Below are positions 1 through 64,000 of a stretch of 64,000 bases of DNA, one piece after another; the stretch's first letter is position 1, and each line of letters starts with the position of its first letter. This stretch comes from Perkinsus olseni (lineage: Eukaryota > Perkinsozoa > Perkinsida > Perkinsidae). The stretch spans positions 1 through 64,000 of the forward strand of contig JABANP010000258.1 in assembly GCA_013115135.1 (NCBI GenBank), in the 5' to 3' direction. The position numbers and the translations under genes were made by a program. A model generated the notes under the pieces. It did no database searches and was not told the DNA's origin. It saw only the letters and a list, made by a program, of their open reading frames with translations.

Positions 1-34
1 TGATGGTGCACCGTCCAGGAAAAGGTTTGCTTTC

Positions 35-1330
35 TTGAAGGACACGGTTATCAAGGAGTTGGATAAGGAAAACGAGTTCGTTGATTCCTCGGAGGCTCTA
101 AGCGAACGTTCACTTCGTCGATTAGAGAATGTTTCCCCTCGCAGTCCAGAATATGGTTGGACTGACGTCTTTCTGCGTCTATGGTTCACTTCCAGGGTTA
201 TCTTTCCGAGGCCCCAATGACAAGCTTTTGCAGCTGAGTCCTTCCAGCATTCTGCAAGGCTTGGAATCTCGCTCGCCCAAAGCATTGGACGGAGGGGTGC
301 TGGAGGAAGGTAGTTAATGTAGTGGATACCTCTCGTCTTACATCCCCTTTGAAGCTTGTTGTGTTAGCTTATGTTCTGCCTGATGAGCAAGCTTCTGCCT
401 TACAGGAGATATGCTTTAATCATCTCCCAACTCTTACCTTGTGGACTGGTATTGATGTTCCGGAGGAAGATTATACAGAAGCTGAGAAAAAGATGTGTAA
501 GGGTGTTCAGATTTGATTGTCAGGCTGTCATGATGTTCTTAAAGAAGTTTATGAACGCCTTGAGCAGGACTTTGCTGAGGCTGATAGTAGTCTTTTGCTC
601 AAGCATTGGGTTGATTTGGAGCCTAATGGTTATGTTTGGAGTCGCTTTTGTAGTGAAGAACGACTCAGGGCTGCTCAAGTGTTACATATTGATTTGGGTA
701 GTTCAGACGGTTGGAGTCTGCGACGTGACAAGCTCATCAGCTGTCTGGACAGCTTCCCGTTCTTTAGGGATTCAGCAATCAAGTGATTGCTACGGTTGAT
801 GGAGACTACCGATTTGAACCAGTTCGACCAGATTTTGGAAGATATGGCCAAGGTGTATAGTCCGTTAACTTTGGACGAGTTACTTGGTACTGCAGGTTCT
901 GCTGCTCATGGTACTGTTCCGTCCAAGGATACGAAGAACGGTCGTGATACTACCCGGAAGCATGGGCAGAAGAATAATGCTTTTTCGTCAGAGGTGGGAA
1001 AAGCTAGGGTTACTTTTTCCTGATAAGGATTCTCAGTCCAAGACCTCTGGCAGTTCGTCATCACCCTCAACTCAACGTTCGCCACCTGCGAGTTCATCTA
1101 CTTCGGGCACGTTGGGTGGGAACAAGAGTAGCGGATCGAAGCCAGGAAAAAGAGCAGAGTACTGCTTCGACTTCTTTGAAACAGGAAGCTGCAAGTATGG
1201 TGCGAATTGTAAGTTTGCTCACATCCGACCTCGTCGATCCCCAAGGCTTCAGGGTACGAAGACATCTCCAACAACATCTGTGGTTACTGCGGGGTCCGGT
1301 AATGATGTTCCTGAAGATGACCATTTTTAA
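35..1330 (+). pseudogene. retrotransposon gag-like region with CCCH zinc finger
   Basis: This segment precedes the protease and fills the gag position. Its N-terminal two thirds are helical and charged without a recognisable family. The C-terminal part is Ser/Thr/Pro-rich and then carries a canonical C-x8-C-x5-C-x3-H finger at about 1160-1215 (Cys in YCFDFFETGSC, then KYGANC and KFAH). Retroviral-type nucleocapsids normally use a CCHC knuckle, so a CCCH finger here is unusual. Frame changes occur near 212, 296 and 1018, and TGA stops sit in frame at 514-516 and 784-786, each immediately followed by TTG and by continued coding-like sequence. Role as gag is inferred from position and the nucleic-acid-binding finger. 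Confidence 0.65.
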
Positions 1331-1499
1331 TAGCGCAACCTCTTCGGCTCATGATAGTGAATCTAGTGATACCCATGATGATGCCACTGTTGCAGTCACG
1401 TTAGGTAGTGCCCCTGCTAGCGACTCATCGGTTTCGGGTTATCATGATTTGATTTGCGCTAATATCAATGTAGTTGAGGGAAGCTACGCCCTAATGCTT

Positions 1500-4400
1500 C
1501 CAGCCCCTCTATTAAGGTTAGAGTCTGCTGTGATAGTGGTAGCCAGCTTAACCTTATTACCTCTGGATTCGTTGAACATCATGGATTGCTCACTCGAAGT
1601 ATTAGACCTACTTCTTTCTCTGGTATTGGCGGTGAGGTTCACAAGTTCACGCGAACTGCCGAGGTATTGGTTACGCTGGGCAATGGTTTCTATGTAGTGA
1701 AATGCGGTGTTGTCCCGAAGCTCCCTTCTCAGAGTGATTTACTCTTGAATCATGAAACTGCGAAGCAGCTTTCGACGGTGCCACCTGAGGGGTGCCGTGG
1801 ATTGGGATAAACTAGATGAGGTCATAGAGGGTACGCTGTCGGCTGAATGGACAAGGGTCCCTTCGGCTGAAGGCTTTCTGATGAGGTTGCGTAAGCTGGA
1901 TGATAAGGAGGCTCGTGATCATCCAGACCAGAAGTACTGCTGTGAGATGGCTGTTGATTCATCCTGTGCCCCTGGTGTTGCTTTTACCGATGACAAGACT
2001 GCTTCTCCTTCAGTCTATGATTATGGTTATGATATATATCGGAAATTGCCTGAAGTTCAGCGTCAACAATATGACCAAGCTGTTAGTCAGTTCTGTGAAG
2101 ACGGTCACTGGGAGGAGGTTGATGAGAGTGAGGTTCGGAAGGAACCTGGCATTCCCACTGTTATCTGCTTTCCAGTTACTTCTAGTACTTCATCTACAGT
2201 TGAAGGAGATGTCTATGAGAAGACGTCAAGCTTCAAGACGAGACCTGTCATAGATGCAGTGCAACTCAATAAGAAGTTCACTAATACTGGCAGTTATAGT
2301 GCTTCCTATGGCGGTAGGACTACTACTGATTTACTGACGGGTTTGCGGGTGAATTTCTGTGGTCCTGATAGGCTGTCTTCAACCAGAAACGATGGTCCGA
2401 GTGATTCTACTCTGAAGCTCGGTACTGCTAATCGGGTACTGATATCCATGGATATCCATCGAGCCTTTTATAGGTTTCGACTGGCTACTATTGGCTCTGA
2501 CAATGACGAGACCAATAAATCCAGATCTTGTGATGGCATGGACTTACCCTTTATCTTTATATTATGTAACCGGCGTTTCTATAAATGCCGCCGTTTGGCG
2601 TTCGGTCTTTTTGTGCGGCCCTGCCATTCTAGAAAATGGAGTGGCGTGGCTGCGTCGAGTCTTTGGAGCGTATGCGCCTGAGCTGGCTCAGGCATATACT
2701 GCTGTTTTTTTATGACGATATTCAGATATGTTCGTCGGTTAACGAAGCGGCTAAGATCATCCCCATTCTAAGTGCGATTGGTAATCGCATAGGTCTTATG
2801 TTGCCACTGGAGAAAACTCGAGTATTATCAGATTCTGCTGATGAGATTGCTCGAGTAAAATGCTCTCAGAGTGGGAACTATGCCTGGGGGTTCTGCTTCG
2901 TGTTCACTGTGGTGCCCTTCAGATGCATTGCATTTGCAAATCACCGGAGAAGCGGCGGTTTGTGAGTGACTTTGCTATCAAGGATCCGCTCACGAGGAGT
3001 CAGCTAGCGGCTTTCATTGGCATACTGCAAGCTTCTAACCCTCTATATGTGCATCCGGTAAGAAGCTGTCTATGCTCTCTGCTAGCAAGATATGCCTCTA
3101 AGGTGGAACCCATCGGCAAATGGAAGGTCCCTCTGCAGTTTAAGGCTGCCGAGGTGAAGCTTATGAATCGTATCGTCGGCTGCTTGCAACAAGATAGTGA
3201 GGCATCGTCGGATTGTGTACACTCTTCCATTGGTGAGTTAGAGCACACTCTCGTTGTGGCCAGTGATGCTAGTCTCGAAGGTTACGGCTATGTCATTACC
3301 ACCTTGAAAGGGATCAAGCTCAGGGCAGTTGCCATGCCCTGGAACCCTAGGATTCATGGTAGTGCTTGGCACGTGAATCGGCGAGAACTATTTGCTTGCT
3401 ATGTAGCCCTGGTTGCTGCCGACGCTGTTGTACGATCCGATATATATAAAAGGATCAAAAAGGTGGTATGCTTGTTAGACTCTTCTTCTTGTCTCGCCTG
3501 GCTTAAGCATGGTTGTCAGGGTGTTAAGGGCATGGAGCGCTTAGCAGTGAGGAGGCTGGTAGCGACGGTCCGGGACATCCTCTTAGACTGGCAAGATACT
3601 CTGAAGATTGATGTGAGTCTCAATCATATCGCGGGTGTTGAAAATGTTGTGGCTGATGGTTATTCTCGAACCCTATCATCTTTGGGATTGAATAATCTGA
3701 TTTCAGCTGTGGATGGTGACGACTCCGAGTCCTTTGAAGTCCTGGCAACTACTGCTTCGGATGAGCCCAGTTCCTTACTCCCTAGCACTGGGCTGGGGGG
3801 GCGAATTCCTACAGCGGGTTACTGCTCAATCAAGAGCTCTAATCGGTAAGGATCGAACTTCTTGGAACGGCGTTGAGATCCTTAGCTTGTTGCACACTGG
3901 TGTGCCTAGGTCTCTCCTTAATCGCTTCGAAGTTGTTCAGAAGGATGACTGCGAGTACGTGCTGGTCAAGCTGAAGATTGGCTGGAGGGTGTATGTGCCG
4001 GCTGACATCGGCGAATACGAACTCCGGGATCGCCTACTTCAACTTGCGCATGATGCTGTAGGTCATCTGGTGCCGCTTCAAATGAAGAATCGTCTGAGCA
4101 GATGGGTGTATTGGCCTGGGATGCTGTCGGATTGTGAAGCATTTACCAGGCACTGCCTTGGTTGCGACAGAGAGCGCGCCAGGCATACGCCAGGTAGTGG
4201 CTACCGGGGAGTCGGTTGCTACAAGGCGTTTTTGAAGTGTTATACATTGATTTTTGCAGGGCCTGTGAGTGGTTGGACTTATACTGATCCGAGCTCTGGC
4301 ACTGTTCTCCACGGTTGCTCGGTCCTACTAATGGTCGATGGCTGCAGTAATTATACCGAATTGGCTGTGGCGTCGGACCAGACTGTTCCTACGGTAGTGC

Positions 4401-4771
4401 GTTTACTGCTCGATCGGTGGGTACTCCGGTATGGAGTACCTCTGATTGTTAGGTCAGATAGAGGCCACTCTTTCTGCAGCAAAGTGCTGAGGCTCCTGTA
4501 CGCGAAGCTTCAGATCAGCTTCGTACCTTCCAGTGGCATTACCCCTCAGAGTCAAGGGCAAATCGAAGTCATTGTAAGGGCGCTCAAGCGTCATTTGGAG
4601 CGCTTGTTGACTTCCGACCTGTCAGTTATTCCTCTGGTGCAACGAGTTATTAATACTACGATTCGGTATGTTACGAGTGGGAGTGAAACGGTATTCACTC
4701 CGGAGTTGATGCTGTACGGTGAATCTACTAAAGGGAGCCTTGAGGTGATGCTGGATACTGATACTTTTTAG
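1500..4771 (+). pseudogene. retrotransposon pol polyprotein (PR-RT-RNase H-INT)
   Basis: The protease starts near 1520 with a CCDSGSQLNLIT motif (DSG in place of DTG). The reverse transcriptase spans about 2220-2870, with TRPVIDAVQLNKKF, the first catalytic Asp in LISMDIHRAFYRFRL, and the YDD box in FFYDDIQICSS near 2712. RNase H follows at about 3250-3690, with Asp in VASDASLEGYGY, Glu in NRRELFACYVAL, Asp in CLLDSSS and Asp in VADGYSR. Integrase runs from about 4050, with an HHCC zinc site (HDAVGH and CLGC) and the DDE core: Asp in MVDGCSNYTE, Asp in RSDRGHSF, Glu in SQGQIEVIVRAL. The frame changes near 2640-2720, 2860-2960 and 3796, so no single open frame encodes it. The motifs themselves are intact. 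Confidence 0.9.
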
Positions 4772-5476
4772 ATATCATGATGATTTACATGCATCTGATG
4801 ATCCTGTGGCCATCACTGATAGAGTCCGGAATGCCGTTAATACATTCACTGAGGGCTGGTGCTCCGAAGTTGCTGAGCGCCGTGCGAAGTCGGTCGATGC
4901 TCTCAACCAGCGAAGTAGTACTTCCGTTGATGACTTGCAGAATGATCTTAGTGAAGGTTCTCTCATTTATCGTGTGATTCGCGACGGTCTGGGTCGGAGC
5001 AAATCACTGGGTCCTACATTGTTCGAGAAGTTCTTCCGGATAGACTTGCTGTGACTGTGTACGGCATTGATGAGCCCTTGCCTCTGCATCAAGTGAGAAA
5101 ATGCAATGCCTCTCTCACTTCTCAGGGATTGAGTATGCAGCTGACTCTACCAGATCCACATCATCTGTTGTCTAAGCCCAGGAGTCAGCTTGAGGAGGGT
5201 AATGTTATAATGTTCATCACGGTGGAATGGTGTGAGGCTCAGGTCGAGACCTACTTCTACGATCTGGGAACCGTTGTGAAGAACCAGCCACTCGAGTCGC
5301 GCTTCTGGGTGCGTCGCTTACTGTTGGGCGAACACGGTCGATGGTTTGATTGCGGTAGTCAACACTCTTTGTGGGTATTGTATCCTCAAGTCGTTTCTGA
5401 TGTTCAGCTCACATCGAGAGGCTGCTTAACTACACGGTGCAAGAACAAGCTGAGGAAAACTGGGATTCCAGTTTAA
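4772..5476 (+). pseudogene. C-terminal extension of retrotransposon polyprotein
   Basis: Coding-like sequence continues past the integrase core after a frame change at TTT-T near 4768. A segment through about 5054 includes VAITDRVRNAVNTFTEGW and resembles the helical region after gypsy integrases. It is followed, in another frame, by about 140 residues to a TAA at 5474. The last part (ending KLRKTGIPV) has no recognisable chromodomain or GPY/F motif. It probably belongs to the same element because no promoter-like gap or start context separates them. Function unknown. Confidence 0.5.
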
Positions 5477-5929
5477 TGCTCTCTGTAGTGACTGTTGTTC
5501 TTTCATGCTAACCAGCCTGGGGGGCGTGATGCATCGCTCTCCATAGATACTCTCCACACAAGCTGTGGTTGCGCAGGATATGCGCTAGTAGAGTGGCTGC
5601 TGTTGTTAATCATTAAGTATTGTATTTATTCTCCTGTTACATCCAACTCTGCTCCCTATTGTGTTACACAATGACTACTGGTCCAGATATAGAAACGCCC
5701 GACGATGATAGAGCTTCCATCCTCAGCGAGGAGCTCGTAGCCGTGTGACACGGCTCGTGTCTAGTGGTTCACCGAAAGGCGTAGACCAGGCCGTCTTCGG
5801 ACAAGACCGATGCCGCAGCCTTGGGGGGGCTACAGATTATTTTCACAACCCTAGGTTGTGAAAGCAGTCTATGCAAGCCTTCGGCATTACCATAGTGAGC
5901 GAGGTTTGTAACAGGCAGGTTGGTCGGTA
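5477..5929 (+). other. non-coding tail of the retroelement, possible 3' LTR/UTR
   Basis: No credible coding sequence is seen here. The stretch holds a perfect 10-bp inverted repeat at 5841-5863, a G-run at 5823-5829 and AT-rich sequence near 5600-5640. Position directly after the polyprotein stop suggests retroelement UTR or LTR. The matching upstream LTR lies outside the window, so this cannot be confirmed. Confidence 0.35.
5841..5863. repeat. perfect palindrome, 10-bp arms, 3-base spacer
   Basis: TTTCACAACC (5841-5850), spacer CTA, GGTTGTGAAA (5854-5863). The arms are exactly complementary. It lies about 365 bases after the retroelement polyprotein stop and may be a hairpin in its 3' RNA or a protein-binding site. 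Confidence 0.8.
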
Positions 5930-6459
5930 GCATAAAAGCATCTCAGCCCCCCCCCCGAGCTATTGGGACGGTGTCAGATCTGCCGATGGGGTCAGACTTC
6001 CCTACCGTTAGGGGCCACGTCCTGGCTGCCCTGCGCTGGCGCTGCAACCGTTGTGAGAAGGTAGCAGGCCATGGAAGCAGGGTGCATCGGGCTGTGAATT
6101 GCCGTTGGCAATCTCATCGTGTGCTGCAGCACTAGGGCGCTTTGGGGGGATTCTGTGGCCTGAATGGGGTTCCGTTTCACAGCGTAACCGGTCCCTACTG
6201 GGATGGCATGGATTCTGAGGGTGATGGGGTGTATGTCAATAGTCCATTACCAAGGATTCGTTGAACCGGCGACTCTTTGCCCATTACTCCGCCCCCTCGT
6301 CTTAGCGTTTGCTGAGTGCTGCGACATCAGCCAATCAGCCAAATAGAAGAGGATGTATCATCACGCCATCACCATGTGATGCTTGCCATGTTGAAGAAGG
6401 AGTGGTATCGTAATCTGGCGAAGCGTGCGCTGCTTTTAATCCCATAGCCAGAGCATACA

Positions 6460-7893
6460 ATCCGGACGGTGTGCCTAGGCTTGCCGGTCCTACAGTCGCA
6501 GCCCTCCTGTCCACAAGTCTCCTCGCCTCGTCCTTATCCACCTCCGCGTCCATCCAGGAAATCAGCCTACACCTTAGTCTGCCTACTCGCACCTCCACTA
6601 AGAGGCAGTGTCCTCCAGCCGATGATGTCATCGCTACGCTACATCTACTACGGGCACTGTGTACGCCGGTACTTTTCAGTTTGTCTCTCCAATGTCCGCC
6701 GGACGGATCTGCGAGGCATCTCTCACAGACCGGCAACAGGCGGCGTCTGTGAGCCCTGCGACTGATGGACCGGCGGAGTTGAACAGGAAGCTGGAGCTCC
6801 GTCGCCGAGTAGTGGAGAATACTGGTGAGGTTTGGGAGACTGTAGCGTTCCCTATCGAAGGCTGATGCTGGGCAGAGGTACTATTGGGTCTCGGGGAGAA
6901 ACTCGGTTCTGCTGGTGACAGTAGCCGCGTGTAGGGGCTGGCAGCGTGTGGTGATGGCGGGGGTCTAACGGCTCGACGGTCCAGCGAGAAACCCTCGAGA
7001 TGGTCCACCTCTGCATCCTCTACGGAAGTTGGCCTCAGCAGCGACACACCGGCGGACTCATCACCAGTCGCGGCAAGAACTCCCACCCCGCTGAAGAAAA
7101 GTGAGGCAACTGACCCTCCGACAGCCGCGTGGAAGAGCGCATATCCGCTCAGAAAGGCCGTCGTTGACGCCGTCCACCAGCGGACAGAGCTTACTGGGTG
7201 CACCCCGGTCCGACGATGGAAGCCCTTCAGCTCAGTGTGGTGTAGAGCCTGAGAGGACCCCATGCATTGCCGAAGGCCGGGAGCCGAGGGCCAGAGGGCT
7301 ATCCCCTTCATGTGGATGCAGAAGTCCCAGAGGAACACAGGGAACTCGGTATGACGGGAACAGTGCATGGCTTCATAGTGGGGCATTATGGCCCTTCGCG
7401 CGTGGGCCACTGCTCTCACTACAGCTTACCTCCTTTCTCAGTAACCCCGCGACTGCTGGTGTTCGAGAGCATCCCGAGTGAGTCTAGCGCCCAGACTTCA
7501 TCGTCCGGTGTCCCTACTGAGCGACTCGCCGTGGCTGTCAGCATGTGCACTCCTCGATCCGCACGTGTGGTCCAAGATACTCTTGCGCACTGCGAAGATT
7601 TGACCCAGGGCATCGAGTCCCCTCGTCTCCAAGTGGTCTGTCTCCGTCAGGAGGTGGCCAGGCTGAGAGAGCTCCTCGAGGAGAGTGAGAGGCACTGCCG
7701 AGTCTTGGCGGAGCATAGTGATGGGTTCTGGGAGGAAGAGGTGTATGATATAATAAACAAGATTCACACCACCAGCCACGGCATGCAGCGGGAAGATGGT
7801 CACCACCACCACCAGCATCATCATCATGGCCAGAGGAACGGATTGCCTGGCAGGCTATGGCGATGGCTGTCGTGCTCCCGACTCCTCCGCTAG
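6460..7893 (+). CDS. uncharacterised gene with coiled coil and His tract (tentative)
   Basis: I do not recognise a family. Several plus-strand segments read like exons: about 6471-6660, 6660-6865, 6965-7250 (ends in PLRKAVVDAVHQRTELTG), and 7440-7893. The last contains a heptad-rich coiled coil (RLQVVCLRQEVARLRELLEE) and a histidine cluster HHHHQHHHH at about 7800-7826, before a stop at 7891-7893. Splice junctions were not resolved, so the extent and exon set are tentative. A long open stretch on the opposite strand (6676-7419) is compositionally less protein-like and is taken as a shadow. A separate short open stretch at 5920-6135 has no recognisable content. Confidence 0.35.
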
Positions 7894-8087
7894 ACGGTCC
7901 TCGCTGCCGTCTAGGCTCCCTGTATTCAGCGATTGTTTGTCGGTGTGTTCAGAACGCTTGTGATGGTCGTGTGGGTTTGGTTCATCGATTCATGCTTTGT
8001 TTATGACCCTAGGGTATCATGAGGATAGTTTAACATTGTAATTAACGTCACGAGTGTATGTCTCAGCGGCTCAGCGTATTGTTGCGT

Positions 8088-8109
8088 TGTTGTTGTTGTT
8101 GTTGTTGTC
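8088..8109 (+). repeat. (TTG)n microsatellite upstream of LSM6
   Basis: A run of about seven GTT/TTG units ends roughly 55 bases before the LSM6 start codon, probably in its 5' UTR or promoter. Confidence 0.8.
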
Positions 8110-8162
8110 GCTCTCTCGAGGACTGCTGTGGATCTCAGGCTGTCAGTCTCCGTTGTCCGGAT

Positions 8163-8832
8163 ATGTCCGCTTCCACTGCGAATCGGCGAACTCCTGGTGA
8201 TTTCCTCAGAGAGGTAAACCATCGTGCAGTCGCGCTAGTGCTACACCCTGGTTACCATCGCACCTCACTTAACGCCACCTTGCACTGCCAGACAAACTCT
8301 CGCGCGGGGTGCTTCTCGAGCGTCTCGTGGTGACCCTCTGTCATTAACGCCGGCCGGGATGCAGTAGCTCCTTCGTGTTCGGTCGGTCCTTTCCTTCCCT
8401 CTCCCTTCTTAGAGGCCTGGTGTCGCCTAGAGTGTGTTGCCTCGTCGTCGTGATCATCATGACTCGGTGCTGCCCCCAGGTACGTGGCTGTGGCGTACGA
8501 GTAAGGCTGAACAACGGCACTGACTACACCGGCCGTCTACTGGCCCTCGACGGTTTCATGAACTTAGCGATGGATGATGCCACTGAGTTCCCTGATGGTA
8601 CCGAGTACCCTACGTCCACATCGATGCCTGCTGTTCTACTCCTTCTCCTCATCAGGTGTGAACAGCGGCTCGGAAGGTCGTCGCTACGGCCAGGCCGTGA
8701 TTCGCGGGAATAATGGTAAGTGCCTCTGAGCTCCATTGGCATCACTACCATCATAACCCCTCAGTCCTGTACATCAGTATGGTCGAGCGAAGGCAAGACG
8801 AGGCAGCAGAGGCTGCTACGGAGGAGTCGTGA
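8163..8832 (+). CDS. LSM6: U6 snRNA-associated Sm-like protein LSm6
   Basis: LSm6 is a subunit of the LSm1-7 and LSm2-8 rings that bind oligoadenylated mRNA 3' ends and the U6 snRNA 3' end. Four exons join cleanly: 8163-8213, 8480-8597, 8656-8715 and 8765-8832, all GT-AG. The product is about 98 residues. It starts with an N-terminal helix (RTPGDFLRE), has the Sm1 motif (VRLNNGTDYTGRLLALDGFMN) split here as VRLNNGTDYTG and RLLALDGFMN, and the Sm2 motif AVIRGNNVLYIS, all typical of LSm6. The tail is short and acidic. The start is the Met at 8163. An upstream in-frame Met at 8058 would add a poly-Cys stretch encoded by a (TTG)n microsatellite and is unlikely. No frame break is needed. Confidence 0.95.
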
Positions 8833-11760
8833 GGAGCAGCATCAAATTACTACAGTTTCGACTTTCCCTGCTGATAGTTCTGTGATGACTGTTGGGTTGG
8901 TCAATCAGTGGACTGCGGGGGGCAGATGGTTTCTGTCGTCCGTCATGACCGATAGCAGCATCTGGCATCATCACCTTCTACGACAGGATAGGCCCCGCGA
9001 TGAGTCGCCGAGAACTACAGCAGAAGTACATTCATCATCGAACTGGACAGCTAGCCATCTCAAGTCTCTTGTACCGCCACTGGCCCTTTGCCACGCCCAG
9101 GACCAACGGCAGGCCACGCTACGGTGTCTCTGGAAGCGAGGCACGAGTATTACCAGGCTTAACGCCTCGGTGTGAAAATGGCCGTCTCTCTCAGAAAAGA
9201 CCTCCAGCGATTCGATTCAGTCAGCAGGCTGAGGAAGTGCGGCTGCCCATCCAATCGAAGAGGACCCTCATCCCAGATCATTCGAGACCCCCAATGGAGG
9301 TAGGAGTCCTCAGGTGCTGCTAAGCGGGGTTCTCTCTATGGAGTGGCAGCAGCTCGCCTGGTTCATGGTCCGTTGTTACAGGAGGGCAGCACTACTTACC
9401 GAGAGCTCAAGCACAAGTTGGACGCTCTCTTCGAGGCACTCGAGCGGAAAGCCCTGTCCAGCATGGTACGCACGACTATACTCTGTTATGTGATGATGAT
9501 GCCCTTCAGGGAACAGCGAACGACCTTAATGCTCGATGCCAGCCCGGAGGTGGCGAGGCAGTCGAGACGTGAAAGGCGAGCTCGACTGAAGTCTCTCGCT
9601 ACCCAGCGTATGGTGGACGTCCAGGCCCACGGAGGGGAGTTAGACGGCTGGGCGCCGAATGAACACCTCAGCAGCGTCCGCAAACTATCCGAAGACACCC
9701 TTTACAATCTCTTGTGATGTTACCTGTGCTCATCATGCAACTGTGGTGTCGGGTTAGTATCACCAATGGAGGGCTGGAGACGGGCAGTTCACGGAGATCT
9801 GCCCCGATGGTGCCGTCTGATGGCCCTCCACCACGGAGCTTGCCTGAGCGCAGGGGTCCGTGTGGTCGTGCTGCAAACGCTTTCTACGAGGGGCTCCTGA
9901 TGCCGGTGGCAGACCGCATCGACGGAGGCTTTAATCGTGTTAATGGTGACCTGGCCGGCCTTGCTGGCAGGGTCGACGGGTAGGCAGGCCGCCAGCGTAC
10001 GGCTCGACGGGCCTCGGCCCGGCGACCAGGTACCTGGACGCCGTTGAGAAACAGTTGGACCCGAATTTCAAGTACCATGAGGCGGCGGCCAAGGCAGCCT
10101 CATCATCCACTCTGGAAGGCACACTCGAACGCTGGTGGGAACGTGCTGTTGTCCTCGGAGCTGATGTTGGCCTTAGGCGACCACGTAGGGATAGCAGGGC
10201 GGAGGGGATGGGCGGTAGGGTGTGGGGTGGGGCTACAGAGAGGAGCCATGGCCCCTCAGTCGCATGCTCTGTGTTATGATTTTGAAAGGAGCAGTCGTCG
10301 TGGAGCATCAGACCGTGATAGAAGGGGAGGTTCTGCTTCCAGGTAGGGGTTCCTCAAAAGCGGAAGGATAGAGGCCCCGCCAGGCACAGTCGGCGGAGGG
10401 GCGCCAGGATGCCCGACTCGGAGCCGCGCAGGTCGAGACTGGCATCAGCTGGAGGGACGCTGATGATGGTAATAAGTTGTAGCTCATCGCGCAGGGCAGA
10501 CCTCCACGAGTCTAACCCTGTTGTTGTGCTGTACCCTCTCCCAGGCGTTCCACAGCGCGTGGGTGTCTGTTATCACGCCAGTGAGGGTGATGCGGGACAG
10601 GTGAGGGGACTGCATCAGGGGCGATGGGCTCGGTGGCCGTATGGAAGGTGCTCGCCTCGAGCCATCCATGATACGATCCTTGGCGGGGTCCGAGACCGTC
10701 ACATTCTGCAACGACCATCCCTTATGGTCATCAGAGTGTCCAGGGTGAGCGGACGCCCATCGCCCTCTTTCGGATGCTCCCGTCGTAGCGCGTCGTCGGA
10801 GCCCTCGCCCAAGAAGGTCCATTGAATCTTATCGGGCTCTACCATCACGTCCGAACCTGCAGGGAAGGCAACTCGGCAGCGCCATTGTCGATTCGGGGAG
10901 AAATTGTGAAGTAGGCGAGGAGTGGTATCGTTACGGTCTATATTGGAGCTTCAATGATATCAGACATCCTCAGCTGGTTCACCTCACTTGAACCCTTCCG
11001 CAGGTTTATACCCCCTCCGAGTACTCTGAGAGTATCTAGTAGTCTCCGCAGTCTGTTGTCTGCGGGAACGGGTGGCTTGGCAAAGACCCGTGCTGAGGAC
11101 AGTGATGAAGGTGACCTCTTGTATACCGCTGCTGCTTCGAATCATCATGGGAATGAGGAGAAACGGCGAGTCACTTCTCGCCCGCCTAGCCAAAAGGCAT
11201 GCCGCTACCCCCTCCGAACACAGATCGCTCACTACTCTTCCGCAGTTGTCCCCGCTGGACTACCGCTCTTCGCTCCAGATACGGAGGGTGAGGACGATGG
11301 TAGCTCGACTGCCCGCTCCAGGTGGATAGCGAATGCTGAGGAGATTGACCGAGAGGTGGTAGTGTCTCCCTCATAGAGCGGCCATGGTCTGCTCAGCTGG
11401 ACCGCCGCATGGAAACCCTAGCCACCCAGGACTCCATGTCGACGAGACGGACGAGTTTCGGCTTTTCATCGGCGGGTAGGGCTGCTGCTGATGCCATTCG
11501 TCCTCGGACAGCCTATGAGCTCCTCTTGGTCAGTGCCGACGATAGCGCCCGATGTTGTACACCGCTCAAGGAGGGGCGGTTCGACTGGCGGCAGGTCTAG
11601 AGGGAAGGATTTTGATGCGCTAGCCCTGACGCAGAGAGCAGCGGCTTGGATGATGACATGGGAGTGCGACCGGGGCATCGGAGGAAGAGGCTAGCGAAAG
11701 AGGAAAGAAAGATGAAGAAACAGCGGAAGAGCAGATCATGGTGAGATGGTCGGAGCCACC
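8833..11760 (+). CDS. uncharacterised plus-strand coding region(s), exon structure unresolved
   Basis: No known family is recognised. Several plus-strand pieces look coding by residue composition: 9000-9323; 9343-9465 (YRELKHKLDALFEALERK), joined over a likely intron (donor gtacgc at about 9466, acceptor ttcag near 9509) to a segment ending 9717; 9840-9983 (ADRIDGGFNRVNGDLAG); 10030-10180 (DAVEKQLDPNFKYHEAA); 10954-11376; 11409-11540; and 11630-11755, ending in a basic KRLAKEERKMKKQRKSRSW tail. They may be exons of one large low-complexity gene or of several. The segments are Ser/Arg/Glu-rich with short coiled coils, and no catalytic motif is seen. The boundaries given are those of the region, not of a defined CDS. 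Confidence 0.3.
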
Positions 11761-14250
11761 GGCTGGCAGTGGTCGCTGCTCAGCCACCCTGCAGGCGTGC
11801 CGAGACACGACGGCCAATTCACTGAGGGCAGAGTCCCTCAGAGATTCCGCGTCTGACGGAAGAGCCCTCCCATGCTGACTGACTGCTGGAACCTATTGAC
11901 TCTCTATATATAGTGTCCTCGTGTTGACCCTGGTGGGCATCTATTACTGGACTACCGAACGCGTTCGCCCTCTTCTCATGACCTGCGACCCGCTGAGCCA
12001 TCTGCATGGAGCGGCAGGCCATCAAGGCCATGTTGGCCTGATGACCGCCTTCACGTCAGCAGGAGGTACCCATCGTGTCGGACCAGTATCTACAGCTTTT
12101 GGGTGAGGGACACACTCCGTGCATCTTCCGATCCGCATAGCTTGATCGAGAATGCCATCGCCCTGTTGGTCTGTAGGATAAAACGGATATACTTCGCGGC
12201 CAACAATAAGGATTGGAAGTTGGACTGCAACAGCGGGGATCAGCAGGACTGCATCAGTGAATGCCAAAGGGAGTTCAAAGTCTGCCCAACTGTAGCTGTC
12301 ATCTCTCCGATCTCGCATGTCCTTCAGGGCGATGCTCTGGCAACCCACGAATGCGTAGCCTCTGTACAGAGGGCTTACTCGATGTAAGGAAGCAGTCCAT
12401 GAGCCCTTCTGAGATGCCGTTGCAAGCAGTGAGCGCCTTGCGGCTCTGTAGGATGCCCGGAGGGGGTGGACAGATCCCGACGTGTTTTCCAGTGACCAGT
12501 CGGGCGTTCGTCCAGGGCAAGGGATGGACTCGTCTAAGCGGTAGATTGGACGCTACAGTGCGGCTGTCTAGGGCCGTCGTCAGATATCGACGTTGGTGAC
12601 TGTCTCCTCACGAGCACCAGCTCATCGTGCGAACCTCACTTCGAGCCAGTTGTGGGGTGGCTTCACTACGAAGCTCCCTCTGCTAAGGTCCGCCCCCTTC
12701 AACCTTTGATACTCCTTCTCACGCTGTCTTTGTCATCAGAGGCGACATCGGTTCCTCCGGCTGACTACACCCTGCTTGGGAGACGTCGCCGACCTCTATT
12801 TATCCCCCGAGCACCTCGTTCTCACCAATCGAGGATATGTCCCCGCCAATCAGGTGTCATGCAATGACACCGCAGTTCTCAAGTGAGAACTTGTCGCTTG
12901 CCCCCATCGCCTGCATCCCCTCCCGCCGGTCAGACTGTCAGCTCTGGACCATCAACTACGGAGACATAGAGTGCAGTCCGTCCAGACGGTGGAGCTCGTC
13001 GACTCTGGTCTAGCTTGCCCCTGCTTCCGAGTGGTAACGTCATCATCGAGGGAGTACTCTGCAGCTGCTACTCTCCCCCACGGGGTATAAGCATGTCCCA
13101 TGCCACAATTCATGCCCTGGTCGCGCCCCTGCGCAACGGCATCATTCCCCTGCCCCCTAAGGCTAAGGGCGGGGCCTTTGTATACTACGAGTCCCTTGCA
13201 AGTGTTGTTAGACTCTTCACATGACGGTGCCTTGAGTGTTGTCGCCAACTGACCGATTGAGTTAGTAAGGGAGTAGGGGTAGCAAGTCGACTAATACGCG
13301 TGCCTTGCCCCATACGTTGCCTGCCGGAACACACGAACACGGCTGAAGGAGAAACTGCCAGCCCTAACTGATCTACATCAGACGTCAGACTCGTTCTTCA
13401 TGACCCAGAATTCGCTAGATCTCAGAAGCAACTTTCGAGAGCATGCTCGACGAGTCAGTCGACAGTGGCACGTCCTCTCGCTAGTGTACAACACGGTGTC
13501 GTTCCCTAGTCTCATTTTGTATCGGAGCCCCGAGCCTGTTCTATGGGAACCATTTTATGCCTGGATTGGTAACACTGTGTCGAAAGGGCCCTGCTTGAAC
13601 TGCGTCTCTGGTTGCGAGGCTGCGCGCGTTAGTTACTACAGTATTTCGAACCGCAGTCTATAGGGGTTCAGCCAGGTGCTCTATCTGCCCGGGTGACGAG
13701 CCTGGAATGCCTGGAATGCTTTAGTGATACTCGGGCAAGCCCTGAACTGACTGCCGGACCTTTCGTATACCACGAGTCCCTGGCCATCGGCGTGGACTTC
13801 CAGTAGCCTGTGCTCTGTTTTTGTATCGCGACTCGGGTGATTGAGCAAGTAACTTCCCAGGGGTAATGTGTGTCCGGGAGGGTGAGTAAACGGTCCACCG
13901 TTACTACTGCTATCCGTTGCCGCCCTTGAGATACTTGAAACGCGGAGGAAAATCACTCCCGGAAATAGTGTCAACGCGTACTCTTCAACAACAAGTTCAA
14001 ATAAAATTGTGCTTTAAACGGTGATAAAATGGCTCTAATGCTACGGGAAATAATATCATGACTCATGAAGGGGTACTATTAAAGGCTCTTCTGACGAGCT
14101 CATACTATCAGATGGGGTGGGGGGCTGCTCGGGGCTGTTGGGGCTTCTGCACACGAGACCCATTCGCGGACCCAATGATGCCACGTACAGCGTCTGAAAA
14201 GGACCGTGAAGTGAACACAACCTGCTGATGCCGCGGTCCATCGTACCAGG
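11761..14250. other. region without a recognisable gene
   Basis: Open stretches occur on both strands but none shows a known domain or a convincing exon chain. Two short plus-strand pieces, around 13180-13210 and 13760-13795, share a similar peptide (FVYYESLA and FVYHESLA) and could be a diverged duplication about 580 bases apart. The segment 12103-12387 (+) and its antisense 12022-12348 (-) are both open, and I cannot decide between them. The rest shows nothing I can support. Confidence 0.4.
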
Positions 14251-14251
14251 C

Positions 14252-16166
14252 TCAATCACAACGAGACGAGCACAATCTATGGAGTATTGCAGGATGCGAC
14301 ACATCCTATTTGAGAGTATCAGTAACCCGAAACCCGACTTACATCCAGTCTCTCCCTCGCCCAGCCGTCATTGCCGAAGGTGTAGTTCCAAAGGACTACA
14401 CGTATTCGAGACACAGCAGCCCAGTCAAATGCCTGCCGAGGGAGCAGACCATCCACAACACAGGGCTCGTGGCGCAGCATCCTCTCAATGAAGGTATCGA
14501 CCCACGTCGGCATGGGGGCGCCTCGCATGAGGCCCAGAGGTACGAACCAGAGGCGCCAATCTAGTCTGGGCATGTGGCCGATCGGAAGGAAGTAGGGCGG
14601 GTTGGTGGGGTCCACCGGTTTGTGCTTGAAGACTATCTCACGCCATGGACCCCCGGGGAGACCTCGGCCTCGAAGTTCGAGCTCCATTCGGAATGTCGTC
14701 ATCCGGGCGAACAAGCCATATCCGCTACCAACAGCGATAGGCCGCAGGTAGTGGCCTACTGAGGATGCCCAGTGGCAGGCTGGGTGAAGCGGGTCTAGCG
14801 TGTAAAGCAAAGGCTGCGTGACTCCGAGACCAACGACCAGGCCATAGCATATGGCAATGATATCGGAGAGTCGGTATGGATCATCCCGACGAGTCCCACC
14901 GAGGGGCACTGTGAGTGCTAGTGCGCACGTGAGGTAGTTGAAGAAGCCGTAGTTGCCGGTGAAGGCGATCAGTATCATCAGCAGGACAATCCACCAGACG
15001 CCTACTGCCCCGAGCGGATAGGGCAGGAGAAGGAGCCATGGAACCGGGAAGACCTGCACGAACAGGGTGAACCACACCATCAGGCGACTCAGCCTGGGAG
15101 TCAGGCGACGATTCAAGTGATAGCCGATGATGGTAGGCAGAGGCTGGGTCCAGAAGTGGTAGTCCATGGCGGTCAGAGAGGACCACTTCGGACACCCTGA
15201 GAGCACCTTGCAGAGACCAGAGGACAGTACCAACTTGAAAAGCAACATTCTCAGGCTCCACACAGCACCGAGGCGAAGAGGCGGAACGGAAAGGGCACAT
15301 CCCAAGGGCGCTGCACTCAAGGAGCAGCTGATCCCACTGAAGGTTGAGAAAGGTGCCGCAGCTCCGCTTGAGGACCCAGTAGGCAAACCAACAAAGCGCC
15401 AAGGATAGAGTGGACAAGGGAAAGGGTAGGAAGATTCCGGCGAGGGCGGAACAGAGACCGATGTCACACAGCATCACTAAGCGAGTAGTGAAGACATCCT
15501 GAGACAATCGAGATGATATCAACACCGTCGCATGCCTTGAAACGACGCCCCTTGGAGACATACGACGAGACGCACATGGTCGGGTTTCCTCTCTAGGGCA
15601 GGAGGCCACTTTTCCCCGCGCATCCATGCATGAGTTAATGATCTCGGCGCGAATCATGGTCTCGGATACTCGAGGAAGCTCAAGCCCACGGGACAGGAGA
15701 TTCTAACAGCAGCAAAGTCCGTGCAAGGTTGGCACTGGAACAGCAGCTGTCAGCACCCTCATCTCCGCGATACGATTCCCAGCCGGTATTATGCCCGAGG
15801 TGCCGCACAGGCCTGGAAGTTGCCACCGGAGGGAGAGGAACGCCAGAATGCACATGACGTGAATGCTCTGAGAGGAGCGATGCTGAATACTAACCAAAAA
15901 CAACGAAGTGCCTGTCCAGAGAGGACCGCAAGCACCGGGGGTACGGAGACTATAGGGCCTTCCCGTATTACCACGCGAGTCCTCTCCGCCACGACGTAGG
16001 CTTCGTAGACGCCCATGCAATAGACCGACTCATACAGCATTGTGCAGGTGGTCAGGAGAAGGATTGCGGTCACGCAGGCAGCTCCCAGAGTAGATCTTCC
16101 GACGGCTGGGGACAGACGCTGCTGCAAGCCTTGAAGCAGCCAGTGCGGCCCACCGGCCACGGACAT
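14252..16166 (-). CDS. lipase maturation factor family membrane protein
   Basis: Lipase maturation factors are multi-pass ER membrane proteins needed for folding of secreted lipases in animals; related proteins of less clear role occur more widely. The N-terminal exon (from 16166) carries membrane segments. A second segment contains the GLCGTSGIIPAG motif (family: GL-G-GILP). A third has NLQWDQLLLE. The long C-terminal part has SGCPKWSSLTAMDYHFWTQP, the membrane run ending GNYGFFNYLT, GPWREIVFKHKP and PRLDWRLWFVPLG, all family hallmarks. The frame steps +1 right after GGG at 15301-15303 (minus strand GGG-A), between QWDQLLLECSALG and the next helix. An intron probably lies near 15520-15710, and a short terminal intron (gtaagt...caaatag) near 14300-14345 leads to a stop at 14252. 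The first in-frame Met was taken as start. Confidence 0.8.
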
Positions 16167-17534
16167 GTTGAACGCCCCTTATACGGGACTCTTAAAATTC
16201 TGGGAAGGTGGTGTTGATATTTCGGGACGCGGTGGAAGTAATCCCGCACATTATGCATGACTAACACGACAGTCAACAACCCCTGGAAAAGCATGGAGAA
16301 TTCAATTCGGGGCACTGAACCACGCCACTGGCAGATCAGGAGACGTGAGGGAGCAAGTTGATAAGACAAAGTCTTGATTCTTGGGTGATACCCTCCAGAT
16401 GGACTCCGAACCTTGCAGGAGGGCATCATTCCAGTGGGCTGTCTGCATCGTCTGGCATTGAACGTGGGCGCTTCGGCCCTCCTCCTCCTCCTCCTCCCTC
16501 AAGTGGTTGTTAGTTGCTCAAAAGACGCACTTTCTAGCACGACAGGTCACGCCCTACTGGGTGGTTCTACCGGGTACTTGAGGACCAAAATACACACCGA
16601 ACGCTGAGCTTGACCAAGCAGCGCGAGCCTCTCAAGTGCTATCTTCAAATGGCTCCACCCAGCGAGCAATCTATGATTGGGAGAATCTACGGCTGTCAAC
16701 TAGTAGCCAATGACCACTGACTGCCCATCTCCAGATTCAGATGAGCATTACGGTCTTTCCAATTTATCCACAGTAGAAGGAGAGGTCTGCTCTCTCACTT
16801 CTCCTCCCTGTATAAAATCACAAAGCACTAGGCTTGTCAAGACGGCAGCGTTACCGTGTAATCGTGTTACTGGCCTGAGCCGTCAACAGCACCGTAGTTC
16901 TAGTATTGATGAAGGAACGACTGCTGGACTAAAGTCCTCCGGTTGGCTATCGATCTTCATACATGTATTAGATGCCATCTCCGACTCAGAGGCTCTGAGT
17001 TCCTCCAGTATTCCCGCCAGACCACCTACCAGCAGCCGAATGTAATTGCGCTAAGCATGCAGCTGACCGCTGACGAGTGCGGACGATTGAATCACTCCTC
17101 GGATACTGCCTTGGGAAAAATAAACTTGACATTTTGGCGGTCGACCCTCCTCCGAAACCGGTCGTGTCAAATCTTGCAAGCCTTGCAGAATCGTAACTCG
17201 CGACGCACCTCGCGTGCGGCATGTGGTGGCGTGCGAAGGCTCAACTTTGTTCTCGGCGAGAACACAGTCCCCTCCGGCGGACAAACTGGCTCGTCACAGG
17301 CATACCCAAAACAGAAGTCGCCGCAGCAGTAGGCTGGCGGGTGATTCGGGGAAATTCCGCCGACGATGCTTGCAGGCCTCGGTCGGGAAATGCTCCGTCC
17401 GTCGTTAAACCAGTCACCCGAGGCTGGAAGCTTCCGGGCGGCGAAGTACGGAAAATGACGCCCCGCGAGTGTCCTGGAAGAAGCTCCCTTCCTCGCGAGG
17501 AGTCGATCTAGTCAGTTTAACTTGGTTATTACCG
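16167..17534. other. intergenic, no recognisable gene
   Basis: Open stretches on the plus strand at 16710-17045, 16943-17332 and 17221-17511 show no known domain. Their composition (Ser/Arg-rich, no hydrophobic core) does not suggest a folded protein. The stretch lies between the divergently transcribed lipase maturation factor and DRC12 genes, so promoters of both may lie in it. Confidence 0.45.
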
Positions 17535-18649
17535 ATGCCTCCAAAAAAGGCCCCGGCCAAAAAGGACGCCGGAGGCGACGAGAAGGACTATGATCTGGAG
17601 AACTTCATGTTGCAGAAGCGTCTAGAGGTCATCCAGCATCGGATTCAACTCAAAGAGGAAGTCATTGTAATGACTGGGCCCATCCAATATCAGTGGCATG
17701 GGATGGTGTTGTAGGCTGAGTGCCGAGGGAAGCTGGAAGAGCAGGGCAAGCGAAGAGGTAACACGCCGGCGGGTCGAACGCTTGTCCTTGCCCGCCTGGG
17801 GAGCCGTACTCGATGCGCTCTCACTAGCTTCCCTTCACAATACTCACTTCCCTTTGCCGCTACGATCCACATCTTGGGAGATTGTTCGATCGTTGCTCTG
17901 TTCATGTTGTTCACCTGCGCGGTTGTTGTGAAGTACAACTGTACCCTTCAACTTGTATTGTTGTGTCCTCCAGCTGACTTGGAAGCTCAAAGCAAGCAGG
18001 AGTTGGAACGACGACGAGAAGTGGTGGCTGAGATGACCCGACAGTACAATGAGATGCAGAATAGTTTCTCTGACCGCATTGAGGACTTGAAGGCACAAGT
18101 GAAGAAGGCGCAGGAGGACATCGGTACTGTGAATCTCTGTCGCGCCGTACCAACTTTTTATCCGCAGTTGAGGTGGAGAACACCAAGGAGGCGACACGGA
18201 AAGAAAAAGAAGATGAGATTGCTAAGAAAGTACTAATTTGCGGGCAGCTGTACTCTGAGCATGGTGGCACACCGAAAGGGTGTGCTATCTGAACATCCCC
18301 ACGAGACTGATGTGTCAGGATGTGACCATCCGGCAGCTCACGCATAAAATGGAGGCCATGGCTTTCGAGTTTGCCGACATGCTCAAGGAAGTTCTGGATA
18401 AGATGAGCCAGCGTATCGAAGTGACCCATTCTGGTAGGGAGGAAGATGCTCATTCGTTCGAGCGACGTTTGCTGCCCTGCGTACCAGTAGTCTATTATGG
18501 GCCGGGCTGTGGTTTCAGGATGGTCTCGAACCGACCGGATGGGCGGCGACGAGTCGGCAGCTCCCTTCATGAAACAGCCACTCATTAGCAGCTTGCAGGA
18601 GTTCGAATTGGTGCCCCATGGGGACCTCCCACCCGAGCAGGCAGGTTGA
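17535..18649 (+). CDS. DRC12: dynein regulatory complex protein 12 (CCDC153-like)
   Basis: DRC12 is a small coiled-coil subunit of the nexin-dynein regulatory complex of motile cilia and flagella. Six exons join in phase: 17535-17666, 17715-17757, 17974-18123, 18168-18229, 18319-18433 and 18519-18649. The product begins MPPKKAPAKK, the usual basic start of this family. It is then almost continuous coiled coil, with the conserved AEMTRQYNEMQNSF, QLTHKMEAMAFEFADMLKEV and LDKMSQRIEV stretches, and ends SLQEFELVPHGDLPPEQAG. All six junctions keep the frame, so this is an intact gene. Its presence indicates a flagellated life stage. A Met at 17469 is in frame upstream, but the MPPKK start fits the family. 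Confidence 0.9.
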
Positions 18650-19133
18650 TTAGGGCCCAGGCTACACTGCCATGATGTTCATGAATGATGAGCCTGTGGT
18701 TACCTACTGAACGAACAGTACCGAGTTCTGATCATCAATTAGCAGTTTTGGACGGGCAAGATGAACCACCCATGAACCACACCTGAGGGGCGGAGCGAGG
18801 AGAGGAATGGGAGCTGAAAATATGGAGTACGTCACTTCCTGATTTCGTCAGCAAAAGACCGTTCACGAAGGGCTCATCGTAGATTACGCAGGCGCTGTCT
18901 GATGTTACGGCTGGTCAACGCTACAGCTCTACTGCGAACTAAACATCCTGGGACCGAGAAACGATTATATTCACCATACTAGACAAGAACACGATAGGGC
19001 AAGTATACGCCTGCCAGTGGAACTATCATTCACTAGAATTAACTCGACCTTCCTGCCACTCCTCATCGATCAGTTTCAGATCAGCCGAGACGGGCCTGAA
19101 AGAGTTCATAACGTGGAGGAGGCAGCGGTTAGC
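18650..19133. other. intergenic, no recognisable gene
   Basis: No coding or RNA feature seen between the convergent DRC12 and transporter genes. Confidence 0.5.
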
Positions 19134-21420
19134 TTACACTAAGTGCGGAGTGTAGACCATGGTGGTTAGGGTAGCCAGACCCGCACAGATGGCACACGCT
19201 ACGCACATGAGCTTCCTACTACGTAGCAACCAGAATAACCCGAGACCAATGGTGGCGCCTAACTTGGCGGCTGCTCCTGCAAACCCATGCATGGTACCTG
19301 AAATGATGGTACGCGGGTCGGATGGATATTCCCGCTGAATTTGAGCGTTCTGCGGTAAGTACCAAATCCATACCGTACTTCCCGCAGAACATTCCATACT
19401 ATACTAGCCGGTTATCAGGCCCAGACAACTACTCTGGAGGTGATTTCTTCGGCCCATACACTGATACTACCGACTTATACTCCCGCCTTCAGTACTATGA
19501 GCCCTGCCCAGAAGGTACCTCGGACCGGCGTAGGCCAGGACTCCAGTGGTATGAGGTATGTAGTGATGTTAGGCCCGAAGTTGAAGAAGCGGAAGAATGC
19601 GTTGAACAGTAGACAGTCGGCAACACGATCGGTAACAGCGCTCTCTGGCGTGTCAACAGACCACAGCGACAGGGCCAAACCGAAGAAGCAAAATGATAGC
19701 ACCTAATTCGAGCGAGGTAGATCCGAGAGGGCTGCTTTTCCGCGTACCACAAATCCCATTAATTGCATTAACTTAGGAGGCACCATGTTAACGGCCTTGA
19801 CACCGAGTAAGTATCCTACTAGGGATATTCCCACGACCATTAGGCTCAGCAGGTTATCCTGGAACATGGCTGGCGGGTCGTTGCCAAGGGCGCTGGGTAC
19901 TGTCATGCTCTCGTTGTCCCCAACCTACGAATACGCTCGGGTGTGGTACGAGGAAGAAGTCGAGGCTCACTGATATCAAGCCTAGCACTCCGTCACAATA
20001 GAAAGTGATGTCGAAGAGGAGCCACGGGACTGCACAACCGGCAAGGCGCTCGGGATACTCCATTCCTGTTTTCCAACAGGACTTCACGTGCGACGTAATG
20101 AGAGACAGGGAGAGTCTGATGGGACGTTAAAGGGACGGTCACTTGGGAACTGTGGGAAGTATTGCGTGTTGAGGAACTGAGTAGTACCTCCTAGGGGTCC
20201 GCATTCCCATAAAGAGGTTGAGGTCAGCTCTGTACTCGTAGTAGAAAGTACTATCATTCAGCCATATTAAAGCGGCTACGACTAGCAAAATTGCTGCCAA
20301 TGATGGTATGCAGAAGAGTATCATGAGGAGGGCCTGGGAATTGAACTCGGCTGGACCCTTGGTCTGCGCACCGAAAACCGCTAGTAATGCCACCACCAAA
20401 GCCCCTCCGAGGAGCTGTGCAACACCTTGCGCGCACATGTACCTGAGATTGACGAATCAGCGACGGAAGACAGTCCCTCGCCTCGCCGTACTTGGCCGTG
20501 TCGACGTGACGTTCGACGGCGGGACTCGATTCGACGAGCATAGACCCGCAGATGGGGTACAGCAAGGTGCTGCTTACCCCAAGCAGCAAGCTCAAGATCA
20601 ACCATACTACCTGACCAGGCTCATGGTATCCGGGCAGCATTCCCTAGGGGTGGAACTTTACTAGCATTAACCGAGAGGACGGCAAATTCCAAACAGCGAC
20701 TATCTCAGTGAGCCGTCAATCGCTAGTATGATGGTAATGGTCCCCCCACCTGCAGTATAACCTGATGGAAGGCCCCTCTGGGTGATGCTCCACTGAAATG
20801 GTCGGCCGCCAGAATAGCAGCATTGATGAGTAAGGTGACAATCATGATACCGAGGGACCTGAAGGCTTGGTGTGATGTGGGATTGCAGCCCACGAGTCGA
20901 AGCCGAGGTTACCTACCCGATATAAGAGATCCTTCTGCCGTGGATGTCGCATGCTAGTCCACCGACAAGGCACCCAATACATTGCCCAAAGACAAGCAGG
21001 AACTGAGAAAGATGACTTTTGACTGCTACAATTATGGTACGGCTTTACACACGTGAGCTTTCTACTCTCGATGGCTTCACCGAGCGTATCGCCCTATACC
21101 ATCCCAGTGGCTAGCGAACAGTACTACGCAGAGAGATGAGAGCATCGTACCTGGTACAAAGTGCTGGTCACGACCTCCGACTTGTGCCCTCCAAAGACAG
21201 CTGGGTATGATAATGACTGCACAGCGGTAGAGATGGCACTGGAGGCCACTAAGGAGGTCACGAAGAAACCGCAAAAAGCGAATATCCGACTGGTGGAGTC
21301 CCTAGGGCTGATCTTAGAGCGCCTCTCCCGCCTAGAATGGTCCTCGATGGGCTCGGATGATTCTTTGGCAGACTGGCAGGGGACAAGGAGGGGAGTTGTT
21401 GACGCTGCCTGGGCTGGCAT
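19134..21420 (-). CDS. major facilitator transporter, phosphate:H+ symporter type
   Basis: The protein resembles the PHO84/PHS branch of the major facilitator superfamily, plasma-membrane proton-coupled phosphate importers. From the N-terminus the exons seen are about 21420-21250 (cytosolic tail, then first membrane helix FFVTSLVASSAIS), about 21020-20940 (QCIGCLVGGLACDIHGRR, matching the loop 2-3 G-x3-D-x2-GR-x motif), 20640-20150 with several helices, 19906-19750 (DNLLSLMVVGIS and PPKLMQLMGF, family K-P-IQLMGF), 19700-19545 and 19310-19134. The last junction joins ESWPTPVRG to TMHGFAGAAAKLGA, giving the family hallmark FPT-x-R-T-HG-SAA-KLGA. The stop is at 19134-19136. The central cytosolic loop and some junctions are unresolved. 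Phosphate as substrate is inferred from motif similarity; a general sugar or organic-ion MFS cannot be excluded. Confidence 0.75.
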
Positions 21421-21489
21421 GAGAAAAACTAACTGTTGCCACGAGAAAGCGTGTCGCTTCTCAAAGAGCCTTCTAATGTGGAGCAGGTA

Positions 21490-21545
21490 CGCAGCATAGT
21501 GCGCTCAAAGGTCCCCGGTTCGAATCCCAGGACCGTCATTTTTCC
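21490..21545 (+). other. tRNA-like 3' fragment with B box and T-run
   Basis: The sequence around 21510-21540 contains GGTTCGAATCC, an exact internal Pol III B box, followed by GGACCGTCA and a T5 run at 21539-21543. An A-box-like CAGCATAGTGCG lies just before it. The T stem does not pair properly and no 7-base acceptor partner (GACGGTC) is found upstream, so a full tRNA cannot be folded. Probably a tRNA relic about 85 bases upstream of the POLR1B start. Confidence 0.35.
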
Positions 21546-21628
21546 GAATTAGCTTCCTCAACTTGTGTGTACTCGTCCGGTCCCTTTACGCTCTATTTTC
21601 AGTGTCTTCTTCTTTTGGAGATTATCCC

Positions 21629-24600
21629 ATGCCTCAAAAGGCGGCGAAATCTCAGGATAAACCACCGGAAAAGGCGGGTGTGGAGAAGTGGACTCCATTC
21701 GACCATCCCCATTACGTACAATTTAACGCCCCTGTCGACGCCTGGGGTGCTCGTCTACTCAACGACAGCGTCAAACCCCATGTTGATTCCTTCAACCTAT
21801 TCGTAATAACGGGCGGGCCATAAGGGACTCGGGACTGGGAAATTTAGCGCAGACCTACGGATAGGGGGGCGTCACCGGGACGGTTGGGGTGGAAGGAATC
21901 CTACTGTCCTTCTCAGACCAACGAGATCCTCGGGCTCATGCCTGATGACATCTCCCCCGCTGAAATGACGTGGCATGACGGTACGACCGTCCGCTGCTGG
22001 CTTTCGGACCTGGCCCTGCACCAACCCATCCGTGGGGAGGACGTCCTCGACCCTCGCCTCCTACCCACGCACTGTCGCCAAGCTCATATTACGTATTCTG
22101 GCGAGCTGTCGGGGACGGTTAATGTATCGCTCGGTACTGGCGAGCCACCGGTACAGATGGCCCGGGTACCGCTGGGATTGGTCCCCATTATGGTCCGTTC
22201 CGAGGCGTGTCACCTGCACGGGATGCCGCCTTCGAAGATGGTCCAGTGCGGAGAGGATCCCGACGAGAGAGGTGGCTACTTCATCGTCAACGGTAACGAG
22301 AAGGTCGTACGTCTGCTGATTATGCCTAAGAGCAACTTCCCTGTTGCTCTCTACAGGCCTAGCTTCTCTAACAGAGGTACTATGGGCTGGTTTCACGTAC
22401 ACTGTGGTAGTCGTCTAGTCGTAGAGCTCCCTCTTGAGTGCTCAGCATGCTCCTCTTAGGTCCTCTGTACTCGGCCTATGCAGTCCAGATGCGATCCATG
22501 AGGCCCGACCTCACCACCCAGACGGTCACTATGCACTACAGGAAGGATGGAACGTGTTGGGTGGGTGCTGCTCTGTAGGAAATGTACTTGAAGGAGTATC
22601 TTCGCTCAGGTGAGGTTCACTTACCTCAAGAACGAGTATCTCATCCCTCTAATGCTGCTGCTCAAGTGCCTCGCCCCTGACGAGCTCAACTCCGAGAGAA
22701 GCCTCTTCGAGGTAGTACCGGCTGTTCCCCTCGCTGTGCTAATGACGTTCTTTGTCAGCTCCTCTGCGATGGCCTCATGGCTGATACGTTCGTTGCCGAG
22801 CGTGTTACGTGTATGCTGGAGCAAATGAGAACGCATCCTGAGCTCAAGCACGTCCACTCCCGGGAGGACGCTCTCTACTACCTCGGCTCCAAGTTCGAGG
22901 TGGTCTTCCGAGAGAAACGTGGAGCTGGGGTAAGCAGGAGGATGATTCGCTGTAGGGGCTTTACGGCTTCTATCAGGTGTCACTGGATGGTATCGCTCTT
23001 GAGGTCGATGACTCCGCGATGAGTCCTGTCGAGAAGTCGGTATCAGTGGCCCGACGTCTGTTGGATTCCCTCATGCTCGTGCACTGTCCCAAGGGTGCTG
23101 AAGGCGGCAAGGCTAAGGTACTAGTGAGGATAATTTCGTGGCGCGCGACAGGATATTTCGCCATCAGGTTGACTGCCTGGTGCTGATCTTCCGTAAGCTG
23201 ATGGCTCTGGTTCGTGGAGATATTGCCCCGGATAATGCTGATGCTATGGACGTCCAGGAGCTCCTTCTTCCTGGTCAACTCTTCGGGGCTCTTCTCAAGG
23301 AGGTCCTCCAATCCTCTCTTTGCTGAGACTTGAAGGAGCCTTAGCGAAGAAGTCCCGACAGGCCCAGGTCGGCAAGGGCCGCGCCCCACCGTCCTCTCCG
23401 CGGAGCTGATTCGGAACACGTTTATGGGTGTCTGTGATGTCACCAAGCGGATGGAAAGCTTCCTGGCCACCGGCAACCTCACCTCAAGGAGCGGCCTCGA
23501 TTTGCAGCAGACCACCGGTTTCACGGTGGTTGCTGATAAGCTCAACGCCTACCGTTACCTATCCCACTTCAGAGCAGTACATAGAGGCTCCTTCTTCCAG
23601 GAGATGAAGACAACTTCGGTGCGTAAGTTGCTGCCTGAGACCTGGGGATTCCTCTGCCCTGTGCACACTCCCGATGGTACGCCTTGCGGTCTGTTGAACC
23701 ATCTCGCGGCCCCCTGTCAACCTGTGGTTAGAGTAGCCTCTCCGGAAGGTGTGATCCCGGGCCTCGAAGCGGAGCTGGCCTCTCTGGGCGTACAGTTGGT
23801 TCGTAGCAGCAAGACTTCTACGGCCAACTACGGTGCTGGAGAGAACGCTTATGTCACTCTGGACGGTCGCGTGCTCGGCAAGGTGGCCAGGAGCCGCCTG
23901 GAGCCCGTTGCGGAAGAGTTAAGGAGGCTCAAGATTGACAAGAATTGTCCCGGCGTACCCGCTGATCTTGAGATAGTGGCCTGCCAGATTCCGGCGTCCT
24001 TCGAGGGTCTGTGGCTCTTCACTGGTCCCTGCCGAATGGTGCGCCCAGTTCGCGATCTCAAGACTGGCAACGAGGAGCTGGTGGGCCCGATGGAGCAAGT
24101 CTTCCTTAAGATTGCCGCTACACGAGAGGACTTGGAGGCTTCTAAGAATAAGTCTGATATCCCTGAGAATATCCCCATCAAGTACACCCATATCGAGTTG
24201 AGCCCGATTTCGATGCTCTCGGTCATTGCCGGCCTCACCCCGTTCTCCAACCACAATCAGAGTCCCCGTAACATGTACCAATGCCAGATGCTTAAGCAGA
24301 CTATGGCGATACCCTATCTGAACCATCCCTATCGGACTGACAACAAGGTAGGAAGGAGAGCTCCCATGATGGGTGGTGCATCGCGTGATTTTTCTTAGGT
24401 CTACAAGATTACCTATCCCCAGTTCCCGATGGTCCGCACAACCGTCCTTAGCGAGGCCAACTTCGATGTCAAACCAGCAGGGACCAACGCCATCGTGGCA
24501 GTCATCGCTCACTCTGGTTTCGATATGGAGGATGCCCTTATCATCTCCAAGGGCAGCTACGACAGAGGCTTCAAGCACGGCTCTGTGTATAAGACTAAGG

Positions 24601-26156
24601 TCATCAACTGCCCCCCTAAGGGCACCGTGGGCTCTCGTCTTACGCAGTTCCGCGCTGACAATCACAGCGTGAAGGGTGAGAAGGTCGTGAAGGATCTCGA
24701 TTATGACGGAATACCGTACATCGGGCCAGCAAGTGCATGAGGGTGATCCGATCTGTCGTGTACTCAACAAGGGCACGGGAGAGGCGAAGTTAGAGAAGTA
24801 CAAGGAGGGAGAGGTCGCCTGGGTAGAGCAAGTGAACATGATTGGCGGTGGTGGATGGTGGGGTGGTGGAGCTGGCGCTAGGAATCCTGGCGGCATCAAG
24901 GACGGTTCAGAGAGGATGTCCATCAAGCTCAGGCTTCCAAGGTACGAGTGATGAACTTGGTTTCGGGTCGCGCTTTCTTGACTTACCCCGTCATTCAGAA
25001 ATCCTGTCGTTGGTGATAAGTTCTCATCCCGACATGGTCAGAAGGGTGTTATGGCTATCCTTTGGCCCCAAGCTGATATGCCCTTCAGTGGTGAGCCCTT
25101 CCGCTTGTGTACGGCGAGCCAGCTCTACGGTGCATCCCTTCTCAGGCACTTCCGGTATCTCCCCTGATATTATGTTCAATCCTCATGGAATGCCCAGTCG
25201 AATGACCATCGGTAGGGTAGCTTATCATAGTTGCTGTGCTCTCGCCAAGGTCTCCATTAGGTATGCTTATCGAGTTCATGGCCGGCAAGGCTGCTGCTCT
25301 GACGGGTATGCCTGTGGTCAACGCCAACAGCTTCCGTCAGTACCGCGGCAAGGGGCTGCTTGATACTGAGCACAACAACGAGAAGGACCCCTATGCTCCT
25401 GGCGACACTACGGCCCACGAGTACTTCGGAGAGACACTGAAGAAGTAGTCATACCGAGTACAAGAAAAGACTCCTGCATGTGTTTTGGCGTAGGTTCGGT
25501 TATGAGTATCTTGGAGCTGAGGAGCTGTACTCTGGTATGCATGGCGTGCCGTTGAAGACGCATATCTACATGGGCGTGGTGTATTATCAGCGACTGAGGC
25601 ATATGGTAAAAGATTGGTAAATGAGCTGCTCCGTGGTCATCTCTGTACGTTAGGTTCTCGATAAGTTCCAGGTGCGTGCTACGGGTCCGATCGATCCTCT
25701 CACTCGGCAGCCGGTGAAGGGTCGTAAGAAGCACGGTGGTGTTCGTTTCGGAGAGATGGAACGTGATTCTCTGATATCCCATGGAACATCAGCCCTTCTT
25801 GCTGACCGCCTGCTCAAATGCTCTGATGCCTGCGAGGACTGGGTGTGCCCCGAGTGCGGATCTATACTATCCTATGCCCACTCACCTGAAACTGTGAAGC
25901 GCTATAGCGGCAGAGAAGCAGCTGCACAGGCCCCGATATGCCGAGCGTGCTCAACGGAGAGGGTGAGTTATCGAGAATGGAACTCGGAGTTCCTTGGCTA
26001 ATTAGCTTGTGTGCGTCTGGTTGTTGGAATTTCTCTTTTCAGGGAATCGAAGTGCGCTGCGCTGCCGTTACCCTCCCCTACGTATTCCGGTACATGTCCG
26101 CCGAGTTTGCTAGTATGAACATCCGCCTGAGGCTTCGGGTGCAGGAAGACTACTAA
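21629..26156 (+). CDS. POLR1B: DNA-directed RNA polymerase I second-largest subunit (RPA135/POLR1B)
   Basis: Catalytic-core beta-like subunit of RNA polymerase I, which makes pre-rRNA in the nucleolus. At least a dozen exons are seen. The N-terminal exon (21629-about 21800) has VKPHVDSFN, typical of Pol I rather than Pol II or III. Exon 2 (to 22376) carries [16 protein letters not shown] and [16 protein letters not shown]. Then come 22460-22560, 22610-, a lobe exon from about 22770, fork exons to 23320, and a long exon 23380-24346 with [29 protein letters not shown] and [11 protein letters not shown]. The active-site exon 24400-24840 has [16 protein letters not shown]. Further exons carry [19 protein letters not shown] and [13 protein letters not shown]. 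The last exons hold a C-terminal zinc site (CPECGSIL and CRACSTER) and end at a TAA at 26154. A +1 break follows GGG at 24723-24725. The junction near 21800-21880 is uncertain. Confidence 0.93.
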
Positions 26157-26632
26157 GAGCCTTCGATGTGCAGCATAATCAAAGTTGCTGCCATCAGTAC
26201 CATACAACGGAACAGTACGTCCGTTATGCGTACTGAAACGTCGAGTCACGATATTCCCATTGTTTTCATCACTGAAACTCGCCTAATGGCATCACGATTC
26301 CTGCTACGTTTTACCAATGTCTCCATCAGAATCTGTCGTTACTTTGATGAGACGTCTGGTTTCGGTGAGCATTCCCGAAGAGTCTTGCGTTGGTGTGTCA
26401 GTGAAGGTGGGCGATGACTCGACTATGCTTCCGAGTCCCACCGTCTGTATGTGTTGCTGACGAGTATAGAGTCGATGACGGGTACTGAGTCTCAGTAGCT
26501 GAGTTGCTATATGATGCCGAATCGAGTAATACCGCTCTACACGATCTGAATGGGCTCAATCGAACAGTGCAAGACAAGCCACAACGCTGAAGCACGAGGA
26601 AGGGGCTAACCACCTCGGACGTGAAAAGACGA
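26157..26632. other. intergenic, no recognisable gene
   Basis: Between the POLR1B stop and the convergent tRNA-Glu. A short open stretch on each strand shows no domain. The POLR1B 3' UTR is expected here. Confidence 0.5.
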
Positions 26633-26705
26633 TTCCGATGCGGGGACTCGAACACCGGTCGCGTGGGTGAGAGCCACGAATCCTAACCAGCTAGACTACA
26701 TCGGA
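26633..26705 (-). tRNA. tRNA-Glu (CUC anticodon)
   Basis: On the minus strand, TCCGATG at the 5' end pairs with CATCGGA at the 3' end in a perfect 7-base acceptor. The D arm (GTCTAGCTGGTTAGGA) carries the A box. The anticodon stem CGTGG/CCACG encloses the loop CTCTCAC with anticodon CTC. The T arm carries TTCGAGT, with one T-C mismatch in its stem. The total is 73 bases including discriminator A, without an intron. Body sequence (GTCTAG...TTAGGAT) is typical of eukaryotic tRNA-Glu. It sits between POLR1B and the Rad4/XPC gene. Confidence 0.92.
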
Positions 26706-26946
26706 AGTTGAGTGTCAGTCCATTGTCCAACACACACTCATCTAACCCAAGACAACGTAGAGGAAATAACGATTCACTGTAGTCTATGATGACTAGCGCA
26801 CACGGAGCATCTTCCCAGAGAAGACCATATCAACCGAAACCACATTAGATGACGAGGAAGCCATTCTCGGCCAAGTCTGACCCCCTGAGTAACGCGGACG
26901 TCTCCCCATTGCGCAGATCGTTGTTGGACGATCCGACATCTCTTCT

Positions 26947-28483
26947 TCACGAACTCGATGACGCACTGGACCCCGAGACCATCTCAACGTATCTTCTCGC
27001 CAGAAGTCTTTTGATCAGGGCTTTCCAAGCGAGCTTGGCTAAGTGTTCCTCCTTTGCACGCTCAGCGGTTTTCCTGCTATAACTCTCTTCCTCCATAGCA
27101 TTCCTCAGTGCGCTGGCATCAGATATCGCGACAACCTGAAAAAAGAGATGATCGCTCGCGAGAAGTGAGAAGACGCTTAAAGAGAGCTGCGGAATGAAGA
27201 CTGTTCACACGGCCCTCACCGATAGTACCACTCCGCCGATCTGAGGCCTCTGCGCCATCCAGCCAACATGAGCCGGTGCCCAATGCTCAATCCCTAGTTC
27301 CTTGCACTTCCGAATAAGCCTCCGCAAGTTATCGCCTTCAACATATTCTGCGCCCTCGGGAGGTTCTCGGCCGTCTGTCAGATCAACAAACCCGAATCTG
27401 TTCACTGGAATTTCACCGTCAACTCCAACAGATTTCTGCGGAGCTTCGACGGTTTGATCCTCCGAGTACAACCTAACGGGTTTCCCCTTGATGCTGAGAA
27501 CTCGCCGGCACTCGCACGACTCTGATTTCAGGATCAATCCTCGCCGCTCCCACTGCGACTCTGACCTCAACCGCAGAACGTCTTTCCGTAGGTAGATAGG
27601 GTCTCTGCCGGAGAATACTCCAACGGGCCGGGCAGCGTCGGTGAGACTATCGAACCTCGTTAGCTGAGACGCCAGTATGTACGTGCCGCTGTTCTTAAAC
27701 CCTTCTACACTCTTCGGAAGCTTCCCATCATCCTGTCCAGGTGGTATCCGCAGCCAGCTCAGTACTTTCAGCCGCCTTGAGCTTCCGTATTTGGCGCTTG
27801 CATCGAAGTAATCCCCGACTTTTTTCTTCCCCGCAACGACCCCTAGAGACCGCGACTTGCTGGGCGGAAACCCTACGGCCTGCCCCTTGCCAATCTCGAG
27901 CCATGGCATTGGGTACCCGGTGGCCATGAAGATGGTGGCGTCCTCTTGGAGTACGGCTGAAGTTGCAGCGAGAGCCCCAACGTACGTCGACACGCCCATC
28001 TCGCTAAGGGCGAGCTCATCAGCTATAGACTCTGGCTCCAGGCAAGGGGTCAAGAGTCAAATCGAGCGTAGACGGGTCCGACACCAGCCAGTAAGGGGGC
28101 CAAGGAACCATCATAGGCGCATCATCGCAGGTGACGCCCAGGTCACACATTCGACCGTCGGCTGCTTTTTTTATAGACTCGGATTCAAAGCACAATCGAG
28201 CAAGGTTCTCGAGAGAGTTAAACCATACCATCACTTCCTTCCGAGAGACTGGCCGGCTGATCTTCCTTCTCTTGCGCGCTCGAGGCCGCTCCGCCTCCTC
28301 CACCTTACGTGGTTCTGCCGGGGTGGTAGACGCAGAGGCCATGTCGTCATCAAACGGTGAGGCCCAGTCGACGTCATCGTACTCCGATCCATCGGAGCTG
28401 CAATCCTCAGACGCGGATGAAGGCTCTTTCATAGAGCGCAAAGTTATATCACTGAAATGAACCCTTCCCCGAGCTGCTAGCAT
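26947..28483 (-). CDS. Rad4/XPC-type DNA damage recognition protein
   Basis: Rad4/XPC recognises helix-distorting lesions and starts global nucleotide excision repair. The start at 28483 gives a short acidic, basic-tracted N-terminus, then the end of the transglutaminase-like fold (PWPPYWLVSDP, STYVGALAATS). The beta-hairpin domains follow: VFSGRDPIYLRKDVLRLRSE (BHD1), GEIPVNRFGFVDL (BHD3 start; family GKIPTNEYGNV) and LGIEHWAPAHVGW. An intron (donor gtgagg after 27220, acceptor ttttttcag before 27135) leads to a terminal helix exon with AKLAWKALIKRLLARRY and a stop at 26947-26949. A +1 break lies after CCC near 28047 (minus-strand GAC CCC T TGC). The protein, about 490 residues, is shorter than animal or yeast XPC/Rad4 because most of the N-terminal transglutaminase region is missing. 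Further N-terminal exons were not found. Confidence 0.82.
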
Positions 28484-28860
28484 CCCCGAACTATCACGAG
28501 ACAGCCGCGTGAAGGTTCAAGTTTCATTGACACTACAACAGCAACTCAAGACGAGCCCAGGTTATGATGAATTGGCGTGGGGTTCAGCCCGAAACGGAGA
28601 CTCCAGAAACTTGCTGGTTGCATGCTGATAATTGGTGGGCCTCAGCACGGAAGAATTTGGACTCGCCTGTCGATCTTCCGATTGGAAGCATGACTATATC
28701 GATCCAGTAGGGCAGAGCGAAGGCCTCTGTCACGATGTGGTAAGGGGGCGAGACACTACCGTTGCTCCCATGGAGGGAACCCCTCAAAGTCTCCAGGCAT
28801 CCCACATGATCCCGCGTCGAGGCTATTCGGGCGAACGAGGATGACTGAAAAAGAAGGAAG

Positions 28861-30141
28861 TCAATAAAATGCCCAGCCCGGAGAACCCACCGAAGCTTGG
28901 AGATCTGCTATGCCGACGCCATTGAGTACTCGACGGACAGCTCTGAGCTCCTCCAAAGTAGGGTCCGATATCGGCCACATCCCGAGCATGCCGGTGATTA
29001 TTTGGTACTTGCACGCCTCGCTCAGACCGTCGGTGAAGGCTCTCCTCGCCAACACCACCACAGCCGCGCGGAACAGCTGAGCAGACCTCGATAGAGCACC
29101 CGACAGCATCAGCATTGTGAGTGCTGGGACAGATATGTTAATTCGTGCATGCAGCCAGTGAGACGAGGAGGTCAGCGGAAGGAGCTCGAGCTTGGCAGCT
29201 GCGAGATAGACCTTGGCGATGTTGTCAGGTTCCTTGCCGTCCTTCAGGGTCTCCGACAACAGGCGGGACATCACCAGCCGAACCTTGTCGTCAGCCGGGT
29301 GCAATAGCGCTTTGGCAATGGAATTCGCAATTAAAGCTGCCCAGTCGGGACGGATGCGCCCCGTCGATCCTCCGGAGGAGAGCAAAGTGGAGACTGTGCC
29401 AGTCAAGCTAGGCATTATGGGCGATAGTCCCGGGGATTCTATGGAGCCTTTCGACCGCACAAATGCTGCCATAATCATGGCCAAGTCCCTCAGAGAGAGG
29501 TGGCTGAGATACACGTCGCGCGCCACGAAATTGCAGACCTCTTCAAACGCTCGTTGCCACGTTCTCTTATCGCTGTTGGAACCGAAAACCTCGAGCAAAT
29601 TATACATCTCGCCGGGCTTCAAGTTGGAAAGAATATCTCCAACACCGTCGGTTTCGGCTAAGCAGCCGGCAGCAAAATCGACGTACTTCTCCACGGCCCT
29701 ACGATGGAGCTTTCCCTTCGCTACCCAGAGGGACTGCGTGAGTACCGGAGGGAACTGACCGTATACAGAGGGACCCTGGTCGATCTGCCAGCTCAGCAAC
29801 TCCTCCAAAAATGCATCAGAGTAGACCCCGAAGGATACTACCGCCCCAGACATGTCCAATGCACTGAGGTCGAGATGCCGACGGTCCCGGAGGAGGTCGA
29901 AAGCTGCCTCCATGGTAGGCCTCGGTATCGCTTTCTTCTGAGCTGTAGTGAGCCCCGTAAAACACTTGAGGATATCTCTAGCTGGCCGGCTTCTCGCGCT
30001 CTCACTTCTGACTAACCGGTCCAATTTGGTAGCACCTAGTGATCCGCCAACGGCCGTGGCGAACAGCCTCCGAGCAGGAGAGCAGGACTGTTGCATTCCC
30101 GGAAGGAGGGACTTTGAAAGGGAGTCGACCGATGAAGCCAC
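28861..30141 (-). CDS. uncharacterised all-helical protein, 426 residues
   Basis: A single uninterrupted frame of 426 codons on the same strand as its neighbours. I recognise no family. The N-terminus (MASSVDSLSKSLLPGMQQ, then SPARRLFATAVGG) is Ser/Arg-rich without acidic residues and looks like a mitochondrial presequence. The rest is alpha-helical with repeated Leu/Ala patterns such as ILKCFTGLTTAQ, LLEVFGSNSD, DLAMIMAAFVRS and ALTMLMLSGAL, the style of helical-repeat organelle RNA-binding proteins (OPR/RAP-like). That resemblance is only of style. Codon use resembles adjacent conserved genes, and the intact length supports a real gene. The gene at 36579-39254 has a similar character. Confidence 0.7.
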   Translation of the reverse strand: MASSVDSLSKSLLPGMQQSCSPARRLFATAVGGSLGATKLDRLVRSESARSRPARDILKCFTGLTTAQKKAIPRPTMEAAFDLLRDRRHLDLSALDMSGAVVSFGVYSDAFLEELLSWQIDQGPSVYGQFPPVLTQSLWVAKGKLHRRAVEKYVDFAAGCLAETDGVGDILSNLKPGEMYNLLEVFGSNSDKRTWQRAFEEVCNFVARDVYLSHLSLRDLAMIMAAFVRSKGSIESPGLSPIMPSLTGTVSTLLSSGGSTGRIRPDWAALIANSIAKALLHPADDKVRLVMSRLLSETLKDGKEPDNIAKVYLAAAKLELLPLTSSSHWLHARINISVPALTMLMLSGALSRSAQLFRAAVVVLARRAFTDGLSEACKYQIITGMLGMWPISDPTLEELRAVRRVLNGVGIADLQASVGSPGWAFY

Positions 30142-30377
30142 AAAAGCAAGATAGACACTCGAGCAGCCCTACTGAACTCAACACGGCTAAGTAGGAGTCG
30201 ATCACATTGGTTCAAAAGTCACGACCTATGCACCGGAAGCTCCCTCATAAGCGGGCATTGGTCCAGTGCTTAGTCTCTAGTATTTCGAGCAAGTTTTACA
30301 CGAAGAGCGTTCGGCGTAACTTTCAAACTCATAATATAAACCATTGAGGAACGGCGAGATGATGTAAGAGAGCAAGT

Positions 30378-31350
30378 CTACGGTCTAGTCTCGGAGCCGG
30401 CAACAAACGGGTTGCCCTTTACTTCATCCGTCCCTTGCTCCCATGGCTGCTTCTTTCCCGACCCAAATGCCGGTGACTCAGGGCGCCTGGGAAGTGGCGG
30501 CGTGTACGACACTTGACCGTTTCGACTTGGAACAGGACTCTCCGATCGGCCCGCCGGTAGCCGAGGCTCCCCAACTGAATGAGAAAGCCGTATCACTCAA
30601 ACGATATCGGCGCGATTCACCCACTACCTGCATCACGGGCAGCGGCTGGTTGTTGCCTTGCAGAGCCGTCCTCCAAGGCCTCCTCATTCACGAGGGGTCT
30701 CTGCATAGACGCAGGACCGGCATGGCGATACTCTTCCTCACTGGTGTGGTTATTATTGCGGAGATGGTGCATGTTGGTACCGGTAAAGAAGCCAAGTGAT
30801 TGGATCAAGTAGAGGACAGCAATGACGAAGCCGAGCTGAGACAGAGAGAGACTGGCGAGAGGAAAAGGACGGAGAGACACTTACTATGCCGAGCCACATT
30901 GCTATGGACTCGAAGGTCGCCGAGTACCTATGCCCTCCGATGATATACCCACCAATGATCACATACCTGAGGATACGACGAAAAGTACCGCCGCGGCCCC
31001 ACCACACGCCGAGCACTTACAGGCAAAGTCTGACGCAGTCGTGCTTGAACTGTTGCCACGCTGTCAGCCCCTCACGGTTCTTGAATGTACGCAGGGTCCT
31101 GAGGGAGGAAGAGCCATGCAACCTCAACGCCCCTGGGGTAGACCAAGGACTCACTCGTAGGTGCTGTAGGCTCCCAAGGCCAGTAGTAGCATCCCCTCAC
31201 AGACGTTGTGTATCTTCACTAGGATGTCAGCATCCTTAGGGGTCGTCTCCTTCCCCGTCTTCGGGTATACTAGGTAAATGCCGAGGACGGTGACGCCCCT
31301 ATCCAGAAGACAACTGCGAGGACACGGGACGTCAGGCTGAGCTTAGCCAT
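30378..31350 (-). CDS. small multi-pass membrane protein, uncharacterised
   Basis: Exons on the minus strand join plausibly. The start Met at 31350 (MAKLSLTSRVLAVVF) leads into a segment with VTVLGIYLVYPKTG and CEGMLLLALGAYSTYE (about 31310-31155; reaching this frame from the Met needs one frame step). Then come about 31098-31018 (LRTFKNREGLTAWQQFKHD) closed by gtaagt, about 30930-30888 (YSATFESIAMWLGI) closed by gtaagt, and an exon from about 30850 with QLGFVIAVLYLIQSLGFF. The chain gives roughly four membrane helices and a hydrophilic tail. Whether the last exon stops at 30617 or is spliced on to 30378-30596 (Pro-rich, GSGKKQPWEQG) is undecided. No family is recognised; the layout recalls small tetraspan endomembrane proteins. 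Confidence 0.55.
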
Positions 31351-31598
31351 TGCCCCCTCTCTTGAAGACTCGTGCGTTGATGGCATGTTAGTATTGGAAA
31401 TCACTACATGATCGGTTGAGTGCGGAGACCCCCCTCTACTAGTGGACTCAACTGACGCAAGACCCGGGCGGACGCGGGAGAATCACGCTCGATCAAACAA
31501 TGAAGATTGGTTCGCACGAGTAAATTTTCCACTGAGCAGCATAAATGGTTACATAAAAATGATCACATTCTCTGGGGTGTGTTCGCCGGGCGACGGAG

Positions 31599-34500
31599 TC
31601 ACAGCTCATCGTCGGCGCGGCGGTGCCTGGCATCAACGCTAGCACTCTCCTCTTCCTCCTCGAGTACCCCGATGGGTTCGAAGCCCATGTCTCCCACGAG
31701 GCTGGCAGTGTGGACCTGCTTGAACGTCTCAGTGGCGTCCTTGCCGCAGCCCTCCTCGATGGCCGACGATCCTCCTGGATGCTCACTAGAGTAGTCGCTA
31801 AAGTCGTACACCGAACCGTACAGCGCGATCCAGCAGTTGCTCGGGGAGTTGTGCTCAGCCAAGCTCTACCGAGCCGACACTCTTCCTCGTAGGCGCACGC
31901 TGCTCAGGCTGCCGAGGCTGGTCAACATCACTGTGACCCTCAACAGGCAATCGGTCGCCAATCCTCTTCCCAAAAACGGCACACTCAAGCAAGGAGTTGC
32001 CACCGAGTCGGTTCCGTCCATGAACGCCGCCAGCGACCTCCCCGGCAGCCCAAAGGCCATCGATCACATTACTCGCAGTATCGAGTACGTGCCCATCTGT
32101 ATCGATGCTGATGCCGCCCATGGTGTAGTGGATCACTGGTGTGACTTTTCCGACGAAGTAGCGACCATTGGAGGATGCCGGCACAGACCCCTTCCAACCA
32201 TCGCCGCCGACGAACTTCACTGCGCCACGAAAATCAACTTCCTGCAGTAGACCTCGAGAGCTGTACATCGTGATGTGCCTCTTGGCCGGGCCATTGATCG
32301 CGTCATACGGCAGGAGGATGCTGAAGGCTCTCGATGGGTCACCCGTCTCATCCGCCCTCTCTAGCATCTTGGCCGTGACGTATTTCCGTGTGCCGAGCTC
32401 GTCACAGAAGCGCTGACCATTTTGGTCTAGCAACACTCCGCCGACGCCCCTGAGGATCTCCGCAGCAAGGACTTTAGTACGTGCACCAGGGTCCTTGGGG
32501 TCGATGAATCCAGTGGGGTGAAGTTGAACCTGGTGCATGTCCCGCAGACCAGCATCGGCATCACGGACCGCTATTTTGATGCCATCACCAGTAGTATGGG
32601 GTCCGAGAGTAGTGGGGAAGTCCAGCAAATCAGGCCTGTACTCGGCCATCAGAGAGCCGCTCGACACATCAAAACCAAAGCCACCTGTAGCTAACACCAC
32701 CGAGCTACTCAGAACCTCGATCGCCTCCTCGTTGTTGCCGATGGTATACCGCACACCTTCAACCGTCTTGTGCCTCCGTTGAATGGTCGACTATGAGCCC
32801 AACCAGCTGAGCGTTGTTAACAACATCAATATTGGGCATTTTGTGAGCAACCTTCGAGCCAGCAGCAGTGAGCTCCGCCCCGATGATGCCTCCTTGCGGC
32901 CGTACAGTTCGCGGCCTGGAATGGCCTCCCAGCTTTACCGGAGCGGACAGAGGCACACCGAACCGTTGCTCGACCCAGTGAACGGTTTCACGCGAGTCAT
33001 TCACCAGTACGTTAGCCAGTTCGGGATGCTCACAAGGTCCCAAGACCGCTCTCACAACTGCGTACGGTGTCATTGAGGAAGGAGGCGTAGCACTCCTCTG
33101 TGGCGTCCATCCTCATATTGATGCCACTCGAGGCTTTCGCACTATTGCCGCCTAGATGCTTCGACTTGTCCAGGAGCAGAACCCGGGCACCACGATCAGC
33201 TGAGGCGATTGCCGCACTCATGCCAGCAAGGCCCCCACCCACGACCACAACGTCGTAACTCTGTCGCGTATCCTTGGCTGTGCGCGGCTTCGACTTTAGA
33301 TACCTCAGCGCATGACGACCAAACGCCTCGGCTGGGAAGCTCGCGGCCAAGGAAAGTACAGCTTCATTCTTATCGACTATGGCGTCCACGAGAAGATCCT
33401 CGTCAGCCTGACTGAGAGGGAGCTCAGCGACGTACGACAGGGCTAGCTCCATGACCGACGCTCCCGAGTTGCTGAAGGCTGCCGCTGGGCGCGCCACACG
33501 AGCCACCAGCTTACGCTGATCCTCAAGGTACAGATTTGTGAGCCTGCCCACCTCCATCAGACCGTGGGAGAATTTGTGAACCGTGTTCACTAAGGCAACG
33601 ATCTCATCCCGAGAGAGGGCCGAGGGCAAGAGGGACACATCGGGAGTGAGGAGAATCTTCAAAGTCGTACCCGAGCCCCAGCAGAGTAACCTTCGAATGC
33701 AGCCGGCACCGACGGCAGCGGACGCAGTTGGTCAAGGCGGTGATGTTCTGGAAGACAGACTTGAACTGCTCCGCCAGCTGGCGCCTATCTGCCCGATCCG
33801 CTGGGAAGAGACTATCCTCGTCGAAGCCCTGGAAAACAGGGGAGCAGAGCTTCATCTCGGAGGCGTCCAACAGAGATGCTTCATCAGCTTCTGTGTATTC
33901 TCATCATTCGCCGGTTCGCCAGTCGAGTACTCCCAATTGTACAGGACAGGTTTGGCCTTATGCAGGGCCCTCAAAGTCACCAGATACGCAAAGTTAAGAT
34001 TCTTTAGCCAATCGGGATGCTTGCCGACCGTGGCCATGAACTTCTCATTATTCGGCTTCCACGCAACCTCGCCCTTTCTTGGGTGGATAGTAGTTGGCCA
34101 AGACTTGTATCGTGACCGATTCGTGCATACCCGAGAGAAGCCTCTGCAGGACACGCTCTTCATAGCAGTACCCACCAGTATCCAATCCTCGCCCTATACT
34201 TACACAGTTTTCGGCGTCAATGGCCTCCCATATGTGAGAGCCATTGTAGCCAGTATTATGCTCAGGGTTCAACAGAAGATTCACGTAGTCGAGCTTGTCA
34301 CTCGTCCGAGGAGGGCGACATATGTCGAACCAAAAATCAGGTTTGATGCTGCCATCATCAGCATCATCCAAGTCGTCGTCGAACTCGCCCTCGATCACGC
34401 TTGACTCAGAGTCGGTGATGAAGGGGTTCACCTCGTTGCCACTCGGTTCTATGCTGCAGAGGGAGGCACCACCGCCCGCGGGACTCGACGAAGAGCCAAA

Positions 34501-34860
34501 ACCAAAAGCGGCTGCCGCGCCGCCTGGAGGGGAGGACCCGCAAGTCACTTCGTCCTTGTTTTTATCACCCCAAGTGAAGTCACAGTCCTCGTCCATAGCA
34601 ACTCGGACCAACCGGAAGTAGGTGGTGTTGGCCAGTTCCTCGAGAATAGAGTGTAGCTGCGCGGAGTTAGCTCGCTGTACTGCCTCGACCTCGCACTTCG
34701 TACCGTCAACTTGACCTTTGACCAATGAGACTGGCCGACCCGAAGGGGTATCCAAAACATCAACTCCGAAAACAACACCGACGAGGAGCATCACCACCAT
34801 TGTCATAAGAGACCGTTCGGCGAGGGGTACGCAGGACCCTCTGCCAGACGCTGTTGCCAT
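31599..34860 (-). CDS. ERO1 - fumarate reductase - cytochrome b5 fusion, ER-luminal
   Basis: An intronless locus of about 1,080 codons. It starts with a hydrophobic segment (SLMTMVVMLLVGVVFGVDVL), a likely signal peptide. The ERO1 domain (34800-33500) has KCEVEAVQ, YFRLVRVAM, YVNLLLNPEHNTGYNG, EERVLQRLLSGMHESV, LKNLNFAYLVTLRAL and the CxxCxxC site NCVRCRRCRLHSK. With no stop, one 210-codon frame (33662-33030) carries ERO1 C-terminal helices and then the FAD site YDVVVVGGGLAGMSAA of a soluble fumarate reductase. That domain continues with LHPTGF, HYTMGGI and GRNRLGGNSL (substrate His and Arg). A cytochrome b5 domain follows (NSPSNCWIALYG, EHPGGSS), and the protein ends ADDEL. Six single-base frame breaks occur, near 34072, 33890, 33670, 33040, 32760 and 31858; three follow GGG. 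ERO1 oxidises PDI. Electron transfer from its FAD to fumarate is inferred. Confidence 0.85.
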
Positions 34861-35124
34861 CTTGCCAATCTAATCCAAAATAATGTCCCTGAGTAAATCG
34901 CCCAGACGTGTCACTTCCAGCCGACACAGACCGCGTGTTGGCGGCCCTGCTCCCATCGCAGAAAAGGGAGACAGCACGTTGTGTCCGATCCTCCCCAAAC
35001 GACGGCGACAAAGCACTCATCCCTCAACACAAGAAACTCCACCTAGTGTTTTCACGAAACGGTTGTTGATACTACATCGACTACGGACGGTCTAGTTTGG
35101 TATATAGCGTTTGATCAGTCTCTC

Positions 35125-36438
35125 TTAAGCCTTTCGCACTGTCTCTCGAACGACCTTCACTGCAAGGGGAGCTGCCAAAAACACGCTGGTGGCTATAGCA
35201 ACACCAGTGTTGTCGCCGGGCACCGAGAACTCGAGCGGGATGGTGAAGGCAGCACCACCACGAGTGAAGCGGAACTTCAATATCGCCGAATCGAAGTTGG
35301 GCCACCGCAGCATCAGTGACCACTGGACCAGCGTTGGGAAGGCTCCGTCAAGCTCTTCCCAGTCACTCAAGCTCTCTGCACCATTCAGCTGTTGTGAGCA
35401 CTTCAGCTCAATTCCGGCACCGGCTGCCAGAGACATTGTGGGCCCGCAGGAGACCTCGAAGCCACCACTAAACGGCAGCACCGTCTTGGCCTCGAAGGCG
35501 ATGTTCCCCTCACCCCTTCGATGGAGAAAAGTTGTACTTCATAGTACAGCGGTCCCATGCCTTCATCCTAGCAAGATCCTCGTCGCTGCCGACCTCGGGA
35601 TTCGTCTTCTCAATCTCGAATGCCGCGTGATTGCCATGACCAACAGCCAGAGTGACGCTGCCCGCCCAGTCCTTGAAGAGCTGGAGCCCCCACGTCATCG
35701 CAGCGCCCACGCCACCCACTTGCGTCCAGGACACCGTCTGCCTCAGAGTCGAGTGTTGACCAACTTGTCGAGTAACCACAGCTTCTAACGCTGGTGGCCA
35801 CCATTGACCCGCTACAGTATCAACCATTACTCGGCTTTGCATGTACGGGCTCCATCCAGTCTGCCAAAATATGTCATCTTTCCGACGCCGCCACCATTGG
35901 CTTGAACGTGGCTTGCAGTGACTACTGTGAAGTTGTGTCTTCCCGCGGTTATCCCCATTCCGTGAGTAAAGCTTGTATAAGCCCATTGCGGGACTTCCTG
36001 CCAATCTCTGAATTTCAGGCCGGTGGTCATCTCCCCTTGTAGCTGGAACATCCTCTGCACCTTCATCTCCTCATTGCCACGGACCATCGCTCTCACTCGT
36101 CGCTCTAGGTTGGCCAGTGTCTCGTCCTGCTTCACGACTATACCGTCGGCCAGACTGATGCCATCAAGACCATACTTGTCATAAAAGGACCTCATAGTGG
36201 GGTTGGACAGAACCCGGTAAGCATAGTTGATCCGCCTGAACGCTTCAGGATCTCCTCCTTGCGAAGCTCGCTTGTCGGGATGATGCAGTTTGCTCTGATC
36301 TAAGTAGCCCTGACGAATGGCGTCCGAGTCGCTGTCTCGAGCGACATGGAGTAAGTCATAGAGGTCCATATCCTGTGGGATGGACGACTCCCCCGCGCTG
36401 CCGGTACTGTCCCCATTTGCGTACTGAGAAGGAGGCAT
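35125..36438 (-). CDS. DNAJC11-like J-domain protein
   Basis: DNAJC11 family proteins attach to the mitochondrial outer membrane and interact with MICOS/SAM. The N-terminus has a J domain: DLYDLLHVARDSDSDAIRQG, then HHPDK with the HPD motif and FRRINYAYRVLSNP. A short coiled segment (LANLERRVRAMVRGNEEM) leads into a long beta-rich region (HNFTVVTASHVQANGG, VTLAVGHGNHAAFEIEK) and a C-terminal IPLEFSVPGDN plus a hydrophobic helix AIATSVFLAAPLAV, matching the family's terminal DUF3395-type region. Two frame changes are needed: near 35870 (after GKMTYF) and +1 after GGG in the G-run at 35513-35516. The stop is at 35125. The exact DNAJC11 assignment rests on overall order, and a more general J protein is possible. 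Confidence 0.72.
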
Positions 36439-36578
36439 TGCAGTGGTGAGAACGCTTTAGTAATAGGCTAGTCGGGGGTAGCTTAGATGGTACAAGAGTA
36501 AAAAAACCTGCGAAGTCCACTTGAAGAATGCGACCCGCCGGGATCGAACTCGAGTCCTCCCGGTTGTCGGAAACATGT

Positions 36579-39254
36579 TTATTTCACAAACATAGACTGA
36601 AGCTGATCCCCACCTCGACATGGTTCATTATCAACATGCCGAGCCTCCACACGCTCAGCCGCCGCTCGGAACTTCTCCCTCAATTTCTCAGTCACGTCAT
36701 CGCCAGGTTCAACGGCTCTCGGCTCACGCAAAAAGCGCACGCCCCCACCAACAAAGAAGGGTACCACTCCCCGCCCTTCTAGTACCGTTTCCTGATAGAC
36801 CAATAGGTCAATCGGGATTCCGCACAAGCCAGAGTCCACTCTCCGCGCTATGGTCATCGACTGTGACCGGTCCGACCATCGCCCGGCGTCAGAAATCTCG
36901 CGGCAGGAGAACGCCTCCTCGAGCCCAGCTACTGGGAAATGAGGACCATCCCCGCCTACCCGTCTTTGTAGGACCAGTCGGGACTTATCCCCTACTCGCA
37001 GTCGCTGCCGTTCTCTCACAGCCGTTACGAGGGATTCTTTGAAAGGCAGGCATTCGTCTATACTAACCACCCTCTTGAGGGTAGAGTAGACCTCAGTTCG
37101 ACACCCGCTGCTGGACTTTGGTGAGAAGGACGACGACTCACTCGCGCTGTAGCTCTCGGACACATTACCCAACACCTCCACGACCCGTAGGGGCAGCTGA
37201 ATCGTGTCGCGCGCCTCGGAATCGCTACGAAAGGCCGTCCTCACCATCGCTGTCAGTAAAGGGAAGGGACGCTGGTAGATCGGTACCCGCAGGGAGGCCC
37301 TCTAGCCGGGACACTATGGCCTCCAGACCAGCAGAAATGACGTCACGCAAGCTTTGGTGCGGACTCGCAGCCTCTCCCTGCAGGGCTATATTATCCGAGG
37401 CACCAGTGAAACGACGGCTGTCGGGTCAAGATACTCCCACAACGTCACGAGGAGCTGGGCCATCCCTTCTGCTGACAGTGCGTCCCATCGAAAGGCCCCA
37501 CCAGGTCCAAGTAAGATCCCCAAGGGGTCAATTTCGATATCAAGATTACTGCACGCATGCACAAGCAATGCTCTGGTCGCCTCCGACAGGCTCTCCGGTG
37601 CAGCCAACTCCAAGCGCTCCGGACACAGGCTCTTGAGTCTAAGACGAGCCATTGAGTCGTATATGCCCGCCCACAACGCCCACTCCCTCGGACTCCCGGA
37701 AGGAACCATGGCCGTCCTCCCACTACCCCTCACTCGGTATAGCACAGCCACCGCAGAATCAACCCGACCTATTCTAGCACAGACGCCAAGGGCCACGGCC
37801 AGAGACGCTAGGTCACCCGGGACTGACTGCCTTCAGCAAAGCATTCGTCCAGTCGAAGGACCCCAGGAGTACTGCGGGCTGGTATGACCTCCGAAGATTC
37901 CCTCGATTGGCCAAAGGCAACCTCAGAAATTCCTTCAGCTTGTGCGAAGTAAAAGGAAAGGTAGTGAAGATACCTCAACAGCGTGGCCTGATCCGCCGCG
38001 ACAGGCAAGACTCCGGACATCTCCAGACTGAGGGCATCTCTCGCTTGGGGTCGACCTACACAAAGAAAATGAGACACGATGTATGTAGTGTGCGACGAAG
38101 ACAACCCGAAGCCTTCCCCTACCTGTATGCATTGCCTCCAGCAAGGCCATCACACTATGCCTGTTCACAGCCTCCTCGCCTCTCACTGCCAACTGATTTC
38201 GCAACCATGGTCGGAAGCCGCTCGGGAAGAGGGGGCCATGACCGGTCCGGGTTGCATCTCTCCAGACTTCTACCAGGGCCATTACGTCATCCGAGCCAAC
38301 GTCTAGTTTTGAAAAAAGTATGGTACGACCCACAAGGGCTTGGATGGCACTTATTATTGTGGTATCTTGGAGGTCGGCTCGACGTAGAAAAATCGGAAGA
38401 ATCTTGAAGGTATCTTGAGGTCGCAAGCTCGCATGTAGGGTAAAAGATATCCTCTGCGCACAGTTGATGATGAACTTGTCACTAAGCCACCCCAGGCATT
38501 CCATGGAGCCCAACAACTGCGCGACATTCTGCCCCGACACTTCCGGCCAATGACAGGACAACCGCCACTCCACTATCTTATCCAAGCCCTCAGGCAGGCT
38601 CCTAGACGGGTCAGCAGAGACGTAGTCGGCTAGGAAGGATACCACTTGCACTAGAGGCAAGGGCCCGAACCTACGCCCTTCGTCACTGGTGTCTGCCACA
38701 GCGTCCATAACAACATTCGTGAACTGCCGAGACTCCAGCCCAAGGGTCCTCGCTGCCTCGCACACATAGCCTATGCTTGCCCCATCCGTCGTTGGCCCGA
38801 TGGCCTCCGCGACCGACTCCACAGCGCGAGAGACATCCTTCAAAACTGCCGGTCGATAGCGTACCGGAATATGAGCGTTCCAGTCGACGCCTACACGACT
38901 GACCGCCAGGCCACATGCCCCTGCCGCTGTCCTCAACCAATGAGGGTCATCGCGCTCATGCCACACTATCTTCATCAGGACAGCTCGGCACAGGGGGGCC
39001 ACCGTGACCGGATCCGGACCCCGGGGGCCTCGACATCTCGCTATGTGCAGAAGTAGATTATGAGCCCCGCTGGCAGGAAGCCGGCGAAGTCTTCTCATTG
39101 CCTTGTTCACCAAGGCCGGCCAAAGGGCAAATCTATGAATCGCGTTCGGGGGTGATTTGTGGAGAGTCAGCGTGTCCCTCGGAGGGATGGCCAGGGCGGC
39201 GTGACGGAAGGCCGAGACGAGATCCTGAGCGACTGAGTAGATAATAGAGAACAC
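36579..39254 (-). CDS. uncharacterised long helical protein
   Basis: A minus-strand chain: a 39254-38080 frame of about 390 residues, a following exon about 38056-37808 (LSLEMSGVLPVAADQATLLRY) after an acceptor ttgtgtag, 37796-37386, and 37247-36579. Whether the last piece belongs to the same gene is not certain. All pieces are alpha-helical and Arg/Leu/Val-rich, for example VVSFLADYVSADPSRSLPEG and KILPIFLRRADLQDTT. The composition and the run of about 35-residue helical units recall organelle RNA-binding helical-repeat proteins, but I recognise no RAP or FAST motif with confidence. The C-terminal piece ends EPCRGGDQLQSMFVK. The N-terminus (MFSIIYSVAQDLVSAFRHAAL) could be a targeting peptide. 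Confidence 0.5.
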
Positions 39255-39691
39255 TCAGCCAGTATGATGATCTACACCTGGTTCTTCCTGGCAGTGGACG
39301 CACACACTCTGGCGTCATTGCCCACCACTCTAGTAATCTTTGTACGTGCCCTTGTCACCACGGCAACTGCACGGCATCGCGAAGTACCCATAAAAAGTGC
39401 CAATCAACTTGTCATGAGCCAGAATCGGCCTTGGCAGCCAGACCACGCTGTTATACCCTCTGCAACGCAAGCCATACCAAAATACGAAAAAAACGAATAT
39501 GTCATGAAGCCAAGTCTTAGCGATCGACGGAGATACCCCAGCCGCGGTATGCACTTGACGACAGTAGTAGTGAAGCGCTCACGAGGGGATTCCAGCGTCG
39601 TTGACTGCCGCTGACTCGACTATTTGCTCTATGATACTGATACTAACATCACCCGCTGCTGTCGATACTCAAAAACTGATCACCGCTTGGA
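39255..39691. other. intergenic, no recognisable gene
   Basis: Short open stretches on both strands without domain content lie between two minus-strand genes. Confidence 0.45.
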
Positions 39692-40223
39692 CTACTCTTC
39701 TTCCCCTTCAGTCGCCGCCGCCGGTGGTGGACTGGCTGTGGTCTTCGGCCTGTAATACACCTTAGCCGGCAAGTTACCGAGCATTCTCTGACGGTCCGTC
39801 TCGACCCATCTCCAACTCAAACCATGCCCAGCTATACGGCCACATATAGCACCCAGGTACGCACAGAAGGGCAGCACGATGAGCTTGCTCTGGTAGTTGT
39901 ATCTCCTCAAGCTCCACCAAGGTAGACTAACCCCTAGTAGTAGGCCAGGCACCAGACCGTTCTGTGCGATGACTCTGCGACGGACACTCTCCTGTCTTCT
40001 GCGGCACACGTCAATGGCCGGGTCGCTGGCCGAGGGGTCGAACTTACGCCTGAGGATGTTGTACATGTCGTGCTTGTCCGGCTTAGAGTAGCGCCAGTGG
40101 AATATCGGAAACATGAGGGCAAGGCCAGTCTTTTCGAGGAGTACGAACGCGTCTCTTGGCGATCTTATTCTTCTCCTCGATGATGGTGATGTCCGAGGGG
40201 ACGACAAGAAGGCTGCTGCTCAT
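39692..40223 (-). CDS. small membrane protein, uncharacterised
   Basis: The likely start is the Met at 40223 (MSSSLLVVPSDITIIEEKNK). After about 25 codons the conserved-looking sequence continues in another frame (AFVLLEKTGLALMFPIFHWRYSKPD), so one frame step near 40150 is implied. The central part holds two hydrophobic segments, GLVPGLLLGVSLPWW and LIVLPFCAYLGAICGRIAG, and the tail is Pro/Ala/Glu-rich, ending at 39692. No family is recognised. A two-helix mitochondrial inner-membrane or OCIA-like protein would fit the shape, but that is only a guess. Confidence 0.5.
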
Positions 40224-40608
40224 GCTTGGGTGGAGAGTAGTGGTAAATGAACCACAATAATTCCAACGCTGACCGAAGAACAACCCATCCAGCCCAATCG
40301 CGCAGCCGTGCACTCACGAGAGTGCACGATTAGCCTCATACAAGACGATGAGAGCCCAGGACCGCAAGGCTGGATGACGGAGACACTCCTGGTGACACGA
40401 TGGCGCCCATGGTATCGAGTAGGCGTCGACTTTCGGCTATCACACTACGATGTTCTTCCGTCGGAACGAAAAAGTCAAGCAATCGAAGCGCATCTTGGAG
40501 ATCTTAGGCAACCTTGCCATTTCTCAACGGCTTTTTCACTGATGTCTCGTTTCACTTGTGAGTGTTCCCCGCTGCCCTTTCCTTCCAGTTGCCCCGTCTC
40601 TCTGTACT

Positions 40609-42034
40609 ATGCTCGTGACCACCCCAGTGATACGCTATCTTCTCTCACTAGCTTTGCTAACTAGGACAGCCTCGAGCAGCATTGACCCCAAACCTCGGTT
40701 ACTGCCCAGTTCGTCCCAGCGAGCTCCTCTCCGGTACATATCGTACTGTGGGTCGCATGGGTGGTGGTGGTGGTGGTGGCAGTGAACTGTCCTTGCATGT
40801 GGAGACGTCAGGAGATGCCCAATTCGCCAAGCTCAGTACCGTTGTTGGTTCCACCCGTCGCGTGATGTCCCAGGCACTTCCCTTAAACTGGTTGTTCTTC
40901 TCTGAAAATCTCTATGGGTATTTTGGGAGAGCCTTGGGGCGGGTTGCGGTGTACGGATGTTTCGGCTTCGTTCTTCAAGGCATGGATAGGTTTCGATGGA
41001 TTGTTGAAGCGCAGAACAACCTCGGATTCAGTCTCCGTAATATCGCCTTTTGCGTCACCGATCGAGGGCTAGTGTCTCTGGAGCAAGAGAGGGACACGGC
41101 ACTCTTCACGAAAGCCTGTCCTATGCCGGAGTTGACGGAGCCTGGCGGAGTACCAGCTGGTATGATGCCCGTGGCTACCGGGCCTGGCGGAGTACCAGCT
41201 GGTATGATGCCTGTGGCTACCGGGCCTGGCGGAGTACAAGGTGGCACGATGCCTGTGGCTACCGGGCCTGGCGGAGTACAAGGTGGCACGATGCCTGTGG
41301 CTACCGGGCCTGGCGGAGTACCAGCTGGTATGATGCCTGTGGCTACCGGGCCTGGCGGAGTACAAGGTGGCACGATGCCTGTGGCTACCGGGCCTGGCGG
41401 AGTACAAGGTGGCACGATGCCTGTGGCTACTGAGCTAAGTAGGAGCAAGAGAGCCTCAGAAGCAACTAGGAGATCACCAGCCGAAGCAGCCGGTCAGGGC
41501 GGCATTACTAGGTCAGCTGGATCCCTGAAGCGACAAGCCCCGATGCCAGTAGCATCAGCGCCGCCGCCGACTAAGGTTGCTAACGTTGAGTCATTCGTCC
41601 CGGACGGAGCATTCATGGCTGAGAAGCCCGATGCTACTAAATGGACAGCTATCAGTCTCAACATCCACACTGACTTTGCGACTGCCGAGAGGCTAGGCGA
41701 TTTGACGCTCTATCCTGTTGCCGGAGAGCGCATCATCTTCCCGACCGTTCGACTAGTACAAACACAGTTTTTGGGGTTGTCGTGTCTCATGTTCAAAGAA
41801 GCCGTTGGAGGTCCGGATCTTCAGCAGCTATTCATAACGGAGTTTTCTCGGGTCGCCAAAACTATGGATTGTTTGAAGGCCTACACAAATTCGATGCGCG
41901 TTTGTGGAACGGGAGTGGAGGGTTATGTTACTCTGGGGTTCAGCGGGGTATGGGGTGTTCGAGGAGCTACGGGCACCACAGAGAGAGGGCCTCCCTCGTC
42001 CCGGTTGCTGGGATACTTTCCAACTAGCCGATAG
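40609..42034 (+). CDS. orphan paralogue A with seven 14-residue repeats, possibly secreted
   Basis: No family is recognised. It pairs with the gene at 43182-44313. Shared blocks are VRPSELLSGTYRTVGRMGGG (encoded before the first Met of the long frame, so that Met is not the true start), ELSLHVETSGDAQFAKLST, VYGCF, LGFSLRNIAFCVTDRGLVS and TKWTAISLNIHTD. An upstream segment from Met 40609 (TPVIRYLLSLALLTRTASS) looks like a signal peptide. It is in another frame and would have to be joined by an intron ending at the ctaactag acceptor near 40661 or by a frame step. The middle holds a Gly/Pro/Met repeat array, then a Lys/Arg-rich segment. The stop at 42032 lies in a segment without similarity to paralogue B. 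Confidence 0.55.
41138..41431 (+). repeat. 7 x 42-bp in-frame coding repeat (ABB pattern)
   Basis: Seven exact-length units encode (E/G)PGGVPAGMMPVAT (type A) or GPGGVQGGTMPVAT (type B) in the order A A B B A B B, that is, two copies of ABB after a leading A. The near identity of units indicates recent expansion, first of the 42-bp unit and then of a 126-bp block. The array is fully open on all three forward and at least two reverse frames. Confidence 0.95.
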
Positions 42035-42400
42035 TTGGAAGGTTTCATTTGTCACAAACACGGAGAAACAGTGTGATCATGTTTTGCTATCTTCCTTCCA
42101 TGTCTATCAATAGAGCATGTTTGTTGTGGTTGTCGTTCTGTGCCAGACTGCCTCGAGTTTAGTGTCCATGGCTTGAAGATATTCCCCTCTATTTTGTGAG
42201 ATTGTGCATGTTCAATAGGCTGCGTGTCGATTGCCGTGGTGGGAGACAGGCCAGTGTCGGCGGCAGTCAAACAGCAGGAGTGGACGGAGAGCGAGCGGAC
42301 CGAGTGAACAGTGGATGAGATCGGGGAAGTTCACCGGAGTCTTTGTGAATCACTGTAATGGGGTTCCATATCAATGCTGGTCTGAGGCAATCGTGGGAGG
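42035..42400. other. spacer between orphan genes
   Basis: No recognisable gene. It probably holds the 3' UTR of paralogue A and the promoter of the next gene. Confidence 0.4.
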
Positions 42401-43010
42401 ATGTTGGCGAACTTTTTAATTAGGTCTTGTGTAGTTCTTATAACTATGCCTGCGATCATGGGCTTCAATGAGACGAGAGGGACCGACCTCTCACCCGAGG
42501 GTGTCGCTGATCGAATTGGAGTCGCGGGTTGGGTCAAGTGGGGGAAAACTATCTTCTTCCATGTTCACGATTCGTGCCAGTTGGTACGCGGCCAGTTCTC
42601 GATTCGGCACGCTGAGCGCACTTCCGTTCTGCTGTCCTTTGCCATCTTATGGGGATTTCAGTCATCCTGGACATCAGGTCTGATGCGAGGGTCTCCGAGG
42701 TGGGTGTAGACGGATTTCGTCCGTGGTCGACTTGGGAGCTGCCCTTCACTTGCTGGAAATTTTGATGTTGAACTATTCTGACGTCCATGCAGGCCATCGC
42801 CATGAGGATCGTCTAATAGAGCATCAATTCGGCGATCGATCTATGTTCTCAAGTACTGCCATTCGAGAATCTTTTAAGCGGAAATACCCCTTGGACAAGC
42901 CCGCTAGGGTGCTGATTGGACCGATTGGGGTGTTGAGCTCTCGCGGAAGCTACCATTGCGTGATAAAGGAGGTTGGTTCAGAAACAAGTCGGAAAAGGAG
43001 GCTCCTGTAA
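42401..43010 (+). CDS. uncharacterised small protein, possibly secreted
   Basis: The frame from Met 42401 starts with a hydrophobic stretch (ANFLIRSCVVLITMPAIMG), a possible signal peptide, and runs to about 42709. It is followed after a short gap by a coding-like piece, 42723-43010, with LGAALHLLEILMLNYSD and ESFKRKYPLDKPARVLIG and ending in a basic tail. The two pieces may join by a small intron or a frame step near 42700. No family is recognised. It lies between the two orphan paralogues on the same strand and could be a diverged member of the same locus. Confidence 0.45.
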
Positions 43011-43181
43011 CTTAAGTCTCCCCTGTGGAGTCCTTCCAATGATCAACCATCTGGATGCCTTGGTGATCTTGGGCAATCTTGGCATTCCTCAACAATTTTC
43101 CCGTTCCCGTCTTCCCCTCTTGAGCTCATTTGGAGCGCGCGACTCTCCTTGATTCCGCACTTTACTTTGACTCTATCGATG

Positions 43182-44313
43182 AAACACGTCATCCCCGCTC
43201 TCATTCTTCTAGTAAGGGAAAGCTACCAGTAGCGCGACTGGGCCCGACGGATACGTCCCAGTTCGTCCCAGCGAGCTCCTCTCTGGTACATACCGCACGG
43301 TGGGTCGTATGGGTGGTGGTGGGGGTTTCAATGAACTGTCCTTGCATGTAGATACGTCAGGGGATGTTCAGCTCGCTAGGCTCAGCACTACCGTCAACTC
43401 TAGCGATGTGGAGCTGTCGGCTATGAGTCCGCTGCGTCGAAAGGCCCTCGCTCACCCCGACTCTGGTGAATTGTGGGGAGTTGCCGTTTATGCGTGCTTC
43501 GACTTCCTCATGGAGACCGAGATCGATGCATTTCTTCTCAACTTCGAAGCCCGAATGCAACTGGGATTCGCACTCGATGATATCTTCTTCTGCTGGACAG
43601 AAAAAGGGTTGGTGTCCGTAGAGAGAGACGCGATAACGGAATTCTTCTCGAAAATCCACATCATGCCGGTTGTCGTGCTGATTGAACCTCAAGGAGAAAC
43701 AGGCAGCGCTGAGGCGGTGGTGGCTCGTCCTGACGGCAGCGCTGAAAGGCCCGTGGAAGTAGCGGAGGAACTACAAACACCAGTAGAAAAGGAGATTGCT
43801 AGCTCGGCTGCTGAGACGCGCAAGAGAGGTGCTCCGGCGAGCACTAGTGAACCACTGGAGGAGCCACCAACGAAGATTTCCTATGTTCAGCCCTCCATGG
43901 CACTGGATGGACAATTCAAGGCTATAAAGCTGGACAGAACTAAATGGACGGCTATCGATCTTCGCGTCTACACGGACTCATCCACTTCGGGTCGATCGTG
44001 CAACTTGACACTCACGTCGGTGACTGGAGAGGTTATCTCGTTCCCCACTGCTCAACTCTCACCGACTAGGTACGAGGGCGCACCGTGCTTTGTGATGGGG
44101 CCTTCGGTGGAGAACAGCTGGAACTTCAACTTACAGGTTGCTCGGGTGCAGTGGATCCTGGATTATAAAAACATTCTGCCGAATTCTTTTTGCATCTGTG
44201 GAAAGAAGGGAGGAGATTTCTCGACGCTCTATTTAATTTGTCAAGGAAGCCGAAGCGGCGAGCAGAATGGCTTGAAGTACTTGGGAAAACTGGGCCATGT
44301 GGACATTTCCTGA
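43182..44313 (+). CDS. orphan paralogue B
   Basis: It shares several blocks with paralogue A: RPSELLSGTYRTVGRMGGGGG upstream of the long frame's Met (43255-43325), NELSLHVDTSGDVQLARLST, LGFALDDIFFCWTEKGLVS, RTKWTAIDLRVYTD and the beta-rich LTLTSVTGEVISFPTAQL. It lacks the 42-bp repeats and has instead an Ala/Glu/Pro-rich linker with a Lys/Arg patch (ETRKRGAPAST). A possible leader begins at Met 43182 (MKHVIPALILL) in another frame. DNA identity upstream of the shared Met is high, which supports a tandem duplication of about 2.5 kb spacing. The function is unknown. Confidence 0.55.
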
Positions 44314-45018
44314 TTACCTGCCGACGTCGCAGGCGTACTGTTGGTGTGTTTGACTGCTGTTAGCGGCTCATGAAAGAGTTAGTTGTGCTGTGATGAACTG
44401 TTTCTGACCTACCGAGCCACCCCCATCACTCGCCCATGTTCAGTGTGCTTAACTGTGACTCGTTGTTTGGAACCTATGGTTGCCTTGCGTTCAGTGTAAG
44501 TTGGAACTGGGTCAGCCGAGATTCACTTCTGCGGTGATAATGCGTGCTAAGGCTGGTAGGAGGCGTGATGGTGGCGGACAGGTAGAGTTCCGGACTGTAT
44601 TCCTCTGTAGCTATCCTCTACTCCATCTCGAAACAAGGCTCTCGGGGACGATATTGCGGCGAGTTCATAGGAAGAAGCCATACCGGACTTGTCCCTGCAT
44701 CGATCTCAGGAATCCTTCTTCCTCGATAATGCTGCTCTTCTCCCGTCACAGGTTGGATCTCTTTCTTGCCACTCAGTTCACCAACGCCCGTTCTTAATTC
44801 TGAGCTCCTCGGGGCCGCCTTTCCGATCGTTGGAGTTCGGGGCAAGCTCGGGGTTCTCGATCTCTCGTCTTCCGAGCACCCACTTGCTCTGAAGGCCCTG
44901 ATGAGCACAGAGTGATCGCGAACTGCATGTGTGCTATCCTACGGCGGTGTGTTGCGTCTAGTTGTGGGAGGGCTGGCCAGTGGACTTGGATTGATCATCT
45001 CCTGTTTTACGCTTGTGA
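44314..45018. other. intergenic, no recognisable gene
   Basis: Short open stretches on both strands, none with domain content. Confidence 0.45.
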
Positions 45019-46644
45019 ATGTCAACATGCTCGATTTGTATGGACCCTGTGGGGGCTGTTGGTCCCCATGGTGAGGTGCCTCAGCTGGTGGCCACTGAAT
45101 GCAAGCACGTTTACCATGAGCAATGCTTGAGTCAGTGGATGAAGAGGTGGGCTGCCTCTCATTCTTCTACCCCGACCCCGCTCACCTTTTCCAGCATACA
45201 GAGCGGGCCCAGCCTCGCCGATGGTCAAATTAGAGGAAGCCGTTCCAATTTTCGCTATTTTTCCCCTTCGCTGGACTTCGAGGGAGGGCGCGGGCAATCC
45301 TCGAAACTCTCTCGGACAACGCTGACGCTTTTTAGGAGTCCACGGCCGGTTGCTCAGGTCGCCGACCTGTCCCGAATGTAAGGCAGAGCAGAAGAGCAAG
45401 CCCGTACGGCTGAAACCGGAAGTGCAGAGCTTAGAGGACCACCTGCTGCCGCATGACCCTGACACTGTTGCCAGGCTGCAGGCGGATATCGCTGATATTG
45501 AACGGGAGAATGAGAAGCTCGAGGAGCGCATTGAGGGTGTAGAGTCGGTAACGGAGAGTCTCACGGAGGAGTGCGAGGCAGCGGAAGGGGAGCTGGAGAG
45601 GCTGAGAGCTTCTCTTAGGAGGGCTAAGCGAGAGAAGCAGTCTGCAGAGGAAAGGATGTACACGGTAGAACAGGAGATGCAGATGAAGTTGGAAGAATTG
45701 CGGAGTATACAGGGCGCTGTGCGCGAAGACATGCCTGTGAGAGAGCCTCGCCCCGAGGTGAAGCGGCTGAGAGATGGTATTGTCAATAATAGGAATATCG
45801 ACGTGCTGTTGCGGGCTGTGGAGCAGGAGTGGCATCAGCTGTTGGAGTCCTACCGGCGACCGGAGGAGGACCTGGAGGTTCTCACCGCTGAACTCAACGC
45901 AGTGGAAGAAGAGCTACAGGAGGCCCGGGCCAATTGCCGCAGCCCAGTGGCGAAGAGGAAGAAGGTGGGGCTAACAGCACACGAGCGGGTCATGAGGAGA
46001 GGCCTTGAGAGGCAGCTGACCAGCAGCACTCGAGAGCAGAGCGTCTTGCAGAGGATGAGGACGCTGGCAGGGGGAGACGCCCACGGCAGCAGCAGCAGAA
46101 GGAGCCTCAGCCGTCACTCCAGCCGAACCCTGGGGTACTGCAGAGGCATGCTACTCGGGTCATGGGGGCGTCGCAGTTGAGTGAAGTGTCGCAGCCAGCA
46201 GCAGCTCCTCTGCCGAAGTTGCGGCGAACCGCGACTGAAGAGACGGGAAGCTCAGAGACCTGCCCCCTCGAGGATCTACTGGGGAATTTATTGGAGGTGG
46301 AAGAGGCCCAACCCTCTGCGCCCGCTAAGGCGAGAGCTGACCAGAGCGTTGCTGCACCCAGCGCTGCCAACAATCGACGGAATAACCTCGTCCTGGGTGA
46401 TTTGGTGGGCCCTGGAGGCTCGAGTTGCAGCTACCTTCCACAAGGGGCTTCCGGCCCGTCTCCATCCAGTTCGGTGACGGGAGCAGTAGTGGAGCTCTCG
46501 AGCGACTCTGATATCGGGGAGGCGGCGCCACGCCCAGCTAAGGCTCCGTTGAAACGGCGAAGGGTCGGGGGGAGAGCGGGCAGTAGTCAGCAGAGCCAAC
46601 GACAAATCACTGACTTCTTCAACTCAGCATCCAGTGGAGGATGA
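45019..46644 (+). CDS. TRAIP-like RING E3 ligase with coiled coil and PIP box
   Basis: Exon 1 (45019-45146) begins MSTCSICMDPVG and has the RING pattern CSIC, then ECKHVYHEQCLSQWMKR. A 211-base intron (gtgggc to ttgctcag) leads to exon 2 at 45358, completing the RING with SPTCPECKAEQ. A long coiled coil follows (ADIADIERENEKLEERIEGV, SVTESLTEECEAAEGELERL), then a basic linker (SPVAKRKKVGL) and a disordered acidic/Ser region. The C-terminus QRQITDFFNS matches the PCNA-binding consensus Q-x2-I-x2-FF. RING plus coiled coil plus terminal PIP box is the architecture of TRAIP/NOPO, the replisome-associated ligase that unloads CMG at converged forks or in mitosis. The frame changes near 46070-46100 around GGG and CCC codons before the acidic tail. 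TRAIP identity is inferred from architecture. Confidence 0.75.
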
Positions 46645-46938
46645 GGAGGGCAATCGAGCATGTTTATTGTATTATTTATTCTTCCTGATAGCGTCGCGTT
46701 AGCTGTTTCTAGCGTCCGGCTTCTCACAATCACGGTGGTGGAGAGGGCGGCCCGCCCTGATCTCTTTCCACGCAGGCGCTCCCGCGCAGGTTCGTCCCCT
46801 TGCTGGTGCCTCTGCGACTATATCCTATCTCGCTTTTACAGGAAGGCAAATCGACGGTGATCCTGGATCAGAGTACCTCAGTCTGTTGACTTTCCTTCTT
46901 ATGGTAAGAGGTAGCTTCCCAAGCTAACCGCTGCACAG
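46645..46938. other. spacer with possible first exon(s) of NUF2
   Basis: Short plus-strand pieces with good acceptors (ttttacag near 46840) could hold the NUF2 start, but I could not define it. Confidence 0.35.
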
Positions 46939-49164
46939 ATAGTGGAGGTGCTCAAGGAGGACTTCGCCGTCATAGTCCCACCGAAGCTCAAGGTGGGAGT
47001 ACTAGCCTTCCCCTGCAGTCACCCCTACGGGGATGTCTCAGGCGTCTATCCTAGCCCTACAACCAGAAGACCTCAGCGCCTGCCCTGCTGAGGTGCTACG
47101 TGTGACCTTCGACGCCCTGCTTGTCGGTGCCTTGGACCTCACGGAAGAACAGCTGAAGTACAGGGGTCGAGGCGACGTGGTGCTGTGGTGATGATGGTCT
47201 TGATTCAGTGTGCCTTCCGAGTTCCTCGGGCAGCGGGCGGCGCATGAGAGTACCACTCCATCCATGCTCATGTCTCGGCAAGTTAAGTGGACCTACGTTT
47301 ACCTCCTCCGAGCTGCAGAGCATGTGGGCAGTACCCCAGCATTCATTGAGGGCCAGAGTCGACCTTAGATTCGCTCTGTCTGTCCTCCTGTCGCTATCAG
47401 CTCTGTCGTCTCGCCCTATGAGGATACCAAGCGAACGAGGATGCTTGTGTCGGCCCTTATCAACTACATAAGGTCAGCCAATCGCCCTCAGTGCGGTTCA
47501 CCTTGACTTGGGGGATTATCCCCACTGCACGCTTGCTATCCTAACGCTGAAGCTGCATCGAAGTGCAGCTGCTATTGATGTCGGAACTCAGCGGTTGTCT
47601 CGGGTAGAATGCCTCCACGCAGAGCCACGAGGGTCGAGGGGAGAGCTCGATGGTAAGGGCGGCTCAGGTATAAGTACATAGTACTGACGCAGCCTAAGAT
47701 CAGCAGTATAGAGCAGATGAGAGCGGATGAGGAGGATATGCTGATAGAAACGCAGGAGAAGGTTGAACGGAGCAGGCGTGCCTTGCTAGATGTAGTAGAT
47801 GAGGGTGCTATTGGACGGAGAGGCTAGGGCTGGTAGGTTGAGGCAACTCGGGAGAGGCTCAAGCCAGCCTTGACGAAAGTGAAGCACGATAGGAAAGTCC
47901 TGGATGAGGAACTTCGTAAGGCCGCCAGTTGGGTGGTAGGAGGAGGAGGGTCGTGTAGGCACCCTGGGGCAGACTAAGGAAGCGTTGACTACGTCTATTG
48001 AGGAGCATGAGAGGGTGAAGGCCGAACTGACTGCGGAGTCCAGTGAGAGACGACAGGTTATTGAAGCGAAGAAGGAGGAGCTGAAGCACGTAAGAGGCTC
48101 TCTCAGCGTAGTGGGCATCGGGAACGTCAGGTGACCAGCCTGGTGGTTGAGAACCCCGAAAAGGTCGTGGAGAAACATAAGAAGTCGGAGGAAAGAGAGG
48201 CGGCCCTGCGGAGAACGCTGGACGAGAAGCTGGCGTAGGGGTGGTCCTGCCTGGGCGACTGCTGGGTTCTCGACCGTGCCTTTGTGATGGTATTGGCATG
48301 TAGGAAGCTATCGGCGGCGAGGGAGAGAACAAGCGACTGGCGCGAGACGAACGGCAGGTTTGGGGGCTTGATGAAGAAGGCTCGGGGAATTCGGGCGGAT
48401 AGGGCGAAGATGGAAGAGGTAGGACTCGAATGTCGTAGGTTCGATTCCTGCCTGCCGTATTAGTGCTGCGTAATTGTTCACAAGCAGACGTTACGAACTC
48501 TGGAGGACAGGCGAACTAACGATGCTGATATCTCGGCAGTGATGAGGGACGCCGGGAAGTTGAAGGAGGAGGCGGCCCATCGAAGTGCGCCGAGGAATTC
48601 TCGCCGCGGGAGAGTCACTTCTCCTCCTGTTCAGTCGCGAAGCTGAATGCACAGCGGCAGGCATTCTCGGCCAAGGAAGCGGAGCCGAATCCTCAGCATG
48701 AGGCGCGCATGAACGAGTGAGCCTATCCAGCTCGCGTTTATGGCGGTCGGGAGTGGAGATTGTGCGGTTTCAGCCTGCTGTCACGAGTGTCAGAGCGGGA
48801 GAAGCGACTAGCGCGCGAAGCACAGGCCTGGAAGGCAGAGCTGAGTGAGCTGAATGGGAAGAAGAGAACGGCTGAGGAGCAGAGAAGGATGGCAGAGAAG
48901 CGGGCGAAGCATGACAGAGTGTAATTGGGGGCAGTGGCTCTGTTACTGCAATGTCACTGAGTTGACAGGACGAAGAGTTTTCTCGGCCGATTCATCTTTG
49001 CTCGAACAAATCTGAAAGACCGTGCGGCAAACCTTGACGATACGCTGGGCCAGTTCTCCTTATCTTTCAGTGCTAGGGCGAAGCTTGTGGAATTAGGGAA
49101 GAGATTCGTGGCTGAATTCACAGCGGCGCTGCCAGGGGAGGGTCAGACGGTATCCGCTCAATAG
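46939..49164 (+). CDS. NUF2: kinetochore protein NUF2
   Basis: NUF2 pairs with NDC80 in the NDC80 complex that attaches kinetochores to microtubules. The gene has many short exons. Recognised pieces are 46939-46992 (IVEVLKEDFAVIVPPKLK), about 47042-47163 (LQPEDLSACPAEVLRVTFDA, then LLVGALDLTEEQLKYR) and about 47398-47470 (SPYEDTKRTRMLVSALINYI), matching the NUF2 calponin-homology domain end (K-RT-FLS-IINFI). Coiled-coil exons follow through 47690-48900, with ISSIEQMRADEEDMLIETQE, ERLKPALTKVKHDRKVLDEE, LKEEAAHR and LAREAQAWKAELSELNGKK. The last exon (from about 49070) contains RAKLVELGKRFVAEFTAALP and ends at TAG 49162-49164. The start exon and several junctions are unresolved. The CH-domain piece before a long coiled coil is the main evidence. 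Confidence 0.72.
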
Positions 49165-49353
49165 TCGAGGGCTTCTACTCAACATGCATGGGACAATGAA
49201 TTAGCTGCAAGAAGGATGCAGCATTCCAATAATTTCCGACCCATAGGGATATCTTGGCTTGTGTTATCAGTGCAAGGAAAGGCGTTCCCATGGGAGGATT
49301 GCTGCGCCCTCTTCGACTGCGGCTGACTACGAATCCCTCGAAGTGCTTATCCA
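49165..49353. other. short intergenic spacer
   Basis: About 190 bases separating NUF2 and the helicase on the same strand. No feature is recognised beyond presumed UTR and promoter. Confidence 0.5.
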
Positions 49354-51721
49354 ATGTTTTGCGTCACGGTGCGAGGGTTTTCAACCGCTGCCGGTAACGT
49401 GGCATCACTGGACTCTATCGGGTTCTTGTCGCATAGCATGAAGAACGCCTTGCGGGCGATGGGATTTGCGGGCCTCACTCGCATTCAGGAGAAGTCCTTT
49501 GAACCTATCATCAAGTAAGATCTCCTTCTTCAGTGATTGGGCCGCTCGCGCTGTTGCGTGGTTTCTAGGATGTGGGGATATGTGGGACATAGGCGTATGT
49601 GGCCTTATATTGCGTCCATTGATTCGCACGCCAGCGCCACTATTTTGCGTGAGCAGCTCTCAAGCCGGTTTAGCTTAGTGGTAGAGCGTCAGTCTTGTAA
49701 ACTGAAGGTCGGCGGTTCGATCCCGCCATCCGGCTCGTTCGACTTTTGTTTGCTTTGTGGTCCCGCCATCCGGCTCGTTCGACTTTTGTTTGCTTTGTGT
49801 CAGGGGGCAATCTTTCATTGGTCGGGCCCGGACCGGTACCGGCAAGACTCTTGCGTACTTGCTGCCAATAACGGAACGGTTGCGAAACGAACGCTTCTCC
49901 GGTCCAGGAGCAGCTCTCGTTGTACTTCCATCCAGGGAACTGAGTCGGCAAGTACTGGGAATCATCTATCGAGATTTGAGCAGTCACCGCCTAGCCTGCC
50001 AGGTAGCATCGGTTCTGTTGTCCCTAATACCCCAGGCTACAGTCGTTTTGGCAACTGGAGGACACGGCAATATGAAAGCTCTCGTGAGAGAGATCGAGAA
50101 TAGCAACCCCGAGGTCATGAGTGATGAATGAGTTCGTAGCGGCTACTGCTCGTCAAGGAATAGCAACTTGCCGCCATCGGTCCATCCCACTGACAGATTG
50201 TTATCGGGACTCCTGGCCGTATAGTGCAGCTGATAACGAACGGAGCGATACCAGTGGGGAAAATACGGATAGTGGTACTTGACGAAGCTGACGCTATGCT
50301 TAAAGGTGGGCATGGATTACGTGCCATGGAACTGCAACACCCTGTGGGGAGGAAGTCCGTATCAGATGGAACCAAAACTAACGCTCACGTGGAGTCGCTG
50401 CTGGCTCAAGTGAAGCCGTTCTCTCCGCAAACTGTGGTATTCTCGGCCTCGATGTCCGACGCTGTAGTTAGTAAGGTAACGGAGATGGGTGGAACAAACC
50501 CAGCTAAGGTGGACCTGGTCGCCAGTGGTTTCAGTAAGGCGGGCGGTGCCCCATGCATGAGAGCTGTTCGTCGTCCACCTCCGCTCTTAGGGGATCTGAG
50601 GTGTCTGATCCTTTTGGCGCCGAGTCTCGGACTGCCATTCTGCCTCAGGTTACCGCCAGCCGGCCACCGTTCGATCGACAACTCACAGGATGATCCGGCT
50701 TCCTGAGCGCGCTAACCTAACTCGGTATCGCGGGCTGTGTCATGTCCTTAGGGGACTCGCAGCGGACAGCCAAGCACTCATATTCGCGAATACCACCAAA
50801 GAGGCCCTGGCCGTCGCCAGGCACCCAGCTGTCGAAGCGCTCGGTGTTAAGCCTTTGCACTCGGATATGCCACAGAGTCAGCGTGACTGGTTGCTGAACT
50901 CCTTCCGCGGTAGACGAATACGTTTCCTGGTCACTACCGATTTGCTCAGCCGTGGAATTGACCTGCCTGGCCTTCAGTACGTCATCCTCTTCCGGCCACC
51001 CGAGGATCCTACGGGGTATATACACAGAGCTGGGAGAACCGGGAAGGGCCGGCGAGGGGGTGAGGTCATCACCTTGTATGACAAAGGGGACTGGCCGATG
51101 ATGCAAAAAATCATGGAAGCGACTAAGCAGAACTTCGAGAACAGCAGCCTCCCTACTGAAGAGGAGTTAAGATCGCACGCTTACGCGGCCGTCGCGACTG
51201 AGATATTATCGGTACCGTCCAGCTCCTGGAAGTGCCTTGAAGATATCGCTAGAGAATTGGTGACTGAAGGGAAGGCGAGAGAAGTCCTAGCAAGAGTCGT
51301 ATCGCTGTTGAACACTGACGCTCAGCTGCAGCCGAAGAAGAGTAGAGTCTCGCTGTATTCTGGGGTGCCCGACTTCACAGCAGTCCTGATCTCTGATTTT
51401 GATCATACGCTGTATCCATCGGTCGATGCCCTCCAATCTCGCGTACCGTGTCCGCTGGAGAGAGTGAGGAAAGCCGAGGCGGGCTGGGTGGCCGATGTCC
51501 CGAACGCCAGTGTCGATTACTTGCTCAAGTCTGGCGCTGTGGAGGTTAATATTCTGGATCGAGTCCCCAAGACCTTCGACGCAGAGAAGACGAAGAAGGC
51601 GAGAGGGAGAGGAGTACCGTGGCGGCATGCACGGGAGCTGACGAAATTGAGGGCTGCGAAAGCCCGGCATAAGCGAGAGGCTCGGAAAAGTGCACTGCGA
51701 GAGGGTATGCGGATGTCATGA
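49354..51721 (+). CDS. DEAD-box ATP-dependent RNA helicase, possibly organellar
   Basis: Four exons join in phase: 49354-49514, 49804-50113, 50197-50533 and 50649-51721 (about 625 residues). The N-terminus MFCVTVRGFSTAAGN resembles a mitochondrial presequence. Motifs in order are Q-motif region GFAGLTRIQEKSF, I ARTGTGKT, Ia PSRELS, Ib GTPGR, II VLDEAD, III SAS (for SAT), IV ALIFANT, V TTDLLSRGIDLPGL and VI HRAGRTGKGRRGG. The C-terminal region (LARVVSLLN, then SGVPDFTAVLISDFDHT) recalls the GUCT domain of DDX21/DDX50 helicases and bacterial CsdA-like proteins, and a basic tail follows. The junction NPE/IVIGTPGR fixes exon 3. Intron 1 contains a same-strand tRNA-Thr. No frame break is needed. 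Confidence 0.9.
49664..49735 (+). tRNA. tRNA-Thr (UGU anticodon), nested in helicase intron 1
   Basis: GCCGGTT pairs with ATCCGGC in the acceptor stem with one T-T mismatch at pair 6. The D arm is GCTTAGTGGTAGAGC. The anticodon stem TCAGT/ACTGA encloses CTTGTAA with anticodon TGT. The T arm is GGCGG-TTCGATC-CCGCC. The total is 72 bases, no intron. It lies within the 289-base first intron (49515-49803) of the DEAD-box helicase on the same strand, so Pol III and Pol II transcription overlap. Its 3' end is duplicated downstream. Confidence 0.93.
49721..49799 (+). repeat. 40-bp tandem duplication of tRNA-Thr 3' end and flank
   Basis: The segment from TCCCGCCATCCGGCTCG through a TTTTGTTTGCTTTGTG flank occurs twice with a period of 40 bases (49721-49759 and 49761-49799), nearly identical. 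The second copy abuts the intron acceptor (gtcag at 49799-49803). It duplicates the tRNA 3' strand and its downstream flank but not the 5' half. Confidence 0.92.
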
Positions 51722-52391
51722 CGTTTCTGTGAGCGGCTTCGCTGGTTGCGTTGCTGTGATTCCGAATCATACCGCTCCTGTCCCTAAAACAGTGCAGCTT
51801 CAAGCAAACAAATGATGACTCATTCGTTAGTCGCCTGTAGAGACGTACCGTGGTTCTACCCTCACAGCCTTGTGGTAGTGGAGCCGACAGTTTGCCGCTC
51901 CTGCCTCCCTTGATCGCACGCTAGTTCCCAGTCTCCTAAGCCCAACGTCACCATGTCCTTGATAAAGGGCGGAGCTCGCTTCAGGTTTTATACGGTAGGC
52001 CCCCTGTAATAATCTTGTAGGAGCTTCTCTCGAGTCAATTAAATTCCGTGGAGTGCTGTTGGTTGTCTCCACGCCGAGTTGACGACTCAATCCGGGACAA
52101 CTTTCTCGTTAGCGAATTTTGTGTCGCTGCCCTCTGCAAGATCGTGTTTATTCTAGCCACCAAGGAGCGGTCCAGTTACTGTGCTCGCAATACGGCCGGA
52201 ATGCTGTTGTGATTGGTTGATCGACCCGGTCATGAGAACTGCTATCATCTCACCTCAGAGCTTCATCAGGGACGTGAGAGTGCTCAGTTAGCTTATGACC
52301 AGAGCGAAAGTTGAGTGTAGCGATTAAGAAATGGTATATGGTTCGAATGAGAACATGGCATCTAAGCAGATCGTTCAAACTTCATTGGTCA
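51722..52391. other. intergenic, no recognisable gene
   Basis: Nothing supportable between the helicase and the first glutathione transferase gene. Confidence 0.5.
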
Positions 52392-53643
52392 ATGTCTAGC
52401 CTTCTGAAACTCCACTATTTCGACTTAGCTGCTAGAGCTGAACCGATTCGTCTATCATTCGCCATTCAAGGTGAGTAAATCGTGCGACAGTCGTGGTCCG
52501 CTTGTGGGTGCCTCATTGAACTTGTGAGGAGTCGTAGGTATCCCTTTTATCGATCACCGCATCTCGAGGGATGAGTGGGCGAAGAACCTCAAGCCAAACC
52601 ATGTGTTTCCGCTTGACCAGCTACCCGTGTTAGAGTTCCCCGATGGGAAAATGGCTGTCCAGAGCTACGCCATTCTGAGATACGTGGCTTCCGTAAGCGT
52701 ACCTTTTGTTATTTCTCTTCGGCTTCTTGAGTGGGGCCTAGGATGTGTCGAGTCTTTTCATTCATTTCAGCTGCGCCCTTCGTATGGTCTGTACCCTGAT
52801 GACCCTCTGGAGAGACTACGCGTGGATCAGCTGATGGAAACTTTCGCAGATATCAGAGAGAAGACGAGGGTTGTTAATGTCATGCAGGACAGCCCTGCAA
52901 AAGAAGCGGCGAGGGAGGTAAGGCGCTTCCTATTGCTGATATCGTGTGGTTCCTGGTCGCTTGTGAGAGTGCATGTCGGGCTCGAGTTTTTCTGTCGTCG
53001 TATGGGAATGCAGAATCATATTATATCAATTGATTTCATCATCTTCATCATATTTATCTCGCTATTGTTCTTCACTGCTCAGGAACTCTTTAAAAACCAT
53101 TTACCCGTTCTATTTCGACAGAGTGGAACACATGATCGGTAAGAACAAGTACTCAGCTGGAGACCACCTTACAATTTCCGATCTGGTAAGAATCTGACCT
53201 CATTAGAGCCTCTATGAGCCTGTATTCCTCGCCGAAATCACCTGAGCTCCGGCGATGCCGCGATTGATCAGCATCTTCGAGCAATGATCGCTTGTGATTT
53301 TTCGAACTTTGTTATTCGGTGTCGTTTTCAGGTTATCGATTCAGTATTTTACTGGATGTTTAACGTCATACAACTAAACATCCAGCCATCTATTTTGGCA
53401 TCTTATGCGAAGATACGGAGAATCCAAGAATTGGTGGCGTCCAACTCTGCGGTGCAGCTCTGGCGCGAAAAGCGCGAAGTGAAGTCGCTCCCCGCTGTTG
53501 CCGAGAGCGTGGCTCATCGAATAGACCGTGTATACAACAGAATACTTTTAGTTTCATCTGGGTTTCTACCAGTAGTTTGCTGTTGTCGGGTTGTCAGTGA
53601 TTGGGGGGCGAGAGCTGTTCGAGCGCCGGCGGAACTCCCATAG
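52392..53643 (+). CDS. glutathione S-transferase, sigma-like, copy 1
   Basis: Cytosolic GSTs conjugate glutathione to electrophiles; sigma members can also be prostaglandin synthases. Five exons: 52392-52470, 52538-52692, 52771-52917, 53083-53185 and 53333-53643. The N-terminal thioredoxin-like domain has LKLHYFDLAARAEPIRLSF with the catalytic-type Tyr, QLPVLEFPDG and the glutathione-binding VQSYAILRYVAS. The helical domain starts LRPSYGLYP. Exon 4 is 103 bases where the homologous exons of copies 2 and 4 are 102, because of one extra base at CCC 53104-53106 (family HLPFYFDR). The C-terminus runs about 38 residues past the REKREVK end shared by the other copies, so the ancestral stop may be lost. 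Confidence 0.88.
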
Positions 53644-54316
53644 TGCAACAGTGCGTCTTCATCTTGAGCGCACGGTTATCCCATAGAAGTCGATGTCATT
53701 TTTTGAGCTTCGGAATGAATGCTACGATGGAACTTAGGAGAAGCGCATAGGAAAGTTTACAATAGGCAGTAAAATAGTAACGGCGAGTGACTCCCTTTCG
53801 TCAAGAGCTGTTAGCTGAGGTTACACGGGGTGTCTGCATCAGCGCATAGCTGGCCGCATCAGTACACCATAATGCCGTGGATTAGCCGCGAGAGATGACG
53901 ATAAAGTTCATCGTCTGAACTGAAGTTTATCGGATGAACTTCAGTTCGCACCCCTCTTTAACGTGACCCCGTCGGTGAGGTTGCAGTTCCTCACGGCGCT
54001 GATTTGCGTCCCCCGAGGAAGCTCCATGATAAGTTACCCTTCCTGGAAGAGGCTCCATGATACGCTCTTCGGTTCAACTCGATTTGCGATCCCTGACGGG
54101 GGAGGATACGTGGCCTAACATTAGCCGCCGCCATGCCATACGCACTCTCCCTATGTGCGGTGGTGCGCTCTGTGTTACGCCACTGCGAAACGCCTTGTGC
54201 GACTCGTGGGTGTCACAACAGGGCTAGCGATAAGTCCGCTGCAGCTTGAGCATGTAACATTAACCGCGAGTCGGTTACCGTGGTGTTCTACAGTTTCTTT
54301 CACTGTATACCCCTCA
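53644..54316. other. intergenic spacer with hairpin
   Basis: No gene is recognised. The spacer contains the inverted repeat at 53917-53947 and otherwise appears unique. Confidence 0.5.
53917..53947. repeat. perfect 11-bp inverted repeat, 9-base loop
   Basis: GAACTGAAGTT (53917-53927), loop TATCGGATG, AACTTCAGTTC (53937-53947). An overlapping smaller inverted repeat, AGTTCA/TGAACT, lies at about 53905-53921, so alternative hairpins can form. It sits about 370 bases upstream of GST copy 2. Confidence 0.85.
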
Positions 54317-55270
54317 ATGGCTGAGTACAAGCTTCATTATTTCGACGCTCCTGGTGCCGCCGAGCCCATTAGGATTGCATTTGCCGTGTCAGGTGGTTTT
54401 GATGTCTTGGATCCGTACGTTGCTCCTGCCTCGTAAATACTCGATGTAGCATGATGTCACGCATACGTCTCAATGTGACTTCATAAGTAGTTGATAAGTA
54501 GCGGCTGATGTTCTTCAGGTATTCCTTTCGACGATTGTCGAATTCCTTTCGCTGAGTTTCCTGCTAAGAAGGCCGAGTTCCCTCTCGGGCAAGTTCCCGT
54601 CTTAGAGCTCAAGGATGGCACCATGATTACCCAGGGATTCGCTATTCTTCGTTACGTTGGATCTGTAAGTCGTCGTTGGTGTTGTTTTTTTTCGTCGCAA
54701 GTGACCTTCTCTCCCAGTTAAATCCTTCTGTCGGCCTTTACCCCCAGTCCGATTTGATGAAGCGCCTTCGTATTGACGAGCTTATGGATATGGTCAAGGA
54801 CATCCAAGTCAAGACAGCTGCTTCCATGAAGATGAGCGAGGAGATGAAGATGCAAACTCGCAAGGTGGTCCACTTTTGTGGTATGATTGCTCGGCCAAGT
54901 TGAGCCGTGATTATTCGCAGGCCCTCGCCGAAGAAGAGATTCCGTTCGTGTTCAGCAAGGTGAACGAAATGTTTGGTGATAAGAAGTTCGCTACTGGTGA
55001 TAAGATGACCATTGTCGACCTGGTAAGTGTCCGGGTTCCTTTTCCTCTTGCAGTGCGGATGTGACGCAGTCTGCGTCACGCAGATCGGTCATCGGCCGTC
55101 TTCAGTTACTGACCAACATGATGGAGGTTTTCACCAGCGGCTATATTGATGGTTACCCAACAACCCTTTGCGATGCCTACACAAATTTGAAACGTATCCA
55201 GTCAAACGTACACGCCGACCCCAGGGTTACCGCATGGAGGGAGAAGCGGGAGGTCAGCGCCAGCTCTTAG
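54317..55270 (+). CDS. glutathione S-transferase, sigma-like, copy 2
   Basis: Five exons with intron positions identical to copy 1: 54317-54392, 54519-54664, 54718-54864, 54921-55022 and 55106-55270, all GT-AG and in phase. The protein is about 210 residues. It begins MAEYKLHYFDAPGAAEPIRI, has QVPVLELKDG and MITQGFAILRYVGS (Gly-Phe in place of the Ser at the glutathione gamma-Glu site), a helical domain from LNPSVGLYP and ends WREKREVSASS. Three residues are missing in exon 2 relative to the other copies. This is the only copy of the four without a frame break. The altered glutathione-site residue may change activity. Confidence 0.93.
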
Positions 55271-55796
55271 ATTGCCACCTCGCAGTCCCTGCGGTAGTCG
55301 AGTCGAGTAAGTCGACGAAGGTTTTGGTATTCTTTTGATCATGTGTGATTTTCTCTATCCAAGTTCTGTTGTGTTTTCCATGGGGGCCTTTGCTGCAAAG
55401 CTAGAACGCACAGGCGGCTCCACAATTGGGCTGCTCCGCTTGGCGGCAGTGGCAGACTGCTACTGGCAGTGTGTGAGAGCGATTATGTTTGACTCATTGG
55501 TTATAGGTGTTCACATTGTGTATATTGCTTCAGTGAAGCAGCGAATCTCGACATGTCGTTTTAGGCCTTCTCGGAACGTTTGTATTTTCTGTTACCACTG
55601 CGAAGCTGCGAGAGCTGCTAGACCGACTGTTCGCTTTACATTGCAAATCGTGCTTGAGCAAGCTCAGTATCTCGTCTGGGTAACCTTTGTGTGACTCACT
55701 AAGTGTGAGGTTGAACTTTTTGAAAGTTTTTGTTCACGGATATATAATTTCTGCACACCTCTCTCGTAGGCTTTCACCCATCCAGCTATCCGGCAA
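55271..55796. other. intergenic spacer
   Basis: An open stretch at 55335-55694 is Cys/Val-rich with no known domain. No gene is supported. Confidence 0.45.
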
Positions 55797-56664
55797 ATGG
55801 TTCTCAAACTACACTACTTCGACATCGCTGGTGTGGCTGAGGCCTGCCGTCTAGCCTTTGCAATCTCAGGCGAGCCTTCGCTTTGGTACACTATAAACCT
55901 GATGAGGTTCCATGCAGGCATCGCATTCGAGGATGTCCGTATCAAGCCTGCTGACTGGCCGGCCAAGAAGGAGGCGAATGTCTATCCAATGAACCAGCTG
56001 CCTGTGTTAGAGTTTGAGGATGGCACCATGGTCTGTCAGTCTAGCGCGATCCTGCGCTATGTTGCATCGGTGAGGAGAATCCAGGGCAATGACTTTCTTC
56101 TCACCCCTCGTTTCTTTGCTTAGCTCAATCCTTCGGCTAACCTTTACCCTGCGGATAATCGAGAGAGGCTCCGCGTGGACGAGATGCTAGGCATAGTTGC
56201 CGACGTACGAGCTAAGATCGGAGCGACTATATACATGACCGATGAGTCTCAGAAGGAAGCTGCTCGCAAGGTGATGCGAATGGCTTGTTATTACTTTCGT
56301 CTTGCTAGAGCAGTGGCTTCATGCCTAGGTCCTGGCGGAGGACACACTCCATTTCTACCTGGCAAGGATCGAGAAGATCATAGATGGTCACAAGTTTCTC
56401 CGTTGGGGACAATCTGACCATCGCTGACTTGGTAGGTGCACTGAGAAATCCTGGAGTCTTATGAGCCTGCTCCCTCCACTCCACGTACTCCTATTTCAGG
56501 AATTGGTCGGAGTGTTGGAGTGGTTGGCTTCGGGAGTCCTCTCTGGGATCCCCATTGATAAAGTCGACGGTTATCCCCGTCTATCGAAGCTTCGAGGCCT
56601 CGTTGGAGAGAATCCAGCTGTCTCCCTATGGAGGGAAAAACGCGAGATAAAAACCCAGAACTAA
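55797..56664 (+). CDS. glutathione S-transferase, sigma-like, copy 3
   Basis: Exons are 55797-55869, 55918-56069, 56124-56270, 56329-56431 and 56500-56664. It begins MVLKLHYFDIAGVAEACRL (Cys replaces Pro of the usual EPIRL) and has QLPVLEFEDG and CQSSAILRYVAS. The helical domain starts LNPSANLYPADNRERL, and the protein ends WREKREIKTQN. Intron 1 starts GC, not GT (ISG/gcgagc), and ends cag. It is 48 bases with no stop, so it could equally be read through as a 16-residue insertion. Exon 4 is 103 bases with one extra base at TTT 56395-56397 (family HKFSVGDNLT). Copies 3 and 4 are each other's closest relatives. Confidence 0.87.
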
Positions 56665-57869
56665 GACAATCAATGGTCGTTAACTTTAATTATTCCTCTT
56701 TCCTGCATCCGAGTCGGGAAGTTCTTCTGTTCTCTTGACAAGGACGATTCCTGTGAGCTATTCCCGTTGTTGAGTTTTGTAGAAGAGGATCTATCGCCAA
56801 CAATAGCCCAGTGGATGCATTTTCTCCGGTGCTCGAAAGTGGAAGAGTTTCCGGTTGGATTGCGAGTGGAAACACTGTGACTCTATATACCTCCACCCGA
56901 GGTTCAGCGTTTGTTGCTATCAAGGCGGGCTTTCCTGTCATGAGGTCAGCACGGTGATTCTACAGCGTGTGCGCCTGCGTGCTGCTGTGCACGCAAACGC
57001 ATGATGAGCTCAACGGGCTATGTCGCCACCAATACACGGTACTTGCGTACAAACTGACGAACCAATCCGCAGAGTAACGCAAGACTCCAACAGCGGGGCG
57101 AATGGGTAGTCGCACGTGAACCGGAGTGAGAGCCTGTCACTGACCAGCCAGGTAGAGGGGCTCCTCGGAGGGAGCCGACGTACTCCACGAGGGGAGCGAG
57201 AAACTCCACGAAGGGAGCTGGGACTCCGCGATGGGAGTTGGGTCTCCATTAGGGGAGAAGGAAAAAAAATAAGCACGCTAGGGGCCAGTTCAGCCACTAG
57301 CGTCTCGGCGTGGTCTTCGCGTGAGGTCGCCGTCGCGCGCCCAGCTAGGGGCCTGAAACCGTTGTGCCGGAACGCAGCTGAGATCCGCGCCGTGCGCGGG
57401 CCCAGGACTAAGCCCCTGCACTAGTTTCACCCTCGTCGAACCCTACGGGTTTAACTCTACAGAATGTCGCATCGCATGATGTATTTCGGCCTCTGGGCGG
57501 AGCTCAGGCGAGCGCCCTTGTCGCGACGCGGTCCCTCACAGCCGAGCGAAGTACCATGCTGAATCTAAGTTTAACCGGCAGCTCTCAAGTTGATCTTAAC
57601 TGAGATCGTCCGATCCGGTCAGATCGCTTCCAGATGAGAAGTTCTCGCCACGCCCGTTCTGTGAAACAAACGGTTTGTTGCAAACCAAACGCAACACGAA
57701 TAAAATACAGTTATCTGGGAAAACCTCTCCCTTTCTCCGGGAACTTCCTCCCAGGAAGGTGAAGAGTTGTACGCGGGAGTGAAGAATCGGTGAAGTCCAT
57801 AGCCGGGATGGCATTCTTGGTACGGAATTGGATTCCTCGTAGTTCGCTGCTTTTGGGCTTCAACTACTC
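56665..57869. other. intergenic spacer with short imperfect repeats
   Basis: No gene is supported. Around 57155-57265 there are four imperfect units of roughly 20-24 bases built on GGGAGC/T...ACTCC(A/G)CGA. The remainder shows nothing recognisable. Confidence 0.45.
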
Positions 57870-58803
57870 ATGGTTCTCAAAGTGCATTACTTCGATGCCC
57901 CCAAATCGTGGTGAGCCCATCCGCTTGGCTCTCGCCATCTCAGGTGAGTCTTAACTCAGTGACACTGAGCCAGTATGTGCCTCATGCTTGCGCTCAGGCA
58001 TCAAGTTTGAGGATGTTCGTATCGACCGTGCAGACTGGCCCACCAAAAAGGCGGCAAACGTCTATCCTATGAACCAGTTGCCTGTGCTGGAGTTCGAGGA
58101 TGGCACCATGGCGACTCAGTCTACTGCCATCCTGCGCTATGTTGGATCGGTAGGGAAGCCCGAGGCCTTCCAAAGGTCATTCCGAGTCCTCGATTAACTC
58201 ACTTTGCTGCTGCCGCCTTAGCTGAAGCCCTCCGTCGGGTTGTATCCCGCTGATATCCTGGCAGAGGCTCCGTGTTGACGAGATGCTTGGGATTGTCACA
58301 GACATTCGCGCTAAGATAGGGGCCACGGTTCATATGACCGATGAAGCTCAGAAGGCTGCCGCCCGCAAGGTGAGCGCCTGAGCGCGTCTCCGCTCTCTGC
58401 GTGCTCAGTGGAGCGAAGTATTAGCTTTTCTTCTCTGAAAGCATGCGATTACTTGAAGTTTGGTTCTTTCATTCCTGGTGCTTTATTTCCCCACAGGACT
58501 TGGCTGAGAAGACTCTACCGTTTTACTTTACGAGGATTGAGAAGATGATGGGTAGTCACAATTTCTCAGCTGGAGACAGATTGACCATCGCCGACTTGGT
58601 AGTCATCATTTTCGAGTATAAACGTTCACACTACCCTTCAGGATTTGGTCGGGGTTCTAGAGTGGTTGGCATCCGGGGTCCTCACTGGAATTCCGGCTGA
58701 CATCGTCGACGGCTTCCCTAAGCTGTTGGCCCTTCGCAAGCTAGTTGGTGAGGTGCCAGCTGTCTCTTATTGGAGGGAAAAGCGAGAAGTCATGCCACAG
58801 TAG
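57870..58803 (+). CDS. glutathione S-transferase, sigma-like, copy 4
   Basis: Exons are 57870-57943, 57998-58149, 58222-58369, 58497-58598 and 58642-58803, with the same intron positions as the other copies. It begins MVLKVHYFDAP and has QLPVLEFEDG and TQSTAILRYVGS, a helical domain from LKPSVGLYP and the end WREKREVMPQ. Two +1 breaks occur: one at CCC-A, 57900-57903, just before the conserved GEPIRL, and one after CCC at 58246-58248, where skipping one base restores LRVDEMLG with exactly the spacing seen in copy 3. In copies 3 and 4, exon 5 is almost identical (LVGVLEWLASGVL). Either a recent pseudogene or an assembly error. Confidence 0.82.
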
Positions 58804-59093
58804 GCACTACTGAGTAGTGATATGAGTAATCTCCCATTTAATTTTATCTGAGACATCCCCGGACATGTTGAACCGGAGGATTCGAAGTTACGATCTCGAG
58901 GACGGTTTATTGTTTGAACTTCTCAATCCATGTGGGGCCATATTGAGTTCAAGTATCAAGTTGAGTGCGATACTTAAAGAGGAAACTGGGGGGAAGCTCG
59001 GCGAAACCAACGAAAGATGATGGTCTGGAGTCCAGAGTCTGGACACCTGTTCCAGGGCTTGTCACACCCTATGATGGGGACATTGATGTTGCT
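58804..59093. other. spacer between GST copy 4 and minisatellite
   Basis: About 290 bases with no gene; presumed 3' UTR and flank. Confidence 0.5.
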
Positions 59094-60265
59094 GTGTAAC
59101 CACTGATGGTGACACAGATAAATACAGCGGCGTGGTAGTGTATCCACCGATGGTGACACGGATCACTGCACCGAAGAGGTAGTGTAACCACTGATGGTGA
59201 CACAGATAAATACACCGGCGTGGTAGTGTAACCACCGATGGTGACACGGATCACTGCACCGAAGAGGTAGTGTAACCACTGATGGTGACACGGATCACCG
59301 CAACAACGTGGTAGTGTAACGACTGATGGTGACACAGATAAATACACCGGCATGGTAGTGTAACCACCGATGGTGACACGGATCACTGCAACAAAATGGT
59401 AGTGTAACCACCGATGGTGACACGGATCACTGCAACAAAGTGGTAGTGTAACGACTGATGGTGACCCAGATAAATACACCTGCGTGGTAGTGTAACCACC
59501 GATGGTGACACGGATCACTGCACCGAAGTGGTAGTGTAACCACTGATGGTGACACGGATCACCGCAACAAAGTGGTAGTGTAACGACTGATGGTGACACA
59601 GATGAATACACCAGCATGGTAGTGTAACCACCGATGGTGGCACGGATCACTGCAACAAAGTGGTAGTGTAATCACCGATCGTGACACGGATCACTGCAAC
59701 AGAGTGGTAGTGTAACGACTGATGGTGACACAGATAAATACACCGGCGTGGTAGTGTAACCACCGATGTTGACACGGATCACTGCACCGAAGTGGTAGTG
59801 TAACCACTGGTGGTGACACGGATACACACACTGATGTGGTAATGTGACCACTGGTGGTGACACGGATGCATACACCGATGTAGTAGTGTAACGACTGATG
59901 GTGACACAGATAAATACACCGATGTAGTAGTGTGACGACTGGTGGTGACACGGATCACTGCACCGAAGTGGTAGTGTAACCACTGATGGTGACACGGATC
60001 ACCGCAACAAAGTGGTAGTGTAACGACTGATGGTGACACAGATAAATACACCGGCGTGGTAGTGTAACCACCGATGGTGACACGGATCACTGCACCGAAG
60101 TGGTAGTGTAACCACTGGTGGTGACACGGATACATACACTGATGTGGTAGTGTGACCACTGGTGGTGACACGGATGCATACACCGATGTGGTAGTGTGAC
60201 CACTGGTGGTGACTCGGATGCATACACCGATGTGGTAGTGTGACCACTGATGGTGACACTGATAG
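59094..60265. repeat. 44-bp minisatellite, about 27 units
   Basis: Units are 44 bases (GTAGTG at 59135, 59179, 59223 and so on) built on GTGTAACCAC, TGATGGTGACAC and a variable third block. Three block types recur (CAGATAAATACACCGGCG, CGGATCACTGCACCGAAG, CGGATCACCGCAACAAAG), often in that order, giving an apparent 132-bp higher-order repeat. Units near 59810-59940 and after 60110 carry a fourth type (CGGATGCATACACCGATG). Long open frames on the minus strand through the array are a by-product of the stop-free repeat. Confidence 0.95.
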
Positions 60266-61915
60266 ACTATCCTCCACAGTTCCACATAGGCGACGGAGCT
60301 CCCTTGTCGACTTGGCAGAAGTGGCTCAGTCCAGTACTTTGAATCGAGTCTCACTTACTTGATTTTTTGTTCCAATGGCAACGCACCGGTGGCCATCGGA
60401 TACTGCGTTCACACCAGGATTATCCCATAAGAGGAGTTCGGTATTACAGATCGAATACTACATATTGAAAATAGTGCTAAGGAAAGGATCCTTTCCGAGC
60501 GGATAAGATCACGTCTGTAAGGAATCTATGAAAACTCGTCACTCTGTGCTTTGTTCTGAGCTAGAAAATCCCGTAACTAGCTGTTGATGTGCGGATCTCT
60601 TCGAGATATATGCTGGTTGAGTTCTACGGATCCTAAATTCAGAGCTTACGAGAATGGCATAACTCGGCTGTGCCTATATTACTCTCGGCCTGAGGCATTG
60701 ATCAGTATGCCGAATCAGAACAAAGTACACAGTAACGTAGTAACCACCGATCTGCGCTAAACCGGTCCAGAGCTTTGACAATCCTTTCGGAGCGATGAGA
60801 AGTGTCGAACCTCTCGTTGCGTTAACAACGCTTCTCTATTTCGAGTTAGGTGGTGTTCCTCAACTCATCTCCTCAGCCTCCAAGGAATGGGCAGAAAAGA
60901 GAGCAATTGTCTCATTTTTGGCTTGCCGAAATGCGGAGAAAAATTGATTGGCCACAGCTTCGCCACATCGTCGGTAACGAGTCGTCACTGACACAACTAC
61001 ATAAAGCAACGATCTCAGCGTGAAGTCTCCTTTCCTCATCCACCCAACTTTGCAATGGACCAAGACCATGGGGAGTGTTATCAATGCATAAACATCTGAG
61101 GGTAGCCACCAAACTATACTGCCTACCAGGAAGGCTTCAAGTTGAAGTGACGATGCCGCGTGAGAGAAGGCAGTTTATTAGGCATACCCAGCAATAGGAG
61201 ATTACAAAGAGCGGAAGGCAATTTCCGAGCTTCGACATTGTCCTTGTGAGACACGTAAGATTATCTCGTGAACTCATCGTCTGAACTCACCATATTGCTG
61301 AACCTCAACTAGATGGAAATATCGTCTAAATGCATTACTAAGGTTGTAATACTATCATAGCCAAGCGTCATAATGTCCCTCTGGGGATATCATTCGCCGT
61401 GTTGCAGTTGTGTTCGAAAAGAACATACTCGTGCGATGCATCATAGCAAGAGCTGGGGCCAGAGAGGCACATGGGTTTCCCGTTTATTGGAAAGGTCCGC
61501 CGCTTCCTCGGAGCTGAGATTTCCCCAATTGCATCCCACGCAACTGAATTTGTATCACACAAGGTCGCAGGTTCTCAAGAAGAGAAGGGTAGGGCTCTCG
61601 TCCTATGAAGAGCCCTACTCAGTAGACCTACTGAATAACACAACAGCAGCGTAGAGAATCTAGGCTCTTATAAATCAGGTGGAATCACAATCTTAGCAGA
61701 TCAAAAACTGCGTAAGGAAACTAACGGCTTCAAATGTGGGTTGCAGTTATCTTCCATAATGTACTGTTTGTTTGTCCTTCGACACCGAGGCAGCCAACAG
61801 AAGCCTTCACCCGCGACGACTTCTTCGCATGAGCAAATGCCGTGGCACAATCACGAATGAGCCTGACATTTTTTTGCATCGGAGGCTAATTCAGCCTGGC
61901 TGCAGCAACTCGAAC
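60266..61915. other. 1.6 kb without a recognisable gene
   Basis: Short open stretches on both strands, none with domain content or splice structure I can support. Confidence 0.5.
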
Positions 61916-64000
61916 TCACGGCTCCTCCGGTAAGTCCGTCACTCCCAGCTCTCTAGCCTGCGTTAGTGCTAGTTCCGCCTGCGAGAGTGCCTCCGAAACA
62001 GCAGTCTTGTCGCCTACTCGGAACTTGCCTAGTGCTTCATGTGTACCTGCCCTCTGGCAAATCTCATCTACAAAAGCCATAGCGAATGTGTATACCGGTT
62101 ATGACGAAGTCTCCAATGCTGGTTCGATCACGGCCACGGGTGGAGTCTGGCGCGGGAGTCTGGAAGAATGCCAAGCAGTTGTCGTGCTCGTCATGGACGC
62201 CTGTTTCTCACCGTTGGAGGGCTCTTGATATGAATACCTCGCTCTCTAGAGCTGAGCTGCTTCATGCCAAGTGCCGATCGTATGATAAAACGAAGATGTG
62301 TAACTCTGCCAATAAACATCAGCTGCAGGCTCGTCGTTAACAGGGCCCTACTGTGTCAACTTATCGATGAGCTCACTCTCCCTCGAGCATCGAACGGGCG
62401 TTGTGTTTACTATAACGTCGTTGAGCAGGTCGAAGAGCCTCTCGAACTTGATAGGCTCTCCGCCGTCAAGTAAGCTTTCGACCCGAGTCTCCCAGGGGTC
62501 TCCACAGCGTTCCTTGAGACCGAGGAGCCAATCTGCATTAGGCGGCTCCATCGGGAACCTCCATGGGATGCCCTCGGACTCTCGCTCCTCTAGGATGGAT
62601 GAAATTGTCGATATATCCACTCGAAGCGCCGAGGCGCTGCGAGGGGAGGATGGTGATGATAATGTACTGTTGTTGTCGATAGGAGACGTGCCGGGCGACC
62701 TGAAGTAGGCTAACTGTGCCACTGCAAAGAGGCCTACAAGAGTACTTCGTGCTCTTCCACGACTTCATAGCGTTCTGCTTGGCCCGTCTCTCCGGCCGAG
62801 TGGGTGTGAGTTCACCTTCGCTCTTCATGCACTCTAAGTCGTCTGAATGGAGCTCGTGTGCCGTGGGAGTTGAGGGAGCCTCTCCCGAGGTATAGCGCCA
62901 CCGAGCGGTGTACTCTTGTTATCTTTGCGGTACCACGCCCTCCATCTCTTGAAGCGGCGCTGACAACCTGAAGAGGACTTGCCCGATCGGCGATGACCAT
63001 TTCTCCCACATTGGAGTATCTTAGAGAGGTCGTCCGAATCGAGGAGGTTGTGGATAAGTTTGGACGCCACTGGATGGCCGCAGCAAGCTCCAATGTGTAC
63101 GTTGCAATACACCAGCCTATCAAGACGGAGGAGATGTCCCAACCTTGGTGATGGAGACGAGCACCAACCCGCAATCCCTGCACTCCCCAGCGACGATCGA
63201 ACAGAACTGGCGGCAGATGTAGCATATCGCACCATCAGCCTCTCGAATATACCAATCGTTAGCTATGTTCCTGGACAAGCAGTCCACAGCGTCCTCACAG
63301 CGGAGGGTCCCTACCTGGATGCTGGTGAACCGGTGCTCCTAAAGCCGAGAGGGGACACAGTCCGACGGGCTCTCGAGGTGTTAATGATGAGCCATGGCTT
63401 ATCCGGGTCGATTCGGGCGAGGATGTCGCTAGACGATCGAGGGGAAGCTGTTATGGCCTGAACGTGGCAAGCATGGCGAGCTTAAAAGACGGCAGCTGCA
63501 GTCTCACCTTCGGAGTCGCCGTGCGCTGTTTCTTGATGTACTGAAGGTGCCTCATGGCCTGCAGTGCCAACAGGGGGTGCATGTCCTCTCCGGTGGCGTA
63601 GACGCGACAGATGTTGATGACCAAATCATCGAAACAGAAGATGGGCCGTCGGCACGAGTTGTGTGTACGCCCGACCTGATCCCAGGCGATTCTTGCCTCT
63701 CAGCAGCTGAGCAGCAGTAGCGCCTTACACGCCACTGAGCCCATCGTTATCCAGTCCCTCGCAGGGACATTGACTGCCTCTGCGAGATTGACGCCGGCGT
63801 TGAGACCCCCATGATAGGCGCCCGGGAAGGTGAGGACGATATCCCCTGTAAGCGACTATTCATCCCAGAGAGGGGTTGCCCTTGCCCTAACCTGGTCGCT
63901 GCACTCCTCGCGTGACGCGCAGGCCTTGGGTGAGCAGCATCTTGGGGTCCATCATCGTCGTCATGTGCTGCAGGAGGGATGCCATGACCGACTCGGAGGT
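61916..64000 (-). CDS. KDM5-like JmjC histone demethylase, 3' part
   Basis: JmjC oxygenases remove methyl groups from histone lysines using Fe(II) and 2-oxoglutarate. The gene enters from the right edge, so the N-terminus and the first two iron ligands are outside. The visible exon (64000 to about 63910) has HMTTMMDPKMLLTQGLRVTR and GVQRPG and is closed by a gttagg donor. The next exon (from about 63850) has DIVLTFPGAYHGGLNAGVN and LAEAVNVPARDWITMG, with the third iron ligand His in AYH. Downstream, FCFDDLVINICRVYATGEDM is followed by a C5HC2-type zinc finger (CYICRQFCSIVAGECRDCG, then LVYCNVHIGACCGHP). Later pieces at 62722-62348 and a last exon about 62078-61916 (ALSQAELALTQARELGVTDL, stop TGA) fit the helical PLU-1-like tail. 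JmjC followed by C5HC2 is the KDM5/KDM4 order. Some junctions are unresolved. Confidence 0.78.

Follow-up and report, generated by a model that had tools for sequence, protein, structure and literature searches.

A natural fusion of ERO1, an Osm1-type fumarate reductase and cytochrome b5 in Perkinsus olseni and other protists and algae

ERO1, an Osm1-type fumarate reductase (FRD) and cytochrome b5 are joined in one gene of Perkinsus olseni, with a small four-helix linker, labelled LK in this analysis, between ERO1 and FRD. The gene lies in a window of 64,000 nucleotides (positions 1 to 64,000 of contig JABANP010000258.1). The ERO1-FRD fusion is real, and the conservation of its active sites suggests that it acts in the secretory pathway as a self-contained thiol:fumarate oxidoreductase, a reading to which a probability of about 0.74 is given.

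The gene and its join

The whole gene, delimited by Pfam matches, open frames and alignment to P0001 from another P. olseni record, occupies positions 31599 to 34860 on the minus strand, as do all the parts described here. Its first in-frame ATG is at 34860 and its stop at 31599, while the protein model P0004 starts at 34806. A signal-peptide-like hydrophobic N-terminal stretch (34765-34809) is recognized from the sequence and from the hydropathy of relatives. The first ERO1 part (34048-34860) covers positions 1-182 of PF04137 and includes shuttle-type cysteines near 34545-34531 and 34461-34447; the second (33876-34076), in a second frame piece, covers positions 180-246; and the third (33670-33864) contains the CxxCxxC active site at 33726-33706. 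These pieces match PF04137 with E-values of 5.9e-26, 3.4e-14 and 1.1e-14 and with 91.9, 53.2 and 54.9 bits, against a cut-off of 27. Across the whole genome (61.5 Mb, 968 contigs), ERO1 is matched four times, always at the fusion locus.

The join itself lies in one frame, open over 233 codons (33030-33731), that includes the C-terminal ERO1 helices, LK (33267-33470) and the FAD site of FRD, which begins with the dinucleotide-binding VVVVGGGLAG (33210-33260). The helices match PF04137 positions 308-353 (E 1.2e-5) at 25.1 bits, so that this fragment alone falls just under the 27-bit cut-off, and the N-terminus of FAD_binding_2 is matched with E 5.2e-14. The 87 codons from the end of the ERO1 core (LYLE) to the start of FRD hold no stop. 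The original prediction had placed the join in a frame of 210 codons (33030-33662), independent of splicing or frame repair; the frame proves longer, and 33662 is approximately the point where it takes over from the upstream frame. The CxxCxxC motif is found just upstream of the join, in a different frame.

Downstream, FRD continues in a separate middle frame piece (32774-33043) and in a catalytic part (31858-32775) that includes the counterparts of Osm1 H281, E301, R304, R326, H435 and R477. The middle piece, taken as 32759-33112, has no Pfam match by itself and aligns to residues 587-676 of P0001 at 96.7%. The gene ends with the cytochrome b5 domain (31599-31862; HPGG at 31781-31770, second histidine at 31715-31701) and a C-terminal DDEL. 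The predicted order of domains, with the rest of ERO1 upstream of the join and the fumarate reductase His/Arg motifs and HPGG cytochrome b5 downstream, is confirmed.

In this contig the whole gene does not read through, but lies in seven frame pieces, with six frame changes near 34.08, 33.87, 33.67, 33.04, 32.78 and 31.86 kb. These changes would fit a gene that is dead, or a mistaken merger of two adjacent genes, as would two further facts: P0004, which looks like an automatic model of the same contig sequence (stretches of 100% identity, with the parts around the frame changes omitted), runs on into the next gene, and the P. chesapeaki protein P0002 carries the fusion in a model that lacks much of FRD. 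Such an artefact is hardly credible, however, given that P0001, a protein of 1072 residues with 98% identity across 96% of the first 560 query residues, is a straight read-through, that P0003 also reads through, that the join is within one frame and that fused frames are found in other species. Moreover, a DnaJ-type neighbor gene (35125-36456, minus strand), with a Pfam match in its first piece only, seems by eye to change frame too, which suggests assembly errors in the contig. Of the related genomes whose search had been proposed, that of P. chesapeaki has the fusion, as does the other P. olseni record. The proposed demonstration of one transcript across the gene is approached in part, by about 12 fused entries from other species with transcript-type names (P0007, P0014, P0016, P0027, P0043, P0028, P0031, P0037, P0232, P0234, P0260 and perhaps P0065).

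A methionine within LK (33455-33438, minus strand) is kept in P0001-P0003 and could serve as the start of a short LK-FRD-b5 form, an architecture shown by 16 of the 305 proteins retrieved, a point counted against the thiol:fumarate reading of a single chain. Elsewhere in the window, long frames at 1749-4771 on the plus strand resemble, by eye, remnants of a retroelement polymerase/integrase.

Conservation of the joined domains

The ERO1 domain has the ERO1 fold, the CxxCxxC motif and conserved FAD-site residues. The three CxxCxxC cysteines are present in 84 of 85 aligned rows, the remaining row being a gap, and the FAD-site residues T185, W193, H228 and R279 (P0001 numbering) are invariant in 40/40. 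Shuttle-type cysteines occupy the two positions in 72/85 and 75/85 rows, with gaps in 12 and 8 and other residues in 1 and 2. All of these features are shared with human ERO1-alpha and yeast Ero1p, which are unfused and differ in having shuttle cysteines only four residues apart. The C-x4-C of the solved human and yeast sequences, which we take to be the shuttle pair, is absent from all 61 fused proteins, out of 116, in which a pattern rule allowed the spacing to be measured; there the pair is 10-44 residues apart. The short pair is not strictly defining of ERO1, and the spacing is 11-57 in 40 unfused relatives as well and 10-47 in those rows of the alignment of 40 that have both positions. 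The domain would be expected to oxidize PDI with FAD, and because its FAD-site residues are kept, the use of oxygen is probably not lost.

The FRD domain (Pfam E 1.5e-46) has the fold of the Osm1/Fcc3-type soluble fumarate reductases, and its nearest solved structure, both by sequence and by fold, is Osm1. Six residues (H281, E301, R304, R326, H435 and R477), which the part of PMC6242907 drawn on here gives as critical in Fcc3/Osm1, are present in 92/92 fused proteins and also in the window frame. The fold family includes urocanate reductase and ketosteroid dehydrogenases, so that reduction of another unsaturated acid, or a reaction in another direction, might be imagined; the complete set of catalytic residues and the closeness to Osm1 make this very unlikely, and the domain most likely reduces fumarate.

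The second flavin site of Osm1 (S78, P162, W295, F297, L298, F362 and Y363) is only partly kept. S78 and L298 are found in 92/92 fused rows and Y363 in 91/92, but W295 is replaced in at least 88/92, F297 in at least 91/92 and F362 in 90/92, and all 92 rows have a gap at P162. Given that W295 is also missing from most rows of unfused relatives, its loss neither proves nor excludes direct transfer between the flavins.

LK is approximately 65 residues long. A profile derived from 76 linkers of the retrieved set detects it in 113 of the 116 proteins that have both ERO1 and FRD. It has no convincing relative by sequence in Pfam or the PDB. Predicted alone and without an alignment, the LK of the window folds as four helices (pLDDT 93.6, pTM 0.79).

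The cytochrome b5 domain is matched by Pfam with E 8.1e-19 (67.9 bits, cut-off 23.7), and both heme histidines are present in 70/85 rows, the other 15 being gaps. The terminal DDEL resembles, as we assume, an ER-retention signal; besides P0001 and P0003, none of the 69 C-termini listed ends in -DEL, and this was counted against the thiol:fumarate reading. Of 53 proteins whose start is complete, 42 have a hydrophobic N-terminal stretch, scored by a hydropathy rule rather than by a signal-peptide program. The predicted location is the ER.

Tandem copies of FRD were also seen apart from ERO1. An uninterrupted frame of 2771 residues (L017:1582-9897, plus strand; contig C70 of the same genome, approximately 27081-35396) has four tandem FRD and four cytochrome b5 domains, matched by Pfam as four FAD_binding_2 and four Cyt-b5 stretches, and by eye several hydrophobic segments toward its C-terminus. 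A chain with so many fumarate reductase copies is itself unusual. More tandem FRD arrays, some with b5 matches, lie in long open frames of C70 (36.6-44.4 kb), C67, C745 and C825.

Distribution and descent

A search with the first 560 residues of a gene-length query, comprising ERO1, LK and the start of FRD, retrieved 85 proteins, most of which have ERO1, FRD and b5 domains. The best 120 from each of two alignment searches, with ERO1 and with FRD-b5, were added, for a total of 305 proteins. ERO1 and FRD are found in one protein in 116 of these, 92 of which have b5 as well. With profiles made in this analysis, the 305 were classed as ERO-LK-FRD-B5 (89), ERO-LK-FRD (24), ERO-FRD-B5 (3), ERO-LK-B5 (1), ERO-LK (21), ERO (76), LK-FRD-B5 (16), LK-FRD (1), FRD-B5 (67), FRD (6) and B5-FRD-B5 (1). 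All but one of the 24 ERO-LK-FRD proteins end inside FRD, the exception being P0048. Two short patterns each, searched in viral and prokaryote contigs, gave no relatives.

Eleven carriers of ERO1 with FRD can be named: P. olseni, P. chesapeaki, Guillardia theta, Hanusia phi (a fragment), Effrenium voratum, Polarella glacialis, Emiliania huxleyi (a fragment), Mesostigma viride (read from the tag Mesvir1), Diplonema papillatum, Aplanochytrium sp. PBS07 and Leptocylindrus danicus. The last two are a labyrinthulomycete and a diatom, and the others presumably include dinoflagellates, cryptophytes, a haptophyte, a streptophyte alga and a diplonemid. In fungal and diatom FRD-cytochrome b5 proteins, one or two cytochrome b5 domains likewise come after FRD, but those classed as FRD-B5 have no detected ERO1 or LK. 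In Nitzschia inconspicua, P0127 is an ERO1-LK protein and P0207 a separate FRD-b5-b5 protein; the longest contig listed for each has an identical length, and they come perhaps from a split gene model or from genes on one contig. The original prediction knew of no described ERO1-fumarate reductase fusion, and a limited literature search, which makes for a weak claim, found no description either; the database entry for P0090 of Chrysochromulina tobinii, however, already bears the name 'ero1-like protein precursor fumarate reductase, partial'.

In a quick ERO1 tree, 111 protist-type rows are split from human and yeast with 98% SH-aLRT support. The FRD tree first nested the fungi and Osm1 among the fused rows, but a tree in which they are held apart with Fcc3 has a better likelihood (p-AU 0.73), and a single origin of the fusion is not rejected. 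The sharing of a third part, LK, favors a single fusion followed by losses. In the quick FRD tree, diatom FRD-b5-b5 proteins that lack ERO1 are nested within the fused rows, a pattern that resembles secondary loss or duplication of FRD. Fused and unfused rows are mixed in the quick trees, and this was counted against the thiol:fumarate reading. A simple single origin is opposed by well-supported branches, which require the fused label to change at least 13 times in the ERO1 tree and at least 9 times in the FRD tree, but the changes are not decisive either way because the 'solo' labels are in part fragments. It is tentatively proposed, at somewhat less than even odds, that ERO1-LK-FRD-b5 is ancient, arose once before several supergroups spread, serves many algae and protists as their main or sole ERO1, and makes disulfides without oxygen with b5 bridging the flavins. 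If so, an oxygen-only ERO1 would be a derived or alternative state of the better-known groups.

Electron route and physiology

The closest precedent is the yeast pair of Ero1 and Osm1, with which the fusion would share thiol oxidation and fumarate as final acceptor through an Osm1-type FRD. In the part of Kim et al. (2018, PMC6242907) drawn on here, Osm1 lets Ero1 oxidize thiols with fumarate in an oxygen-depleted mixture; the two are separate proteins that bind weakly (Kd ~150-200 uM), and docking places Ero1 near the heme-domain site of Fcc3, in a model that separates the flavins by over 20 A. As described there, the yeast pair is two proteins, with no heme domain in Osm1, whereas P. olseni has a join in one frame and, in P0001, one protein; the second flavin pocket of Osm1 is also largely replaced in the fusion. 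Fcc3 of Shewanella is like the fusion in its FRD fold, its six catalytic residues and an electron-delivering domain N-terminal to FRD, but is bacterial and has a heme domain where the fusion has ERO1. Because ERO1 takes the place of the Fcc3 heme domain and a heme domain is present as well, a route from thiol to ERO1 FAD, perhaps by way of the b5 heme, to FRD FAD and fumarate may be proposed.

Judging by its conserved residues, the ERO1 domain would accept electrons of reduced PDI at its shuttle cysteines and pass them by the CxxC to its FAD. Instead of oxygen, or besides it, the electrons would then go to the FAD of the attached FRD and to fumarate, which would leave as succinate, such that the fusion would make permanent the weak encounter of yeast Ero1 and Osm1. 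The C-terminal b5 heme perhaps relays single electrons from one flavin to the other, much as in Fcc3 the flavin is fed by the heme domain, with the order of the last steps conjectural. The channel of the original prediction is supported as far as one polypeptide with conserved entry and fumarate sides goes, with the yeast reaction in vitro as precedent (in the part of PMC6242907 drawn on here). The full-length predicted model (pTM 0.56) does not fix the placing of the domains or the distance between the flavins.

The b5 domain might instead be the electron entry for another donor, with FRD performing a separate redox task in the ER and ERO1 merely tethered. FRD-b5 proteins without ERO1 are indeed common (67/305; those named are from fungi, diatoms and a partial Baffinella model), and b5 can belong with FRD apart from ERO1; but ERO1, LK and FRD are kept in one chain across great distances, with active sites conserved at both ends, which leaves this arrangement improbable. 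The original prediction had tied the fusion to a host-associated or sediment-dwelling life facing anoxia, an explanation that is too narrow, given that the same fusion is found in Guillardia, Emiliania, Effrenium, Leptocylindrus and Mesostigma, which we take to be free-living phototrophs. Many carriers are presumably oxygen-producing algae, and this was counted against the thiol:fumarate reading. The phototrophs among the carriers and the retention of the ERO1 FAD-site residues and probably of oxygen use suggest that the same route may serve oxygen-rich cells, to spare hydrogen peroxide or widen the choice of acceptors, rather than as an adaptation to anoxia. This role is rather unlikely, though less so than the tethered arrangement: the yeast precedent is from an oxygen-depleted mixture, in the part of PMC6242907 drawn on here, and nothing in the data separates an oxygen-rich from an anaerobic role. 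For the thiol:fumarate oxidoreductase itself, the benefit would be that disulfides form when oxygen is low, that less peroxide arises, or both.

A natural fusion so widely kept is evolutionary evidence, independent of the yeast work, that transfer from Ero1 to Osm1 is real and useful. It bears on how eukaryotes make disulfides without oxygen, and can be tested with a single purified protein. Its spread among distantly related algae and protists may point to oxygen-free folding of secreted proteins and, if the thiol:fumarate reading is true, oxygen-independent oxidative folding would occur in major groups of the plankton.
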